Of a stretch of DNA of 64,000 nucleotides, positions 1 through 64,000 are shown piece after piece. The notes under the pieces are model-generated. The model saw nothing but the letters and a program-made list of their open reading frames with translations. It was not told the origin of the DNA and searched no databases. Positions within the stretch are counted from its first letter, which is position 1. The number at the start of each line of letters is the position of its first letter. This DNA comes from Nitratireductor aquimarinus. GTDB taxonomy: Bacteria; Pseudomonadota; Alphaproteobacteria; Rhizobiales; Rhizobiaceae. The position numbers and the translations under genes were made by a program. The stretch spans positions 186,001 through 250,000 of the forward strand of contig NZ_JAFKDE010000007.1 of assembly GCF_017255295.1 (NCBI RefSeq), given 5' to 3'.

Positions 1-79
1 CGATTTTCGGAAAGCACGATGCGTAGATTCAATAGGTTAGAGCGTCCTTTGTGCGTCCGAATGGACGCACGGCGTTCTA
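1..79. repeat. RIME1-like palindromic element, copy 1 (cut by window edge)
   Basis: A long hairpin (GTGCGTCC / GGACGCAC arms at about 52-71, with outer TTAGAGCG / CGTTCTAA arms) is followed on the other side by the start of a second palindrome that runs off the left edge. The same two-hairpin unit recurs near 12.5, 40.5 and 41.9 kb. Size and two-palindrome design match the rhizobial RIME1 family (about 108 bp); the family assignment is by architecture, not by search. It supplies the TAG stop of the amidotransferase gene. Confidence 0.85.
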
Positions 80-862
80 AGCCAAGCCACGACGCCCCAC
101 CATGCGGCGGCCGGCGGGGTGCTGGCCCGTGGCCTCGTCGCCGCTGTGCAGAGCGCCTTTGCATTCGCAATCGAAGATCAGTTCCAGAAAATCGACCAGC
201 CAGGCTTTCAGGTGCCGGTCCCAGATGAGACGGCCACCCAGATGATCGCGGCCCTGCTGTGCGCCGGGCATGACGAAACGCTGCGCGCCGCGCACCACCC
301 AGCGCTGCATCATGGCGCGGGTCAGCTCGGCGTGGAACTGCACGCCCCAGGCGTTTTCGCCATAGCGGAAGGCCTGATTGGGATAGTGTTCGGCAGTGGC
401 CAGAAGGGTTGCGTCCTTCGGCAGCGAAAAACCTTCGCGGTGAAACTGGTAGACCATCTCGGGCCAGTGCAGGAGCTTGCGCCCGGCCTCGGTGGCGCGC
501 AGCGGATACCAGCCGATCTCGACCAGCCCGTCATCATGGCTTCTCACCTGCCCGCCCAGATGCCTGACAAGCAATTGCGCGCCGAGGCAGATGCCGAGAA
601 AGGGCTTGTTCTCCCGCAGGGGAACGGACAGCCAGTCCGTCTCGCGCCGCACGAACTCATCATGGTCGTTGGCGCTCATCGGGCCGCCGAACATGACGAC
701 GCCGGCGTGATTTTCCAGCGTTTCCGGTAAGGGATGACCGAGCGGCGGGCGGCGAATGTCGAGCGAAAAGCCGCTCGCCTGCAAAACCTGACCAACACGC
801 CCGGCGCTGGACGTTTCCTGATGCAGGACAATGAGGATCTTGCGGCTCGGGTCTGTCTCCAT
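77..862 (-). CDS. Class I glutamine amidotransferase (GMP synthase-like)
   Basis: 261 aa. The triad typical of class I amidotransferases is visible: nucleophile Cys92 in GICLGAQLL, and His177 and Glu179 in GVQFHAELT. The oxyanion-strand motif MFGGPMSAND is at about 57-66. It resembles free-standing GMP-synthase-like amidotransferases; the amino acceptor is unknown. The TAG stop lies inside the RIME-like repeat, and the last 30 or so residues (rich in H, G, R) are not typical of the family, so the C-terminus may have been changed when the repeat arrived. It follows the TerB-like gene by 4 bp on the same strand. Confidence 0.85.
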   Translation of the reverse strand: METDPSRKILIVLHQETSSAGRVGQVLQASGFSLDIRRPPLGHPLPETLENHAGVVMFGGPMSANDHDEFVRRETDWLSVPLRENKPFLGICLGAQLLVRHLGGQVRSHDDGLVEIGWYPLRATEAGRKLLHWPEMVYQFHREGFSLPKDATLLATAEHYPNQAFRYGENAWGVQFHAELTRAMMQRWVVRGAQRFVMPGAQQGRDHLGGRLIWDRHLKAWLVDFLELIFDCECKGALHSGDEATGQHPAGRRMVGRRGLA

Positions 863-866
863 GGGG

Positions 867-1331
867 CTAGGACTTGCTGTACTTCTCTTGCATTTCCTGG
901 CGCAGAACCACCCGGTCGCGATTGTCGACGCCGATCAGCTCCGCAACGCGCCAGACGAGATTGTCTTCCAGCTCGTGCATCTCGCCATCGGCGAAGACGA
1001 TGCCCCACATGAGACCGATGAAGGACTTGCGCGCATCGGCATCGAGATGCCGCTTCAAAACGCTGGTGAAGGCGTAGAGGTCGATGGCCTCCTGCTCGGC
1101 CTTTTCACCGGCTTCAAGGAGGTTTTCCAGCTCCGCGCCCGTGACATTGTAGGTCTGGGAGAGGGTCTCCTTGAGCTTCTCGACTTCGGAAGCCTCGCGG
1201 ATGCCGTCGGCATCGAGCACGTGGAAGAGCAGCGCGGCAGCGGCGACGCGCGGGTCGTCCTCGGGCCTGAGGGTGGTCTGCCGGCTACCGCCGGGAAGGT
1301 CTTTGAGAAAGGACAGAATGCTGTCGAACAT
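867..1331 (-). CDS. TerB-like (tellurite resistance B family) protein
   Basis: 154 aa, all-helical and acidic. It carries the two-fold TerB pattern: an early A-A-L-L-F-H-V-L-D-A-D-G segment (about 31-43) and a second ADGEMHELE segment (about 113-121), which are the acidic turns of the TerB fold. Stand-alone TerB-like proteins of this size are common in Rhizobiales and are not part of a ter operon here. Biochemical function is unknown. It lies 72 bp downstream of hemY on the same strand and just before the amidotransferase, so it may share the heme-block transcript. Confidence 0.75.
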   Translation of the reverse strand: MFDSILSFLKDLPGGSRQTTLRPEDDPRVAAAALLFHVLDADGIREASEVEKLKETLSQTYNVTGAELENLLEAGEKAEQEAIDLYAFTSVLKRHLDADARKSFIGLMWGIVFADGEMHELEDNLVWRVAELIGVDNRDRVVLRQEMQEKYSKS

Positions 1332-1403
1332 GAGCGTGATTGCGATCCGGTGCCTGGGAGAAGCGCGATCCGCCCCGCAAGGGCGAATCGCAGTGCATGA
1401 TCA

Positions 1404-3044
1404 TTAGAATAGGCGGAAGCGGCCCGACGTCGAGGCGTCCTTGTCATCCGGCTCCACACCGGGGTCATCCGGGATGGGCGGTTTGACGGGCTCTTCGGCC
1501 TCCTCCGGCGCAGCTTTCTGCCCGTTGACCGGCGCTGGATTTGCAGGCGGTTCGGGGGGCTGCGGCGGGGTTTTTGCCGTTTCCGGGGAAGGTTCCGAGG
1601 GCTTTTCCGGTTCCTGAGGCTTTGCGGCGGGTTCCGGCTTTACCGTTTCGGCCTCGATCACCACGGTTTCGGCTTCTGCCGTTTCAGGCTCTTCCTTCGG
1701 CGCGGGAATGGAGGGAGCGGGCGAGAAATCCTCCTCGCTCTCCACGACCTGCGCCAGCCGCTCCATCGGCATGCGCCATTCGAACGCGTCGAGCTTGCCG
1801 GTGACGGGCGAGATGGGCGCCCAGCGTTCGGCCACATAGCCATCGGCCACCCAGGCGGGATCGCGCGGCGCGCGCAGGGCCTTGGCGAGCCACTGGCGCA
1901 CACGCCCCTGATCGCCGGTCTCGGCCTCTTCGATGTCGGCCATCAGCAGATAGACGCTCTCGCGCGGGCCGAGACGGGCTGCGGCCTCGCAGGATTCGCG
2001 CGCAAGCTGGAACTCACCGGCATCAAGCGCAGCGCGGCCAACGATCAGCGCCGATTCGACATTGTTGCGCTTCAGCGACTGGAGTTTTTTGGCGCGGGCA
2101 AGACGGTCATGCGTGGAATCGCCGGGGCGCGCATGGATATAGACATCCGCGATTTCGGGATGCGCCTCCTTCTTCCAGACGGTCTCCAGAACCTTGGAGC
2201 CCTTGCGCAGCTCGTTCTGGCGGAACAGGGCCCTTGCCGCAGTGACAGCCGCCGGCACGAAATCGGGCCGAAGCTTGTGCGCTTCGAGAGCGGCGGTGCG
2301 GGCGGTCTGCGGATCGGCGTCAAGCACGTCCATCGCCTTGGCGGTGAGGAGTACGGCGCGGCGGCTGGCGACGCTCTCGCGCTCGTCCTTGCCGGTCGCC
2401 TTGCGGCTGTCGAGCAGCTTCAGCGCGCCATCCCATTCGCCCTCGCCGGTCTTGCCCTCAAGCGCAGCATTGACGGCCCATTCGAGCTGCGGCGCGGCCT
2501 CGACGGCGCGCTCGGCATAGTGGCGCGCGGCATCGCGCTCGCCCAGCCGCTCGGCCTCAAGATAAAGCCCGCGCAGGCCCAGAAGGCGCATTTCGGGATC
2601 GTCCAGCATTGCGGTGAACTTGTCGCGCGCCGCCTGACGGTCGCCATCAAGGAGGGCTGCCTGCGCATCGAGCAGGTGGATGAGCGGTTCCTGATCGGCG
2701 GAAATGAGCTTGGCGGCCTGCTGGCTCATGCGACGGGCCAGACCGCCATCGCCGGCGCCTGCGGCGATCATGCCGGTGGAAAGCGCCTGATAGCCGCGGT
2801 CGCGACGGCGCACCCGGAAATAACGGGCGACGGTGTAAGGGCTCGTCCAGATGCTGCGGATCAGCCACCACAGGATCATCACCGCAGCGACGATGGCCAC
2901 GATGCCGACCGCCGCCACCATGAGCGAAACCTCATAGCGGTAGCCGGAGAAGGTGATTGCCAGGTCGCCCGGACGCTCGGCCAGCCAGGCAAAACCCAGC
3001 CCCAGAACGAAGACAACGACGAGGTAGAAGAGAATACGGAACAT
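1404..3044 (-). CDS. hemY: HemY-family membrane protein (TPR)
   Basis: 546 aa. Two N-terminal membrane segments (about 3-20 and 39-62) precede a long helical, TPR-like region (about 85-400), the HemY_N arrangement. The tail after about residue 430 is low complexity, rich in Pro, Glu, Ala and Lys. It is the last gene of hemC-hemD-Mic60-hemY, starting 6 bp after the Mic60-like gene. In Rhodobacter the equivalent gene (Orf52) has been described as an operon partner of Mic60. This is the alphaproteobacterial/enterobacterial HemY of unknown enzymatic role, not the Gram-positive protoporphyrinogen oxidase that shares the name. Confidence 0.85.
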   Translation of the reverse strand: MFRILFYLVVVFVLGLGFAWLAERPGDLAITFSGYRYEVSLMVAAVGIVAIVAAVMILWWLIRSIWTSPYTVARYFRVRRRDRGYQALSTGMIAAGAGDGGLARRMSQQAAKLISADQEPLIHLLDAQAALLDGDRQAARDKFTAMLDDPEMRLLGLRGLYLEAERLGERDAARHYAERAVEAAPQLEWAVNAALEGKTGEGEWDGALKLLDSRKATGKDERESVASRRAVLLTAKAMDVLDADPQTARTAALEAHKLRPDFVPAAVTAARALFRQNELRKGSKVLETVWKKEAHPEIADVYIHARPGDSTHDRLARAKKLQSLKRNNVESALIVGRAALDAGEFQLARESCEAAARLGPRESVYLLMADIEEAETGDQGRVRQWLAKALRAPRDPAWVADGYVAERWAPISPVTGKLDAFEWRMPMERLAQVVESEEDFSPAPSIPAPKEEPETAEAETVVIEAETVKPEPAAKPQEPEKPSEPSPETAKTPPQPPEPPANPAPVNGQKAAPEEAEEPVKPPIPDDPGVEPDDKDASTSGRFRLF

Positions 3045-3050
3045 CTGCGC

Positions 3051-4562
3051 TTATGCTCCCTTCAGCGCATCGGCGAGCGCCTTGTTCAAGATCTGGTCGG
3101 CGGCCTGACGCGCCTGAAGCTTGTTGGCGAAATCCGCCGCAGCCTGCTTGCCGGCCTCCGGCAGCGTCTCGTATTCGGCGAGCGCCTTCGCATAATCATT
3201 GGCGACGACCGCCGCCTCCATGCGTGCGGCGATGGCGTCCGGGCCTTCGCCTTCAACGCTGCCCACCGGGCGCACCACTACGAGCGAGCGGGCGCTGGCC
3301 ATCAGATTGTCGATGATGCCGCCTCCGCCATCTCCGGCCTCGCGGGTGACGGCGGCGACGATGCTGCTCGCCACCGCAGGCGCTTCTGCGGCAAGCGTGG
3401 CGCGGCTCGGCACGCCGGATGCGGCGTTCGCCTCAAGCGGCGCAAGCGCCTCGGCCTCGCCCGCCGGCGCAATGGCGGTGTAGGTTTCAAGCTCGCTGGC
3501 ATAGGGCGTGCCGCGCTCGACCGCCGATTTGAGCGTGGTCGCAGCGATGACGAGCGCCATGCGTGGCGCAGCGTCCGCCTCCTGAACCTGCGCCTTCAGC
3601 GCATCAAGCTCGCTCTTGAGCGTGGATAGGGTCGTCGCATTGCCGGACGCCGACTGGTTTGCGGCGCGCGCCGCCTCGGTCGCGCCCTGAACGGCGGTTT
3701 CCATGGTGGAAAGCTGCGCGGTCACGCCCTCCAGCGCCGCACCGGCATCGCCGGACGCCGACAGGCTGGCCGTCTGCTCTTCAAGCGCTGCAAGGCGCTG
3801 CGAAAGCGCTTCGAGCCCCGGCCCCTCGCCTGCCGCACCGGACGACATCGATTCGCGCAGGGTGGTGATCTCATCGCCCAGCTCGGCAAGGCGCTGCTCG
3901 GTCGCACCGGCGCGCGCACTGGCCTCGCTCAAAGCGGCAGTGACGGCTTCGCTTTCGCCTCCGGCGGCGGGCTGTTCGTTCAGCTTGCTCTCAAGTGCTG
4001 CAACCTGCTGGCGCAGCACCTCGACCGCCGGGTCGGGCGCATTGCTCTTCGTGTCCAGCGCGGGCAGAACGCCAGCCCATTGAAGGCCACCGGCAATGGC
4101 GAGCGCAACGACGCCACCGACAACGCCGCCGGCAAGGGCGCGACCCGCGCCGCCGCCGCTCTTGGCCGGGGCGGGAGTGGCGGGGGTGGAGGCTTCAGGC
4201 TTTGCGGACTTCGCTGCCTGATCGTCTTGCCGTGCACCGGCATTGCCGGTTTTCGCGTCTCGACCGAAACCGGCATCCTTCGACGCGGGCTTGTCTTTGG
4301 GCGAAGTGGAGGCCTTGTCGTCCTTCGCAGCAGCAGAAGAAGCCGGCTTTGCGGCAGCTTCGGCCTTCGCGGCCTCAGGCTTTGCGCTGTCCCTGGCGGC
4401 GTCAGAAGGCTTCTGCGCTTCCGGCTTGGCTTCCTGCTTGCTGGTATCGCCGGGCGCGTCGGGCGTTTCCACCTTCTCCCGCTTTACCTGATCGGGATCC
4501 AGATCGATGGTCACCGGCTCCTTCTGGGTTTTGGAATGACGCGTTCTCGGCGTTTTGACCAT
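3051..4562 (-). CDS. Mitofilin/Mic60-like inner-membrane protein (COG4223)
   Basis: 503 aa from the ATG at 4562, chosen because GGAG sits 7 nt upstream; an in-frame TTG 18 nt earlier lacks a site. Domains: a disordered Lys/Ala/Glu/Pro N-terminus (to about 140), one membrane helix (about 143-167), a long coiled coil rich in A/L/E/Q (about 180-330), and a C-terminal helical mitofilin-type end. This is the alphaproteobacterial homologue of mitochondrial MICOS subunit Mic60, which in other alphaproteobacteria also lies between hemD and hemY. The expected role is membrane shaping or envelope contact formation. Confidence 0.8.
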   Translation of the reverse strand: MVKTPRTRHSKTQKEPVTIDLDPDQVKREKVETPDAPGDTSKQEAKPEAQKPSDAARDSAKPEAAKAEAAAKPASSAAAKDDKASTSPKDKPASKDAGFGRDAKTGNAGARQDDQAAKSAKPEASTPATPAPAKSGGGAGRALAGGVVGGVVALAIAGGLQWAGVLPALDTKSNAPDPAVEVLRQQVAALESKLNEQPAAGGESEAVTAALSEASARAGATEQRLAELGDEITTLRESMSSGAAGEGPGLEALSQRLAALEEQTASLSASGDAGAALEGVTAQLSTMETAVQGATEAARAANQSASGNATTLSTLKSELDALKAQVQEADAAPRMALVIAATTLKSAVERGTPYASELETYTAIAPAGEAEALAPLEANAASGVPSRATLAAEAPAVASSIVAAVTREAGDGGGGIIDNLMASARSLVVVRPVGSVEGEGPDAIAARMEAAVVANDYAKALAEYETLPEAGKQAAADFANKLQARQAADQILNKALADALKGA

Positions 4563-4590
4563 CAGGCAACTCCGCTGCAAAAGGCTGTTC

Positions 4591-4605
4591 CTGCACTATG
4601 TGCAG
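4591..4605. promoter_or_regulatory. Perfect palindrome CTGCAC-TAT-GTGCAG upstream of the Mic60-like gene
   Basis: Six-base arms with a 3 bp centre lie in the 102 bp gap between hemD and the Mic60-like gene, 29 bp upstream of the ATG. It could be a repressor site for a promoter internal to the heme block, or a small RNA hairpin. No regulator is identified. Confidence 0.3.
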
Positions 4606-4664
4606 TGCATATAAGTTCCTATCACACCCGCATGTGGTGAAAACAGGGGCGAGCGCAATTGACG

Positions 4665-5372
4665 TTACGTCTTTAGCAGAAGCAGCAAACGGTCTTCCGC
4701 CGGAAAATCCGCAATTCGGGCGGTTTTTGCGACATCAGGCCCCAAAGCTTCGGCAATGCGCTCGGAGAGGCAATAATATGTCGCAGCCGCTAATTTTTTC
4801 CCAACGCCCGACCGCACCATGAGACGCGCAAGCTGGACGGCCCCATTGGCCGAATAAAGCAGCACATCATCGACCGGACGGTCGCCGATGAGCGACTGGA
4901 CGGCGGCGTCGGAAGGCTCAAGCGGCAGCGTGTCGTAGATCTCGATCAGGCGCGGCCTGTGGCCGGCTTCCATCAGCCGCGTTTCGAGTACGTCACGGCG
5001 CACTCGGCCGCAAAGCACCGTCACATGACAGGGGGCGGCAAAGGCGGCGTCGATGCGTCGGGAAAGCCGTTCGGCGTCACCCGCCTCGTCATCCACCACA
5101 TGGAGCCCGGCAGCACGTGCGGCATCGCCCGTGCGGCGGCCAACGGCGTAGACGGGCTTGCCCTTCAGCGCGTCGAAAACGGATTGCGGCGCATGGCGGA
5201 TGGCATTGGGGCTGGTGACGGCCACCACATCCACCGCCTCGGCGTGTATGGCGGCAGGAAGCGGCACGGTTTCGGTGAGCGGCAGGACGAGCGGCTCGAA
5301 CCCCATTTCGGCAAGCCGTCTGGCTGTTTCCGATGCGCCCGGTTCAGGGCGCGTGACCAGCACCCGCCGCAT
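4665..5372 (-). CDS. hemD: Uroporphyrinogen-III synthase
   Basis: 235 aa from the ATG at 5372, one base past the hemC stop; this start gives the family N-terminus VLVTRPEPGASETA. HemD closes and inverts ring D of hydroxymethylbilane to make uroporphyrinogen III, the branch point to heme and cobalamin. The sequence shows the two-lobed pattern with AVTSPNAIRHA (about 64-74) and a late YSANGAVQLARLM segment equivalent to the conserved Tyr/Ser region. HemD is poorly conserved in general; its position directly after hemC makes the call safe. Confidence 0.92.
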   Translation of the reverse strand: MRRVLVTRPEPGASETARRLAEMGFEPLVLPLTETVPLPAAIHAEAVDVVAVTSPNAIRHAPQSVFDALKGKPVYAVGRRTGDAARAAGLHVVDDEAGDAERLSRRIDAAFAAPCHVTVLCGRVRRDVLETRLMEAGHRPRLIEIYDTLPLEPSDAAVQSLIGDRPVDDVLLYSANGAVQLARLMVRSGVGKKLAAATYYCLSERIAEALGPDVAKTARIADFPAEDRLLLLLKT

Positions 5373-5373
5373 G

Positions 5374-6303
5374 CTAGAGCCAGCTGTCGAAGAACCGCGT
5401 GCCCGCCTTTTCGCGCACGGCGGCGCCGGCTTCCGCGCCGAGACGAACGGCATCCGCTGCCCGGCCTTCGGTCTCGATGTCATGCACCTCGCGCCCGTCG
5501 GGCGTCAGCACCAGACCGGAAAAGCGCAGCATGTCACCCTCGATGCGGGCAAGGCCGGCAATGGGGGTGCGGCAGGAACCGTCCAGCGCGCCGAGAAAAG
5601 CGCGTTCGCAAAGAAGCGCATCGCCCGTTTGGGGATGATGGATCGCGGCGATCATCGGCCCGATGCGCGCATCGCCGATGCGGCTTTCAATGCAGATTGC
5701 ACCCTGCCCGAGTGCGGGCGGGAAACGTTCGGGGTCCATGATTTCGGTGGCGATGTGCGGCACGCCCAGCCGGTTGAGCCCGGCAAGTGCGAGAAGCGTG
5801 CCCTCGGCAACGCCTTCATCCAGCTTGCGCAGGCGCGTCTGCACATTGCCGCGGAACATGCCGACTTCGAGATCGGGGCGCAGCCGCAGGACCAGCGCCT
5901 GACGGCGCAGCGAGGAGGTGCCAAGCTTCGCGCCCTGCGGCAGATCCTCAAGCCTGGCGATGGAGCGGCCGATGAAAACATCGCGCACATCTTCGCGTTC
6001 GAGAAAGGCGGAAATTTCGAGCCCGTCGGGCAGAACGGTGGGCATGTCCTTGGAGGAATGCACGGCAAGGTCGATCCGGCCATCGAGCATGGCTTCCTCG
6101 ATCTCCTTGGTGAAAAGCCCCTTGCCGCCGGCCTGCGAGAGCGGGCGGTCCTGAATCTGGTCGCCCGAAGTGGAAATGACGACGATCTCAAACGCATCTT
6201 CGGGCAGGCCATGCGCCGCCATGAGGCGCGCGCGCACCTCTGCCGCCTGAGCCACTGCCAGAGCGCTTCCGCGCGTGCCGATCTTCACCACATCAGTTTG
6301 CAT
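5374..6303 (-). CDS. hemC: Hydroxymethylbilane synthase (porphobilinogen deaminase)
   Basis: 309 aa. Polymerises four porphobilinogen units into hydroxymethylbilane in the cytoplasm. Hallmarks: [11 protein letters not shown] near the N-terminus, catalytic Asp86 in HSSKDMP, GTSSLRR (128-134), FRGNVQTRL, and the dipyrromethane cofactor Cys244 in [10 protein letters not shown]. First gene of the leftward heme block, facing tsaD across a 93 bp divergent promoter region. Confidence 0.97.
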
Positions 6304-6325
6304 GCCGTCATGTCCGTGCTAACCC

Positions 6326-6360
6326 GCATCCGAACCGGATGCACCACACCCCTAACGGGG
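6326..6360. promoter_or_regulatory. Two inverted repeats in the hemC/tsaD divergent promoter
   Basis: GCATCCG-AAC-CGGATGC (6326-6342) and CCCC-TAAC-GGGG (6349-6360) fill the middle of the only gap from which both the heme block and tsaD can be transcribed. The first is a perfect 7 bp inverted repeat. Either may be an operator or the base of leader hairpins. The regulator is unknown. Confidence 0.35.
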
Positions 6361-6396
6361 ATTGGCGGCGACGGCAACATGAGCAGGTAAGGCTGA

Positions 6397-7482
6397 ATGA
6401 CGCGCATCCTTGGCATCGAGACGAGTTGCGACGAGACGGCAGCCGCCGTGATCGATGATCGTGGCGGCAAGACCGAGATACTTTCCAATGTGGTTTTTAG
6501 CCAGATTGCCGACCATGCAGCCTTTGGCGGCGTGGTGCCGGAGATCGCCGCGCGCGCCCATGTGGAAGCGCTGGACGGGGTGATCAAGGCGGCGCTTGAT
6601 GAAGCAGGCGTGTCGCTCACCGAGATCGACGCCATCGCGGCAACGGCGGGGCCGGGCCTGATCGGCGGGCTGATCGTGGGCCTGACCACCGCCAAGGCGA
6701 TTGCGGCGGCAAGCGGCAAGCGCCTTGTTCCCGTCAATCACCTGGAAGGCCATGCGCTGACGGCGCGGCTGACGGACGGGATCGAATTTCCCTATCTGCT
6801 TCTGCTCGTTTCAGGCGGGCACACGCAGATCGTTCATGTGGAGGGCGTGGGGCGCTATCAGCGCTGGGCATCCACCATCGACGATGCGCTGGGCGAGGCG
6901 TTCGACAAGACGGCGAAACTGCTTGGCCTGCCCTATCCCGGCGGCCCCAGCGTGGAAAAGGCGGCAGAAGGTGGCAACCCGAAGCGCTTTGCCTTTCCGC
7001 GTCCGCTCAAGGGCGAAGCGCGGCCCGACTTTTCGTTCTCCGGTCTCAAGACGGCCGTGCGGCGCGAGGCCTCTGCGCTGGCCCCGCTCGGCGAGGACGA
7101 CATTGCCGATATCTGCGCTTCCTTCCAGCAGGCGGTGACGGAAACGCTGAGCGACCGGGTGAAGCGAAGTCTGGAACGCTTCCGTGAAACCCATCCCGAC
7201 ATCGAAACGCCGGCGCTTGTGGTGGCGGGCGGCGTGGCTGCCAATCAGGCAATCCGCACCGCGCTTGACACGCTGTGTGACAAAACCGGTTTCCGCCTCA
7301 TCGCACCGCCGATCCGGCTGTGCGGCGACAATGCGGCGATGATCGCCTGGGCGGGTCTGGAGCGGCTCAAAGCAGAGCTTGGCGAGGACGATGCGCTCGG
7401 CTTCGCGCCACGCCCGCGCTGGCCGCTGGATCAGGCAGCGACACCACTTTTCGGCACCGGAAAACGAGGAGCCAAGGCATGA
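6397..7482 (+). CDS. tsaD: tRNA N6-adenosine threonylcarbamoyltransferase TsaD
   Basis: 361 aa. Transfers the threonylcarbamoyl group onto A37 of ANN-decoding tRNAs (t6A), together with TsaB/TsaE, which are not in the window. It begins with GIETSCDET, carries the metal-binding His115 and His119 in VNHLEGHA, then SGGHTQI, and ends with the ASKHA-fold motif [12 protein letters not shown]. Its stop overlaps the gpsA start (ATGA), so the two are translationally coupled. MtaB, encoded at 15-16 kb, acts on the t6A product of this enzyme. Confidence 0.97.
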
Positions 7483-8501
7483 GCGAGACATCGTCCCAGA
7501 CGTCATCCAAGTCATCGGCCCAGAAATGGACCATCGCCGTTCTGGGCGCAGGCGCATGGGGCACGGCACTCGGCGCGACCATGCTGACCAGCGGTCACCA
7601 AACGCGGCTCTGGGCCCGTGACGAAGCGCTGGCGCGCTCGATCAATGACGATCACGTCAACAGAAGGTATCTGCCGGGGATCACGCTCGATGCCCGGCTT
7701 AAGGCGACAAGCGAAATGCAGAGCGCGCTTGAGGGCGCTGACTGCGTGCTGGCGGTGACGCCGGCGCAGACGCTGCGCACGGTTCTCGCCGACGCCGCCC
7801 CGCATGTGGCAAAGGGTGTCCCGATCGTGCTTTGCGCCAAGGGCATTGAGCGCGAGACGGGCAGGCTGATGTCCGAAATCGCCGCCGAGGCGCTGCCGGA
7901 GAACCCGGTGGCCGCCCTCTCCGGCCCAAGCTTTGCCAGCGATCTGGCAAGCGGCCTGCCGACCGCCGTGACAGTTGCGGCGCAGAATGCCGATCTGGCG
8001 GTGACGCTCGCCGAACGGCTCTCCGCGCCGCGCCTTCGCTGCTATTCGACCGACGACCTGACCGGCGTGGAGATTGGCGGCGCGTTGAAGAACGTTCTGG
8101 CCATCGCCGCCGGCGCGACCCATGGCGCTGGCCTTGGCGCGAGCGCATCGGCGGCGCTGATCACTCGTGGATTCGTGGAGCTGCGGCGGATCGGCGAGGC
8201 TTTTGGGGCGCGGCCCGACACGCTGATGGGGCTTTCGGGCCTCGGCGACCTGATCCTGACCTGCGGCTCGGAACAATCGCGCAATTTTGCCTTTGGGGCA
8301 GCGCTCGGACGCGGGGAAAGCCTTGAGGGCCGACCGCTGGCGGAAGGCGCGCATACGGCGGGGATTGCCGCGCGCATCGTGCGCGAACGCGGCCTCGAGG
8401 CACCCATTATCGAAAGCGTGACAGAGCTTCTCAAAGGCAGGCTGACCGTGCAGGCCGCCATGGAAGCCCTGCTTTCACGCCCGCTCAAAAGCGAAACATG
8501 A
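7479..8501 (+). CDS. gpsA: NAD(P)-dependent glycerol-3-phosphate dehydrogenase
   Basis: 340 aa from the ATG at 7479, which overlaps the tsaD stop and has AGGAG upstream; longer in-frame starts would lie inside tsaD. Makes sn-glycerol-3-phosphate for phospholipids. The Rossmann glycine motif GAGAWG is at 23-28; further markers are [18 protein letters not shown], the catalytic Lys in [15 protein letters not shown], and the C-terminal [12 protein letters not shown]. The serine-rich first 15 residues are not part of the fold. Confidence 0.96.
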
Positions 8502-8517
8502 CACGGAGGGAAACACC

Positions 8518-8814
8518 ATGATCTTCGCCATTATCTGCAAGGACAAGCCAGGCCATCTCGAAACGAGACTGGGTACACGACCCGACCATGTGGCGTATCT
8601 GAACGGGCTCAATGAAAACGGCGCGCTGAAGTTTGCCGGCCCCTTCCTCGACGCCGAGGGCAAGCCCTGCGGCAGCCTTGTGGCCGTGGAAGCCGAAGAC
8701 GAAGCGGCGGCGGAGCTGATCGCCGCAGCCGATCCTTACGCCCTTGCGGGCCTGTTCGAATCCGTTGAAATACGGGCCTGGAACTGGGTCTTCAACAATC
8801 CGGAGAACGCATGA
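8518..8814 (+). CDS. YciI-family protein
   Basis: 98 aa, the usual length of this dimeric ferredoxin-like fold. It begins MIFAIICKDKPG and has the family pattern HVAYL near residue 22-26 and GPFLDAEGKPCGSL at 42-55. Enzymatic role unknown; some YciI-like proteins are dehalogenase- or muconolactone-isomerase-like. Its stop overlaps the EVE-domain start, and it follows gpsA by 16 bp, so it belongs to the tsaD operon. Confidence 0.88.
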   Translation: MIFAIICKDKPGHLETRLGTRPDHVAYLNGLNENGALKFAGPFLDAEGKPCGSLVAVEAEDEAAAELIAAADPYALAGLFESVEIRAWNWVFNNPENA

Positions 8815-9239
8815 TGGCCTATTGGCTGTTCAAGTCCGAGCCTTCCACCTGGTCGTGGGAGATGCAGAAGAAAAAAGGCGATGAGGGCGAGCAGTGGGAC
8901 GGCGTGCGCAACTATCAGGCACGCAACAACATGCGCGAGATGAAGCTCGGCGACCGCGGCTTCTTCTACCACTCGGTCAAGGAAACCTCCGTGGTGGGCA
9001 TCGTGGAAGTGTGTGCGCTGGCGCATCCCGACACGACGACCGATGACCCGCGCTGGGAATGCGTGGACATTCGCGCCGTGGAAGAGATGCCCCGCCCGGT
9101 GACACTGGCGGAGATCAAGGCCAATCCGATGCTTTCGGAAATGGTTCTGGTCAACAATTCCAGGCTTTCCGTGCAGCCGGTGCGGCCGGACGAATGGGCC
9201 GAGATCTGCCGCATGGGTGGCCTCAAGAAAATCCCCTGA
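8811..9239 (+). CDS. EVE-domain protein (PUA-like; thymocyte nuclear protein 1 family)
   Basis: 142 aa. Opens with YWLFKSEPSTWSW, then WDGVRNYQARNNMREM and GDRGFFYHS, the diagnostic blocks of the EVE fold, which reads modified bases in nucleic acid. Two ATGs occur in tandem (8811, 8814); either is possible. The pairing of YciI and EVE after tsaD-gpsA is common in Rhizobiales, which points to a housekeeping role rather than a restriction-linked one. Confidence 0.93.
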   Translation: MMAYWLFKSEPSTWSWEMQKKKGDEGEQWDGVRNYQARNNMREMKLGDRGFFYHSVKETSVVGIVEVCALAHPDTTTDDPRWECVDIRAVEEMPRPVTLAEIKANPMLSEMVLVNNSRLSVQPVRPDEWAEICRMGGLKKIP

Positions 9240-9247
9240 GAACGCGC

Positions 9248-9904
9248 ATGAGGCGAATCACTGCGGACAATGCGGCGGCGTTCATCCGCGCCAACACGGC
9301 GCTGACGCGGCCGCCGCATGTGCCCGAGATCGCCCTTCACCTGGCCGACGAGGCGCACGACCTCTGGCAACGCACCGAAGAGGAGCTTGCCGAAATCGGT
9401 CTGCCGCCGCCCTTCTGGGCCTTTGCCTGGGCGGGCGGACAGGGGCTTGCGCGGTATGTGCTCGACCATCCCGAAACCGTGCGCGACCGCACCGTGCTGG
9501 ACTTCGCCACCGGCTCGGGACTGGTCGCCATCGCCGCGGCAATGGCGGGCGCGAAACGCGTGATGGCGGCGGATATCGATCCGTTCAGTGCACCGGCCTG
9601 CGCGCTGAACATGGCGGAAAACCACGTATTGTTCGAAACCACGCAGGACGATCTCGTCGGACTGACGGACGGATGGGACGTGGTGCTGGCGGGCGACGTT
9701 TTCTACGACAGGGCCATGACCGAGACGCTGACGCCATGGTTCGAACGGCTTTCACGGGCCGGCTCCACCGTGATTGTCGGCGATCCCGGCCGCAGCTACC
9801 TGCCGCGCGAGCGCCTTTCCGAACTCGCCGTCTACACCGTGCCGGTGACGCGCGCGCTGGAAGATGCCGAAGTGAAACGCACCACAGTCTGGCAATTCAC
9901 TTGA
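9248..9904 (+). CDS. Protein lysine methyltransferase, METTL20/ETFB-KMT-like
   Basis: 218 aa from the ATG at 9248; longer starts overlap the EVE gene. A class I SAM methyltransferase: LDFATGSGLVAIAAA is the glycine-rich motif I (about 87-101), then MAADIDPF (motif II) and VVLAGDVFYD. The DVFY tetrad fits the DxxY motif after motif IV of the MTF16 lysine methyltransferases. An Agrobacterium METTL20 orthologue methylates ETF-beta and ribosomal L7/L12, so the same substrates are plausible here; that is inference. Often annotated simply as nicotinamide N-methyltransferase-like. Lies 8 bp after the EVE gene. Confidence 0.75.
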   Translation: MRRITADNAAAFIRANTALTRPPHVPEIALHLADEAHDLWQRTEEELAEIGLPPPFWAFAWAGGQGLARYVLDHPETVRDRTVLDFATGSGLVAIAAAMAGAKRVMAADIDPFSAPACALNMAENHVLFETTQDDLVGLTDGWDVVLAGDVFYDRAMTETLTPWFERLSRAGSTVIVGDPGRSYLPRERLSELAVYTVPVTRALEDAEVKRTTVWQFT

Positions 9905-9961
9905 CCACTCCGGGGGGCATGGGTTCAATCCCGGCTCAAGACATCGGAGGAGGAGGACACG

Positions 9962-10369
9962 ATGGATTTTGCGGGGCTCAATTTTCTTGCCATTTTTGTG
10001 GCGGCGGTGGCCGCCTGCCTGTTCGGAGCGCTCTATTATCGCGCGCTGGGAACGGCATGGATGAAGGCCGCACGCATCAAGCCCGAAGAGGCAAAGATGA
10101 CGCCCCCACTCGTCATTGCCGCGTTTGTAGCGGAGCTGATCATGGCGTGGGTGCTGGCCGGGGTGATCGGCCATCTGGGCCTGGGCCAGGTAACATTCTG
10201 GAACGGCATTATCTCGGGCGCATTCCTGTGGCTCGGCTTCATGGCGACGACCGTGGTCGTCAACCAGCGCTATCAGGGCTTCGGATGGACGCTGAGCGTG
10301 ATCGACGCCGGCCACTGGCTGGGCGTTGCGCTGATCATGGGCGGCATTATCGGGTTATCGGGTGCCTAG
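9962..10369 (+). CDS. DUF1761 membrane protein
   Basis: 135 aa with four hydrophobic helices (about 6-26, 47-67, 78-98, 108-130). The conserved LYYRALGTAWMKA after helix 1 and the late GHWLGVALIMG are characteristic of DUF1761. A GGAGGAGG-type site precedes the ATG. Function unknown. It stands alone between the methyltransferase and the XRE gene. Confidence 0.8.
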   Translation: MDFAGLNFLAIFVAAVAACLFGALYYRALGTAWMKAARIKPEEAKMTPPLVIAAFVAELIMAWVLAGVIGHLGLGQVTFWNGIISGAFLWLGFMATTVVVNQRYQGFGWTLSVIDAGHWLGVALIMGGIIGLSGA

Positions 10370-10384
10370 AGCCAGGGCTCAAAA

Positions 10385-10440
10385 CATCATTAATTGATTT
10401 CAGAGCATCAAAAGTGATGTACTAGACATCAATAGTGAAA
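10385..10440. promoter_or_regulatory. Three-fold operator, 21 bp period, upstream of the XRE gene
   Basis: CATCA begins at 10385, 10406 and 10427, exactly 21 bp apart, each followed after 4-5 bp by TGA-rich half-sites: CATCA-TTAAT-TGATT, the perfect CATCA-AAAG-TGATG, and CATCA-ATAG-TGAAA. The array overlaps the AT-rich promoter region (TATTAT near 10442) 30-90 bp before the XRE start. It looks like an autoregulatory operator bound on one helix face. Confidence 0.65.
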
Positions 10441-10471
10441 GATATTATATGCATCCTAAGACGGAGCGCCA

Positions 10472-10744
10472 ATGATTACCGCCGCACAAATGCGCGCCGC
10501 CCGCGCCCTTCTGGGCATCGACCAGAAACAGCTGGCCGAGTTAGCGGGCGTTTCCCTGCCCACCATTCAGAGAATGGAGGCCAGCGAAGGCAATGTGCGC
10601 GGCGTGGTCGACACGCTGTCCAAGGTGGTCGAGGCGCTGGGCGCCGCCGGCATCGAGCTGATCGGTGACCATGCGCCCAGCCTCGGCACCGGCCGCGGCG
10701 TACGCTTCAGGGAGCCGACCCCGGCAAAGGTGAAATCCGTCTGA
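10472..10744 (+). CDS. Small XRE-family helix-turn-helix regulator
   Basis: 90 aa. One HTH_3 domain covers about 5-60: ARALLGIDQKQLAELAGVS forms helices 1-2, and LPTIQRMEAS is the recognition helix. The C-terminal 30 residues are short and basic, without a ligand domain. GGAG lies 6 nt before the ATG. The iterated operator directly upstream suggests autoregulation, and the sulP gene starts 70 bp downstream on the same strand, so the regulator probably controls that transporter too. Confidence 0.88.
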   Translation: MITAAQMRAARALLGIDQKQLAELAGVSLPTIQRMEASEGNVRGVVDTLSKVVEALGAAGIELIGDHAPSLGTGRGVRFREPTPAKVKSV

Positions 10745-10814
10745 GACGAAATGCAACGGCGACCGCCTGCAAGACGCCGACGGCCTTCCGCTGCCGATGG
10801 TATGAGGCTTTCCC

Positions 10815-12503
10815 ATGCAGGCGAGCGCCACGCGCCCCGGTTTCACTGCTCTTTTCACGCCCAAACTGCTGACCGTGCTGCGCGAGGGCTATGGCCCTGC
10901 CGCGCTCAAGGCCGACATTGTTGCCGGCCTGACGGTTGCGATCATCGCGCTGCCGCTGTCGATGGCCATCGCCATCGCTTCGGGCGTGCCGCCGGAGCGC
11001 GGACTCTACACGGCCATTGTCGGCGGCTTTCTGGTTTCAGCGCTTGGCGGCAGCCGGTTTCAGATCGGCGGACCGGCGGGCGCGTTCATCGTGCTCGTTT
11101 TCGCAACGGTGCAGGCGCACGGCATAGACGGGCTGATCCTCGCCACCTTCCTCTCCGGTTTCATCCTGCTTGCCATCGGCTTTCTGCGGCTAGGAACCTT
11201 CATCAAATACGTGCCCTACCCGGTCACGGTCGGCTTCACCTCCGGCATCGCCGTCATCATCCTGACGAGCCAGCTCAAGGATTTCTTCGGCCTGACACTG
11301 TCGGGCGCGGAGCCCGGGCCCTTCATCCCCAAATTGCAGGCGCTGGCGGAAGCCGCGCCGACGGTGAACGCCGCAGCACTTTTGCTGGCGCTTGGCTCGG
11401 TGGCCGTGATCGTCGGGCTGCGCCGCTGGCGGCCGCACTGGCCGGGCTTTCTGATCGCCGTGGTGGCGGCCACGCTGGTCGCCTGGGCGCTGGGTCTGCC
11501 GGTGGAAACCATCGGCTCACGGTTCGGCGGCATTCCGCAAATGCTGCCCGCCCCGCATCTGCCGGACCTGAGCACCGAAAAGATCATGGCGGTTCTGCCC
11601 GCCGCTTTCTCGTTTGCGCTTCTGGGCGGTATTGAGAGCCTGCTTTCGGCGGTGGTGGCCGATTCCATGACCGGCCGGCGGCACCGCTCCAACAGCGAAC
11701 TGGTGGCGCAGGGCGCGGCCAATATCGGTTCGGCGCTGTTTGGCGGCTTCTGTGTGACGGGCACCATTGCGCGCACGGCCGCCAATGTGCGGGCCGGCGC
11801 ACGCGGGCCTGTTTCGGGCATGCTGCATTCGCTGTTTCTTCTGGCGTTCATGCTGGTGGCCGCGCCGCTGGCGCGCTTCATCCCGCTTGCAGCCCTTGCT
11901 GCCATTCTGGCCGTGGTGGCGTGGAACATGGCGGAGAAGCACCAGTTTGCAGCACTGCTGCGCTCATCGTGGGGCGACGCGGTGGTGCTTCTGGTGACGT
12001 TCCTGCTGGTGGTGTTCCGCGACCTGACAGAGGGCATTCTGGTGGGCTTCGGCCTCGGCGCGCTGCTCTTTCTGCACCGCATGTCGGAAGCGGTGCGCGT
12101 GGAGCATGGCGTTTCATCGCTGAGCGACCAGCCAGACAGCGGCGAAGGCCCCTATTCGGCGGCGAACGCGACGGATGACGATGTGGTGGTCTACCGCATT
12201 GCCGGCGCGTTCTTCTTCGGCGCGGCGGCTGCGGTGGGGGCGGCGCTCGACCGGATTGGCGGCCAGCCGAAAGCCTATGTCATCGATATCGGCTCGGTGA
12301 GCTTTCTCGATTCCACGGCGGCCGCGACCATTGAAGGTTTCGTGCGCAAGGCGCGCCAGCAGGGAACCAATGTCTATCTCGCGGGGGCGAGCCAGCCGGT
12401 GCGCAAATTGCTGCGCACCCACGGGATGCGGCCACCCGCACTCCGGTTCTACAGCCGGCTGGACGACGCCATCAGCGCCGCAAGGCGGGATGCCGCCGGC
12501 TAG
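10815..12503 (+). CDS. SulP-family anion transporter with STAS domain
   Basis: 562 aa. About 12 membrane segments (to about 420) are followed by a STAS domain (about 455-555, with IDIGSVSFLDSTAAATIEGF). Family marks: DIVAGLTVAIIALPLSMAIAIA and SGVPPERGLYTAIVGG at the start of the membrane region, and the helix-3 type GGSRFQIGGPAGAFIV. SulP proteins carry sulfate, bicarbonate or dicarboxylates; substrate cannot be read here, and no carbonic anhydrase is adjacent. The TAG stop is the first three bases of a RIME-like element. Confidence 0.92.
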   Translation: MQASATRPGFTALFTPKLLTVLREGYGPAALKADIVAGLTVAIIALPLSMAIAIASGVPPERGLYTAIVGGFLVSALGGSRFQIGGPAGAFIVLVFATVQAHGIDGLILATFLSGFILLAIGFLRLGTFIKYVPYPVTVGFTSGIAVIILTSQLKDFFGLTLSGAEPGPFIPKLQALAEAAPTVNAAALLLALGSVAVIVGLRRWRPHWPGFLIAVVAATLVAWALGLPVETIGSRFGGIPQMLPAPHLPDLSTEKIMAVLPAAFSFALLGGIESLLSAVVADSMTGRRHRSNSELVAQGAANIGSALFGGFCVTGTIARTAANVRAGARGPVSGMLHSLFLLAFMLVAAPLARFIPLAALAAILAVVAWNMAEKHQFAALLRSSWGDAVVLLVTFLLVVFRDLTEGILVGFGLGALLFLHRMSEAVRVEHGVSSLSDQPDSGEGPYSAANATDDDVVVYRIAGAFFFGAAAAVGAALDRIGGQPKAYVIDIGSVSFLDSTAAATIEGFVRKARQQGTNVYLAGASQPVRKLLRTHGMRPPALRFYSRLDDAISAARRDAAG

Positions 12504-12603
12504 AGCGCCGTGCGTCCATTCGGACGCACAAAGGACGCTCTAACCGTTGAACCTGCGCATCGCGCTTTCCGAAAATCGATCCCGATTTCCGGGCCGATGC
12601 GGC
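12501..12603. repeat. RIME1-like element, copy 2 (complete)
   Basis: Two hairpins: TAGAGCG...GTGCGTCC-ATTC-GGACGCAC...CGCTCTA, then GCATCG...CCGAAAATCGAT...CGATGC. It starts on the sulP stop codon. A second, truncated copy follows immediately with a 103 bp period. Reverse-complemented, it matches the element at the window start almost base for base. Confidence 0.9.
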
Positions 12604-12671
12604 TAGAGCGCCGTGCGTCCATTCGGACGCACAAAGGACGCTCTAACCTGTTGAATCTGCGCATCGTGCTT
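12604..12671. repeat. RIME1-like element, copy 3 (first hairpin only)
   Basis: Tandem repeat of the neighbouring copy, identical through the first hairpin, then broken at GCATCGTGCTT where it meets the TAA stop of yciB. The convergent ends of sulP and yciB are thus both in element sequence. The hairpins may act as a two-sided transcription barrier, though there is no T-run. Confidence 0.85.
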
Positions 12672-13317
12672 ACTTGGTGGGCTCTTCCAGCGAGTGCTTC
12701 ATGATGAGCGGCATCTGGCTCATCGTGAAGAGAATGGTGATCGGCATGATGCCCCACACCTTGAAGGCGACCCAGGTGTCGGTGGAGAACATCCGCCACA
12801 CCACTTCGTTGACCACCGCCAGGAAGATGAAGAACAGGCCCCAGCGCAGGGTGAGTTTGCGCCAGCCTTCCGCATCCAACTTGAAAGCGGAATCGAACAC
12901 ATAGCCGAGCAGCGACTTGCCGAAGGCGAGACCGCCCAGAAGCACCACGCCGAACAGCGTGTTGACGATGGTCGGCTTCATCTTGATGAAGATTTCGCTG
13001 TGCAGGTAGAGCGTCAGCGCGCCGAACACGAACACCACCACGCCCGAAACGAGCGGCATGATGGGAAGGGTGCGCGTGAGGACCCAGGAAACGGCGAGCG
13101 CAATGGCCGTGGCGGCCATGAAGAGCGCGGTTGCAACGAACAACGGGCCACCGAGCTCCGCCAGCGCGGGAAAGCGCCCGACCAGCCACTCGCCGCGCGA
13201 ATTGGCGAAGAAGAACACCATGAGCGGCCCCAGTTCCAGCGCCAGCTTGAGGATCGGGTTGATCTCCTTGCGCTTGGGATCGGCGGGGTCGCGTTCAAAG
13301 ATGTGTTTCTCGCTCAC
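12670..13317 (-). CDS. yciB: YciB/IspZ-family inner-membrane septation protein A
   Basis: 215 aa, five to six membrane helices. Diagnostic blocks: [18 protein letters not shown] near residue 25-42, [18 protein letters not shown] around 110-128, [17 protein letters not shown] around 158-174, and [17 protein letters not shown]. YciB is linked to envelope integrity and septum formation. In Rhizobiales it commonly follows ftsY, as here (2 bp gap), so it is probably the last gene of the dapF-mtaB-ftsY-yciB transcript. Confidence 0.93.
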
Positions 13318-13319
13318 GC

Positions 13320-14951
<1,632 letters not shown>

Positions 14952-14956
14952 GCCTG

Positions 14957-16240
14957 CTACGCCGCTTCCTGTGTGACAGCGACCGCAGTGAGCCGCTCCC
15001 CGTCGTGGCCGGTGATCCGCGCCTCGACAATCTGCCCCGGCTGACCGCCTTCAAGCGCGGCCAGCGTGAAACCCTCTGTGCGGCCAAGCCCTGGCCGCTC
15101 GATCAAAATGCGCTGACGGGTGCCGTCAAGCGATGCGAGATGCCGCGCATAGGCGGCATCGCCCACGGCGCGCAGACGCGCGGCGCGCTCCTTCACCAGC
15201 GCGCGGTCGAGCTGCGGCATGCGCGCCGCCGGCGTGCCCTCGCGCGGGCTGAAGGGGAACACGTGGAGATGCGTGAGCCCGCATTCCTCGACGATCTTCA
15301 GCGAATTCTCAAACATGGCGTCGGTCTCGGTCGGGAAACCGGCGATGATGTCCGCGCCGAACACGGCGTCGGGCCGGAGCGTGCGCACACGCTCGCAAAA
15401 TGCGATCGCGTCGGCGCGCAGGTGGCGGCGCTTCATGCGCTTCAGGATCATGTCGTCGCCATGCTGAAGCGAAAGGTGGAGATGCGGCATCAGTCGCTCC
15501 TCTTCCGCCAGGGCGCGCAGCAGCTCGTCATCCGCTTCGATGGAATCGATGGAGGAGAGACGCAGGCGCTCAAGCTCCGGCACTTCACGCAGAAGCGTGG
15601 AGACAAGCCGCCCGAGGCGCGGGCTGCCCGGCAGATCGGCCCCGAAACTGGTCAGGTCCACGCCGGTGAGCACCACTTCGCCATAGCCATTGCCGACGAG
15701 CTGGCGCACCTGATCGACCACCGCGCCCATGGGCACCGAGCGGGAATTGCCCCGGCCATAGGGAATGATGCAGAAGGTGCAGCGGTGATCGCAGCCATTC
15801 TGCACCTGAACGAAGGCGCGGGCGCGGCCCTCGATGGATTCGACCATGTGCGAGGCGGTCTCGCGCACTTCCATGATGTCGTTGACGCGAACCTTCTCGA
15901 ACTGGTTCACGCCGAAATCCGGCAGGGCGCGGTAATTGTGGGCCTTGAGCTTTTCCTCGTTGCCGAGAACGAGATCAACCTCATCCATGGCGTCGAAAGT
16001 GCCCGGCTCCGTCTGTGCGGCGCAGCCGGTGACGATGATGCGGGCATCGGGGTTTTCACGCCGCGCCTTGCGGATCGCCTGGCGGGCCTGACGCACCGCC
16101 TCGCCGGTCACGGCGCAGGTGTTGATGACGACCGCGCCGCCCGCCAGCTCCTCAAGCCCGGCGTCTTTCGCCTCGCGCTTGATGACCTCGGACTCATAGG
16201 CGTTCAACCGGCACCCGAATGTCAGTACATCCACCGCCAT
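14957..16240 (-). CDS. mtaB: tRNA t6A37 methylthiotransferase MtaB
   Basis: 427 aa. Radical-SAM enzyme converting t6A37 to ms2t6A. N-terminal UPF0004 domain with GCRLNAYES (Cys 9), VINTCAVT and TGCAAQ; radical-SAM cysteines in [15 protein letters not shown] (about 145-160); C-terminal TRAM-like region. The start [13 protein letters not shown] abuts the dapF stop, so these two are coupled. CAVT-type sequence and length favour MtaB over MiaB. Confidence 0.95.
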
Positions 16241-17122
16241 TCAGGCTGCTCCCTCGGTCTCGCGCTCCCAGGCCCCGGTGGCGGGGTCGAAACGGCCGGA
16301 GAATTCCCATTCGGCAGGGCCGGTCATGATGACGTGATCGTCTTCGCGCCACAGAATATCGAGCGGCCCGCCCGGCACGGTGACGGTGACATGGCGACCG
16401 GTGCGTCCGGTGCGCGCGGCGGACACGGCGGCAGCGCAGGCGGCCGAGCCGCAGGCGCGCGTGAGCCCTGCGCCCCGCTCCCAGGTGCGCAGCGTCAGCG
16501 CGTCATCGGCGGTGACCTGAGCGATGGAGATGTTGGCGCGCTCCGGGAAGATCGGGTGATTTTCAAGAAGCGGGCCGAAACGCGGCAGGTCGTAATCATT
16601 GACGTCGCCCTCGACCCAGAAGATCGCATGCGGGTTGCCCATGGAGGCAACGGAGGGCGAATGCAGCACCGGCGCATCGATGGGGCCGACCTGCAGCTCG
16701 ATCATGCGCGTGTCGCGAAACTCTTCGGCGAGCGGAATGTCCTGCCAGCCGAAGCGTGGCTTGCCCATGTCGACCGAGATCAGGCCGTCCTCATGTTCCT
16801 CGGCGTTGAGGATGCCGGCAACGGTCTGGAAGGTGAAGACCTTCTGTCCCGTTTCGGCGGCGAGCGCCTGCACGACACAGCGTGTGCCATTGCCGCAGGC
16901 CTGCGCCTGACTGCCGTCGGAATTGAGAATTTCGATGTAATTGTGCGTGCCGGCGACGCGCGGATCATGGATGGCCATGATCTGGTCGAACCGGGTCGCG
17001 GGATCGGCGTTGAGGGCGCGGGCGGCCTCGGGCGAAACCCGGTCCGCGCGCCCGCGCATGTCGGCAACGATGATTGCGTTGCCGAGGCCGTTCATCTTCG
17101 CGAATGCTGCCTCAAGCGCCAT
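16241..17122 (-). CDS. dapF: Diaminopimelate epimerase
   Basis: 293 aa. Converts LL- to meso-diaminopimelate for peptidoglycan and lysine. The two catalytic cysteines are in [10 protein letters not shown] (about 75-84) and [12 protein letters not shown] (about 222-233). The N-terminal [15 protein letters not shown] is a slightly divergent form of the usual start (more often FTKMHGLGNDF...), in keeping with Rhizobiales DapF proteins. First gene of the leftward dapF-mtaB-ftsY-yciB run. Confidence 0.95.
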
Positions 17123-17223
17123 AGTGGCTCCAAAACCCTGTGTCTCAGGCGCCTATATGGCTGATGACAGGCAAAATTACCAGACGAACGGCCCATCATT
17201 CGGCCCATCAATCGCACGCGGCG

Positions 17224-17385
17224 TCAGGCTATGACGACAATGCCCAACACGGCGAGAAGGAAGAGGATCAGCACCACGGCGATCAAGAGTTTTGCGCCGA
17301 TCATGGCCGCGCCCGCCAGGCTGTTCATTCCCAGCAGACCCGCGACGGCGGCAACGATCAAGAGAATGAGAATCCATTTCAGCAT
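17224..17385 (-). CDS. Small membrane protein, DUF1328/UPF0391 (YtjA-like)
   Basis: 53 aa from the ATG at 17385, preceded by AAAGGAGGG; a longer in-frame start would add a non-hydrophobic stretch not seen in the family. Two hydrophobic helices. WILILLIVAAVAGLLG and an Ala/Gly-rich turn (AGAAMIGAKLL) are typical of DUF1328. Function unknown; such peptides are often stress-induced. Confidence 0.85.
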   Translation of the reverse strand: MLKWILILLIVAAVAGLLGMNSLAGAAMIGAKLLIAVVLILFLLAVLGIVVIA

Positions 17386-17592
17386 TTTCGGCCCTCCTTT
17401 TGCAGCGCCGGGCGGCCGCTTTTCTTCATGCGACACCCGGCCTTCTGGCATGGTGACCGGCATGCAAAACGCTCCAGCGCCTGTTGAGCTGCATCAACGC
17501 GGGAAGGCCGGGCTGGTTCCCGGGGGGTTGAAAGAGGCCCGCGGATACTGTTGCCAATAAGAAACAGTTACAAACAGACATGCTCGAAACCG

Positions 17593-17621
17593 GTTCTTAA
17601 CCATGGGTGGGCTGTTATAAT
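17593..17621 (+). promoter_or_regulatory. Candidate promoter of the Omp19-like gene
   Basis: A consensus TATAAT at 17616-17621 lies 82 bp before the ATG, with only a weak -35 (GTTCTT near 17593) 17 bp upstream. A perfect -10 is uncommon in this GC-rich DNA, which makes it worth marking. No operator-like repeat is seen around it. Confidence 0.4.
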
Positions 17622-17702
17622 CGCCAAACTTTGCCACGATCGGGCATTTAGATGGAACCGGTGTGGATGCTCGTGCATTGGTCGCGCAAACGGAGAAACG
17701 GA

Positions 17703-18224
17703 ATGCCGCATAACAAAACCGCAATTCTGGCAGTATCGCTGATGGCGCTGGCGCTTGCCGGCTGTCAGAGCGACCGCTTCTCATCCATGAACAGCCCCGC
17801 GCCGCAGCCGCTGCCGTCCGCGCCGTCCGGCGTCGTGACGTCGAACCAGCTGCCGCCGCCCTCCGCCACGCAGACGGATCCGTCGCAGTTCCCCGAAGCG
17901 CCGCAGCAGACGCAGATGGCCGCGATCGACCCGAACACGGCCGCGGAAGTTTCCACCGGCAGCGTTGCCGGCGTGTGGAGCGTGAATGTGGCCGGCCAGT
18001 CCTGCCGCGTGGCCACGCCGCAGACCAAGTTCGGCGCCGGCTACCGCGCCGGCCCGCTGCGCTGCCCCGCACCGATGGACGGTGTGAAATCGTGGAATGT
18101 CGAGGGCAAGCAGCTCGCTTTCTACGACGCCAATGGCAGCGTGCTAGCAACGCTCTATTCGTCGGGCGCAGGCCGTTTCGATGGTCAGACCAGCAACGGT
18201 CAGCCGATTTCGCTGTCGCGCTAA
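17703..18224 (+). CDS. Omp19-type outer-membrane lipoprotein (AprI/Inh protease-inhibitor domain)
   Basis: 173 aa from the ATG at 17703, which has GGAG upstream. Signal peptide with lipobox LALAGC, Cys at about residue 21. A Pro/Gln/Ser-rich linker (about 30-80) leads to a C-terminal Inh-like beta-barrel domain: GVWSVNVAGQSCRVATPQTKFG, a second Cys in LRCPAP, and FYDANGSVLATL. The layout matches Brucella Omp19 (U-Omp19), a bacterial protease inhibitor and immunogen. Stand-alone gene. Confidence 0.85.
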   Translation: MPHNKTAILAVSLMALALAGCQSDRFSSMNSPAPQPLPSAPSGVVTSNQLPPPSATQTDPSQFPEAPQQTQMAAIDPNTAAEVSTGSVAGVWSVNVAGQSCRVATPQTKFGAGYRAGPLRCPAPMDGVKSWNVEGKQLAFYDANGSVLATLYSSGAGRFDGQTSNGQPISLSR

Positions 18225-18275
18225 AGCAAGACCGCCAACACATTTCGGCCGAAAGGCCAAGCTTGAAAGTCTGAC

Positions 18276-19481
18276 ATGACATTGCGTGACGGTCTCGTGA
18301 CCCATCCCTCCGTCACAAAGCGCTACGACCATCTGGTCGAGACCGGTGCGATTGCGCGCGACCCCGCGCAGGAAACCATCGCAGCCGCGCTCGACCAGCT
18401 GATCGGCGAAATCAGCGACAAAAGACTGGCGCGCAAATCGAGCGCGCTTGGCTGGCTGTTCGCCAAACGCCGCAAGGTGCAGGAGCCCGTGCGCGGGCTC
18501 TATGTCTATGGCGGCGTCGGGCGCGGCAAGACCATGCTCATGGACCTTTTCCATGAACTCGTGCCCGTGGAACACAAGCGACGCGCGCATTTCAACGACT
18601 TCATGGCCGATGTGCATGACCGCATCGGCCGGCACCGCGAGGCGCTAAAGGCCGGCGAGACGCAGGAAACGGATCCCATCCCGCCCGTTGCAGCCGCCCT
18701 TGCGAAGGAAGCATGGGTTCTGTGCTTCGACGAATTCACGGTGACCGACATTGCCGACGCGATGATCCTGTCGCGGCTTTTCTCGGCGTTGTTCGAGCGC
18801 GGCGTGGTGCTGGTCGCGACTTCCAATGTCGCACCTGACAACCTCTATCGCGACGGGCTCAATCGCGGCCTTTTCCTGCCCTTCATCGGCATTCTCAAGG
18901 ATCACACCCGCGTTCTCGAACTCGACATCGATACCGATTACCGGATGCAGAAGCTGAACCGCATTCCCGTCTACATGACGCCCGACGACGCGGCGGCCCG
19001 GGAGCAGATGGATGAAGCGTGGCAAACGGTGGTGGACGGGCAGCCCGTCGAGCCGGCGACGCTGACGGTGAAGGGACGCGCGGTGGCGGTGCCGCAGGCT
19101 TCCGGATCGGCGGCGCGCTTTGCCTTTGCCGATCTCTGCGAAAAGCCGCTGGGCGCGCGCGACTATCTGGCCATTGCCGGGGCGTTCGACACGGTCTTCA
19201 TCGACAATGTGCCGACCATGGACATGAAGCGCCGCAACGAGGCCAAGCGCTTCATCCTGCTGATCGACACGCTCTATGACGCCGAAGCGCGGCTCTTTGT
19301 CTCTGCCGAAGCCGCGCCGGAGGCTCTATATACGGCTAGCAACGGCACGGAAGCCTTCGAGTTCGACCGCACGGCCTCGCGCCTGATCGAAATGCAGAGC
19401 CGGGACTGGCTTGAGCGGACCACCGCGAAAAGCCGTGACCGGACTGACACGGACGACGATCAGGCCGGAAAGAAAGACTGA
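18276..19481 (+). CDS. zapE: Cell division ATPase ZapE (AFG1 family)
   Basis: 401 aa. P-loop YVYGGVGRGKTMLMDLF (about 76-92), Walker B VLCFDEFTVTDIADAM, and sensor region LVATSNVAPDNLY are AFG1/ZapE hallmarks. ZapE acts at the Z-ring late in division; the mitochondrial homologue is Lace1/Afg1. In Rhizobiales zapE regularly precedes mdh, as here. A 357 bp gap separates it from mdh, so it is probably not co-transcribed with the TCA operon. Confidence 0.93.
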   Translation: MTLRDGLVTHPSVTKRYDHLVETGAIARDPAQETIAAALDQLIGEISDKRLARKSSALGWLFAKRRKVQEPVRGLYVYGGVGRGKTMLMDLFHELVPVEHKRRAHFNDFMADVHDRIGRHREALKAGETQETDPIPPVAAALAKEAWVLCFDEFTVTDIADAMILSRLFSALFERGVVLVATSNVAPDNLYRDGLNRGLFLPFIGILKDHTRVLELDIDTDYRMQKLNRIPVYMTPDDAAAREQMDEAWQTVVDGQPVEPATLTVKGRAVAVPQASGSAARFAFADLCEKPLGARDYLAIAGAFDTVFIDNVPTMDMKRRNEAKRFILLIDTLYDAEARLFVSAEAAPEALYTASNGTEAFEFDRTASRLIEMQSRDWLERTTAKSRDRTDTDDDQAGKKD

Positions 19482-20804
<1,323 letters not shown>

Positions 20805-20818
20805 GAGTAGGCCGCGCC

Positions 20819-22015
20819 ATGAACATTCACGAGTATCAAGCCAAGCAGCTTCTGAAGAGCTATGGCGCACCGGTGGCCGATGGCGTGCCGGTGTTCGAGA
20901 AGGGCGAAGCCGAAGCTGCTGCAAAGCAGCTTCCCGGTCCGCTCTATGTGGTGAAGAGCCAGATCCACGCCGGTGGACGCGGCAAGGGCAAGTTCACCGA
21001 ACTCGGCGCTGACGCAAAGGGCGGCGTGCGCCTTGCGAAGAGCGTCGAGGAAGTTGTCGCTCACACCAATGAGATGCTGGGCAACACGCTCGTCACCAAG
21101 CAGACCGGCCCGGCCGGCAAGCAGGTGAACCGCCTCTACATCGAGGACGGTGCGGACATCGACCGCGAGCTCTACCTCTCGATCCTCATCGACCGCACGG
21201 TCGGCCGTCCGGCTTTCGTCGTTTCGACGGAAGGCGGCATGGACATCGAGGCCGTTGCAGAAGAGACGCCTGAGAAGATCCTCACGCTCCCCATCGACCC
21301 GGATACGGGCGTGACGGCTGACGACGTGAAGAAGCTCAACGAGGCGCTGAAGCTCGAGGGCGACGCGGCGAAGGACGGCGAGACGCTGTTCCCGATCCTC
21401 TACAAGGCGTTCACCGAGAAGGACATGAGCCTTCTGGAAGTGAACCCGCTGATCGTCATGGACAATGGCCGTCTGCGCGTTCTCGATGCCAAGGTCTCCT
21501 TCGACGGCAACGCGCTGTTCCGTCACGAGGACGTGGTTGCCCTGCGCGACACGACCGAGGAAGACGCGAAGGAAATCGAGGCTTCCAAATACGACCTCGC
21601 CTATGTGGCGCTGGACGGCAATATCGGCTGCATGGTCAACGGCGCCGGTCTTGCGATGGCCACGATGGACATCATCAAGCTCTACGGGGCCGAGCCTGCC
21701 AACTTCCTCGACGTTGGTGGCGGCGCCACCAAGGAGAAGGTGACGGCAGCGTTCAAGATCATCACCGCCGATCCGGCAGTGGAAGGCATTCTGGTCAACA
21801 TCTTCGGCGGCATCATGCGCTGCGACGTCATCGCTGAAGGCGTTGTCGCTGCCGTCAAGGAAGTGGGCCTGAAGGTTCCGCTGGTGGTTCGCCTCGAAGG
21901 CACCAATGTCGATCTTGGCAAGAAGATCATCAACGAAAGCGGTCTCAACGTGATCGCCGCCGATGATCTCGACGACGCCGCCAAGAAGATCGTTGCAGCC
22001 GTTAAGGGAAGCTGA
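20819..22015 (+). CDS. sucC: Succinyl-CoA ligase beta subunit
   Basis: 398 aa from the ATG at 20819, with AGGAG upstream and the family start [12 protein letters not shown]; a longer start would overlap mdh. ATP-grasp domain ([14 protein letters not shown]), then ligase domain with [15 protein letters not shown] and [10 protein letters not shown]. Partner of SucD in substrate-level phosphorylation from succinyl-CoA. It lies 14 bp after mdh. Confidence 0.98.
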
Positions 22016-22021
22016 GCCAAG

Positions 22022-22924
22022 ATGTCCATTCTCGTCAACAAAGACACCAAGGTCCTGGTGCAGGGCCTGACCGGCAAGACCGGCACCTTCCACACCGAAC
22101 AGGCGCTCGCCTATCACGGCACGCAGATGGTCGGCGGCATTCACCCCAAGAAGGGCGGCTCCACCTGGACCGGCCAGGGCGGTGAAGAGCTCCCGATCTT
22201 CGCATCCGTTGCCGAAGGCAAGGACAAGACCGGCGCAAACGCGTCCGTGATCTACGTTCCGCCGGCAGGCGCAGGCGCGGCCATCATCGAGGCCATCGAG
22301 GCGGAAATCCCGCTCATCGTCTGCATCACGGAAGGCATTCCGGTGATGGACATGGTCCATGTGAAGGCGAAGCTCGAGAAGTCCAACTCGCGCCTGATCG
22401 GCCCGAACTGCCCCGGCGTCCTGACGCCGAACGAGTGCAAGATCGGCATCATGCCGGGCAACATCTTCCAGAAGGGTTCCGTTGGCGTCGTGTCGCGCTC
22501 GGGCACGCTCACCTATGAGGCCGTGTTCCAGACGACCAATGCCGGCCTCGGCCAGACGACGGCCGTTGGCATCGGCGGCGACCCGGTGAAGGGCACCGAG
22601 TTCATCGACGTGCTGGAGATGTTCCTTGCCGACGACGCGACCGAATCCATCATCATGATCGGTGAGATCGGCGGTTCGGCAGAAGAAGAAGCAGCCCAGT
22701 TCCTGCGCGACGAGGCCAAGAAGGGCCGCAAGAAGCCGATGGCCGGCTTCATCGCGGGCCGTACGGCTCCTCCCGGACGCACCATGGGCCACGCAGGCGC
22801 CGTGATTTCCGGCGGCAAGGGTGGCGCAGAAGACAAGATTGCAGCGATGGAAGCTGCTGGCATCAAGGTATCGCCCTCCCCGGCGCGCCTTGGCCAGACG
22901 CTCGTCGAAGCGATCAAGGGTTGA
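22022..22924 (+). CDS. sucD: Succinyl-CoA ligase alpha subunit
   Basis: 300 aa. CoA-binding Rossmann domain ([15 protein letters not shown]), GGIHPKKGG, the NCPGVLTP stretch, and the phosphorylated active-site His in [11 protein letters not shown] (about 247-257). Starts 6 bp after sucC, forming the heterodimer with it. Confidence 0.98.
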
Positions 22925-22935
22925 GGACGATCAAT

Positions 22936-23024
22936 CCCGGCTTGCCACACAAGTGGCAGCCGGGAACAATGTGACTGTCCGGCTTTTATTGCCGGCGACC
23001 AAGGAGCCGGAACCGTCGTTCCGG
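22936..23024 (+). promoter_or_regulatory. Three consecutive hairpins in the sucD-sucA spacer
   Basis: Hairpin 1: CCCGGC-(T)-TGCCAC / GTGGCA-GCCGGG (22936-22964, 12 pairs, one bulge). Hairpin 2: CCGGC/GCCGG (22979-22995). Hairpin 3: CCGGAAC/GTTCCGG (23007-23024), whose 3' arm runs into the GGGAAG before the sucA ATG at 23033. No T-run, so a terminator is unlikely. It may set the sucCD:sucAB ratio by RNA processing or control sucA translation. Confidence 0.5.
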
Positions 23025-23032
23025 GAAGTGAT

Positions 23033-26020
23033 ATGGCACGGCAAGATCAGGCCAACGACCAAATGTCGCTCACCTCGTTCCTGTATGGCGGCAATGCCGC
23101 CTACATCGAGGAGCTTTACGCCAGCTATCAGGACAATCCAGCCTCGGTCAGCGAGGACTGGCGGGACTTCTTCGGCGCGCTCAAGGACGACGCAGCCGAT
23201 GTGAAGAAGAACGCCGCCGGCGCGTCCTGGAAGAAGAAGGGCTGGCCGCAGGCCGCCAATGGCGAACTCGTCTCGGCGCTTGATGGCGACTGGGGCGCGG
23301 TCGAAAAACACTTCGACGGCAAAATCAAGGACAAGGCTGCGAAGGCCGGGGCCAAGCTCTCTCCCGAAGAGACGCTGCAGGCGACCCGCGATTCCGTGCG
23401 CGCCATCATGATGATCCGCGCCTATCGCATGCGCGGCCATCTGCATGCCGATCTCGACCCGCTTGGCATTGCCAAGCCGCTGGAAGATTACAACGAACTG
23501 TCGCCCGCGGCCTATGGCTTCACCGAGGCAGACTACGACCGTCCGATCTTTATAGACCATGTGCTTGGTCTGGAGACGGCGACCATCCGCGAGATGCTCG
23601 ACATCCTCAAGCGGACCTATTGCTCGACACTGGGCGTCGAGTTCATGCACATCTCCAACCCCGCCGAAAAGGCCTGGATTCAGGAGCGCATAGAGGGTCC
23701 GGACAAGGGCGTCGAATTCACCGCCAACGGCAAGAAGGCGATCCTGCAGAAGCTGATCGAGGCCGAAGGCTTCGAGCAGTTCATCGACGTCAAGTACAAG
23801 GGCACCAAGCGCTTTGGCCTCGACGGCGGTGAAGCGCTGATCCCGGCGCTCGAGCAGATCATCAAGCGCGGCGGCCAGATGGGCCTGAAGGAAATCGTTC
23901 TCGGCATGGCCCACCGTGGTCGCCTGAACGTGCTCGCACAGGTCATGGAAAAGCCACACCGCGCCATCTTCCACGAGTTCAAGGGCGGCTCCTTCGCACC
24001 TGACGACGTGGAAGGTTCGGGCGATGTGAAGTACCATCTCGGCGCTTCCTCCGACCGTGCGTTCGACGGCAACAATGTTCACCTGTCGCTGACCGCCAAC
24101 CCGTCTCACCTGGAAATCGTGAACCCGGTGGTGATGGGCAAGGCCCGCGCCAAACAGGACCAGGTGTTTGGCCGCAAGCGCGAAGAGATCGTGCCGCCGG
24201 AAGAGCGCGCGCGCGTCATGCCGCTGCTCCTGCACGGCGACGCCGCCTTTGCCGGCCAGGGTGTGGTGGCGGAGTGTTTCGGTCTTTCGGGCCTTCGCGG
24301 ACACCGCGTTGCGGGCACCGTGCACTTCATCATCAACAACCAGATCGGCTTCACGACCAATCCGCGCTTCTCGCGCTCCTCGCCCTATCCTTCGGATGTG
24401 GCGAAGATGATCGAAGCGCCGATCTTCCACGTGAACGGCGACGACCCGGAAGCGGTGGTCTATGCGGCAAAGGTTGCGACCGAATTCCGCATGACCTTCC
24501 ACAAGCCCGTGGTCATCGACATGTTCTGCTACCGCCGCTACGGCCACAATGAGGGCGACGAGCCGGCGTTCACGCAGCCGCTGATGTACAGCAACATCCG
24601 CAAGCACCCCACGACCAGCGAAATCTACGCGAAGAAGATGCTGGCCGAAGGCCTCGTTACCGAAGCCGACATCGAGGAGATGCGTGCTGGATGGCGCTCG
24701 AACCTGGAGACGGAGTTCGATGCGGGCCAGGCCTACAAGCCGAACAAGGCCGACTGGCTGGACGGCGTGTGGTCGGGTCTGAAGAAGGCCGACCATGCGG
24801 ACGAGCAGCGCCGGGGCAAGACCGCCGTGCCGGTGAAGACGCTGAAGGAGATCGGCAAGAAGCTGACCGAAGTGCCGGAGGACTTTGAAGCCCACCGCAC
24901 GATCCAGCGCTTCATGAAGAACCGCAAGGGCATGATCGACGAGGGCGCGGGCATCGACTGGGCGACGGCCGAGGCGCTTGCCTTCGGCTCGATCCTGCTC
25001 GAAGGCAACCCGGTTCGCCTTTCCGGTCAGGACTCCGAGCGCGGCACCTTCTCGCAGCGCCACTCGGTGCTTTACGACCAGCGCGACGAGAACCGCTACA
25101 TCCCGCTCAACAATATGGGACCGCAGCAGGCCTATTACGAAGTCATCAACTCGATGCTTTCGGAAGAAGCCGTGCTCGGCTTCGAATATGGCTTCTCGCT
25201 TGCAGAACCGCGGGCGCTGACGCTGTGGGAAGCCCAGTTCGGCGACTTCGCCAACGGCGCGCAGGTGGTGTTCGACCAGTTCATCTCTTCTGGTGAGCGC
25301 AAGTGGCTGCGCATGTCGGGTCTCGTGTGCCTGCTGCCGCACGGCTATGAGGGCCAGGGTCCGGAGCACTCCTCCGCCCGCCTCGAACGCTGGTTGCAGA
25401 TGTGCGCCGAGGACAACATGCAGGTCGCATACTGCTCGACGCCGGCGAACTACTTCCACATCCTGCGCCGTCAGCTGAAGCGTGACTTCCGCAAGCCGCT
25501 GATCCTGATGACGCCGAAGTCGCTGCTGCGCCACAAGCGCTGCGTCTCGACGCTGGCCGAACTCTCCGGAGAGAGCGCGTTCCACCGTCTGCTGTGGGAC
25601 GATGCGGAGCATCAGGATGCGAACAGCGTCAAGCTGGTGAAGGATTCGAAGATCCGCCGCGTCGTGCTGTGCACGGGCAAGGTCTATTACGACCTCTATG
25701 AAGAGCGCGAGAAGCGCGGGCTGGACGATGTCTACCTGCTGCGCGTCGAGCAGCTCTACCCGTTCCCGGCCAAGGCTCTGATCAACGAGCTTTCGCGCTT
25801 CAAGAACGCGGAAATGGTGTGGTGTCAGGAAGAGCCCAAGAACATGGGCGCCTGGTCCTTCATCGAGCCGTATCTTGAGTGGGTTCTGCAGCACATCGAG
25901 GCAAAGAACACCCGCGTTCGCTACACGGGCCGTCCGGCCGCCGCATCGCCGGCGACGGGCCTCATGTCGAAACACCTGGCGCAGCTCGAGGCATTCCTCG
26001 AAGATGCGCTTGGCGAATAG
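23033..26020 (+). CDS. sucA: 2-oxoglutarate dehydrogenase E1 component
   Basis: 995 aa, the usual length. ThDP-dependent decarboxylase of the OGDH complex. It shows GMAHRGRLNVLAQVM, the ThDP region with HGDAAFAGQGVVAE and INNQIGFTTNP, CYRRYGHNEGDEPAFTQP, and the C-terminal LLPHGYEGQGPEHSSARLERWL and EPKNMGAW. Binds SucB (E2), encoded 21 bp downstream. The reverse strand is also open across the gene, but only as a GC-rich shadow. Confidence 0.98.
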   Translation: MARQDQANDQMSLTSFLYGGNAAYIEELYASYQDNPASVSEDWRDFFGALKDDAADVKKNAAGASWKKKGWPQAANGELVSALDGDWGAVEKHFDGKIKDKAAKAGAKLSPEETLQATRDSVRAIMMIRAYRMRGHLHADLDPLGIAKPLEDYNELSPAAYGFTEADYDRPIFIDHVLGLETATIREMLDILKRTYCSTLGVEFMHISNPAEKAWIQERIEGPDKGVEFTANGKKAILQKLIEAEGFEQFIDVKYKGTKRFGLDGGEALIPALEQIIKRGGQMGLKEIVLGMAHRGRLNVLAQVMEKPHRAIFHEFKGGSFAPDDVEGSGDVKYHLGASSDRAFDGNNVHLSLTANPSHLEIVNPVVMGKARAKQDQVFGRKREEIVPPEERARVMPLLLHGDAAFAGQGVVAECFGLSGLRGHRVAGTVHFIINNQIGFTTNPRFSRSSPYPSDVAKMIEAPIFHVNGDDPEAVVYAAKVATEFRMTFHKPVVIDMFCYRRYGHNEGDEPAFTQPLMYSNIRKHPTTSEIYAKKMLAEGLVTEADIEEMRAGWRSNLETEFDAGQAYKPNKADWLDGVWSGLKKADHADEQRRGKTAVPVKTLKEIGKKLTEVPEDFEAHRTIQRFMKNRKGMIDEGAGIDWATAEALAFGSILLEGNPVRLSGQDSERGTFSQRHSVLYDQRDENRYIPLNNMGPQQAYYEVINSMLSEEAVLGFEYGFSLAEPRALTLWEAQFGDFANGAQVVFDQFISSGERKWLRMSGLVCLLPHGYEGQGPEHSSARLERWLQMCAEDNMQVAYCSTPANYFHILRRQLKRDFRKPLILMTPKSLLRHKRCVSTLAELSGESAFHRLLWDDAEHQDANSVKLVKDSKIRRVVLCTGKVYYDLYEEREKRGLDDVYLLRVEQLYPFPAKALINELSRFKNAEMVWCQEEPKNMGAWSFIEPYLEWVLQHIEAKNTRVRYTGRPAAASPATGLMSKHLAQLEAFLEDALGE

Positions 26021-26041
26021 CAAGCGACGGAGAAAAACGAC

Positions 26042-27577
26042 ATGGCGACCGAGATTCGGGTTCCCACTCTGGGCGAGTCCGTAACCGAGGCAACCATCGC
26101 CCGCTGGATGAAATCGGTGGGCGACACCATCGCCACCGACGAAGCGATCGTCGAACTGGAAACCGACAAGGTTTCCATCGAGGTGCCGGCTCCCGCAGCC
26201 GGCACGCTTGACGAGATCGTGGTCAAGGAAGGCGAAACCGTCGAAGTCGGCGCGCTGCTCGGCATGATTGCCGCAGGCGGTAGCGCCAGCAAAGCAAAAG
26301 CAGAAACCAAACAGTCCGGCGAAGCTTCGTCCGGCAGCTCTGAAAATCAGGAGGCAACCATGGCCGGCGGAAAAATCGTCGAGGTGAATGTTCCATCGGC
26401 GGGCGAGTCCGTCACCGAGGCCGAGGTCGGCGAGATCTTCAAGAAGGTCGGCGACGCGGTGAAGACCGACGAGGCGCTTCTCGAGCTCGAGACCGACAAG
26501 GCAGCACAGGAAGTGATGTCTCCGGTCGACGGCGTGATCACCGAAATGGTGGTTACCACGGGTGATGAAGTTGCAGTCGGCGCACTGCTGCTGCGCATCG
26601 AGCAGGGCGCAACCGCTTCTGCCGCCGCTCCCAAGGCCGACAAGCCGGCCGAGGCAGCGCCTGCTGCGAAGAAGGACGAAGACGGCGGCCGCCCGGCAGC
26701 ACCTTCGGCCCAGAAGATGATGACCGAAAAGGGCATCAAGGCGTCCGACGTTGCCGGCTCCGGCAAGGGTGGCCAGGTGCTCAAGGGCGACGTGATCGCC
26801 GCCATTGAAGGCGGATCGTCCAGCGCCCGCACCGAAGCGCCCAAGGCAGCCCGCCCGGCCTCCCCGGCCGAGGACGAGGTTCGCGAAGAGCGCGTGAAGA
26901 TGACGCGTCTGCGCCAGACCATTGCGCGCCGCCTGAAGGACGCGCAGGACTCAGCCGCCATGCTGACCACCTTCAACGAGGTGGACATGACGGCCGTGAT
27001 GGAGCTGCGCAAGAAGTACAAGGAGCTCTTCGAGAAGAAGCACGGCGTCAAGCTTGGCTTCATGGGCTTCTTCACCAAGGCGGTGACCCATGCGCTGAAG
27101 GAAATCCCGGCCGTTAACGCCGAGATCGACGGCACGGACATCATCTACAAGAACTTCTGCCATATCGGCGTTGCCGTCGGCACCGACCGCGGCCTCGTCG
27201 TGCCGGTGGTGCGCGATGCCGACCAGATGTCGATTGCCGAGGTGGAGAAGGAAATCGGTCGTCTGGGTCTCGCTGCCCGCGACGGCAAGCTTTCCATGGC
27301 CGACATGCAGGGCGGCACCTTCACCATCTCCAATGGCGGTGTGTACGGCTCGCTGATGTCGACCCCGATCCTGAACGCCCCGCAGTCGGGTATTCTGGGC
27401 ATGCACAAGATCCAGGAGCGGCCGATGGTGGTCGGCGGCCAGATCGTCGTCCGTCCGATGATGTATCTCGCCCTCTCCTACGATCACCGCATCGTGGACG
27501 GCAAGGAAGCCGTGACCTTCCTCGTGCGCATCAAGGACGTGCTTGAGGATCCCGAGCGTCTGGTTCTCGACCTCTAG
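26042..27577 (+). CDS. sucB: Dihydrolipoyl succinyltransferase (E2) with two lipoyl domains
   Basis: 511 aa, about 100 longer than the usual single-lipoyl E2o. Lipoyl domain 1 (1-77, Lys43 in ETDKVS), a Ser/Lys/Ala linker, lipoyl domain 2 (about 111-187, Lys153 in ETDKAAQ, exactly 110 residues later), a peripheral-subunit-binding domain (about 220-258), and the catalytic acyltransferase core with DHRIVDG near the C-terminus. The linker holds a perfect AGGAGG with an in-frame ATG at 26360 that would start a 405-aa, one-lipoyl E2. Two-lipoyl E2o proteins may be normal in some relatives; the internal start is the unusual part. Confidence 0.96.
26350..26362 (+). promoter_or_regulatory. Internal Shine-Dalgarno and ATG inside sucB
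   Basis: AGGAGG (from CAG GAG GCA) followed after 5 nt by an in-frame ATG at 26360, codon 107, exactly between the two lipoyl domains. It is a better ribosome site than the one at the annotated sucB start. Translation from it would yield a protein of normal E2o length. Confidence 0.6.
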
Positions 27578-27609
27578 GCGATCACCGAGCAGAAAAAGGC
27601 AAAAGACCC

Positions 27610-29022
27610 ATGTCCAACACCTATGATCTCGTCGTGATCGGCACCGGCCCCGGCGGCTATGTCTGCGCCATCAAGGCGGCGCAGCTTGGCCTCAAGACGG
27701 CCGTGGTCGAGAAGCTGCCCACCCATGGCGGCACCTGCGTCAATGTGGGCTGCATCCCTTCCAAGGCGCTGCTGCACGCCACGGAGATGTTCGAGGAGGC
27801 AGGACATGGTCTTGCCGATCTCGGCGTCGAGGTGAGCAAGCCCAAGCTCAACCTCAAGAAGATGATGGAGCACCGCGTCAAGACAGTCGAGCAGAACACC
27901 AAGGGTCTCGACTTCCTGATGAAGAAGAACAAGATCGACATCTATCGCGGCTTCGGAAGCATTGCCGGCAAAGGCAAGGTGACCGTGAAGGCCGATGACG
28001 GCAAGGAAGAGACCGTGGAGGCGAAGAACATCGTCATCGCCACGGGCTCGGCCGTGGCCGGCATTCCGGGCGTAGATGTGACGTTCGACGAGAAGGTGAT
28101 CGTCTCCTCCACCGGTGCGCTGGAACTCTCCAAGGTGCCGGAGCGCATGATCGTTGTCGGCGGCGGCGTGATCGGTCTCGAGCTTGGCTCCGTCTGGGCG
28201 CGTCTGGGCGCCAAGGTGACGGTGGTCGAGTATCTCGACACGATCCTCGGCGGCATGGACGGCGAAGTGGCCAAACAGTTTCAGCGCATGCTGGGCAAGC
28301 AGGGCTTCGAGTTCAAGCTCGGCGCGAAGGTCACGGATGTGGCCAAGGCCGGCAAGGGCGCGAAGGTGACCTTCGAGCCGGCAAAGGGCGGCGACGCCGA
28401 AACGCTGGAAGCCGACGTCGTTCTGGTGGCGACGGGCCGCAAGCCCTACACCGATGGTCTCGGCCTCGACACGGTTGGCGTCGAGCTGGACGAGCGCGGC
28501 CGCGTGAAGACCGATGGTCACTTCCGCACCAATGTCGAGGGCGTCTACGCCATCGGCGACGTGATTGCCGGACCGATGCTTGCGCACAAGGCCGAGGATG
28601 AAGGCGTTGCCGTGGCCGAGATCCTGGCGGGTCAGGCCGGACACGTGAACTATGACGTGATCCCCGGCGTGGTCTACACGAGCCCTGAAGTCGCTTCCGT
28701 CGGCAAGACCGAGGAAGAGCTGAAGAAGGCAGGCGTGGACTACAACGCCGGCAAATTCCCCTTCTCGGCCAATGGACGCGCGCGCTCCATGCTGAAGACG
28801 GACGGCTTCGTGAAGGTGCTTGCCGACAAGAAGACGGACCGTGTTCTGGGTGTTCACATCGTCGGCTTTGGTGCTGGCGAAATGATCCACGAGGCTGCTG
28901 TCCTCATGGAGTTCGGTGGTTCGTCGGAAGACCTGGCGCGCACCTGCCACGCCCACCCGACCATGTCGGAAACGGTCAAGGAAGCGGCTCTCGCGACCTT
29001 CGCCAAGCCGATCCACATGTGA
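27610..29022 (+). CDS. lpd: Dihydrolipoamide dehydrogenase (E3)
   Basis: 470 aa. FAD motif [14 protein letters not shown] at the N-terminus, redox disulfide in [19 protein letters not shown] motif [19 protein letters not shown], second FAD motif YAIGDVIAG, and C-terminal interface with the active-site His in CHAHPTMSE. Reoxidises lipoyl groups of the OGDH complex. Last gene of the operon, 32 bp after sucB and followed by a terminator. Confidence 0.97.
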
Positions 29023-29052
29023 TCCGATCCCGCGCATTTGCGTGAGACAAAG

Positions 29053-29081
29053 GCCCCGTGGCGCAAGCTGCGGGGCTTTTT
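29053..29081 (+). terminator. Rho-independent terminator of the TCA operon
   Basis: GCCCCG (29053-29058) pairs with CGGGGC (29071-29076), followed by TTTTT, 30 bp after the lpd stop. Confidence 0.85.
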
Positions 29082-29148
29082 CGTTTCAGGTCGGATTTAC
29101 GAGCTTTGATGTGTGCCGTGTCAGGCATCTCGCCGGACAGAAAGCCCC

Positions 29149-29385
29149 TTAGCCGCCATCGCCCAAGGGCACGACACCCGCATCTTCCGCAGGCGGGGCG
29201 TCTTCCCCGCCGAAGAAGCCGGTGCCGGAAAACGCCATGATGACGAGGATGATGATCGCGGCGCCCACGGCACCGAGCACGAAGCCGCGCGTTCCTTCCG
29301 ATCTCACCGCGCCGGCCGACCCGGCGGAATGACGCCCGGGTTTTTCATTATCCCCGTTTTTTTCATTATCATTGTCGTCGCGCAT
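29149..29385 (-). CDS. Small single-pass membrane protein, unknown
   Basis: 78 aa from the ATG at 29385, which has GGAG 7 nt upstream. A polar start rich in Asp/Asn/Glu/Lys (1-30), one membrane helix (about 34-54, LGAVGAAIIILVIMAF), then an acidic Gly/Pro tail (EDAPPAEDAG). No known domain recognised. Gene structure, start site and a hydrophobic segment with clean borders argue for a real gene. It lies 73 bp downstream of the TraB/GumN gene on the same strand. Confidence 0.6.
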   Translation of the reverse strand: MRDDNDNEKNGDNEKPGRHSAGSAGAVRSEGTRGFVLGAVGAAIIILVIMAFSGTGFFGGEDAPPAEDAGVVPLGDGG

Positions 29386-29458
29386 GATCGCACTCCAGAT
29401 GGCGCTCCCCAGCGCTGGCCAGACGATAACATGCAATTAGTTAGCCGGAACCCCGGAA

Positions 29459-30538
29459 TTACAGAACGGGTTCGACCGCATAGCCCTCGGCGCGGAGCAA
29501 CTCGATGAGGCCTTCCTCACCGGGCAGATGCAGTGCGCCGACGGCGATGAACGCCCTGCCCCGGTCGAGGATCGGCGCGGCGCGCTCGGCCATGGTTCCA
29601 TTGCGCACCCTGATCATCGCCTCATCGAACGCGGCATAGTCGTCGCCGGCGCTTTCCTCCTGAGGAATGGCGACGCGGATGAGCGGCCAGAACATGCCCG
29701 TCTCACCCTGCGCATAGAGCGCGACCATGGTCTCCATCACGTCATCAAGGCCATCGCCGAGCGCCAGCGTTTCCACCAGACCGCGCATATGCAGGTCGAG
29801 CGGCAGCGAAGCCATGGCGTCGAGCTGTTCGACAGCGGATTCGAGACCAAGCACTTCCTTGCCGGAGGCTTCCGCATCGGCGGCAAGCTTGATGTCGAGG
29901 ATCGGCATGCCCGCTTCCTTGCGCTCAAGCTCACAGCCCGGCAGGGCGACCAGCGAAATCAGCATCCAGGGTTTCATCTTCTGGACGCTGGAAAAGGGCA
30001 CGCCGCGCTCGGCCAGCGCCTCTGAAACCGCTTTGCGGTCTTCCTCGCTCAGATGATCGGCCAGCGTTTCGTCGCCGGTGAACATCATCAGTTCGGGCCG
30101 CTTGAACATGGCGGCCGCCATTTTGGACTGGTCGAGAATGTCGGTCGTCTCGATCACGACACGCTCGGAGGCATCGAAGGCTGCCTGCGCGTCTTCCGTC
30201 AGCGTCACGACACGCGGATCGCTCATATGCATGGTGCCGAAAAGATAAGAGGGCTCCACGCCCTCCTTTTCGACCCGCCACAGAAGCCCACTGCCATTGG
30301 GCGTTTCGGCCGCCTGCCGCTGCACCTCTTCGAGCGCTGCGGGATCGTCCGTTGCGAGTTCGGTCAGAAGGTTCTTGCCCGCGCAGACAATCTCTCTGGA
30401 CTTCGCCGGGGTGGCCGTGACGAGGCCGACGACAAGCGCGAGAAGGAGAAGCAACGGAAAGGCAGCCGCCAGCTGGAAGAGGCGATCTGCGAACCGTTCG
30501 GCCATGGGAATGGCGGTGGCTTTGACGTGCGTTTTCAT
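29459..30538 (-). CDS. TraB/GumN family protein
   Basis: 359 aa. N-terminal membrane anchor or signal (about 22-45). The TraB/GumN fold follows: LFGTMHMSDPRVV (the GTxH motif, about 99-111), an ERVVIETT stretch, and a C-terminal RGRAFIAVGALHLPGEEGLIELL carrying the second conserved GxxH. These are thought to be metal-dependent proteins related to the Tiki proteases; substrate unknown. Probably faces the periplasm. Flanked by the 78-aa gene and xerC, all leftward. Confidence 0.85.
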   Translation of the reverse strand: MKTHVKATAIPMAERFADRLFQLAAAFPLLLLLALVVGLVTATPAKSREIVCAGKNLLTELATDDPAALEEVQRQAAETPNGSGLLWRVEKEGVEPSYLFGTMHMSDPRVVTLTEDAQAAFDASERVVIETTDILDQSKMAAAMFKRPELMMFTGDETLADHLSEEDRKAVSEALAERGVPFSSVQKMKPWMLISLVALPGCELERKEAGMPILDIKLAADAEASGKEVLGLESAVEQLDAMASLPLDLHMRGLVETLALGDGLDDVMETMVALYAQGETGMFWPLIRVAIPQEESAGDDYAAFDEAMIRVRNGTMAERAAPILDRGRAFIAVGALHLPGEEGLIELLRAEGYAVEPVL

Positions 30539-30623
30539 GCGGCCACGCTAGACGCAAATCACGGCCAAAGCGTTAATCGAACCGCGCGGTTTCGTGGGAA
30601 CCCAGTGGTTGCGGGGGAATGTT

Positions 30624-31574
30624 TCAGGCGCGCGGGTGGGCCGCATCGTAGATTTCCAGAAGCCGCGCCGTGTCCACACCGGTATAGACCTGCGTGGTGG
30701 AGAGGCTGGCGTGACCGAGCAGTTCCTGGATTGCGCGCAGATCGCCGCCACGCCCCAGAAGATGGGTGGCAAAGGAATGCCGCAGCGCATGCGGCGTCGC
30801 CGTTTCCGGCAGATTGAGCGCCGAGCGCATGCGCTTCATCTCGCGCTGAATGATGGCCGGTTGCAACGCGCCGCCCCGCGCGCCGCGAAAGAGCGGCTTG
30901 TCGGCCTCACCATGCCAGGGGCAGAGACGCTGGTATTCGGCGACCGCCTCGACCGTGACGGGCAGGACGGGCACGAGCCGCGTCTTGCCGCCCTTGCCGG
31001 TGATGCGCAGCGCACCCTGGCGCATGTCGGCAACCTGACTGCACAGAAGCCCCAGCGCCTCGGAAATGCGCAGCCCCGCGCCGTAAAGCAGCGTGAAGAC
31101 GGCTGCGTTGCGCGCGGCGATCCACGGCTCTTCGGCCAGTTGGCCGCTGCCGGAAGCGACCTTGCGGGCATCGACCGCCGTCAGCGGCTTGGGCAATGCA
31201 CGGGGTGCGCGCGGCGCTTTGAGCGCTGCTGCGGCGGCCGCATTCACAAGCCCGCGGCGCTCAAGGTAGCGCAGGAAGGAGCGGACCCCGGCAAGGCCGC
31301 GACCGAGCGTGCGCGCGCCGGCTCCATTGCCACGCCGAAAGGCGAGGAAGGCGCGCAGATCCGCCGGGCGCAGTTCGGCAATATCGGAGAGGCCCGGCGC
31401 ATCGCCGCAATGGCCGGTCAGGAATTGCAGAAACTGCCGCGTATCGCGCTCATAGGCATCGACGGTGAGCGCAGAGAGACGCCGCTCACCGGCAAGCGTG
31501 GCAAGCCATGCGGTGCGGGCCTTTTGAAGGTCGGGCTTTGCGGAAACGAGAAATTCCTGGTTCATGGGAAGCAT
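30624..31574 (-). CDS. xerC: Tyrosine recombinase XerC
   Basis: 316 aa. N-terminal SAM-like core-binding domain (LSALTVDAYERDTRQFLQFL, about 33-52) and C-terminal catalytic domain with the tetrad: Arg in GAGLRISEAL, Lys in ITGKGGKTR, HALRHSFATHLL, GHASLSTTQVY(T) including the nucleophile Tyr. With XerD it resolves chromosome dimers at dif. No dif-like site is recognised nearby and no mobile element surrounds it, so a housekeeping XerC is favoured over a phage integrase. Confidence 0.92.
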   Translation of the reverse strand: MLPMNQEFLVSAKPDLQKARTAWLATLAGERRLSALTVDAYERDTRQFLQFLTGHCGDAPGLSDIAELRPADLRAFLAFRRGNGAGARTLGRGLAGVRSFLRYLERRGLVNAAAAAALKAPRAPRALPKPLTAVDARKVASGSGQLAEEPWIAARNAAVFTLLYGAGLRISEALGLLCSQVADMRQGALRITGKGGKTRLVPVLPVTVEAVAEYQRLCPWHGEADKPLFRGARGGALQPAIIQREMKRMRSALNLPETATPHALRHSFATHLLGRGGDLRAIQELLGHASLSTTQVYTGVDTARLLEIYDAAHPRA

Positions 31575-31624
31575 TGTGAACCAGTCTGGTTAGCAGCCGG
31601 TGAAGGCGTGCGGGATGACAGCTT

Positions 31625-31766
31625 CCTTCTCCCCGCATGCGGGGAGAAGGTCCCGGCAGGGGGATGAGGGGCTGACGCTGCGCTTGACAAGCTCGCAGGG
31701 TGTTGGGTTCGGAAAGGTTGGCGCTCGCCCCTCATCCTCACCTTCTCCCCGCATGCGGGGAGAAGG
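31625..31766. repeat. Composite palindromic repeat, intergenic copy
   Basis: Perfect palindromes CCTTCTCCCCGC-AT-GCGGGGAGAAGG at 31625-31650 and 31741-31766, in opposite orientation with internal GGATGAGGGG and CCCCTCATC, flanking a variable core. Same architecture as the copy inside ftsY. It fills the 224 bp xerC/ABC-F spacer and may also affect readthrough from the ABC-F gene's neighbourhood. Confidence 0.9.
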
Positions 31767-31798
31767 TGGCCTTGAAGTTGGTGCTTCAGCAAAAACCG

Positions 31799-33610
31799 CT
31801 AAGCGCCTTCGATTTCCTCGCGCAGCATTTCGAGTTCCAGCCACTCTTCTTCCATCTTCTCGCTGCTGGCGCGCGCGTCGTCCAGCTCCTTGGAAAAGCG
31901 CTGAAAGGCGGCGGCATCGCGCGTGTAGAGGTTGGGATCGGCGAGCTTTTTCTCCAGAGCCGCGATTTCGTCAGCCAGCTCATCGATCTTCTTCGGCAGG
32001 GTCTCCAGTGCGAATTTCTGCTTGTAGGAGAGCTTCTTCGAAGCTGCCCTCGGCGCACCTGCATTGCCGGCTGACCTGGTCTTCTGCTGCTCTGCCGTGC
32101 GCGCCTTGCGCCGCTCCAGCTCCTCGCCCTTGCGCTGCGCCATCATGTCGGCATAGCCGCCGGCATATTCGATCCAGCGGCCATCGCCGGCCGGCGCAAT
32201 GGTGCTCGTGACCGTGCGGTCGAGGAAGTCGCGGTCATGGCTGACGAGCAGCACGGTGCCGGGGAAGCCCTCGACAAGCTCCTGCAGGAGATCGAGCGTT
32301 TCCATGTCGAGATCGTTGGTCGGCTCATCGAGCACGAGAAGATTGGCCGGGCGGGCCAGAAGGCGGGCGAGCACAAGCCGCGCGCGCTCGCCACCGGAAA
32401 GCTCGCGGATGGGCGTGCGGGCCTGCTCGGGCTTGAACAGGAAGTCCTTCATGTAGGAGACGACATGCCGCTCCTGCCCGTTGACCACGACGCTGTCGCC
32501 ACGGCCATCGGTGAGGAAATGAGACAGGGTCTCCAGCGGGTCCAGTGCACGTTTCTGGTCCAGAATTGCGATTTCCAGATTTGCGCCCAGCCGCAGCGAG
32601 CCTTCGTCCGGCTCGAGCTTGCCGGTCAGAAGATTGATCAGCGTCGTCTTGCCGGCTCCATTGGGGCCGACAAGGCCAACACGGTCGCCGCGCAGGATGC
32701 GCGTGGAGAAATCCTTCACCACCTGAAGCCCGTCATAGGACTTGGCGAGGCCCTTTGCCTCGATGACCAGCTTGCCGGATTCGGCGGCGTCGCTGGCCGT
32801 CATGGTCGCCACGCCTTCCGCACCGCGATGGCTGCGGTGCTTTTCGCGCAGCGCATGCAGCTCGCCCAGACGCCGCACATTGCGCTTGCGGCGCGCGGTG
32901 ACGCCATAGCGCAGCCAGTGCTCCTCGCGCTCGATCTTGCGGGCAAGCTTGTGCTGGTCGCGCTCTTCCTCTTCGAGCACCTGATCGCGCCAGTCCTCGA
33001 AATGGGCAAAGCCCTTGTCGAGCCTGCGCGTCACGCCACGGTCGAGCCAGACGGTTGCGCGGCTCACGCGTTCGAGAAAACGACGGTCATGCGAGATGGT
33101 GACAAGGGCTGAAGACGTGCGCTGCAGCTCTTCTTCCAGCCATTCGATGGTGGCGAGGTCGAGATGGTTGGTCGGCTCGTCCAGCAACAGCAGATCCGGC
33201 TCGGGCGCAAGCACCCGGGCGAGCGCGGCACGGCGCGCCTCGCCGCCCGACAGCGTTGCCGGGTCTTCATCGCCGGACAGGCCCAGCCGGTCGATGACCA
33301 GCGCCACGCGGTTGATGTCGTCCGCCGGGCCGAGACCGGCCTCCACATAGGCGCGCACGGTCGAAAAACCCTGCCAGTCGGGCGACTGGGGCAGATAGCG
33401 CACGGTCGCCGTCGGCTGGCGGAACACCTCGCCATCCTGCGGCTCCACGAGGCCGGCGGCGATCTTCAGAAGTGTCGACTTGCCGGAGCCGTTGCGCCCG
33501 ACCAGAGCCAGCCGCTCGCCGGGGCCGACCATCAGCGATGCGCCATCGAGCAGCGGCGTGCCGCCGAAGGTCAGGCGAATGCCATCAAGCTTTAAAAGAG
33601 GCGGCGCCAT
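31799..33610 (-). CDS. ABC-F family ATPase (Uup-like)
   Basis: 603 aa. Two ABC cassettes in one chain without membrane segments: Walker [10 protein letters not shown] and GPNGAGKTT, signatures [13 protein letters not shown] and [13 protein letters not shown], Walker B motifs ending DEPTNHLD and DEPTNDLD. The linker between them is basic. A C-terminal coiled coil (about 520-603, rich in K/E/L) is the Uup-type extension. ABC-F proteins act on the ribosome or, for Uup, on DNA integrity. It lies 3 bp after the thiamine pyrophosphokinase gene. Confidence 0.93.
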
Positions 33611-33613
33611 GGA

Positions 33614-34261
33614 TCAGTGTTCTCCGTCGTTGGAAAGATGGGCGACCAGAAGCGCCCTGCCCTCTTTGAGGGTAACCGCGAGTTCGCCATCGACCACATT
33701 GGAAAGGGTCAGCGACGAACCGAAAGGAACCTCGACCGCATCGAGCGGCCATTTGGCCCCTTCCACGGTGAGGCCGGAAAGGGCCGAAAAGCCGAGGATC
33801 GAAAACAGCGTTTTCTGCGGATAGTCGAAGCGATGGCGTTTGCCGGGCAGCAGCGGCACGCCTTCCTGCACGCCGCTTGTCAGCCGCGTCTTAATGCCCT
33901 GTTCTGAAAGCTGAAGCGCCTGCGCGAGATGCAGGAACATGTGATCGGGCCGCGCGCCGCCGAAAGCACCCACGAGAACGAGGCTCGTCGCGCCCGCTTC
34001 CAGCGCTGCGGCGATGGCGAGTTCCCCGTCCGTCTTGTCCTTGTCGGCGGGAAAGGCGCGGCGCGGCACCCGGGCATAGGCCTCGGCCATGCCGTCCGGC
34101 TCGGAATCGAAATCGCCGACCCACAGCTCCGGCATAACGCCCAGAAGCGCTGCGTGGCGCATGCCTGAATCAGCCGCGATGATGCGGCTGTCGGCGATTT
34201 CGGCATCCAGTGCCGGCGTGCGTGTGAGATCTCCGCCCAGGAGAAGGGTAAACAGGCTCAT
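33614..34261 (-). CDS. Thiamine pyrophosphokinase
   Basis: 215 aa from the ATG at 34261, which gives the family start MSLFTLLLGGDL; a TTG and an ATG slightly upstream are alternatives without better ribosome sites. Converts thiamine to thiamine diphosphate. Motifs: ADSGMRHA, PELWVGDFDSEPDG, FPADKDKTDGELAI, and GAFGGARPDHMF, the catalytic blocks of TPK. It faces the TPP-riboswitch-controlled thiBPQ operon, so uptake and activation of thiamine sit side by side. Confidence 0.9.
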   Translation of the reverse strand: MSLFTLLLGGDLTRTPALDAEIADSRIIAADSGMRHAALLGVMPELWVGDFDSEPDGMAEAYARVPRRAFPADKDKTDGELAIAAALEAGATSLVLVGAFGGARPDHMFLHLAQALQLSEQGIKTRLTSGVQEGVPLLPGKRHRFDYPQKTLFSILGFSALSGLTVEGAKWPLDAVEVPFGSSLTLSNVVDGELAVTLKEGRALLVAHLSNDGEH

Positions 34262-34361
34262 GGTCGAGGCCCATATCATGCCGGCGGGCAAGCGCCAACG
34301 GCGTTCGCGCCATTCCGCCTCTTGCGCCGGCCCCTGCCGCGCCCTATTTTCCCGGTCGCTC

Positions 34362-34504
34362 TAACGGGGTGCCGGCGGATTGCCGGCTGAGAGGCCCAGT
34401 GGTTGAAACGGATGCAGCTTTGCCTTGATCAAGGGAAAGCCGCATCAGTGGAACCCGGCCAACCCGCTGAACCTGATCCGGTTTGCACCGGCGGAGGGAT
34501 TAGA
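34362..34504 (+). ncRNA. TPP (THI-box) riboswitch
   Basis: Canonical conserved core: GGGGTGCC, GGCTGAGA, then CTGAACCTGATCC and GCACCGGCGGAGGGA closing the aptamer. The optional P3a arm is present and long: GATGC-A-GCTTT / AAAGC-C-GCATC with CCTTGATCAAGG between (34411-34446). It lies 50 bp before thiB, whose strong site AGAGGAGG is just downstream. No terminator T-run is seen, so control is probably at translation initiation. Confidence 0.96.
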
Positions 34505-34553
34505 CGCTTTTCGCACAGCGCCTCATTCCCCAACCAAACGAGAGGAGGCGCAG

Positions 34554-35558
34554 ATGCGCGCGACCACCCTGCTTTCCACCATGGCGCTTGGCACGCTGGC
34601 CATGGCCGGCCATGCGGCGGCCGAAGACAAGCTCACCGTCTACACCTATGAGAGCTTCACCTCCGACTGGGGCCCCGGACCGGCGGTGGAGAAGGCGTTC
34701 GAGGCGGAATGCGGCTGCGACGTGGATTTCGTTTCCGTGGCCGATGGCGTGGCGCTTCTGAACCGCGTGAAACTCGAAGGCAAATCGACCAAGGCCGACA
34801 TCGTGCTCGGTCTCGACAACAACCTCGTGCACGAGGCCCGCGAGACCGGCCTGTTTGCGCCGCATGGCGTCGACATGGGCAGGGTGAACGTGCCGGGCGG
34901 CTTCGAGGACGACACGTTCGTTCCGTTCGACTACGGCTATTTCGCCTTTGTCTATGACACCGAGGCCATCGAGACCCCGCCGGCAAGCCTGAAGGAGCTG
35001 GTGGAGAGCGACAGCAATCTGAAGATCGCCATTCAGGACCCGCGCACCTCCACGCCGGGCCTTGGTCTGCTGCTCTGGATGAAGGCCGTCTATGGCGACG
35101 ACGCAGCGGACGCCTGGGGCAAACTGCAGGACAAGGTGCTGACGGTGACGCCGGGCTGGAGCGAGGCCTATGGCCTGTTCACCAGCGGCGAAGCGCCGAT
35201 GGTGCTGTCCTACACCACCTCGCCCGCCTATCACCAGATTGCCGAAGATTCCGAGCGCTACAAGGCGGCGGGCTTTGAAGAAGGGCATTATCTTCAGGTG
35301 GAAGTGGCAGCACAGACCGTGAAGGGTGCGGAAAACCCGCTGGCGCAGAAATTCCTCGCCTTCATGACCGGTCCCGGCTTTCAGGACGCGATTCCGGAGA
35401 CCAACTGGATGTTCCCGGCCGGCGAGACATCGGAGCCGCTCAACCCGGTGTTCGACACTCTGGTGAAGCCGGGCGAGACGCTCGAATTCTCATCGAAAGA
35501 GGTGGCGGAAAACCGCAAGGCCTGGGTCGATGAGTGGCTCTCGGTGATGAGCCGCTGA
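34554..35558 (+). CDS. thiB: Thiamine/TPP ABC transporter, periplasmic binding protein
   Basis: 334 aa from the ATG at 34554, with AGGAGG upstream; an earlier in-frame start lies inside the riboswitch. Signal peptide (about 1-22, cleavage near GHAAAE). The mature protein starts with [17 protein letters not shown], the ThiB signature, then [11 protein letters not shown] and [14 protein letters not shown]. Binds thiamine and its phosphates for ThiPQ. Confidence 0.96.
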
Positions 35559-35578
35559 CCGTTTCGCGCGCGCCCGAC

Positions 35579-37195
35579 ATGGAAAGACGCCCCCTGATGG
35601 ACAGGCGTGTCGCTGCGGGACGGCTTGCGCTGGCCGCTGTCGGCCTGCTGATCGGCGGGGCCTTTGCGGGCCTTGCCGTGGAGGCCCTGCAACAGGGTAC
35701 GGGCGCGTTTGCAGCTTTCGACGCCTATCTGCTGCGGATCGCCCGCTTCACGCTCTGGCAGGCGCTGTTATCGACGCTTTTATCAGTCGTGCCGGCGATC
35801 CTTCTGGCGCGCGCGCTGGCGCGCCATCCCGCATTTATGGGGCGCGCCTTCATTCTGCGCCTGTTTGCCGTGCCACTTGCGCTTCCCGCCATTGTGGCGG
35901 CGCTCGGCATTCTGGCGCTTCTGGGAAGAGCGGGGATTTTCGCGCCTTTCCTGTCCGTGCTCTTCAATGAGCACTGGCCCGGCATTTACGGGCTTTCGGG
36001 CATTCTGGTCGCCCATGTCTTCTTCAATCTGCCGCTGGCCACGCGCCTGTTCCTGAACGCGCTGGAAAGCGTGCCCGCCGACCAGTGGCGTCTTGCGGCC
36101 CAGCTCGGCATGGGCGCGCGCGCCTCGTTCCGGTTTCTCGAATGGCCGGCCATGCGCGCGGCCCTTCCCGGCATTGCCGGTCTCGTCTTCATGCTGTGCG
36201 TGACCTCGTTCACCATCGTCCTGCTGCTTGGTGGCGGACCGCGCGCGACAACGCTGGAAGTGGCGATCTATCAGGCGCTGCGGTTCGACTTCGATCCGGC
36301 GCGCGCACTGGTGCTGACGCTGGTGCAGCTGGCGCTGGCCGGCGGCGTTGTTCTGGCGTTAAGCCGGCTCGGCGCGTCGCTCAGCGGCGATGCCAACCTG
36401 CCCGTCGCACCGCGCCGCATTGTCTGGCACACGCCATTGGAGACGGTTCTCAACACCGTCATCATCGTCGCGGGGCTGCTCTTCGTCGCCGGACCGATGG
36501 CCGCGACCGTGATCGCCGGTCTGAAGGCGGATCTGGCGCGGCTTGCCACCGAGAGCGCGGTGCTCTCGGCCACAACAACCAGCCTGCTATTCGCCAGCCT
36601 CTCCGCGCTTTTATGCCTCGTTCTTTCGCTGGCGCTGGTGGCGGCACGCCGGGCGCTCGAAATGAAGCGCGGCGCGCTGCCTGCGGGCCTGCTTGAACGC
36701 GCCACCGACAGCGGGGCGGCGATGGTGCTCATCATTCCGCCGCTGGTGATCGGGGCCGGTTGGTTCATTCTGCTGCGGCATGTGGGCGATGTGTTCGCCT
36801 TCGCACCGGCGATGGTCGTCACCGTCAACGCGGTGATGGCGATGCCGTTTGCAATCCGCGCAATCCGCCCGGCCTATGACGCTGCCAGCGCCCGCCATGA
36901 GCGGCTCTGCCTGTCGCTGGGCATCACTGGCTGGACACGACTACGCCTCGTCGACTGGCCGGCGCTGCGCCGCCCTGCCGCGACCGCGCTCGCCTTCGCC
37001 GCCGCTCTTTCGCTCGGCGACCTCGGCGTGATCGCGCTGTTCGGCTCCGATCAGGTGCAGACGCTGCCCTATCTTCTGTTGCAGCGCATGGGCAGCTATC
37101 GCACGGCGGATGCCGCAGGCATTGCCCTTTTCCTGGGGCTTCTTTGTCTGGCATTGATGTTCGTGGCCGACCGTCTCGGCAAGGAGAAGACATGA
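35579..37195 (+). CDS. thiP: Thiamine/TPP ABC transporter, permease
   Basis: 538 aa, about 12 membrane helices in two repeats. Each half has the permease coupling loop: near 180 ([19 protein letters not shown]) and near 440 ([18 protein letters not shown]). The start is uncertain: ATG 35579 is used; a GTG at 35534 overlaps thiB, and an ATG at 35597 is possible. None has a strong site, which suggests translational coupling to thiB. Its stop overlaps the thiQ start. Confidence 0.94.
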
Positions 37196-37953
37196 CCAAG
37201 GCTGACGCCGCACACGGCGCGGGGATCACACTCGAAAAGCTGCGCTTTGCCTATCCGGGCGGGAGCGAAATGGCGTTCGACCTGACCATCTCCCCGTCCG
37301 ACATCGTCGCCGTGATGGGCCCGAGCGGCTCTGGCAAATCGACGCTTCTCAGCCTGATCGCCGGCTTCGAGACACCGACCTCCGGCCGCATCATGATCGA
37401 CGGAAAGGATGTTTCCGGGCTGACGCCGCATCGCCGGCCCGTCTCCATGGTGTTTCAGGAAAACAATCTCTTCGCGCATCTCACGGTCGCGCAGAATGTG
37501 GGGCTGGGGCGCTCGCCTGCGCTGAAGCTGACGGAGGAAGACCGCGCGGCGATCTCCGACGCGCTTGCCAGAACCGGGCTTGCCGGCAAGGAAGACCGGC
37601 TGCCACGGGCGCTTTCGGGCGGTGAACGCCAGCGGGTGGCGCTGGCGCGTGTTTTAATCCGCAAGCGTCCGGTGCTCCTGATGGACGAACCCTTCGCCTC
37701 GCTCGGACCGGCGCTGCGCGACGAGATGCTGGACCTGATCCGCGCCCTGCATGCGGAACAGCAGATGACGGTGCTGATGGCAACGCATGACCCGCGCGAC
37801 GCGGAACGGCTTTGCAGGACGATGATCTTTGTTGAAGAGGGGCAGGTCGCCGCGAGCGGCACAACCGCAGCGTTCATCGCCGGCGATGCCTCAGAAGCCT
37901 TCAATCGCTACATAGGCGCACGGCGGGAAATAAATTACTCTACAACAAATTGA
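37192..37953 (+). CDS. thiQ: Thiamine/TPP ABC transporter, ATP-binding protein
   Basis: 253 aa from the ATG that overlaps the thiP stop (ATGA). Walker [11 protein letters not shown]-loop [13 protein letters not shown], signature [13 protein letters not shown], Walker B LLMDEPFA, and switch His in [10 protein letters not shown]. Ends the riboswitch-controlled operon. Confidence 0.96.
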
Positions 37954-38109
37954 TTCCACTGTTGCAGCTTATGCGCTAGACCGTGGCTCGGACGGGACAT
38001 CACGCCATGTTGAGGGAACCAAGTGCGTGACTTGGGCATTAATGACGGTCATGCTTTGGACAAAATCAACCGGAAGGACACGACCCTGTCCAATGAAGCG
38101 CCCGCTACC

Positions 38110-39597
38110 ATGAATTTCCAGCCATCAGCGCGAGCCATACCGCGCAAAGCCATTCTCGCCGTAGCGCTCACAGTCCTCCTGTCGGGCTGCCAGATGGTGC
38201 CCACGGACACGGGCAGCTTCATGCCGTCGTCGAACCCGGTCACGGTCGATTCGGTGACGCGCGGCAACCGTCTTGCACGGCTTGCACGCCAGCAGCATCC
38301 CCGCATTCTGCAGACCTATGGCGGCGAATACTCCGATCCGAAGCTGGAGCGCATGGTCGCCAAGGTGGTGGGATCTCTGACGCTGGATGAGCAGAACACC
38401 GGCGCGGCCTACACGGTCACCATTCTGAATTCGCCCAACGTCAACGCATTCGCGCTGCCGGGCGGCTATCTCTATGTCACGCGCGGTCTTCTGGCGCTCG
38501 CCAATGATTCGGCTGAGCTTGCAGCGGTCATCGCGCATGAAATGGCGCACGTCACAGCCAATCACGGCATCGAGCGGCAGAAGCTCGAAGCGCAGGAAAA
38601 GTTCGCCTCGAAAGTGGTGAGCGAGGTGATCGACGGGCGCGATCAGGCGGCGCAGGCAGCGCTGGTACGCGGCAAGCTGCGGCTCGCGCAGTTCTCGCGC
38701 AATCAGGAGCTGGAAGCGGACCGTCTGGGCATCCGCACCACAACCCATGCGGGCTATGATGCATTCGCGGCTGCGCGCTTCCTGCAGGCCATGGACGCCT
38801 ATCAGGGCTTCCGCAGTGTGAGCGGCGCGACGGACGCCAGCCTCGACTTCCTGGCCAGTCACCCCAACGCACCACGGCGCATCGAACTCGCGCAGCGCCA
38901 TGCGCGCGAGATGCAGCAGCCGGACGCCGCTGGCAAGCGCGACCGCGATTCCTTCCTCGCCGGCATTGACGGCATGATCTACGGGGATTCGCCGGAAGAG
39001 GGCTATGTGCGCGGGCGCGACTTCCTGCATCCGGGTCTGGGCGTCGCCTTCCAGGTGCCCGAAGGCTTCATCATCGACAATTCCACCAAGGCGGTGACGG
39101 CTGTCGGGCCGGACGACATCGCGGTGCGCTTCGACGGAGCGACGGTGCCCCAGCGCACTTCGCTGACGGATTATCTGACGAGCGGCTGGGTTGCGGGTCT
39201 GGAGCCCGAAACCATCCGCACGTTCACGATCAATGGATATCCGGCAGCCAAGGGACGCGCGAGTGCCGATGGCTGGCAGTTCGACGTGACGGTGATCCGC
39301 TCCGGCGGGCAGGTTTACCGCCTGCTGACGGCAGCGCCTGCGACGAGCAACGATCTGGAACGGGTTGCCAATTCCGTCGGGCAGAGCTTCCGCATTCTCA
39401 ATCAGGCGGAGCGCGCTGCGCTCAAGCCGCTGCGCGTGCGTGTCGTGACGGTTCAGCCGGGAGAAACGCTCGGTTCGCTGGCATCGCAGATGCGCGGTGT
39501 GGACCGCAAGGTGGAGCTTTTCCGGCTCCTCAACGCACTTGGCCCCGGCGCAACGCCCTCGGCCGGCAGCAAGGTCAAGATCGTCACTGATCGCTAA
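38110..39597 (+). CDS. M48-family metalloprotease lipoprotein
   Basis: 495 aa from the ATG at 38110, placing a normal signal peptide with lipobox VLLSGC; a GTG at 38023 with GAGGG upstream would add 29 polar residues before it and is the alternative start. Zinc site HEMAHVTANH with a third ligand Glu in NQELEADRLGI. Resembles BepA/LoiP-type periplasmic proteases that check outer-membrane proteins, but has a longer C-terminus: a beta-rich domain and a LysM-like end (VQPGETLGSLASQM...LNAL). Convergent with rpoH2. Confidence 0.88.
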   Translation: MNFQPSARAIPRKAILAVALTVLLSGCQMVPTDTGSFMPSSNPVTVDSVTRGNRLARLARQQHPRILQTYGGEYSDPKLERMVAKVVGSLTLDEQNTGAAYTVTILNSPNVNAFALPGGYLYVTRGLLALANDSAELAAVIAHEMAHVTANHGIERQKLEAQEKFASKVVSEVIDGRDQAAQAALVRGKLRLAQFSRNQELEADRLGIRTTTHAGYDAFAAARFLQAMDAYQGFRSVSGATDASLDFLASHPNAPRRIELAQRHAREMQQPDAAGKRDRDSFLAGIDGMIYGDSPEEGYVRGRDFLHPGLGVAFQVPEGFIIDNSTKAVTAVGPDDIAVRFDGATVPQRTSLTDYLTSGWVAGLEPETIRTFTINGYPAAKGRASADGWQFDVTVIRSGGQVYRLLTAAPATSNDLERVANSVGQSFRILNQAERAALKPLRVRVVTVQPGETLGSLASQMRGVDRKVELFRLLNALGPGATPSAGSKVKIVTDR

Positions 39598-39600
39598 ATT

Positions 39601-39623
39601 ACGGCTGGCGCAAGGCCAGCCGT
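39601..39623. terminator. Hairpin between convergent M48 gene and rpoH2
   Basis: ACGGCTGGC-GCAAG-GCCAGCCGT, a 9 bp perfect stem filling the 26 bp gap between the two stop codons. No clear T-run on either strand (only AATTT on the rpoH2 side), so termination may be weak. Confidence 0.5.
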
Positions 39624-40481
39624 TCAGGCCGTGCTGCCGGACAGCGCGGGATGCTCGCGCGTGAGCACCGTGCGCAGTTTTTCCATGGCCCGCGTCTCGA
39701 TCTGCCGCACACGCTCCTTGGAGATGCCCAGCGCCGAACCGAGCGCTTCAAGCGTTGCGCCATCTTCTGCCAGACGCCGCTCGCGGATGATCTTCAGCTC
39801 GCGCCTGTCCAGGACATCCAGCGCGTCGGTCAGCCAGAGCGCCCGCCGTTCCTCATCGATCATGTGTTCGACTGTCTCGTCGACCGGTGCCTCATCGGAG
39901 GGCAGGAAATCCATGCGCTCGGCTGAAGCCTCGCCTTCATCCCGCACCGGCGCGTTAAGCGACAGATCCGGGCCGGAAAGCCGCGCGTCCATCATCGCCA
40001 CATCCGCAGGCGAAACGCCGAGAAGCTTGGCCGCTTCCTGATGAATTTCGCTGGGTGAGCCCATGCTTTTCTGCAATTTGGCCCTCAGCCGGCGGTATTT
40101 GAAAAACAGCGACTTCTGCGCCGAACTCGTGCCGCCACGCACGATGGACCAGTTGCGCAGGACATAATCCTGCATCGAGGCGCGTATCCACCAGGTCGCA
40201 TAGGTGGAGAAGCGCACGCCCCGCTCCGGGTCGAACCGGGCCGCCGCTTCCAGAAGGCCGATATGCCCCTCCTGAATAAGGTCGGCAGCGGGCAATCCGA
40301 AATTCCTGAAGCGCGACGCCATGGCAATGACAAGCCGCATGTGCGCCACTGTTAAATGATGAAGCGCCTGCTGGTCCTGCTTCTTGTGCCAGCGCTGTGC
40401 GAGGTCCTGCTCTTCCTCCAGCGCCAGATAAGGCGCCTTCATGGCCTTTTCGATGAGTTTGCGTTCCGCCCGGTCTTGCAT
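39624..40481 (-). CDS. rpoH2: RNA polymerase sigma-32-type factor (RpoH2-like)
   Basis: 285 aa from the ATG at 40481, with GGGAG upstream. Sigma-70 region 2 (MRLVIAMASRF...LIQEGHIGLLEAAARFDPERGVRFSTYATWWIRASMQDYVLRN split over about 60-120), the RpoH-box-like FFKYRRLRAKLQ, and region 4 HTH (LGSALGISKERVRQIE). Rhizobiales have two RpoH paralogues; sequence such as QDRAERKLIEKAMKAPYL favours RpoH2, which serves general/oxidative stress. An upstream in-frame start would be read from a RIME-like repeat and is rejected. Confidence 0.88.
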   Translation of the reverse strand: MQDRAERKLIEKAMKAPYLALEEEQDLAQRWHKKQDQQALHHLTVAHMRLVIAMASRFRNFGLPAADLIQEGHIGLLEAAARFDPERGVRFSTYATWWIRASMQDYVLRNWSIVRGGTSSAQKSLFFKYRRLRAKLQKSMGSPSEIHQEAAKLLGVSPADVAMMDARLSGPDLSLNAPVRDEGEASAERMDFLPSDEAPVDETVEHMIDEERRALWLTDALDVLDRRELKIIRERRLAEDGATLEALGSALGISKERVRQIETRAMEKLRTVLTREHPALSGSTA

Positions 40482-40864
40482 GATGCTCTCCCGCGTTTCT
40501 GGATCGCCATGCGTCCGTCCGGACGCATAAAGGACGATCCAAACCATTGATGGAGCATCGGATGATCCGAAAACCGGTTCCCACTTTTCGGTCCGATGCT
40601 CTGGCTTGGCCCCTTTCTTAAGGAGAGGATTCCAAGCCGGTCAGCCCATACGCACAGGCCCAATTGCCGATGCGCGGTTACACGTGTCAGAGCGCCCTGA
40701 CGCGGCATCTGCTGGTGCAGAAACACGCCAATGACGGACATCCCGGGACCCCGACCAGGCTTTGCAAAAAGCGGTGATCTCGACCGAAGAAACGAGACAT
40801 CACCTAGAGTAACGAGTCGCAGACGAAAAAAGTTCCAGCCGATTACAGTTTAGTAGCCGGCAAT
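40482..40864. other. rpoH2 upstream region (non-coding)
   Basis: 383 bp with no gene before the carD terminator. The first 120 bp next to rpoH2 is a RIME-like element; the rest shows no coding potential and no convincing -35/-10 was assigned. Whatever promoter drives rpoH2 must act through or inside the element. Confidence 0.5.
40501..40602. repeat. RIME1-like element, copy 4, in the rpoH2 leader
   Basis: Hairpin 1: GGATCG...ATGCGTCC-GTCC-GGACGCAT...CGATCC. Hairpin 2: GAGCATCGGA...TCCGATGCTC with inner CCGAAAA/TTTTCGG. Complete copy, starting 20 bp from the rpoH2 ATG, so its first hairpin is likely transcribed as part of the 5' leader. Confidence 0.88.
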
Positions 40865-40894
40865 AAAAAACCCGGCTGAAACAGCCGGGTTTTT
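40865..40894. terminator. Bidirectional terminator after carD
   Basis: A perfect 8 bp stem CCCGGCTG-AAA-CAGCCGGG (40871-40889) flanked by six A and five T. Read leftward it ends carD 23 bp after its stop; read rightward it would block entry from the rpoH2 side. Confidence 0.92.
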
Positions 40895-40916
40895 CAAAAC
40901 AGATGAGGTGGGAAGC

Positions 40917-41492
40917 TTATGCAGCTTCTTCCTTCTCTTCGGCTTCCTCATTGTCGGCCTTCGCACCGCGGCGCGGGCCCTTGTTGAGGTTGGTCTCGAT
41001 CAGGCGGACAGCCTCCGTCTCCGACATGCGGTTGACGGCTGCGATCTCGCGAGCCATGCGGTCGAGCGCGGCTTCATAAAGCTGACGCTCCGAATAGGAC
41101 TGCTCCGGCTGGTTGTCGGCGCGGTAAAGGTCACGCACGACTTCCGAGATGGAGATCAGGTCGCCCGAGTTGATCTTCGCATCGTATTCCTGCGCGCGGC
41201 GCGACCACATGGTGCGCTTCACGCGGGCACGGCCCTGAACGACCTTGAGTGCGCGATCAACATAATCGGTTTCGGAAAGCTTGCGCATGCCGATGGACGT
41301 CGCCTTGGCGACCGGCACTTTGAGGCGCATCTTGTCTTTCTCGAAATCGATGACGAACAATTCCAGCTTGTGACCGGCGACTTCCTGCTCTTCGATCGTA
41401 ACGATCTGGCCGACGCCATGCGCCGGGTAAACGATGTATTCGCCAGTCTTGAAACCCTGGCGCTGCGCCGATTTTTTCTGCTGGGTGGTCAT
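40917..41492 (-). CDS. carD: CarD/CdnL-family RNA polymerase-binding regulator
   Basis: 191 aa. N-terminal RNAP-interacting Tudor-like domain (about 12-75): GEYIVYPAHGVGQIVTIEE, then FVIDFEKDKMRLKVPV. Helical DNA-binding part with TMWSRRAQEYDAKINSGD and ELYRAD-like VVRDLYRADNQPEQSYSERQLYEAA, divided here. It stabilises open complexes at sigma-70 promoters, notably rRNA. The last 20 residues are Glu/Ala-rich. Monocistronic with its own terminator. Confidence 0.95.
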   Translation of the reverse strand: MTTQQKKSAQRQGFKTGEYIVYPAHGVGQIVTIEEQEVAGHKLELFVIDFEKDKMRLKVPVAKATSIGMRKLSETDYVDRALKVVQGRARVKRTMWSRRAQEYDAKINSGDLISISEVVRDLYRADNQPEQSYSERQLYEAALDRMAREIAAVNRMSETEAVRLIETNLNKGPRRGAKADNEEAEEKEEAA

Positions 41493-41976
41493 CCGCCTAA
41501 CACTCCTGTTCTAAAGGGGTATGTGAGCAACGCCTCGCCTCGGCGATGCCCCGTACCCAAAAACGCCTGCCGGCTTGTCGTGTGCATGAAAGAGTTCAAG
41601 CTCCGGGAGATGGTGACTGCGCCTGCACCGAAGGCCCGCCACGCAAACCAAAACATCCTGACCCAGATTGCCCTGGCCTGGATTTGGAGCCCCACCTTTC
41701 AGTGATTAGTGTGTGTGCGCCATAATTAGACGTGTTGTCACCGGCATGATTTTGTGAAGCTACCACAAAAAGCCGAAAGAATCAAGATTTTGCCGCATGT
41801 GCGAATATGTCGCCGCAGTTTCCTGCGCGACCGCCCCATCTATTCGCATTATGTCCCACGTCAATTTGTGGGCTCAGAGCACCGGACCGAAAAGTGGAAT
41901 TCGGGTTTCGGGCTAATCCGATGCTCCGTCAATCATCAAGATCGTCGTTTGTGCGCCCCGATGGGCGCGCGGCGAT
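41493..41976. other. carD-fdxA intergenic region
   Basis: 484 bp without a gene. The right 100 bp is a RIME-like element after fdxA. The left part must hold the carD promoter. An AT-rich stretch around 41705-41800 is the likely place, but no consensus boxes were found that I would defend. Weak reading frames on both strands have no ribosome site or recognisable product. Confidence 0.5.
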
Positions 41977-41979
41977 CTA
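41876..41979. repeat. RIME1-like element, copy 5, at the fdxA stop
   Basis: Read leftward: CTAGATCGCC-GCGCGCCC-ATCG-GGGCGCAC...CGATC, then GAGCATCGGA...TCCGGTGCTC. More diverged than the others (GCGCCC instead of GCGTCC), but both hairpins are kept by paired changes. The TAG at its edge is the fdxA stop. Confidence 0.85.
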
Positions 41980-42315
41980 GTCTCCCTCACCGGGTTCCGG
42001 CGAGAAGTACTGCTCCAGCTTGTTTTCGACGCCGTCGAATTCCTTGGCGTCTGCCGGAGGCTCTTTCTTAGCGGTGATATTGGGCCATTTTTCGGCATAC
42101 TCGGAATTGAGCTGAAGCCAGTTGTCCAGACCCGGCTCGGTGTCGGGCTTGATGGCTTCGGCCGGGCATTCCGGTTCGCAGACACCGCAATCGATGCACT
42201 CATCCGGATGGATGACGAGCATGTTTTCGCCTTCGTAGAAACAGTCCACCGGGCAGACTTCTATACAGTCCATGTACTTGCACTTGATGCAATTGTCGGT
42301 GACGATATAGGTCAT
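41977..42315 (-). CDS. fdxA: 7Fe ferredoxin FdxA
   Basis: 112 aa from the ATG at 42315 ([12 protein letters not shown]). Cysteines C9, C12, C17, C21, C25 and C40, C43, C46, C50 provide the [3Fe-4S] and [4Fe-4S] sites of the Azotobacter FdI-like family. The C-terminal extension (about 55-112) is typical. Electron carrier of broad use; ispG, which needs reduced ferredoxin or flavodoxin, is encoded in the same window. The stop codon is in the RIME-like element. Confidence 0.96.
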
Positions 42316-42454
42316 GGGTGTTCTCGGCTGACAGCTTCTTAAAATGTCGAGTGGTGAGGTAGCCCCTTTAAACGGCGGTTGCAAGGCCCGTTGTTGCGCG
42401 GCAATCGTCGCAGGCGGAATCCCATTCCAATCTCAAACGGCGCAAACATCGCCA

Positions 42455-42844
42455 TCACGGGTCGTCACGCCAGCGATCAAGCGCGCGGCGTTCCTTCTTG
42501 GTGGGACGCCCTGCCCCGGCGTCGCGCCGCGGCGCCGACGCCTTGACGACGGCATCCCTGGGCGGCGCCGGCGGTGTCAGATCCTCGTAGAGCGTGCGGG
42601 CTTCCTCTGCCGGGCCGCGCCGCGCCCCCGGAGCCAGAACCCGATAGACGAGCACCTGCCGCTCCAGAGAAATGGTGAGCACGTCGCCCACCTTGATCTG
42701 GTAGGCGGCCTGCTCGATCTTGTTGCGATTGACCCGCACACGGCCCGCCTGAGCGAGCTTTGCGGCAAGCGAGCGGGATTTCACCACCCGTGCGAAGAAC
42801 AGCCACTTGTCGATACGCTGGCGTTCCAGGACCGTGCCGCTCAT
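42455..42844 (-). CDS. S4-domain RNA-binding protein (Hsp15/HslR-like)
   Basis: 129 aa. The S4 domain takes up about 8-70: QRIDKWLFFARVVKSRSLA, GRVRVNRNKIEQAAYQIKVGD. Basic C-terminal tail (KKERRALDRW) as in Hsp15, which binds stalled 50S subunits with nascent chain. Directly downstream of mgpS (9 bp), so the two probably share a transcript and an RNA-related role. Confidence 0.9.
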   Translation of the reverse strand: MSGTVLERQRIDKWLFFARVVKSRSLAAKLAQAGRVRVNRNKIEQAAYQIKVGDVLTISLERQVLVYRVLAPGARRGPAEEARTLYEDLTPPAPPRDAVVKASAPRRDAGAGRPTKKERRALDRWRDDP

Positions 42845-42853
42845 CGCATGTCG

Positions 42854-45800
42854 CTACTTCTTCAGCTGATCCTTGAGGGCAGCGAGCTTGGCGAAGGGCG
42901 AATCGGGATCGATGCGCGCCGGACGCTCTTCGCGCGGACGGCCTGCGCCACCCTTGCGCTTGAAGCCCTGCTTGTCGCCATCCTTGCTGCGGTTAGGCTT
43001 GCCGCGATGCGGTGCGCCTTCGCGCTCCTGACGGCCACCACGCCCCTGCTGACGCTGATTGTTGCCCTTGCCGCCGCCCTGACGCTTGCGACCGTCGAAA
43101 CGGGCCTGACGCCAGATCATGACGGGCTTGGGCTCTTCCTCTTCGTCAGCGGCCTTTTCAGCCGGTGCCTCAGCGGCAGCCGGCGTCTCAACTTCCGGCT
43201 TGGCATCGGCTTCCGGCTTCGCCTCGGCTTCGGGCTTCGCTTCCTCGGCTGGCGCTTCAGCTTCAGCAGGCTTCTCTGCATCGGCGGGCGCGTCGTCCGT
43301 CTTCGAGGCGGCTTCGGCCTCGGCGGGAGCGGCAGCATCGGCAGCCTGGGCCGGTGCAGCAGCCTTCTCGGCAGCAGCGTCGTCCAGCGACTTCAGATGC
43401 GTTGCAACCTCTTCGGCCGGCTTCGCCTCGCCGCGGTAGCCCAGCCCCTTGAGGATGGCTTCCATATCATCGGCGGTCGCGCCGAGAATGGACATCATGG
43501 CCGGCGTGACCACAAAGGCCGCGCCATCATAACCGCCCTCGGGACGTGCGCCGGAACCCGGCTTCCACGAAAGTGCGGGACGGATCAGGTCGGCAAGGCG
43601 CTCGAGAATATCGACACGCACGGCGCGGCGACCCAGATTGCGATAGCCGGCAAGGCCATAGAATGCTTTTTCAAAAGCCGGATCGGACACGATGGAGGTG
43701 CGGCCGGCGGCAAGCGCATTGACCACATCGCCATAGCCCGGCTTGTCCTTGGCGTCGTTCTTGAGCGCCCAGAGCAGGGTGAGAAGGCCGGCAGGCGCAG
43801 GCTTGATCAGCGCCGGCACGAAAATGTGGTACGCGCCAAAGCGCACGCCGAGGCGGCGCAGCGAAGCGCGGGCGTCCTGATCGAGCGCACGCACATCCTC
43901 TGCCACGGTGCGCCGGTTCAGAAGGCCGAAGCTCTCGACAACCTGAAACGCGATCCCGCGCGCCATGCCCGAAAGGCTCTCGGCATCGCGCAGATCGACC
44001 AGCGGCTTCAGAAGCGATTCAATCTGATAGTTCACGAAACGCTCGGCGCGGGCGGCGACCTTGTCGCGCGCCGGGCCGGTCAGCTGCTCGTCGGCCAGAA
44101 GCACGACGCGCGGGCGCAGCGCTTCCTCACCGGAAACCAGCGTCGCCACCGGTTGGCCGAGCCAGCGCAGAAGGCCCTCGGAATCCAGCGCCAGATCGCC
44201 ATTGCCGGAAGCGGCAAAGCGGTCTGCCCGCGTTTCGAATTCGGCAGCGAGTGCTTTCTGGGCGGCAGCCTTGACGGCGCGCGCGTCCTCACCTTCCGCA
44301 GAGCGGTCGGCGGTGAAACGGAACCCTAGCATCTCACCAACGTGATGCCCCTCGACAAGGACTTCGCCAACGGGGCTGATTTCTGCTTCCGGCATTGCAT
44401 TCTCTCTCAGGCGCTTCATGAGCACGGATGTCCTGCGGTCCACAAAGCGTTTCGTCAATCGCTCATGCAACGCATCGGACAAACTGTCCTCTATCTCTCG
44501 TGTTTTTTCTTGCCAGTGTGTCGCATCGGCCAGCCATCCGGGCCGGTGCGAGACAAATGTCCATGTTCTGATCTGCGCAATACGCTGCGACAGTGTGTCG
44601 ATGTCCCCCTCGGTGGACGAGGCGCGCTGAACCTGCTCAGCCATGTAGTCTTCATCGACATGGCCCGTTCGCGCCAGATCAGAAAAGACTGCACCAACAA
44701 TTTCTGCGTGGTGGGCCGGTGCGATGCGCCGGTAATCCGGCAGCGCACAGGCGTCCCACAGGAGGGCCACACGCTCGCGGGCGTCGGCCAGCGCACGCAC
44801 ATCCCCGTCACGCGACAGGAATTCGAGCACCTTGGCGTCGGCAGCGGGCAGAGCGCGGGTAAGGCCTTCCACGGGGGGCGTAACGTCGAGCGAGGCTTTG
44901 AGCGCATCGACGCTGGAGAAATCAAACGCGGCGGAGCGCCATTGCAGCACTTTCACCGGGTCGAAATCATGCGCCTCGATGCGGTGAACGAGTTCATCGG
45001 AAAGGGGATCGACCTGGCCGGTGACGCCAAACGTGCCGTCACGCAGGTGACGGCCGGCGCGGCCGGCGATCTGCCCGAGCTCCGCAGGGTTGAGGTCGCG
45101 ATACTGGAAACCGTCGAATTTGCGGTTCTGCGCGAAGGCGACATGATCGACATCGAGGTTCAGGCCCATGCCGATGGCGTCGGTCGCCACGAGATAGTCC
45201 ACATCACCCGACTGGTAGAGGGCTACCTGCGCGTTGCGCGTGCGCGGGCTGAGCGCGCCAAGCACGACAGCCACCCCGCCGCGCTGGCGGCGGATCAGCT
45301 CGCCAATGGCGTAAACCTCGTCCGACGAGAAGGCCACGATGGCCGAGCGGCGCGGCAGGCGCGTGATCTTGCGCGAACCGGCATAGCTGAGCACCGACAT
45401 GCGCGGACGGGTGATGACGGAGAGGCCCGGCAGCAGCTTTTCAAGAATGCCGCGCATGGTGCCCGCGCCCAGAAGCAGCGTTTCCTGACGGCCGCGCAGA
45501 TGCAGAATGCGGTCGGTGAAGATGTGGCCGCGCTCCAGATCGGCGGCGAGCTGCACCTCATCGATCGCCACGAAGGCGGCGTCGGTCTCGCGCGGCATGG
45601 CCTCGACCGTGCACACCGAATAGCGCGCGCCGGGCGGCGATATCTTTTCTTCGCCGGTGACAAGCGCAACATTTTGCTCGCCGACCTTGGCGACGACGCG
45701 GGAATAGACTTCGCGCGCAAGCAGCCGCAGCGGCAGGCCAATCACGCCCGTGCCATGCGCAACCATGCGCTCGATGGCCAGGTGCGTCTTGCCGGTATTG

Positions 45801-45874
45801 GTCGGCCCGAGGATGGCCGTTACGTCACGACCCGACAACACTCTCGGCTTGGCATTCTGTTTTTGGAAATTCAT
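42854..45874 (-). CDS. mgpS: SUV3-like DEAD/DEAH RNA helicase MgpS
   Basis: 1006 aa from the ATG at 45874 (MNFQKQNAK). SUV3-type helicase core: Walker A ILGPTNTGKTHLA (about 20-32), motif II IDEVQLA, then LVATDAIGMGLNLDV (motif V) and QIAGRAGRHLRDG (motif VI). The middle is helical. From about 870 comes a long Ala/Glu/Pro/Lys linker, then a basic Arg/Gly/Lys/Gln tail (about 935-990) suited to RNA binding. Rhizobial MgpS was linked to glycan production and growth control. The upstream 645 bp holds LexA-box modules. Confidence 0.9.
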   Translation of the reverse strand: MNFQKQNAKPRVLSGRDVTAILGPTNTGKTHLAIERMVAHGTGVIGLPLRLLAREVYSRVVAKVGEQNVALVTGEEKISPPGARYSVCTVEAMPRETDAAFVAIDEVQLAADLERGHIFTDRILHLRGRQETLLLGAGTMRGILEKLLPGLSVITRPRMSVLSYAGSRKITRLPRRSAIVAFSSDEVYAIGELIRRQRGGVAVVLGALSPRTRNAQVALYQSGDVDYLVATDAIGMGLNLDVDHVAFAQNRKFDGFQYRDLNPAELGQIAGRAGRHLRDGTFGVTGQVDPLSDELVHRIEAHDFDPVKVLQWRSAAFDFSSVDALKASLDVTPPVEGLTRALPAADAKVLEFLSRDGDVRALADARERVALLWDACALPDYRRIAPAHHAEIVGAVFSDLARTGHVDEDYMAEQVQRASSTEGDIDTLSQRIAQIRTWTFVSHRPGWLADATHWQEKTREIEDSLSDALHERLTKRFVDRRTSVLMKRLRENAMPEAEISPVGEVLVEGHHVGEMLGFRFTADRSAEGEDARAVKAAAQKALAAEFETRADRFAASGNGDLALDSEGLLRWLGQPVATLVSGEEALRPRVVLLADEQLTGPARDKVAARAERFVNYQIESLLKPLVDLRDAESLSGMARGIAFQVVESFGLLNRRTVAEDVRALDQDARASLRRLGVRFGAYHIFVPALIKPAPAGLLTLLWALKNDAKDKPGYGDVVNALAAGRTSIVSDPAFEKAFYGLAGYRNLGRRAVRVDILERLADLIRPALSWKPGSGARPEGGYDGAAFVVTPAMMSILGATADDMEAILKGLGYRGEAKPAEEVATHLKSLDDAAAEKAAAPAQAADAAAPAEAEAASKTDDAPADAEKPAEAEAPAEEAKPEAEAKPEADAKPEVETPAAAEAPAEKAADEEEEPKPVMIWRQARFDGRKRQGGGKGNNQRQQGRGGRQEREGAPHRGKPNRSKDGDKQGFKRKGGAGRPREERPARIDPDSPFAKLAALKDQLKK

Positions 45875-45998
45875 AGGGCCTGAAAAGCCGTCTACCTCAG
45901 CGAAAAAAGGCGAGCACACGGGTTAGCATGCTTTGCATGCGCATTCCAAGGCAAGACTGCCAAAAATGACCCAAACCGTTTCCGGCCATTAAGATTTG

Positions 45999-46013
45999 GA
46001 ACGAGTCTGGAAC
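45999..46013. promoter_or_regulatory. Perfect LexA box, module 1
   Basis: GAAC-GAGTCTG-GAAC matches the alphaproteobacterial SOS box GAAC-N7-GAAC exactly. It lies 125 bp upstream of the mgpS ATG. A degenerate partner box, TTTC-N7-GTTC, is at 46044-46058. Confidence 0.6.
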
Positions 46014-46029
46014 GAATCGGCTACGAATC
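46003..46029. promoter_or_regulatory. Three GANTC sites at 11 bp spacing
   Basis: GAGTC (46003), GAATC (46014) and GAATC (46025) are exactly 11 bp apart and overlap the LexA box. Module 2 repeats the last two (46288, 46299) at the same spacing. GANTC is the target of the cell-cycle methyltransferase CcrM. Confidence 0.6.
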
Positions 46030-46317
46030 ACTGACCTGCGTTGTTTCCCGTTTTGTTCACCACAAGATAGAGTATGACGCAACGTAAAGACACCCAAATG
46101 CTGAATCGGGCATGTTCCGCAAAGCCGGAAAACGCGTGGCGCGCGTTAAGGATTTGCGCGGGAAGCGCGACGGGCCTGCCAGGCAACGGTGCAAGCATAA
46201 GATTTTGTTAGGATTTTTTGCGAAGCCGTTAACGGGTTACGGCCCCGCCATGCCGCATGGCGTTAACACTTCGACCAAACCCGGAACGAATCGGCTACGA
46301 ATCACTGATATCCAGAT

Positions 46318-46332
46318 GTTCCCGCTACGTTC
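46318..46332. promoter_or_regulatory. Perfect LexA box, module 2
   Basis: GTTC-CCGCTAC-GTTC, the same box on the opposite strand. The companion site of module 2, GACC-N7-GAAC at 46273-46287, is degenerate. Thus each module has one perfect and one decayed box, at reciprocal positions. Confidence 0.6.
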
Positions 46333-46460
46333 ACCGCAATATCTGGTGGTTTCCACCGGTTCCGGGCAGACAGCGCACAGTTTATCCACAAACGCGCCCG
46401 CACAGCCTGAATGCCGCGTTAACGAAGCTGTCTCAAATTGATACGCATTTTAACGAAACA

Positions 46461-46487
46461 GGGCGCTGCGGTTTACCCACAGCGCCC
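46461..46487 (-). terminator. Probable terminator after phaB
   Basis: GGGCGCTG (46461-46468) pairs with CAGCGCCC (46480-46487) around an 11-nt loop, 33 bp after the phaB stop on the minus strand. Only a weak T-rich tail follows. Confidence 0.55.
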
Positions 46488-46519
46488 CGAAAAATGAATG
46501 CACAGGACGTGCCTTTTCG

Positions 46520-47239
46520 TCAGATGAAGTACTGACCGCCATTGACAGTGAGCGTGGAGCCCGTGACGAAGCCCGCATCGTCGGAGGCCAGGAACAGCAC
46601 GGACCGCGCGATTTCAGACGCCTCGCCGAGACGCCCCACCGGGATCTGCGAAATGATCTTCTCGCGCACCACTTCCGGCACCGCCATCACCATGTCGGTG
46701 GCGATGTAGCCGGGGCAGACCGCATTGACCGTCACGTTGAAGCGCGCGCCTTCCTGCGCCAGCGCCTTGGTGAAGCCAATCTCTCCCGCCTTGGCGGCGG
46801 AATAGTTGGTCTGGCCCATCTGGCCCTTCTGACCATTGATGGACGAAATGCTGATGATGCGGCCGAACTTGCGCGAGCGCATGCCGGCGAAGACCTGATG
46901 GGTCATGTTGAAGACGCCATTCAGGTTCACATCCACCACGGCACGCCAGTCTTCTGGCGTCATCTTGTGAAACATCACGTCCCGCGTGATGCCGGCATTG
47001 TTGACCAGAACATCGACCGGCCCGAGATCGGCCTCGACCCGGCCCACGCCGTCCGCACAGGCGTCGTAATCGGCAATCGACCATTTGTAGGAGGCTATGC
47101 CCGTTTCTTCGGTAAAGCGCGCGGCAGCCTCATCGTTGCCCGCATAATTGGCCGCGACCTGATAGCCCGCCTCTTTCAGAGCCATCGCTATCGCCGCGCC
47201 GATGCCGCGTGTTCCACCCGTAACAAGTGCCGTTTTCAT
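46520..47239 (-). CDS. phaB: Acetoacetyl-CoA reductase
   Basis: 239 aa from the ATG at 47239, with GGGAG upstream. SDR fold: NADP site TGGTRGIGAAIA, NNAGI, and catalytic Ser-Tyr-Lys in SSINGQKGQMGQTNYSAAKAG (about 135-155, given in parts: SSINGQ and YSAAK). Reduces acetoacetyl-CoA to (R)-3-hydroxybutyryl-CoA for polyhydroxybutyrate. Directly downstream of phaA (106 bp). The PHB synthase phaC is not in the window. Confidence 0.94.
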   Translation of the reverse strand: MKTALVTGGTRGIGAAIAMALKEAGYQVAANYAGNDEAAARFTEETGIASYKWSIADYDACADGVGRVEADLGPVDVLVNNAGITRDVMFHKMTPEDWRAVVDVNLNGVFNMTHQVFAGMRSRKFGRIISISSINGQKGQMGQTNYSAAKAGEIGFTKALAQEGARFNVTVNAVCPGYIATDMVMAVPEVVREKIISQIPVGRLGEASEIARSVLFLASDDAGFVTGSTLTVNGGQYFI

Positions 47240-47345
47240 GCAGTTCGTCTCCCTCAGGTGAGTGTTCCCCGCCGCCTTCGCCCTGTTGAGACCGGGCGAT
47301 AATCCGGCTGGCGCACGGCACAAACGCCGCGCGCCAGCTCAAAGC

Positions 47346-48530
47346 CTACAACGCTTCCACGCACATGGCGACGCCCATGCCGCCACCGATGCAAAGCGTG
47401 GCCAGTCCCTTCTTCGCGCCACGGCGGCGCATCTCGAAGGCCAGCGTGTTGAAAATGCGGGTACCCGAAGCGCCAATCGGATGGCCGATCGCGATGGCGC
47501 CGCCATTCACGTTCACGATATCCGGGTTCCAGCCCATGTCCCTGTTGACCGCACAGGCCTGTGCGGCGAAGGCTTCGTTGGCCTCGACCAGATCGAGATC
47601 CTCGGCCTTCCAGCCGGCTTTCTCCAGCGCGCGGCGCGATGCCGGGATCGGCCCCGTGCCCATGATTGCCGGATCGACGCCAGCCGTCGCCCAGGAAGCG
47701 ATCCGCACCAGCGGCGTCAGACCACGGCGCTGCGCCTCGCTCTCGCGCATCAGCACCACGGCGGCCGCACCGTCATTGATGCCCGACGCATTGGCGGCCG
47801 TGACCGTGCCCTCCTTGTCGAAGGCCGGGCGCAGCTTCTGCATGCCCTCGATGGTCGCGCCATGGCGGATGTACTCATCGTCCGAGACCACGGTTTCGCC
47901 CTTGCGGCTCTTCACGGTGACCGGGACGATTTCATCCTTGAAGCGCCCGGCCTTCTGGGCGGCCTCGGCCTTGTTCTGCGAAGCGAGCGCAAAAGCGTCC
48001 TGCTCGTCACGGGTGATCTGGAACTTGCGGGCAACGTTTTCTGCGGTGATGCCCATGTGGTAGCCGTTAAAGGCATCCCACAGACCATCGCGGATCATCG
48101 TGTCGATCATGGCATAATCGCCCATCTTCACGCCGGCGCGCAGATAGGCGCAATGGGTGGAGAGCGTCATGGATTCCTGACCGCCGGCAACAATGATGTC
48201 GGCATCGCCGCAGGCGATCTGCTGCATGCCGATGGCGATGGTGCGCAGGCCCGAACCGCAGACCTGGTTGAGCCCCCAGGCGGTGGCTTCTTCCGGCAGA
48301 CCGGCGGCGACGGCCGCCTGGCGCGCGGGGTTCTGCCCCTGGCCGGCCGTGAGCACCTGACCGAGAATCACCTCGTTCACCTCTTCCGGCGCGACGCCGG
48401 CGCGCGAAAGCGCCTCGCGAATGGCGGTTGCACCAAGCTCATGCGCTGGCACGGTGGCGAAGGAACCGTTGAACGAGCCGACCGGGGTGCGGGCGGCGCT
48501 GGCAACGACAATGGCTTCGGCTGACGACAT
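47346..48530 (-). CDS. phaA: Acetyl-CoA acetyltransferase (beta-ketothiolase)
   Basis: 394 aa from the ATG at 48530 ([18 protein letters not shown]). Thiolase marks: acyl-enzyme Cys in [11 protein letters not shown] (about 89), [17 protein letters not shown] with the catalytic His, and the C-terminal base Cys in [11 protein letters not shown]. Condenses two acetyl-CoA. First gene of the leftward phaAB pair, facing phaR. Confidence 0.96.
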
Positions 48531-48912
48531 GAAAGGCTCTCCCTTGGAAAATTGCATACACGTGCAAATGTGCAGCCCTTGTGACGGACTGCTCTCATTC
48601 ACATTTGTTGCGGCTAATCAGGGGCGAGTCAAACGGTTGTGTGCAGCGCAACAAAGCTTGCGCACCGCCGAACAGGAGCGCCGCGCTCTTCGCCACTGCG
48701 AAAAGCGCTTTCATTCAATGGGATTTTGCGCATATCCTGACACCGGCAAATGCAGGGGGTGCGCGCCGACGGCCCCGGCAACGGGGCGGTGGAACGGCGC
48801 AGTGGCGTCTTGCAAAGCCCTCAGTCCTTGAATCCAAGGCATCGAAAACCGGACGACGCAGGAGACGTCCGGGCGCGATGCCACAGACAACCGTGCTACG
48901 GGGAGGTCAGTA
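48531..48912. promoter_or_regulatory. phaAB / phaR divergent control region
   Basis: 382 bp without a gene. Near phaA, TGCA occurs three times in 22 bp (48553-48574, including TGCA-AATG-TGCA). PhaR regulators are reported to bind TGC-rich, CTGC/GCAG-type sites, so this is a candidate PhaR operator. Promoter boxes were not assigned. Confidence 0.45.
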
Positions 48913-49524
48913 ATGCCAGCCAAGGACGACCCGATCGTCATCAAGAAATACGCCAATCGCCGCCTCTACAACACGGGCACCAGCACCTATGTGACCCTGG
49001 AAGACCTGGCCGAGATGGTAAAGCGCGACGAGAATTTCGTCGTGCAGGACGCCAAATCCGGCGAAGACATCACCCATGCGGTCCTGACCCAGATCATTTT
49101 CGAGCTGGAGAACGACCGCAACGGGCAGAACATGCTGCCGATCTCGTTTCTGCGTCAGCTCATCGCCTTTTACGGCGACCAGATGCAGATGGTCGTGCCG
49201 AGCTTCCTCGAACAATCCATGATGGCCTTCTCCAAGGAGCAGGAACGCATGCGCGAGCAGATGGACAAAGCGTTCGGCGGATCATCCATGGACATGATGG
49301 GCATGTCGGCCCCGATGAAGATGGTCGAGGAGCAGACCCGCCGCAACATCGAGATGTTCCAGAACGCCATGCGCATGTTCGCGCCCACGCCCCCTGCCCC
49401 AAATCAGGGCGCAGCGCGCGAAGACAATGCCGGCGAAGAGGCACCGCGCTCCGATGATCTGAAGGAGTTACGTGAGCAGATCGCCGACATGCAGCGCAAG
49501 ATCAACTCCCTGGGCGGTTCCTGA
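48913..49524 (+). CDS. phaR: Polyhydroxyalkanoate synthesis repressor PhaR
   Basis: 203 aa. N-terminal PHB/PHA accumulation regulator DNA-binding domain (about 8-70): IVIKKYANRRLYNTGTSTYVTLEDL, here as IVIKKYANRRLYN and TSTYVTLEDLAEMV. Then the PhaR dimer/granule-binding helix QIIFELENDRNGQNMLP. Met-rich middle and an acidic C-terminal coil. Binds PHB granules and represses phasin and PHB genes; also called AniA in rhizobia. Confidence 0.95.
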   Translation: MPAKDDPIVIKKYANRRLYNTGTSTYVTLEDLAEMVKRDENFVVQDAKSGEDITHAVLTQIIFELENDRNGQNMLPISFLRQLIAFYGDQMQMVVPSFLEQSMMAFSKEQERMREQMDKAFGGSSMDMMGMSAPMKMVEEQTRRNIEMFQNAMRMFAPTPPAPNQGAAREDNAGEEAPRSDDLKELREQIADMQRKINSLGGS

Positions 49525-49566
49525 CCGCCCTTCCCCGGAGCGAACACAGACTGAAGCGCCAGAGAC

Positions 49567-49989
49567 ATGCCCCGGACCGTTCGTGATACGCAGGCCATGC
49601 TGGCAGGAATGACGCCCGTTCTTACGACGGGCGTTTTCGTTTTCTGCTGCGTGGAGCGGGACCGCGCCGCAACGCTTTATGCGGAAGCGGAAGGTGTTTT
49701 TCAGGAAGAGGAAGGCACGACGCTCGTGCTGCCGCTGGCGCGCGCAGAAACGCTTGGTTTCGACACGCAGATGCCGATGCGCCGAATCGTTCTTGAAGTC
49801 TATTCCGCGCTCGACGGCGTGGGCCTGACCGCCGGTGTGGCGACGGCGCTGGCGGATGAAGCCATCCCCTGCAACGTGGTCGCCGCCTACCATCACGATC
49901 ACGTCTTCGTGCCGGAAGAGATGGCCGAGAAGGCGCTTTCGATCCTGCAGGCGCTGCAGCGACGGGCAAAAGCCGGAAAAGACATCTGA
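49567..49989 (+). CDS. ACT-domain protein (DUF2241/COG3602)
   Basis: 140 aa. Two ACT-like halves: FVFCCVERDRAATLYAEAEGVFQEEEG (about 24-50, in parts) and RIVLEVYSALDGVGLTAGVATALA followed by IPCNVVAAYHHDHVFVP. Stand-alone proteins of this family are presumed amino-acid sensors; no ligand known. The gene follows phaR by 42 bp, and a bidirectional terminator follows. Confidence 0.85.
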   Translation: MPRTVRDTQAMLAGMTPVLTTGVFVFCCVERDRAATLYAEAEGVFQEEEGTTLVLPLARAETLGFDTQMPMRRIVLEVYSALDGVGLTAGVATALADEAIPCNVVAAYHHDHVFVPEEMAEKALSILQALQRRAKAGKDI

Positions 49990-49993
49990 AACA

Positions 49994-50024
49994 AAAAAAG
50001 ACCGGTCAGTGACCGGTCTTTTTT
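49994..50024. terminator. Bidirectional terminator between the ACT gene and rpmF
   Basis: GACCGGTC-AGT-GACCGGTC (50000-50018) extended by flanking A-run and T-run on both sides, so it can end both convergent genes. Confidence 0.93.
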
Positions 50025-50046
50025 GCATCCAGAGGAGGAAAGGCGC

Positions 50047-50229
50047 TTATGCGTCCTTCGGCTCCAGAACCTGGCGACCGCGGTACATGCCGGTCTTCAG
50101 GTCGATGTGATGGGGACGACGCAGTTCGCCCGAATTCTTGTCTTCGACATAGGTCGGCGCCTTGATGGCGTCGGCCGAGCGGCGCATGCCGCGCTTCGAA
50201 GGCGTCGTTTTCCTTTTTGGTACAGCCAT
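50047..50229 (-). CDS. rpmF: 50S ribosomal protein L32
   Basis: 60 aa. Begins [18 protein letters not shown], the invariant L32 start, then [14 protein letters not shown]. The zinc-type cysteines found in some L32 proteins are absent, as is usual in Rhizobiales. Single gene with its own terminator; the mtgA gene lies upstream on the same strand. Confidence 0.98.
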
Positions 50230-50382
50230 GGTCCTGCTCCGCTAATCGGTCAAAGGCCGTTGCGGCCCCTTCAATCCAGAGGCCCAGCATTTCGGCCGGG
50301 AATTGGAAGTCGGCGTGCCTATACACGTCCAAAGAGGTTTTGGCCAGTGGGGCGCATCGCTTTTTTCAACGAAAGCGCATGA

Positions 50383-51159
50383 TCAGGGCTTCAAACACCC
50401 CACATAACCGCCGGCCTTGCGCGCACGCTGTTCAATCTTCGCGGCAAGCCGGTTCAACCCGCTTGAGGGTTTGGCCGGATTGCGCTCCAGCGGATTGGGC
50501 AGCGTGACCGCCAGAAGCGCCGCCTGCCGGCGCGAAAGCTGCGATGCCGGGCGACCGAAATAATGCTGCGCAGCGGCTTCAGCGCCGTAGATGTTCGGCC
50601 CCCATTCAACGATGTTGAGATAGATCTCCATGATCCGCCGTTTCGGCAGAACCAGATCCAGATAGATCGCCAGCGGCAGTTCCAGCCCCTTGCGCACGAA
50701 GGAGCGGCCCTGCCAGAGATAGAGGTTCTTCACCGTCTGCATGGGGATGGTGGATGCGCCCCGCGTCTTCTCGCCCGAAAGCGCATCGTTGATGACGAGG
50801 TTGAGCGCAGCCCAGTCGATGCCATCATGGGCGCAGAACTGACCGTCTTCCGACATCATCACCGAATGCGGGACCAGATCCCCCATTTCTTCGAGAGACT
50901 TCCAGTCGCGGTCATAGCCGGTGAAGGTGACCAGATCGCGCATCATCAATGTCGATATGGGGTGTACCACCGGCACACGATAGAGAAGCGTCAGAAGCGC
51001 GGGAATGAGCGCCAGCACCACAAGAACGAGCAGAACACGCCGGGCAAACCAACCAAGCCACGCCCGACCGCCTGCGCGCCGCCCGGCCGCCTTGCGACCG
51101 CGACGCCCGCCACGCCTGTTCGTCGTCCTTTTCTCCGGGTCGACTGTGGGGCCGCTCAA
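50383..51159 (-). CDS. mtgA: Monofunctional peptidoglycan glycosyltransferase
   Basis: 258 aa. Basic, Arg/Gly-rich cytoplasmic start, one membrane helix (about 40-62), then GT51 domain: [16 protein letters not shown] with the catalytic Glu (about 105), [25 protein letters not shown] and [15 protein letters not shown]. Polymerises lipid II to glycan strands. It is 154 bp upstream of rpmF and head-to-head with the polyprenyl synthase gene. Confidence 0.95.
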
Positions 51160-51288
51160 ACCTGTTTTTCCCTCAGTGTGACGTTACGCCTCAAAACCAG
51201 CCTTTCGCATAGCCGCCAGGGGCTTTCGGCGCAATGGCGCAAACAAACGGACTTGACCCGGACGCCCTTTGACGGCATCGCTCCCGGC

Positions 51289-52209
51289 ATGGACGAGACG
51301 ATGACACTGCCGTTTGAAGTGAAACTTGCCGCTGGCGCGGATATGGTGGAAGGCGAACTGCGCCGACTGCTCGACACGCGACCGCTGGAAGGCGAACTTT
51401 ACCGCCCCGACCGCCTTTTGAAAGCCATGCGCCATGGCGTTCTGAATGGCGGCAAACGGCTGCGGCCGTTCCTCGTGCTCGAGACGGCAGCGCTGTTTGA
51501 GGCGACGGACGACACGGCTGCGCTGCGCGTTGCGGCAGCGCTCGAGTGCATCCACTGCTATTCTCTGGTCCATGACGATTTGCCGGCAATGGACGATGAC
51601 GACCTGCGCCGCGGCAAGCCGACCGTTCACCGCGCGTTTGACGAGGCAGCAGCCATTCTCGCCGGCGACAGTCTCCTGACCTATGCGTTCGACATTGTGA
51701 GCGCGCCTGAAACGGCGCTGCCCGCTGAAGCCAAGATCACGCTGGTCAACAGGCTCGCCCGCGCTTCGGGCATGGGCGGCATGGCCGGTGGTCAGGCGCT
51801 GGATCTGGCCGCAGAGGGCAGCAGCCTCAGCGAAGACGAAATTCTGCGGCTTCAGGCGATGAAGACGGGCGCGCTGATCCGCTTTGCCTGCGAGGCGGGC
51901 GCCGTGATCGGCAGCGCACAGGACGCGGACATCGAACGCCTCGGCGAATTCGGCGCGGCCATCGGGCTCGCCTTCCAGCTTGCCGACGATCTGCTCGACC
52001 TGACGGCCAGCAGCGAAGCGATGGGCAAGGCAACCGGCAAGGACGCCGCCGCCGGCAAGGCGACGCTTGCGAGCCTTCACGGGATCGACTGGACACGCCA
52101 GCAGCTCAGGGGGCTTGTTGCCCAGGCCGAGGATATTCTGGAGCCTTTCGGCGAACGCGCAGACACGCTGAAACAGGCCGCGCGTTTCGTCGCCGAACGC
52201 CAGAGCTAA
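51289..52209 (+). CDS. ispA: Polyprenyl diphosphate synthase (FPP/GGPP synthase type)
   Basis: 306 aa from the ATG at 51289; an ATG at 51301 is equally possible, both with poor ribosome sites, and longer frames overlap mtgA. Isoprenyl synthase marks: GGKRLRPFL, the first Asp-rich motif DDLPAMDDDDLRRG, MAGGQALDL, and the second motif FQLADDLLD. Makes farnesyl (or geranylgeranyl) diphosphate, downstream of the MEP enzyme IspG encoded in this window. Confidence 0.92.
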   Translation: MDETMTLPFEVKLAAGADMVEGELRRLLDTRPLEGELYRPDRLLKAMRHGVLNGGKRLRPFLVLETAALFEATDDTAALRVAAALECIHCYSLVHDDLPAMDDDDLRRGKPTVHRAFDEAAAILAGDSLLTYAFDIVSAPETALPAEAKITLVNRLARASGMGGMAGGQALDLAAEGSSLSEDEILRLQAMKTGALIRFACEAGAVIGSAQDADIERLGEFGAAIGLAFQLADDLLDLTASSEAMGKATGKDAAAGKATLASLHGIDWTRQQLRGLVAQAEDILEPFGERADTLKQAARFVAERQS

Positions 52210-52416
52210 ACCAGGTTCAACCCGTTTTTTCTTTTTTACGCCCGCGCGCTCCGCGCCGGGTTGTGCTCTTTTGCGCGCATTTCTTGGCTCAGGCACATCT
52301 TAACCGGAGACAAGAGACCACGCATTGCCGGGCCTGAACTGCATCTTTTCTTTCTAAACACGCTTCTCTTTGCTTGTGTTGAGCATCAGCAGAATGAAAA
52401 ACACATCTTTTTAGCG

Positions 52417-52431
52417 TTAATCGGGCATTAA
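52417..52431. promoter_or_regulatory. CtrA-type binding site TTAA-N7-TTAA
   Basis: TTAA-TCGGGCA-TTAA matches the alphaproteobacterial CtrA consensus except for the final C. It lies 50 bp upstream of the hybrid kinase ATG in an AT-rich 271 bp gap, where a promoter is expected. Confidence 0.6.
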
Positions 52432-52480
52432 TCCAGATGCTCAATTCTTACGGGAATTGGGGGGCGTCTTGGGAAGAGTA

Positions 52481-54955
52481 ATGCCTACAGTAGCTACACA
52501 GCAGTATATGCGTGCGCGCCTCATTGTCGTGCTGGTGGGGTTTGTGATGGCAGTCATGGCCGGAACGGGGATCCTGCTATGGCAAACGCAGGCCACGAAG
52601 AACCAGGTGCGTTTCAGTGCATTCATCAGCCACATGGCCGATGTGACCAATGACGTGATCCACAATGCGCTGCGCCTCGAACAGGCAGAGCTTCGCCCGC
52701 AGAACAGCGCCCAGGCGGACCTCACCCATGACGAACTGGAATACGCGCTCGATCAGCTCAGCGACGCCTATGAGGCGCTGGACTTCGCCATCAGCGGCGA
52801 AGTGACTACGATGGAGAGCCAGCGCCTGACCTATCGGCAGGTCGGCGGAACAACAGTGGCGCCGGTGCTGCAGACCGGATCGCTCGCCACCGACATTACC
52901 GGCCACGCGGTGCCGGAAACCGTCAGGCGCATCTGGCTTGGCGAAGATGGCGACAAGGCGCTGCGCACACAGATCCGCGATGTCATCTCGCAGGCAAACC
53001 GGCTGGAAGTCTTCAACGACTATCAGAACGCCACCGCCCAGCGCGTGTTCAGGGAGCTGCAGGCGCTCGCCAACACACAGGTGCGCCCGGAGCTGAAACG
53101 CATCTCCGACATGCTCAACGCGCAGATGATCGAAAGCCACGGGACGCTGCAGCTGGGCCTGATCGGCGTCGCCATCGCGATGATCGCAGCGAGCCTTCTT
53201 CTGGCGATGCGCATCTTCGTGCCGATGATGTATCGCATTTCGCGTGCGCATCAGGAGCTGCACAGCGCCAATATCTCGCTGGCGGCGGAGAAGATCAAAG
53301 CGCAGTCCGCAGACCGCACCAAGTCTGAATTCCTGGCCAATATGAGCCATGAAATCCGCACGCCGATGAATGGCGTTATGGGCATGGCCGAACTGCTCGC
53401 GCGCACCGAACTGGACAAGCGGCAGAGCATGTTCGTCGACGTGATCGTCAAGTCGGGCACGGCGCTGCTGACCATCATCAATGACATTCTCGACTTCTCC
53501 AAGATCGACGCCGGCCAGCTCCAGCTCGATGAGTCGTCCTTCCGGTTGGGCGAAGCCATTGAGGACGTGGCGGCGCTCGTGTCCTCGCAGGTATCGGAGA
53601 AGGATCTGGAACTGATCGTGCGCGTGGACCCGGAGCTGCCGAGCTCCTTCATGGGCGATGCGGGGCGTTTCCGGCAGGTCGTGACCAATCTCGTCGGCAA
53701 TGCGGTGAAGTTCACCGAGCGCGGCCATGTTCTGATCGACGTTTCCGGGCGCATCGAGGGCGACATCACGAAAGTGTCCGTGCGCGTCGAGGACACCGGC
53801 ATCGGCATTCCGCAGGACAAGCTCGATGCGGTTTTTGAGAAATTCGCGCAGGTGGACACCTCCTCCACCCGCCGCCATGAGGGAACAGGCCTCGGACTGG
53901 CCATCGCCACGCGCCTTGTCGAACTGATGGGCGGCGCAATGACGGCCACCAGCGAAGTGGGCAAGGGCTCGGTGTTCTCCTTCGTCGTGCCACTGACCGT
54001 CGACCGCACGGAAGCCCCGCAGGCGACCGCGCCGGTGGACGTTTCGGGTGCGCGCGTCTTTGTCATCGACGACAACCCGATCAACCGCGAGATCCTGCAG
54101 GAACAGCTGAAGAGCTGGGACTTTGAGTGCGCCGCAGCCGAGAGCGGCGCGGTGGGCTTGGCCTTCCTGCAGCATTCCGCCAAGCTCGACGCCCGCGTCG
54201 ACTGCGTGATCCTCGATTACCAGATGCCCGACATGAACGGCGCGGATGTCGCCAAGATGATCAAGGCGGACCCGGCGCTTGCGGACATTCCGCTGGTGCT
54301 TCTGACGTCGGTCGACCAGAACGATACGGCGCGGCTGGTGAATGAGTGCGGGATCGCCGCGCATCTGAACAAACCCACCCGCTCCTCCATGCTGCTGGAA
54401 ACGCTCGTCTCGGTGATGCAACGCAGCCGTGCGGCAAAGGCGAGCCCGGCGGAACCGGCTGCACCCGAACCGGAAGTCAGGGTTCCGGCCAAGCCGATCC
54501 AGATCCACGCCTCCTCGCCCATCGAACGCGGGCTCTCAAGCTCACGCAGCGCGAATGGCGCGCTGGATGTGCTGGTGGCGGAGGACAATGAGGTCAACCA
54601 GCTGGTGTTCAGCCAGGTTCTGGACGGGCTCGGCCTAAAGTACCGGATTGCCGGCAATGGCAAGACGGCCGCCGAGATGCACCGCGCGCTGAAGCCTTCC
54701 ATCATTCTGATGGATGTCTCCATGCCCGAGATGAACGGCTACGAAGCCACGGCCGCGATCCGCGAGCTGGAAGCCATCACCGGCGACCGTACGCCGATCA
54801 TCGGCATCACGGCACATGCGCTCAAGGGCGACCGGGAGAAGTGCCTCGAAGCCGGCATGGACGATTATCTGCCCAAACCGATCTCCCCGCAGAAACTGGC
54901 GGACAAGATCACCCACTGGCGCAGTTGCGAGCAGAAGCTGGCTGCAACGGCCTGA
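52481..54955 (+). CDS. Hybrid sensor histidine kinase with two receiver domains
   Basis: 824 aa from the ATG at 52481, with GGAAGAG upstream; a TTG 24 nt earlier is rejected. TM1 (about 12-34), an extracytoplasmic helical sensor (to about 225), TM2 (about 225-248), HisKA with phospho-accepting His290 in [10 protein letters not shown], HATPase_c ([15 protein letters not shown]), REC1 with Asp579 ([11 protein letters not shown]) and REC2 with Asp745 ([14 protein letters not shown]). No response regulator or Hpt gene is adjacent, so the phosphorelay partner is elsewhere. The sensed signal is unknown. A CtrA-type site precedes it. Confidence 0.93.
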
Positions 54956-54974
54956 GGGCAGGCCGAAAAGCAAA

Positions 54975-55000
54975 GGGCGCACCCGGTACGGCGTGCGCCC
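54975..55000 (-). terminator. Probable terminator after ispG
   Basis: GGGCGCA (54975-54981) pairs with TGCGCCC (54994-55000), in the 66 bp gap where the kinase gene and ispG converge. On the ispG strand a T-rich TTTGCTTTT follows. Confidence 0.55.
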
Positions 55001-55021
55001 TCAAGATGTTCTTTGATGGGG

Positions 55022-56299
55022 TTATTCGGCGTCGTTGCGCGCGCCGAAACGCTGCTCGATATAGGCCCCGACCATCTGCTCGAATTCCTCGGCGATGGCT
55101 TCGCCGCGCAGCGTTGCAGCCTTCTTGCCGTCGATGAAGACGGGGGCAGCCGGCGTTTCACCGGTTCCCGGCAGCGAAATGCCGATATCGGCATGTTTGG
55201 ATTCGCCCGGCCCGTTGACGATGCAGCCCATGACCGCAACCTTGAGCGCTTCCACGCCCGGATATTTCTTGCGCCAGACCGGCATGTTCTTGCGCAGATC
55301 GCCCTCGATCTTCTGGGCGAGCTCCTGGAACACGGTCGACGTGGTGCGGCCGCAGCCGGGACATGCGGCAACCACCGGCAGAAACTGGCGGAAGCCCATG
55401 GTCTGCAGAAGCTCCTGCGCCACCTGCACCTCGCGGGTGCGGTCGCCGCCGGGCTCCGGCGTGAGCGAAATGCGGATCGTGTCGCCAATGCCCTGCTGAA
55501 GCAGAATGCCCATGGCGGCAGACGAGGCGACGATGCCCTTGGTGCCCATGCCCGCCTCGGTGAGGCCGAGATGCAGCGCATGGTTGGAACGGCGGGCCAG
55601 CTCCGTGTAGACGGCGATCAGGTCCTGCACCTGGCTGACCTTTGCCGACAGGATGATGCGGTCGCGGCCAAGCCCGATCTCTTCCGCCAGCTCGGCGGAA
55701 AGCAGCGCCGACTGCACGATGGCCTCGCGCGTCACCTCCTGCGCCGTCATCGGCGCACCGCGCTCCTGGTTCTCATCCATCAGGCGCGTGAGCAGCTCCT
55801 GATCGAGCGAACCCCAGTTGACGCCAATGCGCACCGGTTTGTCGTATTTGATCGCCATTTCGATGATGGCGGCGAACTGCCGGTCCTTCTTGTCCTTGAA
55901 GCCGACATTGCCCGGATTGATGCGATATTTCGCAAGCGCTTCCGCGCAGGACGGGTGATCGGCAAGAAGCTTGTGGCCGATGTAATGGAAATCACCGACG
56001 ATCGGCACGAAAATGCCGACGCGCTCAAGCCGCTCGCGGATGCGCGGAACGGCGGCGGCCGCCTCGTCGCGGTCAACCGTTATGCGCACCATTTCGGAGC
56101 CCGCGCGATGAAGCGCGGCCACCTGCGCGACCGTGCGATCCACGTCGGCAGTGTCCGTGTTGGTCATGGACTGCACGACCACCGGCGCATCACCACCGAC
56201 GATCACATTGCCCACAGCAACGCCAACCGCATCACGCCGCGGAAAGGGCGAAGAAAAATAGCCGCTCATAGATTTGCTGGCCGTGAATGTTCCGGTCAT
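55022..56299 (-). CDS. ispG: 4-hydroxy-3-methylbut-2-enyl diphosphate synthase
   Basis: 425 aa. Penultimate enzyme of the MEP isoprenoid pathway, with a [4Fe-4S] cluster. TIM-barrel start [33 protein letters not shown]-terminal cluster cysteines in CPGCGR (two) and GCIVNGPGE (one). Receives electrons from ferredoxin or flavodoxin; fdxA is a candidate donor. Divergent from bdhA. Confidence 0.97.
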
Positions 56300-56467
56300 G
56301 GGGGAACTGTCCCGTTTTCAGCCGTGTCGCGCTTGAGGTGGCCGACAGCGGCCGGAATGTCAATGGCGCGAACGCCCATTTGCAGCGATCAGCCTGCTTG
56401 ACAGCACCGGCGCCCATCGCTTTGCTGCGTCGCAACATAACGTCTTGCGATACAAAGGGCCACCTCC

Positions 56468-57265
56468 ATGAACAGCGCATCGAACCAAAAGAACCGGACA
56501 GCCGTCATTACGGGCTCCACTTCCGGTATCGGGCTGGGCGTGGCCGAGGCTCTTGCCGCAGACGGCTGCAACATCGTGCTCAACTCTTTTTCCGACACGC
56601 CGGAAGACCATGCGGCTGCCGGGAAACTGGCCGCCAAACACGGTGTCGAGGCCGTCTATATCAGCGCCGACATGTCGAAGCCTGAGGCCTGCCGCGCGCT
56701 CGTGGAACAGGCGGTAGAGCGTTTCGGCCGCATTGATGTGCTGGTCAACAATGCCGGCATTCAGCACGTGGCGCCGGTCGAGGATTTCCCGATTGAGAAG
56801 TGGAACGCCATTCTGGCGATCAATCTTTCGTCATCCTTTCACACCATCGCCGCCGCAACGCCACACATGAAAGCCGCCGGCAAGGGCCGCATCGTCAACA
56901 TCGCCTCGGCGCACGGCCTGCGCGCCTCACCGTTCAAGTCGGCCTATGTGGCCGCCAAGCACGGCGTTGTCGGCCTGACCAAGACGGTTGCGCTGGAACT
57001 GGCCGAGACGGGCATCACCTGTAACGCCATCTGTCCGGGCTATGTGCTGACACCGCTCGTCGAGGCGCAGATCCCCGATCAGATGAAGGTGCACGGCATG
57101 GACCGCGATACGGTGGTGCGCGAAGTGATGCTCGCCAAACAGCCGACACGTGAGTTCGTCACCGTTGAGGAGCTGGGCGCGTTCGTGGTGTTTCTTGCGT
57201 CCGATAATGCAAGCCAGATGACCGGCTCCGCCCTGCCCATGGATGGCGGCTGGACGGCGCAGTAA
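56468..57265 (+). CDS. bdhA: 3-hydroxybutyrate dehydrogenase
   Basis: 265 aa. SDR with TGSTSGIGLGVA, NNAGIQHVAPVEDFP (the IQHVAP block is typical of BdhA), SAHGLRAS, catalytic YVAAKHG, and CPGYVLTPLVEAQIPDQ. Oxidises D-3-hydroxybutyrate to acetoacetate, the re-entry step after PHB breakdown. With phaA, phaB and phaR 8 kb away, the window covers both sides of the PHB cycle. Ends 15 bp before the convergent tetR-type gene. Confidence 0.93.
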   Translation: MNSASNQKNRTAVITGSTSGIGLGVAEALAADGCNIVLNSFSDTPEDHAAAGKLAAKHGVEAVYISADMSKPEACRALVEQAVERFGRIDVLVNNAGIQHVAPVEDFPIEKWNAILAINLSSSFHTIAAATPHMKAAGKGRIVNIASAHGLRASPFKSAYVAAKHGVVGLTKTVALELAETGITCNAICPGYVLTPLVEAQIPDQMKVHGMDRDTVVREVMLAKQPTREFVTVEELGAFVVFLASDNASQMTGSALPMDGGWTAQ

Positions 57266-57279
57266 CCCGAGCTCTTTCG

Positions 57280-57897
57280 TCAGATGCGCGCTTCCGGGCG
57301 CGCTGCCAGAAGGGAAATCTCCATCACCCGTACAAGCCGGCGCGCACCGTCAATCGCCGGCTTGCCGCAGATGCCGCGCACCCGCATGCCGTCAAGGCCA
57401 TCGAGCAGGATATCGGCCAGCCCGCGCGCAGAAAGGCCAAGCGCCTCCAGATCCGCTTTGGAGCGCTCCGCCTCCTCGGCCACCGCAGCCTCGACAATGC
57501 CACTCAGCCTTTCACGCCATTCGGCGATGATGTCTGCGGCAAGCTTGTTCTCGATATCCAGAATTTCCTGACCGTGCGCCGACTGGTCGACCATCTCGAT
57601 CAGGCCGAAAAGGGCGCGCTCGAGCGACGCCATGATCCGCTCGCCGAAAGTGCCCTCTTCCTTCAGCCCGGCACGCGCGCCCTCAAGCGACTGCTCGAGA
57701 ATGCAGACGCCGATGGCCCGGAAGATATCCGCCTTGTTGCGGAAGAGAAGATAAAGCGCCGGGCGCGAAACCTCTGCCGAACGGGCGATGTCATCCATGG
57801 TCGTCCGCGCAAAACCATAGGCGAGAAAGACCTTCATGGCGCCATTGAGGATGCGCTCTCGCTTGGGGTCTTCCGTGCATCCGGCGATCAGATTCAT
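57280..57897 (-). CDS. TetR-family transcriptional regulator
   Basis: 205 aa. N-terminal TetR HTH (about 12-58): RERILNGAMKVFLAYGFARTTMDDIA and VSRPALYLLFRNKADIF, given here as ILNGAMKVFLAYGF and RPALYLLFRNK. The ligand domain is helical and unassigned. It is divergent from the RND efflux pair, and a perfect inverted repeat lies 29 bp upstream of its start, so it is probably an autorepressor and the pump's regulator. Confidence 0.92.
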   Translation of the reverse strand: MNLIAGCTEDPKRERILNGAMKVFLAYGFARTTMDDIARSAEVSRPALYLLFRNKADIFRAIGVCILEQSLEGARAGLKEEGTFGERIMASLERALFGLIEMVDQSAHGQEILDIENKLAADIIAEWRERLSGIVEAAVAEEAERSKADLEALGLSARGLADILLDGLDGMRVRGICGKPAIDGARRLVRVMEISLLAARPEARI

Positions 57898-57925
57898 TGC
57901 CTGCGCTCTCTCATTTTTCTTTCAC

Positions 57926-57954
57926 TGTTGACATAATTACGAATTTTGTCAACA
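57926..57954. promoter_or_regulatory. Inverted repeat TGTTGACA-N13-TGTCAACA (TetR operator candidate)
   Basis: Perfect 8 bp arms with an AT-rich 13 bp centre, 29 bp upstream of the tetR-type start. Both arms contain TTGACA-like -35 hexamers on opposite strands, so binding would mask promoters in both directions. For the pump, a further candidate pair TTGACC (58121) / ACTATC (58144) lies closer to the gene. Confidence 0.6.
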
Positions 57955-58196
57955 TGTCCCAATTGGTGCGCACCCAGCTCGCCAGAGCTGTCGTGCGCGC
58001 GTGCTTTTCGGCTCCAGACCGACGTTCGTTGATGTCAGGAGCAATAGCCGTTTGGCTTTTGTAAAGCCCGTGCGTGCGATATAGGAGCGTGCTTTTGCCG
58101 CAAGGAACTGCCTTTGTGAATTGACCTCTGCGCGGATCGTCTCACTATCGCGCCAGTCCTTCATCGACGGGCCGGCTTACCGCATCGGAAAACAAC

Positions 58197-59336
58197 ATGC
58201 CGAAGTTCAGGTTGCATAAGATTGCCGCGATTGCCGTTCTGGTCGCGACGACAGCATGGGTCGCCACAGGCAAATTCTCGTCGGTCGGCAGCGCAAGCGA
58301 AGAAGCACAGACGGTTGCCGAGAGGCCCGAAAACAAACCGGCGGAAGCCCAGGTTGTTATCGTTGCGTCCGCACCGCAGGTCGATCATTCGCGCACCATC
58401 CGCATTTCGGGACGGACTGCGGCGGACAAGCGTTCCGAGCTTGCCCTGAGGGCGAGCGGCATTGTTGCCGAACTGCCGGTTTCCAAGGGTGACCTGCTTT
58501 CCACCGGCGACCTGATCCTGCGGCTTGAGAGCGAGGGCAAGGAATCGGCGGTTGAGTCAGCGCGCCAGGTTCTGGCGCAGCGCGAGGCTGAAGCCGAAGC
58601 CGCAGACCGGCTCGCCAAATCCGGCAATCTGGCCCGCCTTCAGCTTGATGGCGCACGCTCTGCTCTGGCCACGGCGCGCTCACAGCTTGAAGCGGCAGAA
58701 GCCGACCTTGCCCGCATCACCGTAAGCGCCCCCTTTGCCGGCATCATCGACAGGGTCGATGTGGAGCTCGGCGCATCGGTTCAGCAGGGGCAGGAGATTG
58801 CAACGCTGATCAAGCTCGATCCGGTGATCGCGGTCGGCGAGGTGAGCGAAAACAATCTGGGTTCGGTGGACGTGGGCGATGCAGCCGATGTGCGGCTGGT
58901 CAACGGCTCCACGGTCAAGGGAACGGTTCGTTTTGTCAGCCGCGAGGCATCGCAGCAGACCCGCACCTTCCGCGTGGAAGTGGCGATCCCGAACCCCGAC
59001 AGGAAAATTCCCGCCGGCATGACGGCCGAGATCAGCATTCACGCCGAGCCGGTGCAGGCTGTTGCGCTGCCGCGTTCGGTGGTGACACTGAACCGGCACG
59101 GGGAGCTGGGCGTGCGCGCCGTCGATGGGGACAGCAAGGTCATCTTCTATCCCATCGACCTGCTGGACGACACGCCGCGCGCGCTCTTCCTCGCCGGCAT
59201 TCCCGCCGACGCCAACATCATCGTGTCCGGACAGGATCTGGTGACGGAAGGCGATATCGTGAAGCCCGAGCCGGCGGACAAGAAGCTTATCGAGCAATGG
59301 GCGGACGTCCTCGCTTCCGAGATGACCGGCCGTTAG
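58197..59336 (+). CDS. RND efflux periplasmic adaptor (HlyD/AcrA type)
   Basis: 379 aa. N-terminal signal/anchor (about 6-25). Membrane-fusion-protein layout: half-lipoyl GIVAELPVSKGDLLSTGDLILRL, here GIVAELPVSKGD, a coiled hairpin rich in A/E/Q/R (about 120-165), second half-lipoyl ITVSAPFAGIIDRVDV, and beta-barrel region. No lipobox Cys is seen. Forms a tripartite pump with the RND permease 115 bp downstream; the outer-membrane channel is not encoded here. Confidence 0.92.
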   Translation: MPKFRLHKIAAIAVLVATTAWVATGKFSSVGSASEEAQTVAERPENKPAEAQVVIVASAPQVDHSRTIRISGRTAADKRSELALRASGIVAELPVSKGDLLSTGDLILRLESEGKESAVESARQVLAQREAEAEAADRLAKSGNLARLQLDGARSALATARSQLEAAEADLARITVSAPFAGIIDRVDVELGASVQQGQEIATLIKLDPVIAVGEVSENNLGSVDVGDAADVRLVNGSTVKGTVRFVSREASQQTRTFRVEVAIPNPDRKIPAGMTAEISIHAEPVQAVALPRSVVTLNRHGELGVRAVDGDSKVIFYPIDLLDDTPRALFLAGIPADANIIVSGQDLVTEGDIVKPEPADKKLIEQWADVLASEMTGR

Positions 59337-59451
59337 GGCAGCCCCGATGGCGGAGGCAATCTCCGCCCGAGACTGCAGGAACAACAAGACCGGGGGCACC
59401 CACGCCGCAGATTGATGGCTGCGCTCCGACGGGACAAGACAGGACTGCCCG

Positions 59452-62400
59452 ATGGACATCGTCCGCATTGCAATACAAAACGCCAGGCTGACCTTATCGA
59501 TCCTGCTTTTCTTCGTGATCGCCGGCGCGCTTGCCTATGTCAGCATCCCGAAGGAAGCGGAGCCTGACGTTCCGATCCCGATCATCTATGTCAGCCTCGG
59601 CTATCAGGGCATTTCGCCGGAGGATTCCGAGCGCCTGCTGCTGCGCCCCATCGAAACGCGGCTGAAAAGCCTTGAAGGCGTGAAGGAGATGCGCTCCTCC
59701 GCCTTCCAGAGCGGCGGCTTCGTGCTGGTCGAGTTTCAGGCGGGCTACGACTTCTCCAACGCCATCGAGGACGTGCGGGCCAAGGTTGCCGATGCGCGGC
59801 GCGAGCTGCCGCAGGGCGCTGACGAACCATCCGTCCACGAGGTCAACATTTCGGAATTCCCGATCCTCGTCGTGACGCTGGCCGGCAATGTGCCGGAGCG
59901 CGTTCTCTCTACGGCCGCCCGCGAACTGCGTGACCAGATCGAGGAAATTCCAGGCGTTCTGGAAGGCACGCTGCAGGGCTCGCGCGACGAGCTGGTGGAG
60001 GTGCTCATCGATCCAATGAAGCTCTCTTCCTACAATCTTCAGCTCGACCAGATGATCGCCGGTGTCGGCGCGTCCAACAGCCTTGTTGCCGCCGGCTCGC
60101 TGGAAGGTCAGGCCGGGCGCTACGCCGTGAAAGTGCCTTCGCTGATCGAAACAGTGGAAGACGTGGCCAATCTGCCCATCGTCTCGAGCCCTGACGCGGT
60201 GGTGCGCGCCCGTGATCTGGCGGACATTCGCTCCACCTTCAAGGATGCGAGCACCATCACCCGTCTCAATGGCCAGAACGCCATCGCCATCGAGGTCAAG
60301 AAGCGCGTCGGCGCAAATCTGGTGGAGACCGTGGACGCGGTGAAGGCCATCGCCACGACGTTCCAGGAAGGCAGCGACGCCAACATCACCGTGTCTTACA
60401 GCCAGGACAAATCGGTGATGATCCGCGACATGCTGAAAGACCTGCAGAACCACGTGCTGATCGCCGTGATCCTGGTCTTCATCGTCGTTCTCTACACGCT
60501 GTCGGGGCGGGCCTCGCTGCTGATTGGCCTCGCCGTTCCCGCGTCCTTCCTGATGGGCATCTACGCGCTTTCTCTTGGCGGTTTCACCGTCAACATGGTG
60601 GTGCTGTTCAGCCTCATTCTGGCCGTGGGCATGCTGGTGGACGACGCTATTATCGTGACCGAATTCGCAGAGCGGCGCATGTCGGAAGGCATGGACAAGG
60701 CGCAGGCCTTCGAGCTGGCCGCCAAGCGCATGGCCGGCCCGGTGATCGCCGCCACCATGACCCGCATCGCCGCCTTCTCGCCGCTTCTGTTCTGGCCGGG
60801 CATTGTCGGCGAGTTCATGAAATATCTGCCGATCACGCTGATCGTGACGCTGAGCGCTTCGATGATCTATGCGCTGATCTTCACGCCCACGCTCGGCGCG
60901 CTCTTCGCCAAGGCGCATGTCGAGGAAGAGGAGAAGCCGGACGGCTGGTATATGGGTCTCGTCAAGCAGGCGGTGCGCTTTCCCAAAACCGTTCTGCTTC
61001 TCACCATCGCGCTGCTTGGCGGCATCATTCACTTCTATGGCGAATACGGTGCGGGCATTGAATTCTTCCCCTCCGTCGAACCCGAATACGGCCTGATGTA
61101 TGTCCACGCGCGGGGCAACATTTCGCTTGAAGAAATGGACCGCCTGACAAGGCCGGCTGAAGAAAAACTGCTCAACTGGCCCGGCATCGAATCCGTCTAC
61201 ACGCGCGTCGGCAAGACACAGGGTGGCGGGCAGGATATCGATGAGGATGTCATCAGTGTCATCCAGTACGAGTTCATCGACTGGCGCGAGCGTGCACCGG
61301 CAAGCGAGATTCTCGACGATCTGCGCAAGGAGCTTGCCGGCACGCCGGGCGTCGAGATCGAGGTTCGCGTGCCCGATGCCGGTCCGCCCACCGGACAGCC
61401 GATCCAGATCCGCCTTTCGGCTGCCGATCCGGCGCCCCTGAACGATCAGGCTGCGGAAATCGCGCAGGCCATCGCAAAGGTGCCGGGTGTGATCGACATT
61501 TCCGACGGCCTGCCCCCGCCCGGCATCGACTGGGCGATCAAGGTGGACCGGGCGAAGGCCGCGCAATATGGCATCAGCCCGGTCTCGGTGGGCACGGTCG
61601 TGCAGCTCGTGACCAATGGTCTGAAGCTTTCGGAATACCGCCCTGCCGGCGTCGATGACGCGGTCGACATTCGCCTGCGGCTGCCGGAAGACCGGCGCAC
61701 GCTTTCGACGCTCGACCAGCTGCGCGTGCAGACGGCGCAGGGGCCGGTGCCGATTTCCAACTTCGTGACCCGCGAGCCGGAGCGCGCCACCGGCACGCTC
61801 AACCGCATCGACGGCCAGCGCACCATCGTGATCAGCGCCAATGTGGCGAGCGGCTATCAGGTTGCTGCCGTGCAGGCGGAGGTGATCAACGCCCTGAGCG
61901 ACATGGATCTGGGCGAGAGCCGCTGGAAGCTTGCCGGTTCAAACGAAGAAAGCGAAGAGGCAAGCGCCTTCCTCATGAAGGCGTTCGGCGCGGCGATCTT
62001 CCTGATCTTCGTGGTGCTGCTTGCCCAGTTCAACAAGTTCACCAGTGTTTTCCTGGTGCTGATGACCGTGGTGATGGCGACCATCGGCGTGTTCCTTGGC
62101 CTGCTCATCACCGGGCAGCCATTCGGCATCGTCATGTCGGGCATCGGCGTCATCGCGCTGGCCGGCGTCGTGGTGAACAACAACATCGTTCTGATCGACA
62201 CCTATGACCGGTTGCGGCGCGAGGGCTGGAAGAAGCAGGAAGCCATTCTGCAGACCTGCCGCGAACGTGCGCGCCCGGTGATGCTGACAGCCATCTCCGC
62301 CGTTCTGGGCGTTCTGCCCATCGCCTTCGGGCTTGGGCTTGAGCTGTTCCATCAGGAGGTGACCATCGGCGCGCCCTCGACGCAGTGGTGGGTCTCGCTG

Positions 62401-62613
62401 TCGAGCGCGATTGTCTTCGGCCTGACCTTTGCAACGGCGCTCACGCTGATCGTCACGCCCTCGGCGCTGATGGTGTTCACGCGCGAAACGCTGCCTGCAG
62501 GCCATCAGCGCCGGGGCCTCTTTGCACGTCTCTTCCGCCGCCGGAAGAACGAGGAGCACGACCCCGCAAACACCGACATGCCCGAAGAGACATTTACGAA
62601 AGCCGCCGAATAG
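59452..62613 (+). CDS. RND-family inner-membrane efflux permease
   Basis: 1053 aa, with 12 membrane helices and two large periplasmic loops (after TM1 and TM7). The proton-relay aspartates in TM4 are in VGMLVDDAIIVTEF. GYQGISPEDSERLLLRPIE near the start and VVVNNNIVLIDTYDRL near TM10-11 are typical. The N-terminal NARLTLSILLFFVIAG and overall pattern suggest a branch distant from AcrB; substrate cannot be inferred. A strong hairpin follows at 62638-62673. Confidence 0.95.
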   Translation: MDIVRIAIQNARLTLSILLFFVIAGALAYVSIPKEAEPDVPIPIIYVSLGYQGISPEDSERLLLRPIETRLKSLEGVKEMRSSAFQSGGFVLVEFQAGYDFSNAIEDVRAKVADARRELPQGADEPSVHEVNISEFPILVVTLAGNVPERVLSTAARELRDQIEEIPGVLEGTLQGSRDELVEVLIDPMKLSSYNLQLDQMIAGVGASNSLVAAGSLEGQAGRYAVKVPSLIETVEDVANLPIVSSPDAVVRARDLADIRSTFKDASTITRLNGQNAIAIEVKKRVGANLVETVDAVKAIATTFQEGSDANITVSYSQDKSVMIRDMLKDLQNHVLIAVILVFIVVLYTLSGRASLLIGLAVPASFLMGIYALSLGGFTVNMVVLFSLILAVGMLVDDAIIVTEFAERRMSEGMDKAQAFELAAKRMAGPVIAATMTRIAAFSPLLFWPGIVGEFMKYLPITLIVTLSASMIYALIFTPTLGALFAKAHVEEEEKPDGWYMGLVKQAVRFPKTVLLLTIALLGGIIHFYGEYGAGIEFFPSVEPEYGLMYVHARGNISLEEMDRLTRPAEEKLLNWPGIESVYTRVGKTQGGGQDIDEDVISVIQYEFIDWRERAPASEILDDLRKELAGTPGVEIEVRVPDAGPPTGQPIQIRLSAADPAPLNDQAAEIAQAIAKVPGVIDISDGLPPPGIDWAIKVDRAKAAQYGISPVSVGTVVQLVTNGLKLSEYRPAGVDDAVDIRLRLPEDRRTLSTLDQLRVQTAQGPVPISNFVTREPERATGTLNRIDGQRTIVISANVASGYQVAAVQAEVINALSDMDLGESRWKLAGSNEESEEASAFLMKAFGAAIFLIFVVLLAQFNKFTSVFLVLMTVVMATIGVFLGLLITGQPFGIVMSGIGVIALAGVVVNNNIVLIDTYDRLRREGWKKQEAILQTCRERARPVMLTAISAVLGVLPIAFGLGLELFHQEVTIGAPSTQWWVSLSSAIVFGLTFATALTLIVTPSALMVFTRETLPAGHQRRGLFARLFRRRKNEEHDPANTDMPEETFTKAAE

Positions 62614-62637
62614 GCAGCATTCAGGGCAGACAAACAG

Positions 62638-62673
62638 ACGGGCCGCCATGCACTGAACCGCATGGCGGCCCGT
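62638..62673 (+). terminator. Terminator after the RND operon
   Basis: A perfect 14 bp stem (62638-62651 with 62660-62673, ACGGGCCGCCATGC and its complement), 8-nt loop, then TTGCATTTTC, 24 bp after the permease stop. Confidence 0.8.
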
Positions 62674-62746
62674 TTGCATTTTCAGGGAACCAGCACGCGC
62701 CAAATGCGTTGAATTGCACGGTTTTCAAGAATGCGAGGAGAACATC

Positions 62747-62905
62747 ATGTCGCTTGGGACAATCCTCATTGTCATCCTGATTCTGATCCTGCTGGGGGCC
62801 ATCCCGGCCTGGCCCTATTCACGCGGCTGGGGTTATGGCCCATCCGGCATGCTCGGCCTTCTCCTCGTGATCGTGCTCATCCTGATGTTGATGGGCAGTA
62901 TCTAG
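62747..62905 (+). CDS. Small membrane protein, DUF3309
   Basis: 52 aa from the ATG at 62747, with GAGGAG upstream. Two hydrophobic helices joined by PAWPYSRGWGYGPSG, the signature loop of DUF3309. Function unknown. Stand-alone, between the RND terminator and the convergent MFS gene. Confidence 0.88.
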   Translation: MSLGTILIVILILILLGAIPAWPYSRGWGYGPSGMLGLLLVIVLILMLMGSI

Positions 62906-62916
62906 GGTCAGGATTT

Positions 62917-64000
62917 TCAGGTGTGCGCCGCGATGGTGTCTGCCGAGCGAACGAGCCCCGCCATGGAAAGGACAAGGGCCAGCAGAACCGAAAAGGCGAG
63001 GAAGATGGGCGCAAAACCGGTGCGCTCGGCGATGAAGCCGACAAGCGATGGCGCAACCAGCATTCCCGAGTAGCCGATCGTGGTGGCCACGCTCATCCCC
63101 GCGCCGGGCGAGAGCCCCGGCTGATTGCCGGCGGCGGAAAAGACAATCGGCACCATGTTGGCGATGCCCATGCCGCTCAGCGCGAAGGCGATGATGGCGA
63201 GAGACGGCGTGGGCGCAAGCCCCGCCCCCAGCATTCCGATGGTCGCCACGATGCCCGAATAACGCAGCGTGCGCACTGCACCGAAACGGTTGCGCAACCG
63301 GTCGCCGGCAAAGCGCATCACCGCCATGGTTCCCGAAAAAGCCGTGAAGGCGAGGCTTGCCTCGGCAATGCCGGCGCCCATTTCCTGCCGCAGATAGAGG
63401 GCCGCCCAGTCGAGCACCGCGCCTTCCGGCAGCATGCAGGTGAGCGCCACCAGGCCCGTCACATAGACCATGGGGTTGCGCGGGAAACCTGCCCGCGCGC
63501 CACCGGCCTGCCCTGCCACCGGACGCGCCTCGACGATCAGAAACGGCAGCATGGCGAGCGCGATCACGAAGGCAAACGCCACGACCATGCCCGCATGCGC
63601 CATGTAGCCATAGCGCTCCAGAAGCACGCCGCCGAGGCCTGCGCCGACGAAGCCGCCAAGGCTCCAGAACCCATGCGAAGACGACATGACCGCGCGGCCG
63701 AGCGAGCGCTCCACCGCCACAGCATTGGCGTTCATGGAAATGTCCATCGCCCCCAGAAACGCGCCAAAGAACAAAAGGGCCGCCACCATCTGCCAGATCT
63801 GCGTGGCAGCCACGAGGCCCGCAAAGGAAAGCGCGCAGACGACGGCGGCAACGCGCAGCACCCGGCGCGAGCCAAGGCGGCCGATCAGATAGCCGCACAG
63901 GGGCATGACCGACACCGCGCCACAGCCGAAAACGAGGATCAAAAGGCCAAGCGCCGTTTCACTCAGCTCGAAGCGGGAGGCGACAACGGGGATCTGCGGC
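62917..64000 (-). CDS. MFS transporter (YbjJ-like), 5' end outside the window
   Basis: At least 361 codons; the frame stays open to the right edge, so the start lies beyond it. The visible part begins PQIPVVASRFELSETALG and continues into a typical MFS helix, then the loop motif GYLIGRLGSRRVLR. About 11 helices remain. A second-half motif and the Ala/Gly-rich helices fit the YbjJ/fucose-permease-like branch. Substrate unknown. Stop converges with the DUF3309 gene (11 bp). Confidence 0.88.
   Translation of the reverse strand, partial: PQIPVVASRFELSETALGLLILVFGCGAVSVMPLCGYLIGRLGSRRVLRVAAVVCALSFAGLVAATQIWQMVAALLFFGAFLGAMDISMNANAVAVERSLGRAVMSSSHGFWSLGGFVGAGLGGVLLERYGYMAHAGMVVAFAFVIALAMLPFLIVEARPVAGQAGGARAGFPRNPMVYVTGLVALTCMLPEGAVLDWAALYLRQEMGAGIAEASLAFTAFSGTMAVMRFAGDRLRNRFGAVRTLRYSGIVATIGMLGAGLAPTPSLAIIAFALSGMGIANMVPIVFSAAGNQPGLSPGAGMSVATTIGYSGMLVAPSLVGFIAERTGFAPIFLAFSVLLALVLSMAGLVRSADTIAAHT

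Follow-up and report, generated by a model that had tools for sequence, protein, structure and literature searches.

A conserved tandem non-coding element upstream of the Suv3-like helicase gene mgpS, a candidate composite regulatory region in the rhizobial order

The window analyzed here, a stretch of 64,000 nucleotides from Nitratireductor aquimarinus, contains the minus-strand gene mgpS, whose product matched the DEXQc_Suv3 (1.6e-25) and Helicase_C domains in a Pfam domain search, in line with the Suv3-type helicase named in an earlier, sequence-only reading. The genes phaA, phaB and mgpS are all transcribed leftward, and the intergenic space of about 650 bp between phaB and mgpS is filled by a non-coding element built around two modules of about 90 bp (Table 1). 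Because phaB has a terminator-like hairpin, phaA-phaB transcription probably ends before the element. On the mgpS side, a block conserved within the genus (CTTGGAAT ... GCTAACC) is a possible mgpS promoter.

Table 1. Features of the interval between mgpS and phaB, with positions in the window
Feature	Position	Strand	Remark
mgpS, Suv3-like helicase	42854..45874	-	ATG at 45874; gene downstream of the element; from the ORF list
Genus-conserved block GGTTAgCA...ATTCCAAG	45919..45950	-	Seen on aligning 10 loci from the genus
Module 1, mgpS-proximal copy	45988..46074	+	Profile R1 match, E 4.3e-22 in own genome
GAAC-N7-GAAC, LexA-type direct repeat, module 1	45999..46013	+	Perfect in 127/131 proximal modules of the order
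Three GANTC sites (46003, 46014, 46025), 11-bp steps in GGAACGANTC repeats	46003..46029	+	
TTTC-N7-GTTC, module 1 right arm	46044..46058	-	Right GTTC near-invariant; first half ATTC in most relatives
Palindrome-like 3' end of module 1	46063..46072	.	NrdR-box-like in relatives, imperfect here
GANTC inside conserved ATGCTGAATC block right of module 1	46103..46107	+	
GTTAAC, CtrA-half-site-like, inter-module spacer	46228..46233	.	Enriched in relatives
Module 2, distal copy	46262..46349	+	Profile R1 match, E 6.5e-21 in own genome
GACC-N7-GAAC, module 2 left arm	46273..46287	+	Family has conserved G-N-N-C-AAA arm
Two GANTC sites of module 2 (46288, 46299)	46288..46303	+	
GTTC-N7-GTTC, module 2	46318..46332	-	Perfect in 22/122 distal modules
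CAATATCTGGTG, module 2	46337..46348	.	Like NrdR boxes upstream of nrdJ, same genome
DnaA box TTATCCACA, 3' of module 2	46382..46390	+	Kept in genus
GTTAAC, CtrA-half-site-like, right of module 2	46418..46423	.	
Intrinsic-terminator-like hairpin of phaB	46459..46489	-	Strong

The two modules form a gap-free alignment with a 274-bp offset (45989-46068 against 46263-46342; 80 bp, 74% identity) and share 26 identical bases (46009-46034 and 46283-46308). Each carries one perfect GAAC-N7-GAAC box, on opposite strands, together with one divergent arm, TTTC-N7-GTTC in module 1 and GACC-N7-GAAC in module 2. The offset, the shared bases and the boxes with their arms had been described in the sequence-only reading and were recovered with the same sequences at the same positions. 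The reading also held two perfect boxes in 334 bp to be unlikely by chance, which stands for their clustering and not for their number. Since 1.88 GAAC-N7-GAAC matches are expected by chance in 64 kb, the two found in all are ordinary; given two matches, however, the chance of their falling within 334 bp is about 0.01, and the probability of at least two in a fixed stretch of that length is about 5e-5. Own-genome searches gave no copies beyond these two: the 26-mer core did not recur in the 4.57 Mb genome with up to three mismatches allowed, and R1, a sequence-only profile built from 47 modules, identified modules 1 and 2 as the only copies. A dispersed repeat or mobile element was rejected on the basis of these searches. 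Two weak chance matches to the module profile fell in an unrelated palindromic dispersed repeat of the same genome (CTTCGTCATCCTCGGACTTGATCCGAGGATCCATGCC...; C13:2694-3284, L039/L040).

The element is conserved well beyond the genus. The phaB-mgpS intergenic region was matched by BLASTN in 25 of 60 relatives. Among sampled genomes, profile R1 matched 230 of 297 from the order, mostly as two copies and as up to five in tandem, and 24 of 240 from across the class, with a single copy in each genome outside the order; many loci come from close relatives (Mesorhizobium, Rhizobium), and these counts therefore do not represent independent events. Genera and families with the module in the named scan include Rhizobium, Mesorhizobium, Ensifer, Brucella/Ochrobactrum, Bartonella, Hoeflea, Martelella, Phyllobacterium and Beijerinckiaceae, among others. 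Loci in that scan were picked by a core 20-mer that fixes the second GAAC and CGAATC and leaves the first GAAC and the right arm free, so that box counts are non-circular for the latter two parts. In all 178 loci with a detectable mgpS, the modules lie upstream of it in the same orientation, and the first module starts a median of about 99 bp from the mgpS start, gene starts being approximate. The neighbor on the opposite side varies by lineage and may be phaB, phaA, an acyl-CoA dehydrogenase-like gene, a flavin monooxygenase-like gene, rpmB or others (names other than phaA and phaB were assigned by eye). Because this neighbor changes while mgpS is constant, the element belongs to mgpS and not to phaB. 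In two class members (L226 and L227), a module is present and mgpS was not detected within 1.5 kb; these loci could show a module detached from mgpS.

Similarity divides the modules into a proximal and a distal set of orthologs, both ancient. Of 117 proximal modules, 112 had their closest relative among the proximal modules of other loci, and distal modules were closest to distal ones in 114 of 117. Copies cluster by position across loci, and the duplication therefore predates the divergence of these genera. A recent local duplication with chance LexA-like matches would agree with the 1.88 boxes expected in the window, but it is refuted by the relatives, in which both copies are kept as distinct sets order-wide, and we give it next to no credence. 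The spacing between modules is fairly constant at about 200-290 bp and has no clear helical period. In some Rhizobiaceae the distal module lies 0.8-1.7 kb off, with another gene between the modules. A gene for a small glycine-zipper lipoprotein (MKK..LASCT..GAAxGAVIGG) lies between the modules in some members of this family, and the distal module follows about 70 bp past its stop (examples, with modules on the plus strand: L097:~6440-6692, L144:1990-2247 and L178:2277-2531).

On the plus strand, the proximal consensus reads TTAA-N6-GGAACGAGTCT-GGAACGAATCG-GCGACGAATCA-CTGAC-N8-ATTC-N7-GTTCACC-N-CWANATNTKGTG, with the left half of the module formed by an 11-bp repeat of the unit GGAACGANTC. Invariant over 47 modules are GAAC (columns 24-27), CGAATC (38-43), TT (59-60) and GTTC (69-72). 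Core columns 31, 35, 36 and 44 carried the same base in both modules of a genome more often than in shuffled pairs, in a test that takes no account of phylogeny. This pairing would fit either one common reader or gene conversion.

The sequence-only reading had interpreted the pair as SOS modules containing two perfect and two decayed LexA boxes, and had proposed alignment across relatives to see whether the boxes are kept. Of 174 loci of the order, 162 have at least one perfect LexA-type match. Among 131 proximal modules, 127 have a perfect left GAAC-N7-GAAC, and this box is kept despite 56 distinct N7 spacers among the perfect boxes, which indicates a real constraint on the LexA-type half-sites. 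By contrast, it is perfect in 18 of 122 distal modules, where G-N-N-C-AAA is kept instead, and in 2 of 17 modules outside the order. The right box, GTTC-N7-GTTC, occurs in 12 of the 131 proximal modules and in 22 of the 122 distal ones; its usual proximal form is ATTC-N7-GTTC, mostly within GATTC and so part of a GANTC site. Retention therefore holds for the proximal GAAC-N7-GAAC, whereas the perfect box of module 2 is lineage-restricted. The arms taken to be decayed are in fact conserved alternatives (ATTC in proximal modules, G-N-N-C-AAA in distal ones) in copies that form separate ortholog sets, so that "two perfect, two decayed" describes this genus and not the element.

How LexA-like the boxes are was assessed with a matrix built from the lexA promoters of the order. 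The two GAAC-N7-GAAC sites rank first and second of 128,000 window positions, with scores of 14.7 and 13.6 against 26.4 for the genome's own lexA box. When the eight fixed bases were left out, proximal boxes had a median score of -5.0, compared with 9.3 in lexA boxes and -9.2 in random sequence, and the AT fraction of the spacer was 0.37 in proximal boxes versus 0.69 in lexA boxes. The modules share with alphaproteobacterial LexA operators such as that of lexA (GTTC-N7-GTTC / GAAC-N7-GAAC) a GAAC direct repeat of 11-bp period, a purine after the first GAAC (55 of 56 distinct boxes) and closeness to the start of the downstream gene, and the lexA box of one family (GGAACAAGTCTGGAAC) differs by a single base from that of module 1 (GGAACGAGTCTGGAAC). 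Unlike those operators, they have a GC-rich spacer and a second half-site GAACG rather than GAACA, their box is part of a conserved 90-bp array that has other invariant blocks, and their first half-site is often missing outside the order and in distal copies. Given the matrix ranks and scores, the spacer scores and the scarcity of perfect boxes outside the order, we take LexA to be a plausible but unproven binder of the element in vivo, at somewhat less than an even chance.

Regulation by the SOS response proper, in which LexA would repress mgpS through GAAC-N7-GAAC and DNA damage would induce the gene, is a reading that we hold possible while leaning against it. The near-universal proximal box, the purine after GAAC, the one-base difference from the lexA box of one family and the two best matrix scores in the window all speak for it, as does the detection of lexA in 287 of 297 genomes of the order. 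The distance of those scores from that of the own lexA box, the GC-rich spacers, the 2 of 17 perfect boxes outside the order and the conservation of arms even where they are un-LexA-like speak against it. With lexA in nearly every genome, a presence/absence test is uninformative, G568 excepted. In this genome from the class sample (L234), listed as 99% complete, lexA was undetected and the mgpS module contains a perfect GAAC-N7-GAAC; a genome of the same genus has lexA, so its loss from the G568 assembly is possible. The description as SOS modules is only partly supported. The modules are kept, look functional and nearly always retain the proximal box, but the label itself is not established, because of the conserved alternative arms, the lineage-restricted distal box, spacer and flanks unlike those of lexA operators and the absence of RNA support (below); it would also miss the conserved GANTC, TTAACC-type and DnaA-box content.

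GANTC is depleted fourfold in the window (71 occurrences versus about 300 expected from shuffles), yet six sites fall within 301 bp at the element (P ~9e-7). Across the order, a 90-bp module contains on average 4.2 GANTC sites if proximal and 1.9 if distal. Such dense, conserved GANTC in a GANTC-avoiding genome is a likeness to promoters under GcrA/CcrM control, from which the modules differ by their fixed 11-bp array and tandem 90-bp organization. The clustering and conservation of GANTC characteristic of CcrM/GcrA-controlled promoters are found here, and GcrA is a putative binder. Outside the modules, GTTAAC occurs 113 times in 76 loci against 5.3 expected, and the 8-mers with the strongest enrichment include TTAACCTT and TTAACCAT; the latter matches a CtrA motif known from work in Caulobacter. 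The classical CtrA site, TTAA-N7-TTAA (PMC9437464), is rare at these loci, and the CtrA reading is therefore tentative. LexA motifs are known to overlap readily with GANTC sites (PMC7987155).

The sequence-only reading had named an unannotated RNA between the modules as another possible target, a suggestion for which we found no evidence. Searches against Rfam gave no family at its gathering score in relatives and none close to it here, single folds of the inter-module spacer showed no unusual folding, and a consensus scan recognized no sigma-70-type promoter. A structured RNA was rejected after RNAalifold on 47 modules gave 0 covarying pairs and -1.29 kcal/mol. Each module might alternatively be the promoter of a small RNA running away from mgpS, as the near-constant spacing of modules and the conserved ATGCTGAATC block past module 1 could suggest, but the spacers diverge even inside the genus, and this together with the Rfam, folding and promoter results makes the idea improbable. 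Promoters of the EcfG/RpoE2 type have the motif GGAAC-N16-17-GTT; such a promoter was rejected, as the consensus alignment has no GTT at the right distance. A small ORF starting from ATGCTGAAT was likewise discarded, since by eye the genus alignment shows no codon-like conservation.

The DnaA box, CtrA-type TTAA sites, GANTC and non-coding DNA recall an alphaproteobacterial oriC, which lies at hemE. The element differs in having few DnaA boxes and in lying away from hemE and the skew switch. In genome G002 the GC skew flips at hemE (1.72 Mb) and not at the element (1.23 Mb), 0.49 Mb away, and in G229, where coarser sampling of the skew was less decisive, no switch was seen at the element. An origin is also ruled out by the variable distance between element and hemE, which ranges from about 37 kb to about 2.3 Mb. 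A broader version of this explanation would have the element act as a chromosomal site in replication, the cell cycle or the nucleoid, not mainly in mgpS transcription, with motifs for DnaA, CtrA and CcrM at a fixed locus. The DnaA box and the clusters of GTTAAC and GANTC would suit such a site, tandem copies persist even when genes are inserted between them, and the element lies within the hemE-proximal half in most closed genomes measured. Its attachment to mgpS wherever mgpS is found, the skew result and the range of hemE distances nevertheless make this explanation unlikely.

We consider that the twin modules probably constitute a conserved composite cis-regulatory region of the mgpS operon, acting at the DNA level. 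Each module would be a protein-binding array that combines GGAACGANTC units recurring every 11 bp, about one helical turn, with a TTC-N7-GTTC arm in opposed orientation and a palindrome at the end. Proteins bound side by side on one face of the DNA would set mgpS transcription according to DNA status. Inputs might include methylation of the GANTC sites by CcrM, with GcrA as the reader, and CtrA half-sites of the TTAACC type located between the modules and outside them; the proximal GAAC-N7-GAAC, about 100 bp upstream of the mgpS start, could be occupied by LexA or by a protein of the same geometry. The motifs, how widely they are kept, their constant tie to mgpS and the lack of copies elsewhere can be read from the sequences, whereas the identity of the binding proteins, mgpS as the target and any response to damage or the cell cycle are inferred. 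This interpretation is favored by the breadth of conservation in order and class and by the invariable link to mgpS, also where phaB is replaced. The invariant blocks, the retention of the proximal box across many different spacers, the excess of GANTC and GTTAAC and the lack of RNA structure and of further genomic copies likewise favor it, and the paired core columns look as if one protein reads both modules. Against it count the un-lexA-like proximal spacer, the lack of a sigma-70-type promoter, the box in G568 without detected lexA and the remote distal module of some Rhizobiaceae, an arrangement that would be surprising in a simple operator of mgpS. The position of that module beyond an inserted gene would allow the element a further role besides mgpS transcription.

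More tentatively, and with rather less confidence than in the regulatory region itself, we suggest that this may be a regulatory DNA element, so far undescribed, that extends across the alphaproteobacteria, keeps an invariant GAAC...CGAATC...GTTC core, is tandem in the rhizobial order and is read by a common protein complex that would join methylation, replication and DNA-damage signals at mgpS. No prior description of the element was found in the literature searched. For mgpS/SMc03877/SMc03878, the literature reports acid induction in Sinorhizobium meliloti (PMC4941405), and the other mentions found were in virulence-gene lists only. It is unusual for a 90-bp non-coding element to be kept over much of a class upstream of a single gene, and the element would make this Suv3-like helicase, whose bacterial role is almost unstudied, a candidate node at which DNA methylation, the cell cycle and perhaps the SOS response meet. 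The module could serve as a precise bait for isolating its binding protein in model strains.

The palindrome at the 3' end of the module, CWANATNTKGTG, resembles two boxes that precede nrdJ in this genome. In Escherichia coli, NrdR recognizes a pair of boxes 15-16 bp apart (PMC12176259). The modules differ from this arrangement, as their alignments contain one palindrome each and no operator pair of that spacing, and the downstream gene is not a ribonucleotide reductase gene. The boxes upstream of nrdJ (L238, contig C10 of the own genome) are the NrdR-like CACTACATGTAGTG and CACTATATTTAGTG, 246 bp apart, and a third, weaker box lies closer to the gene.
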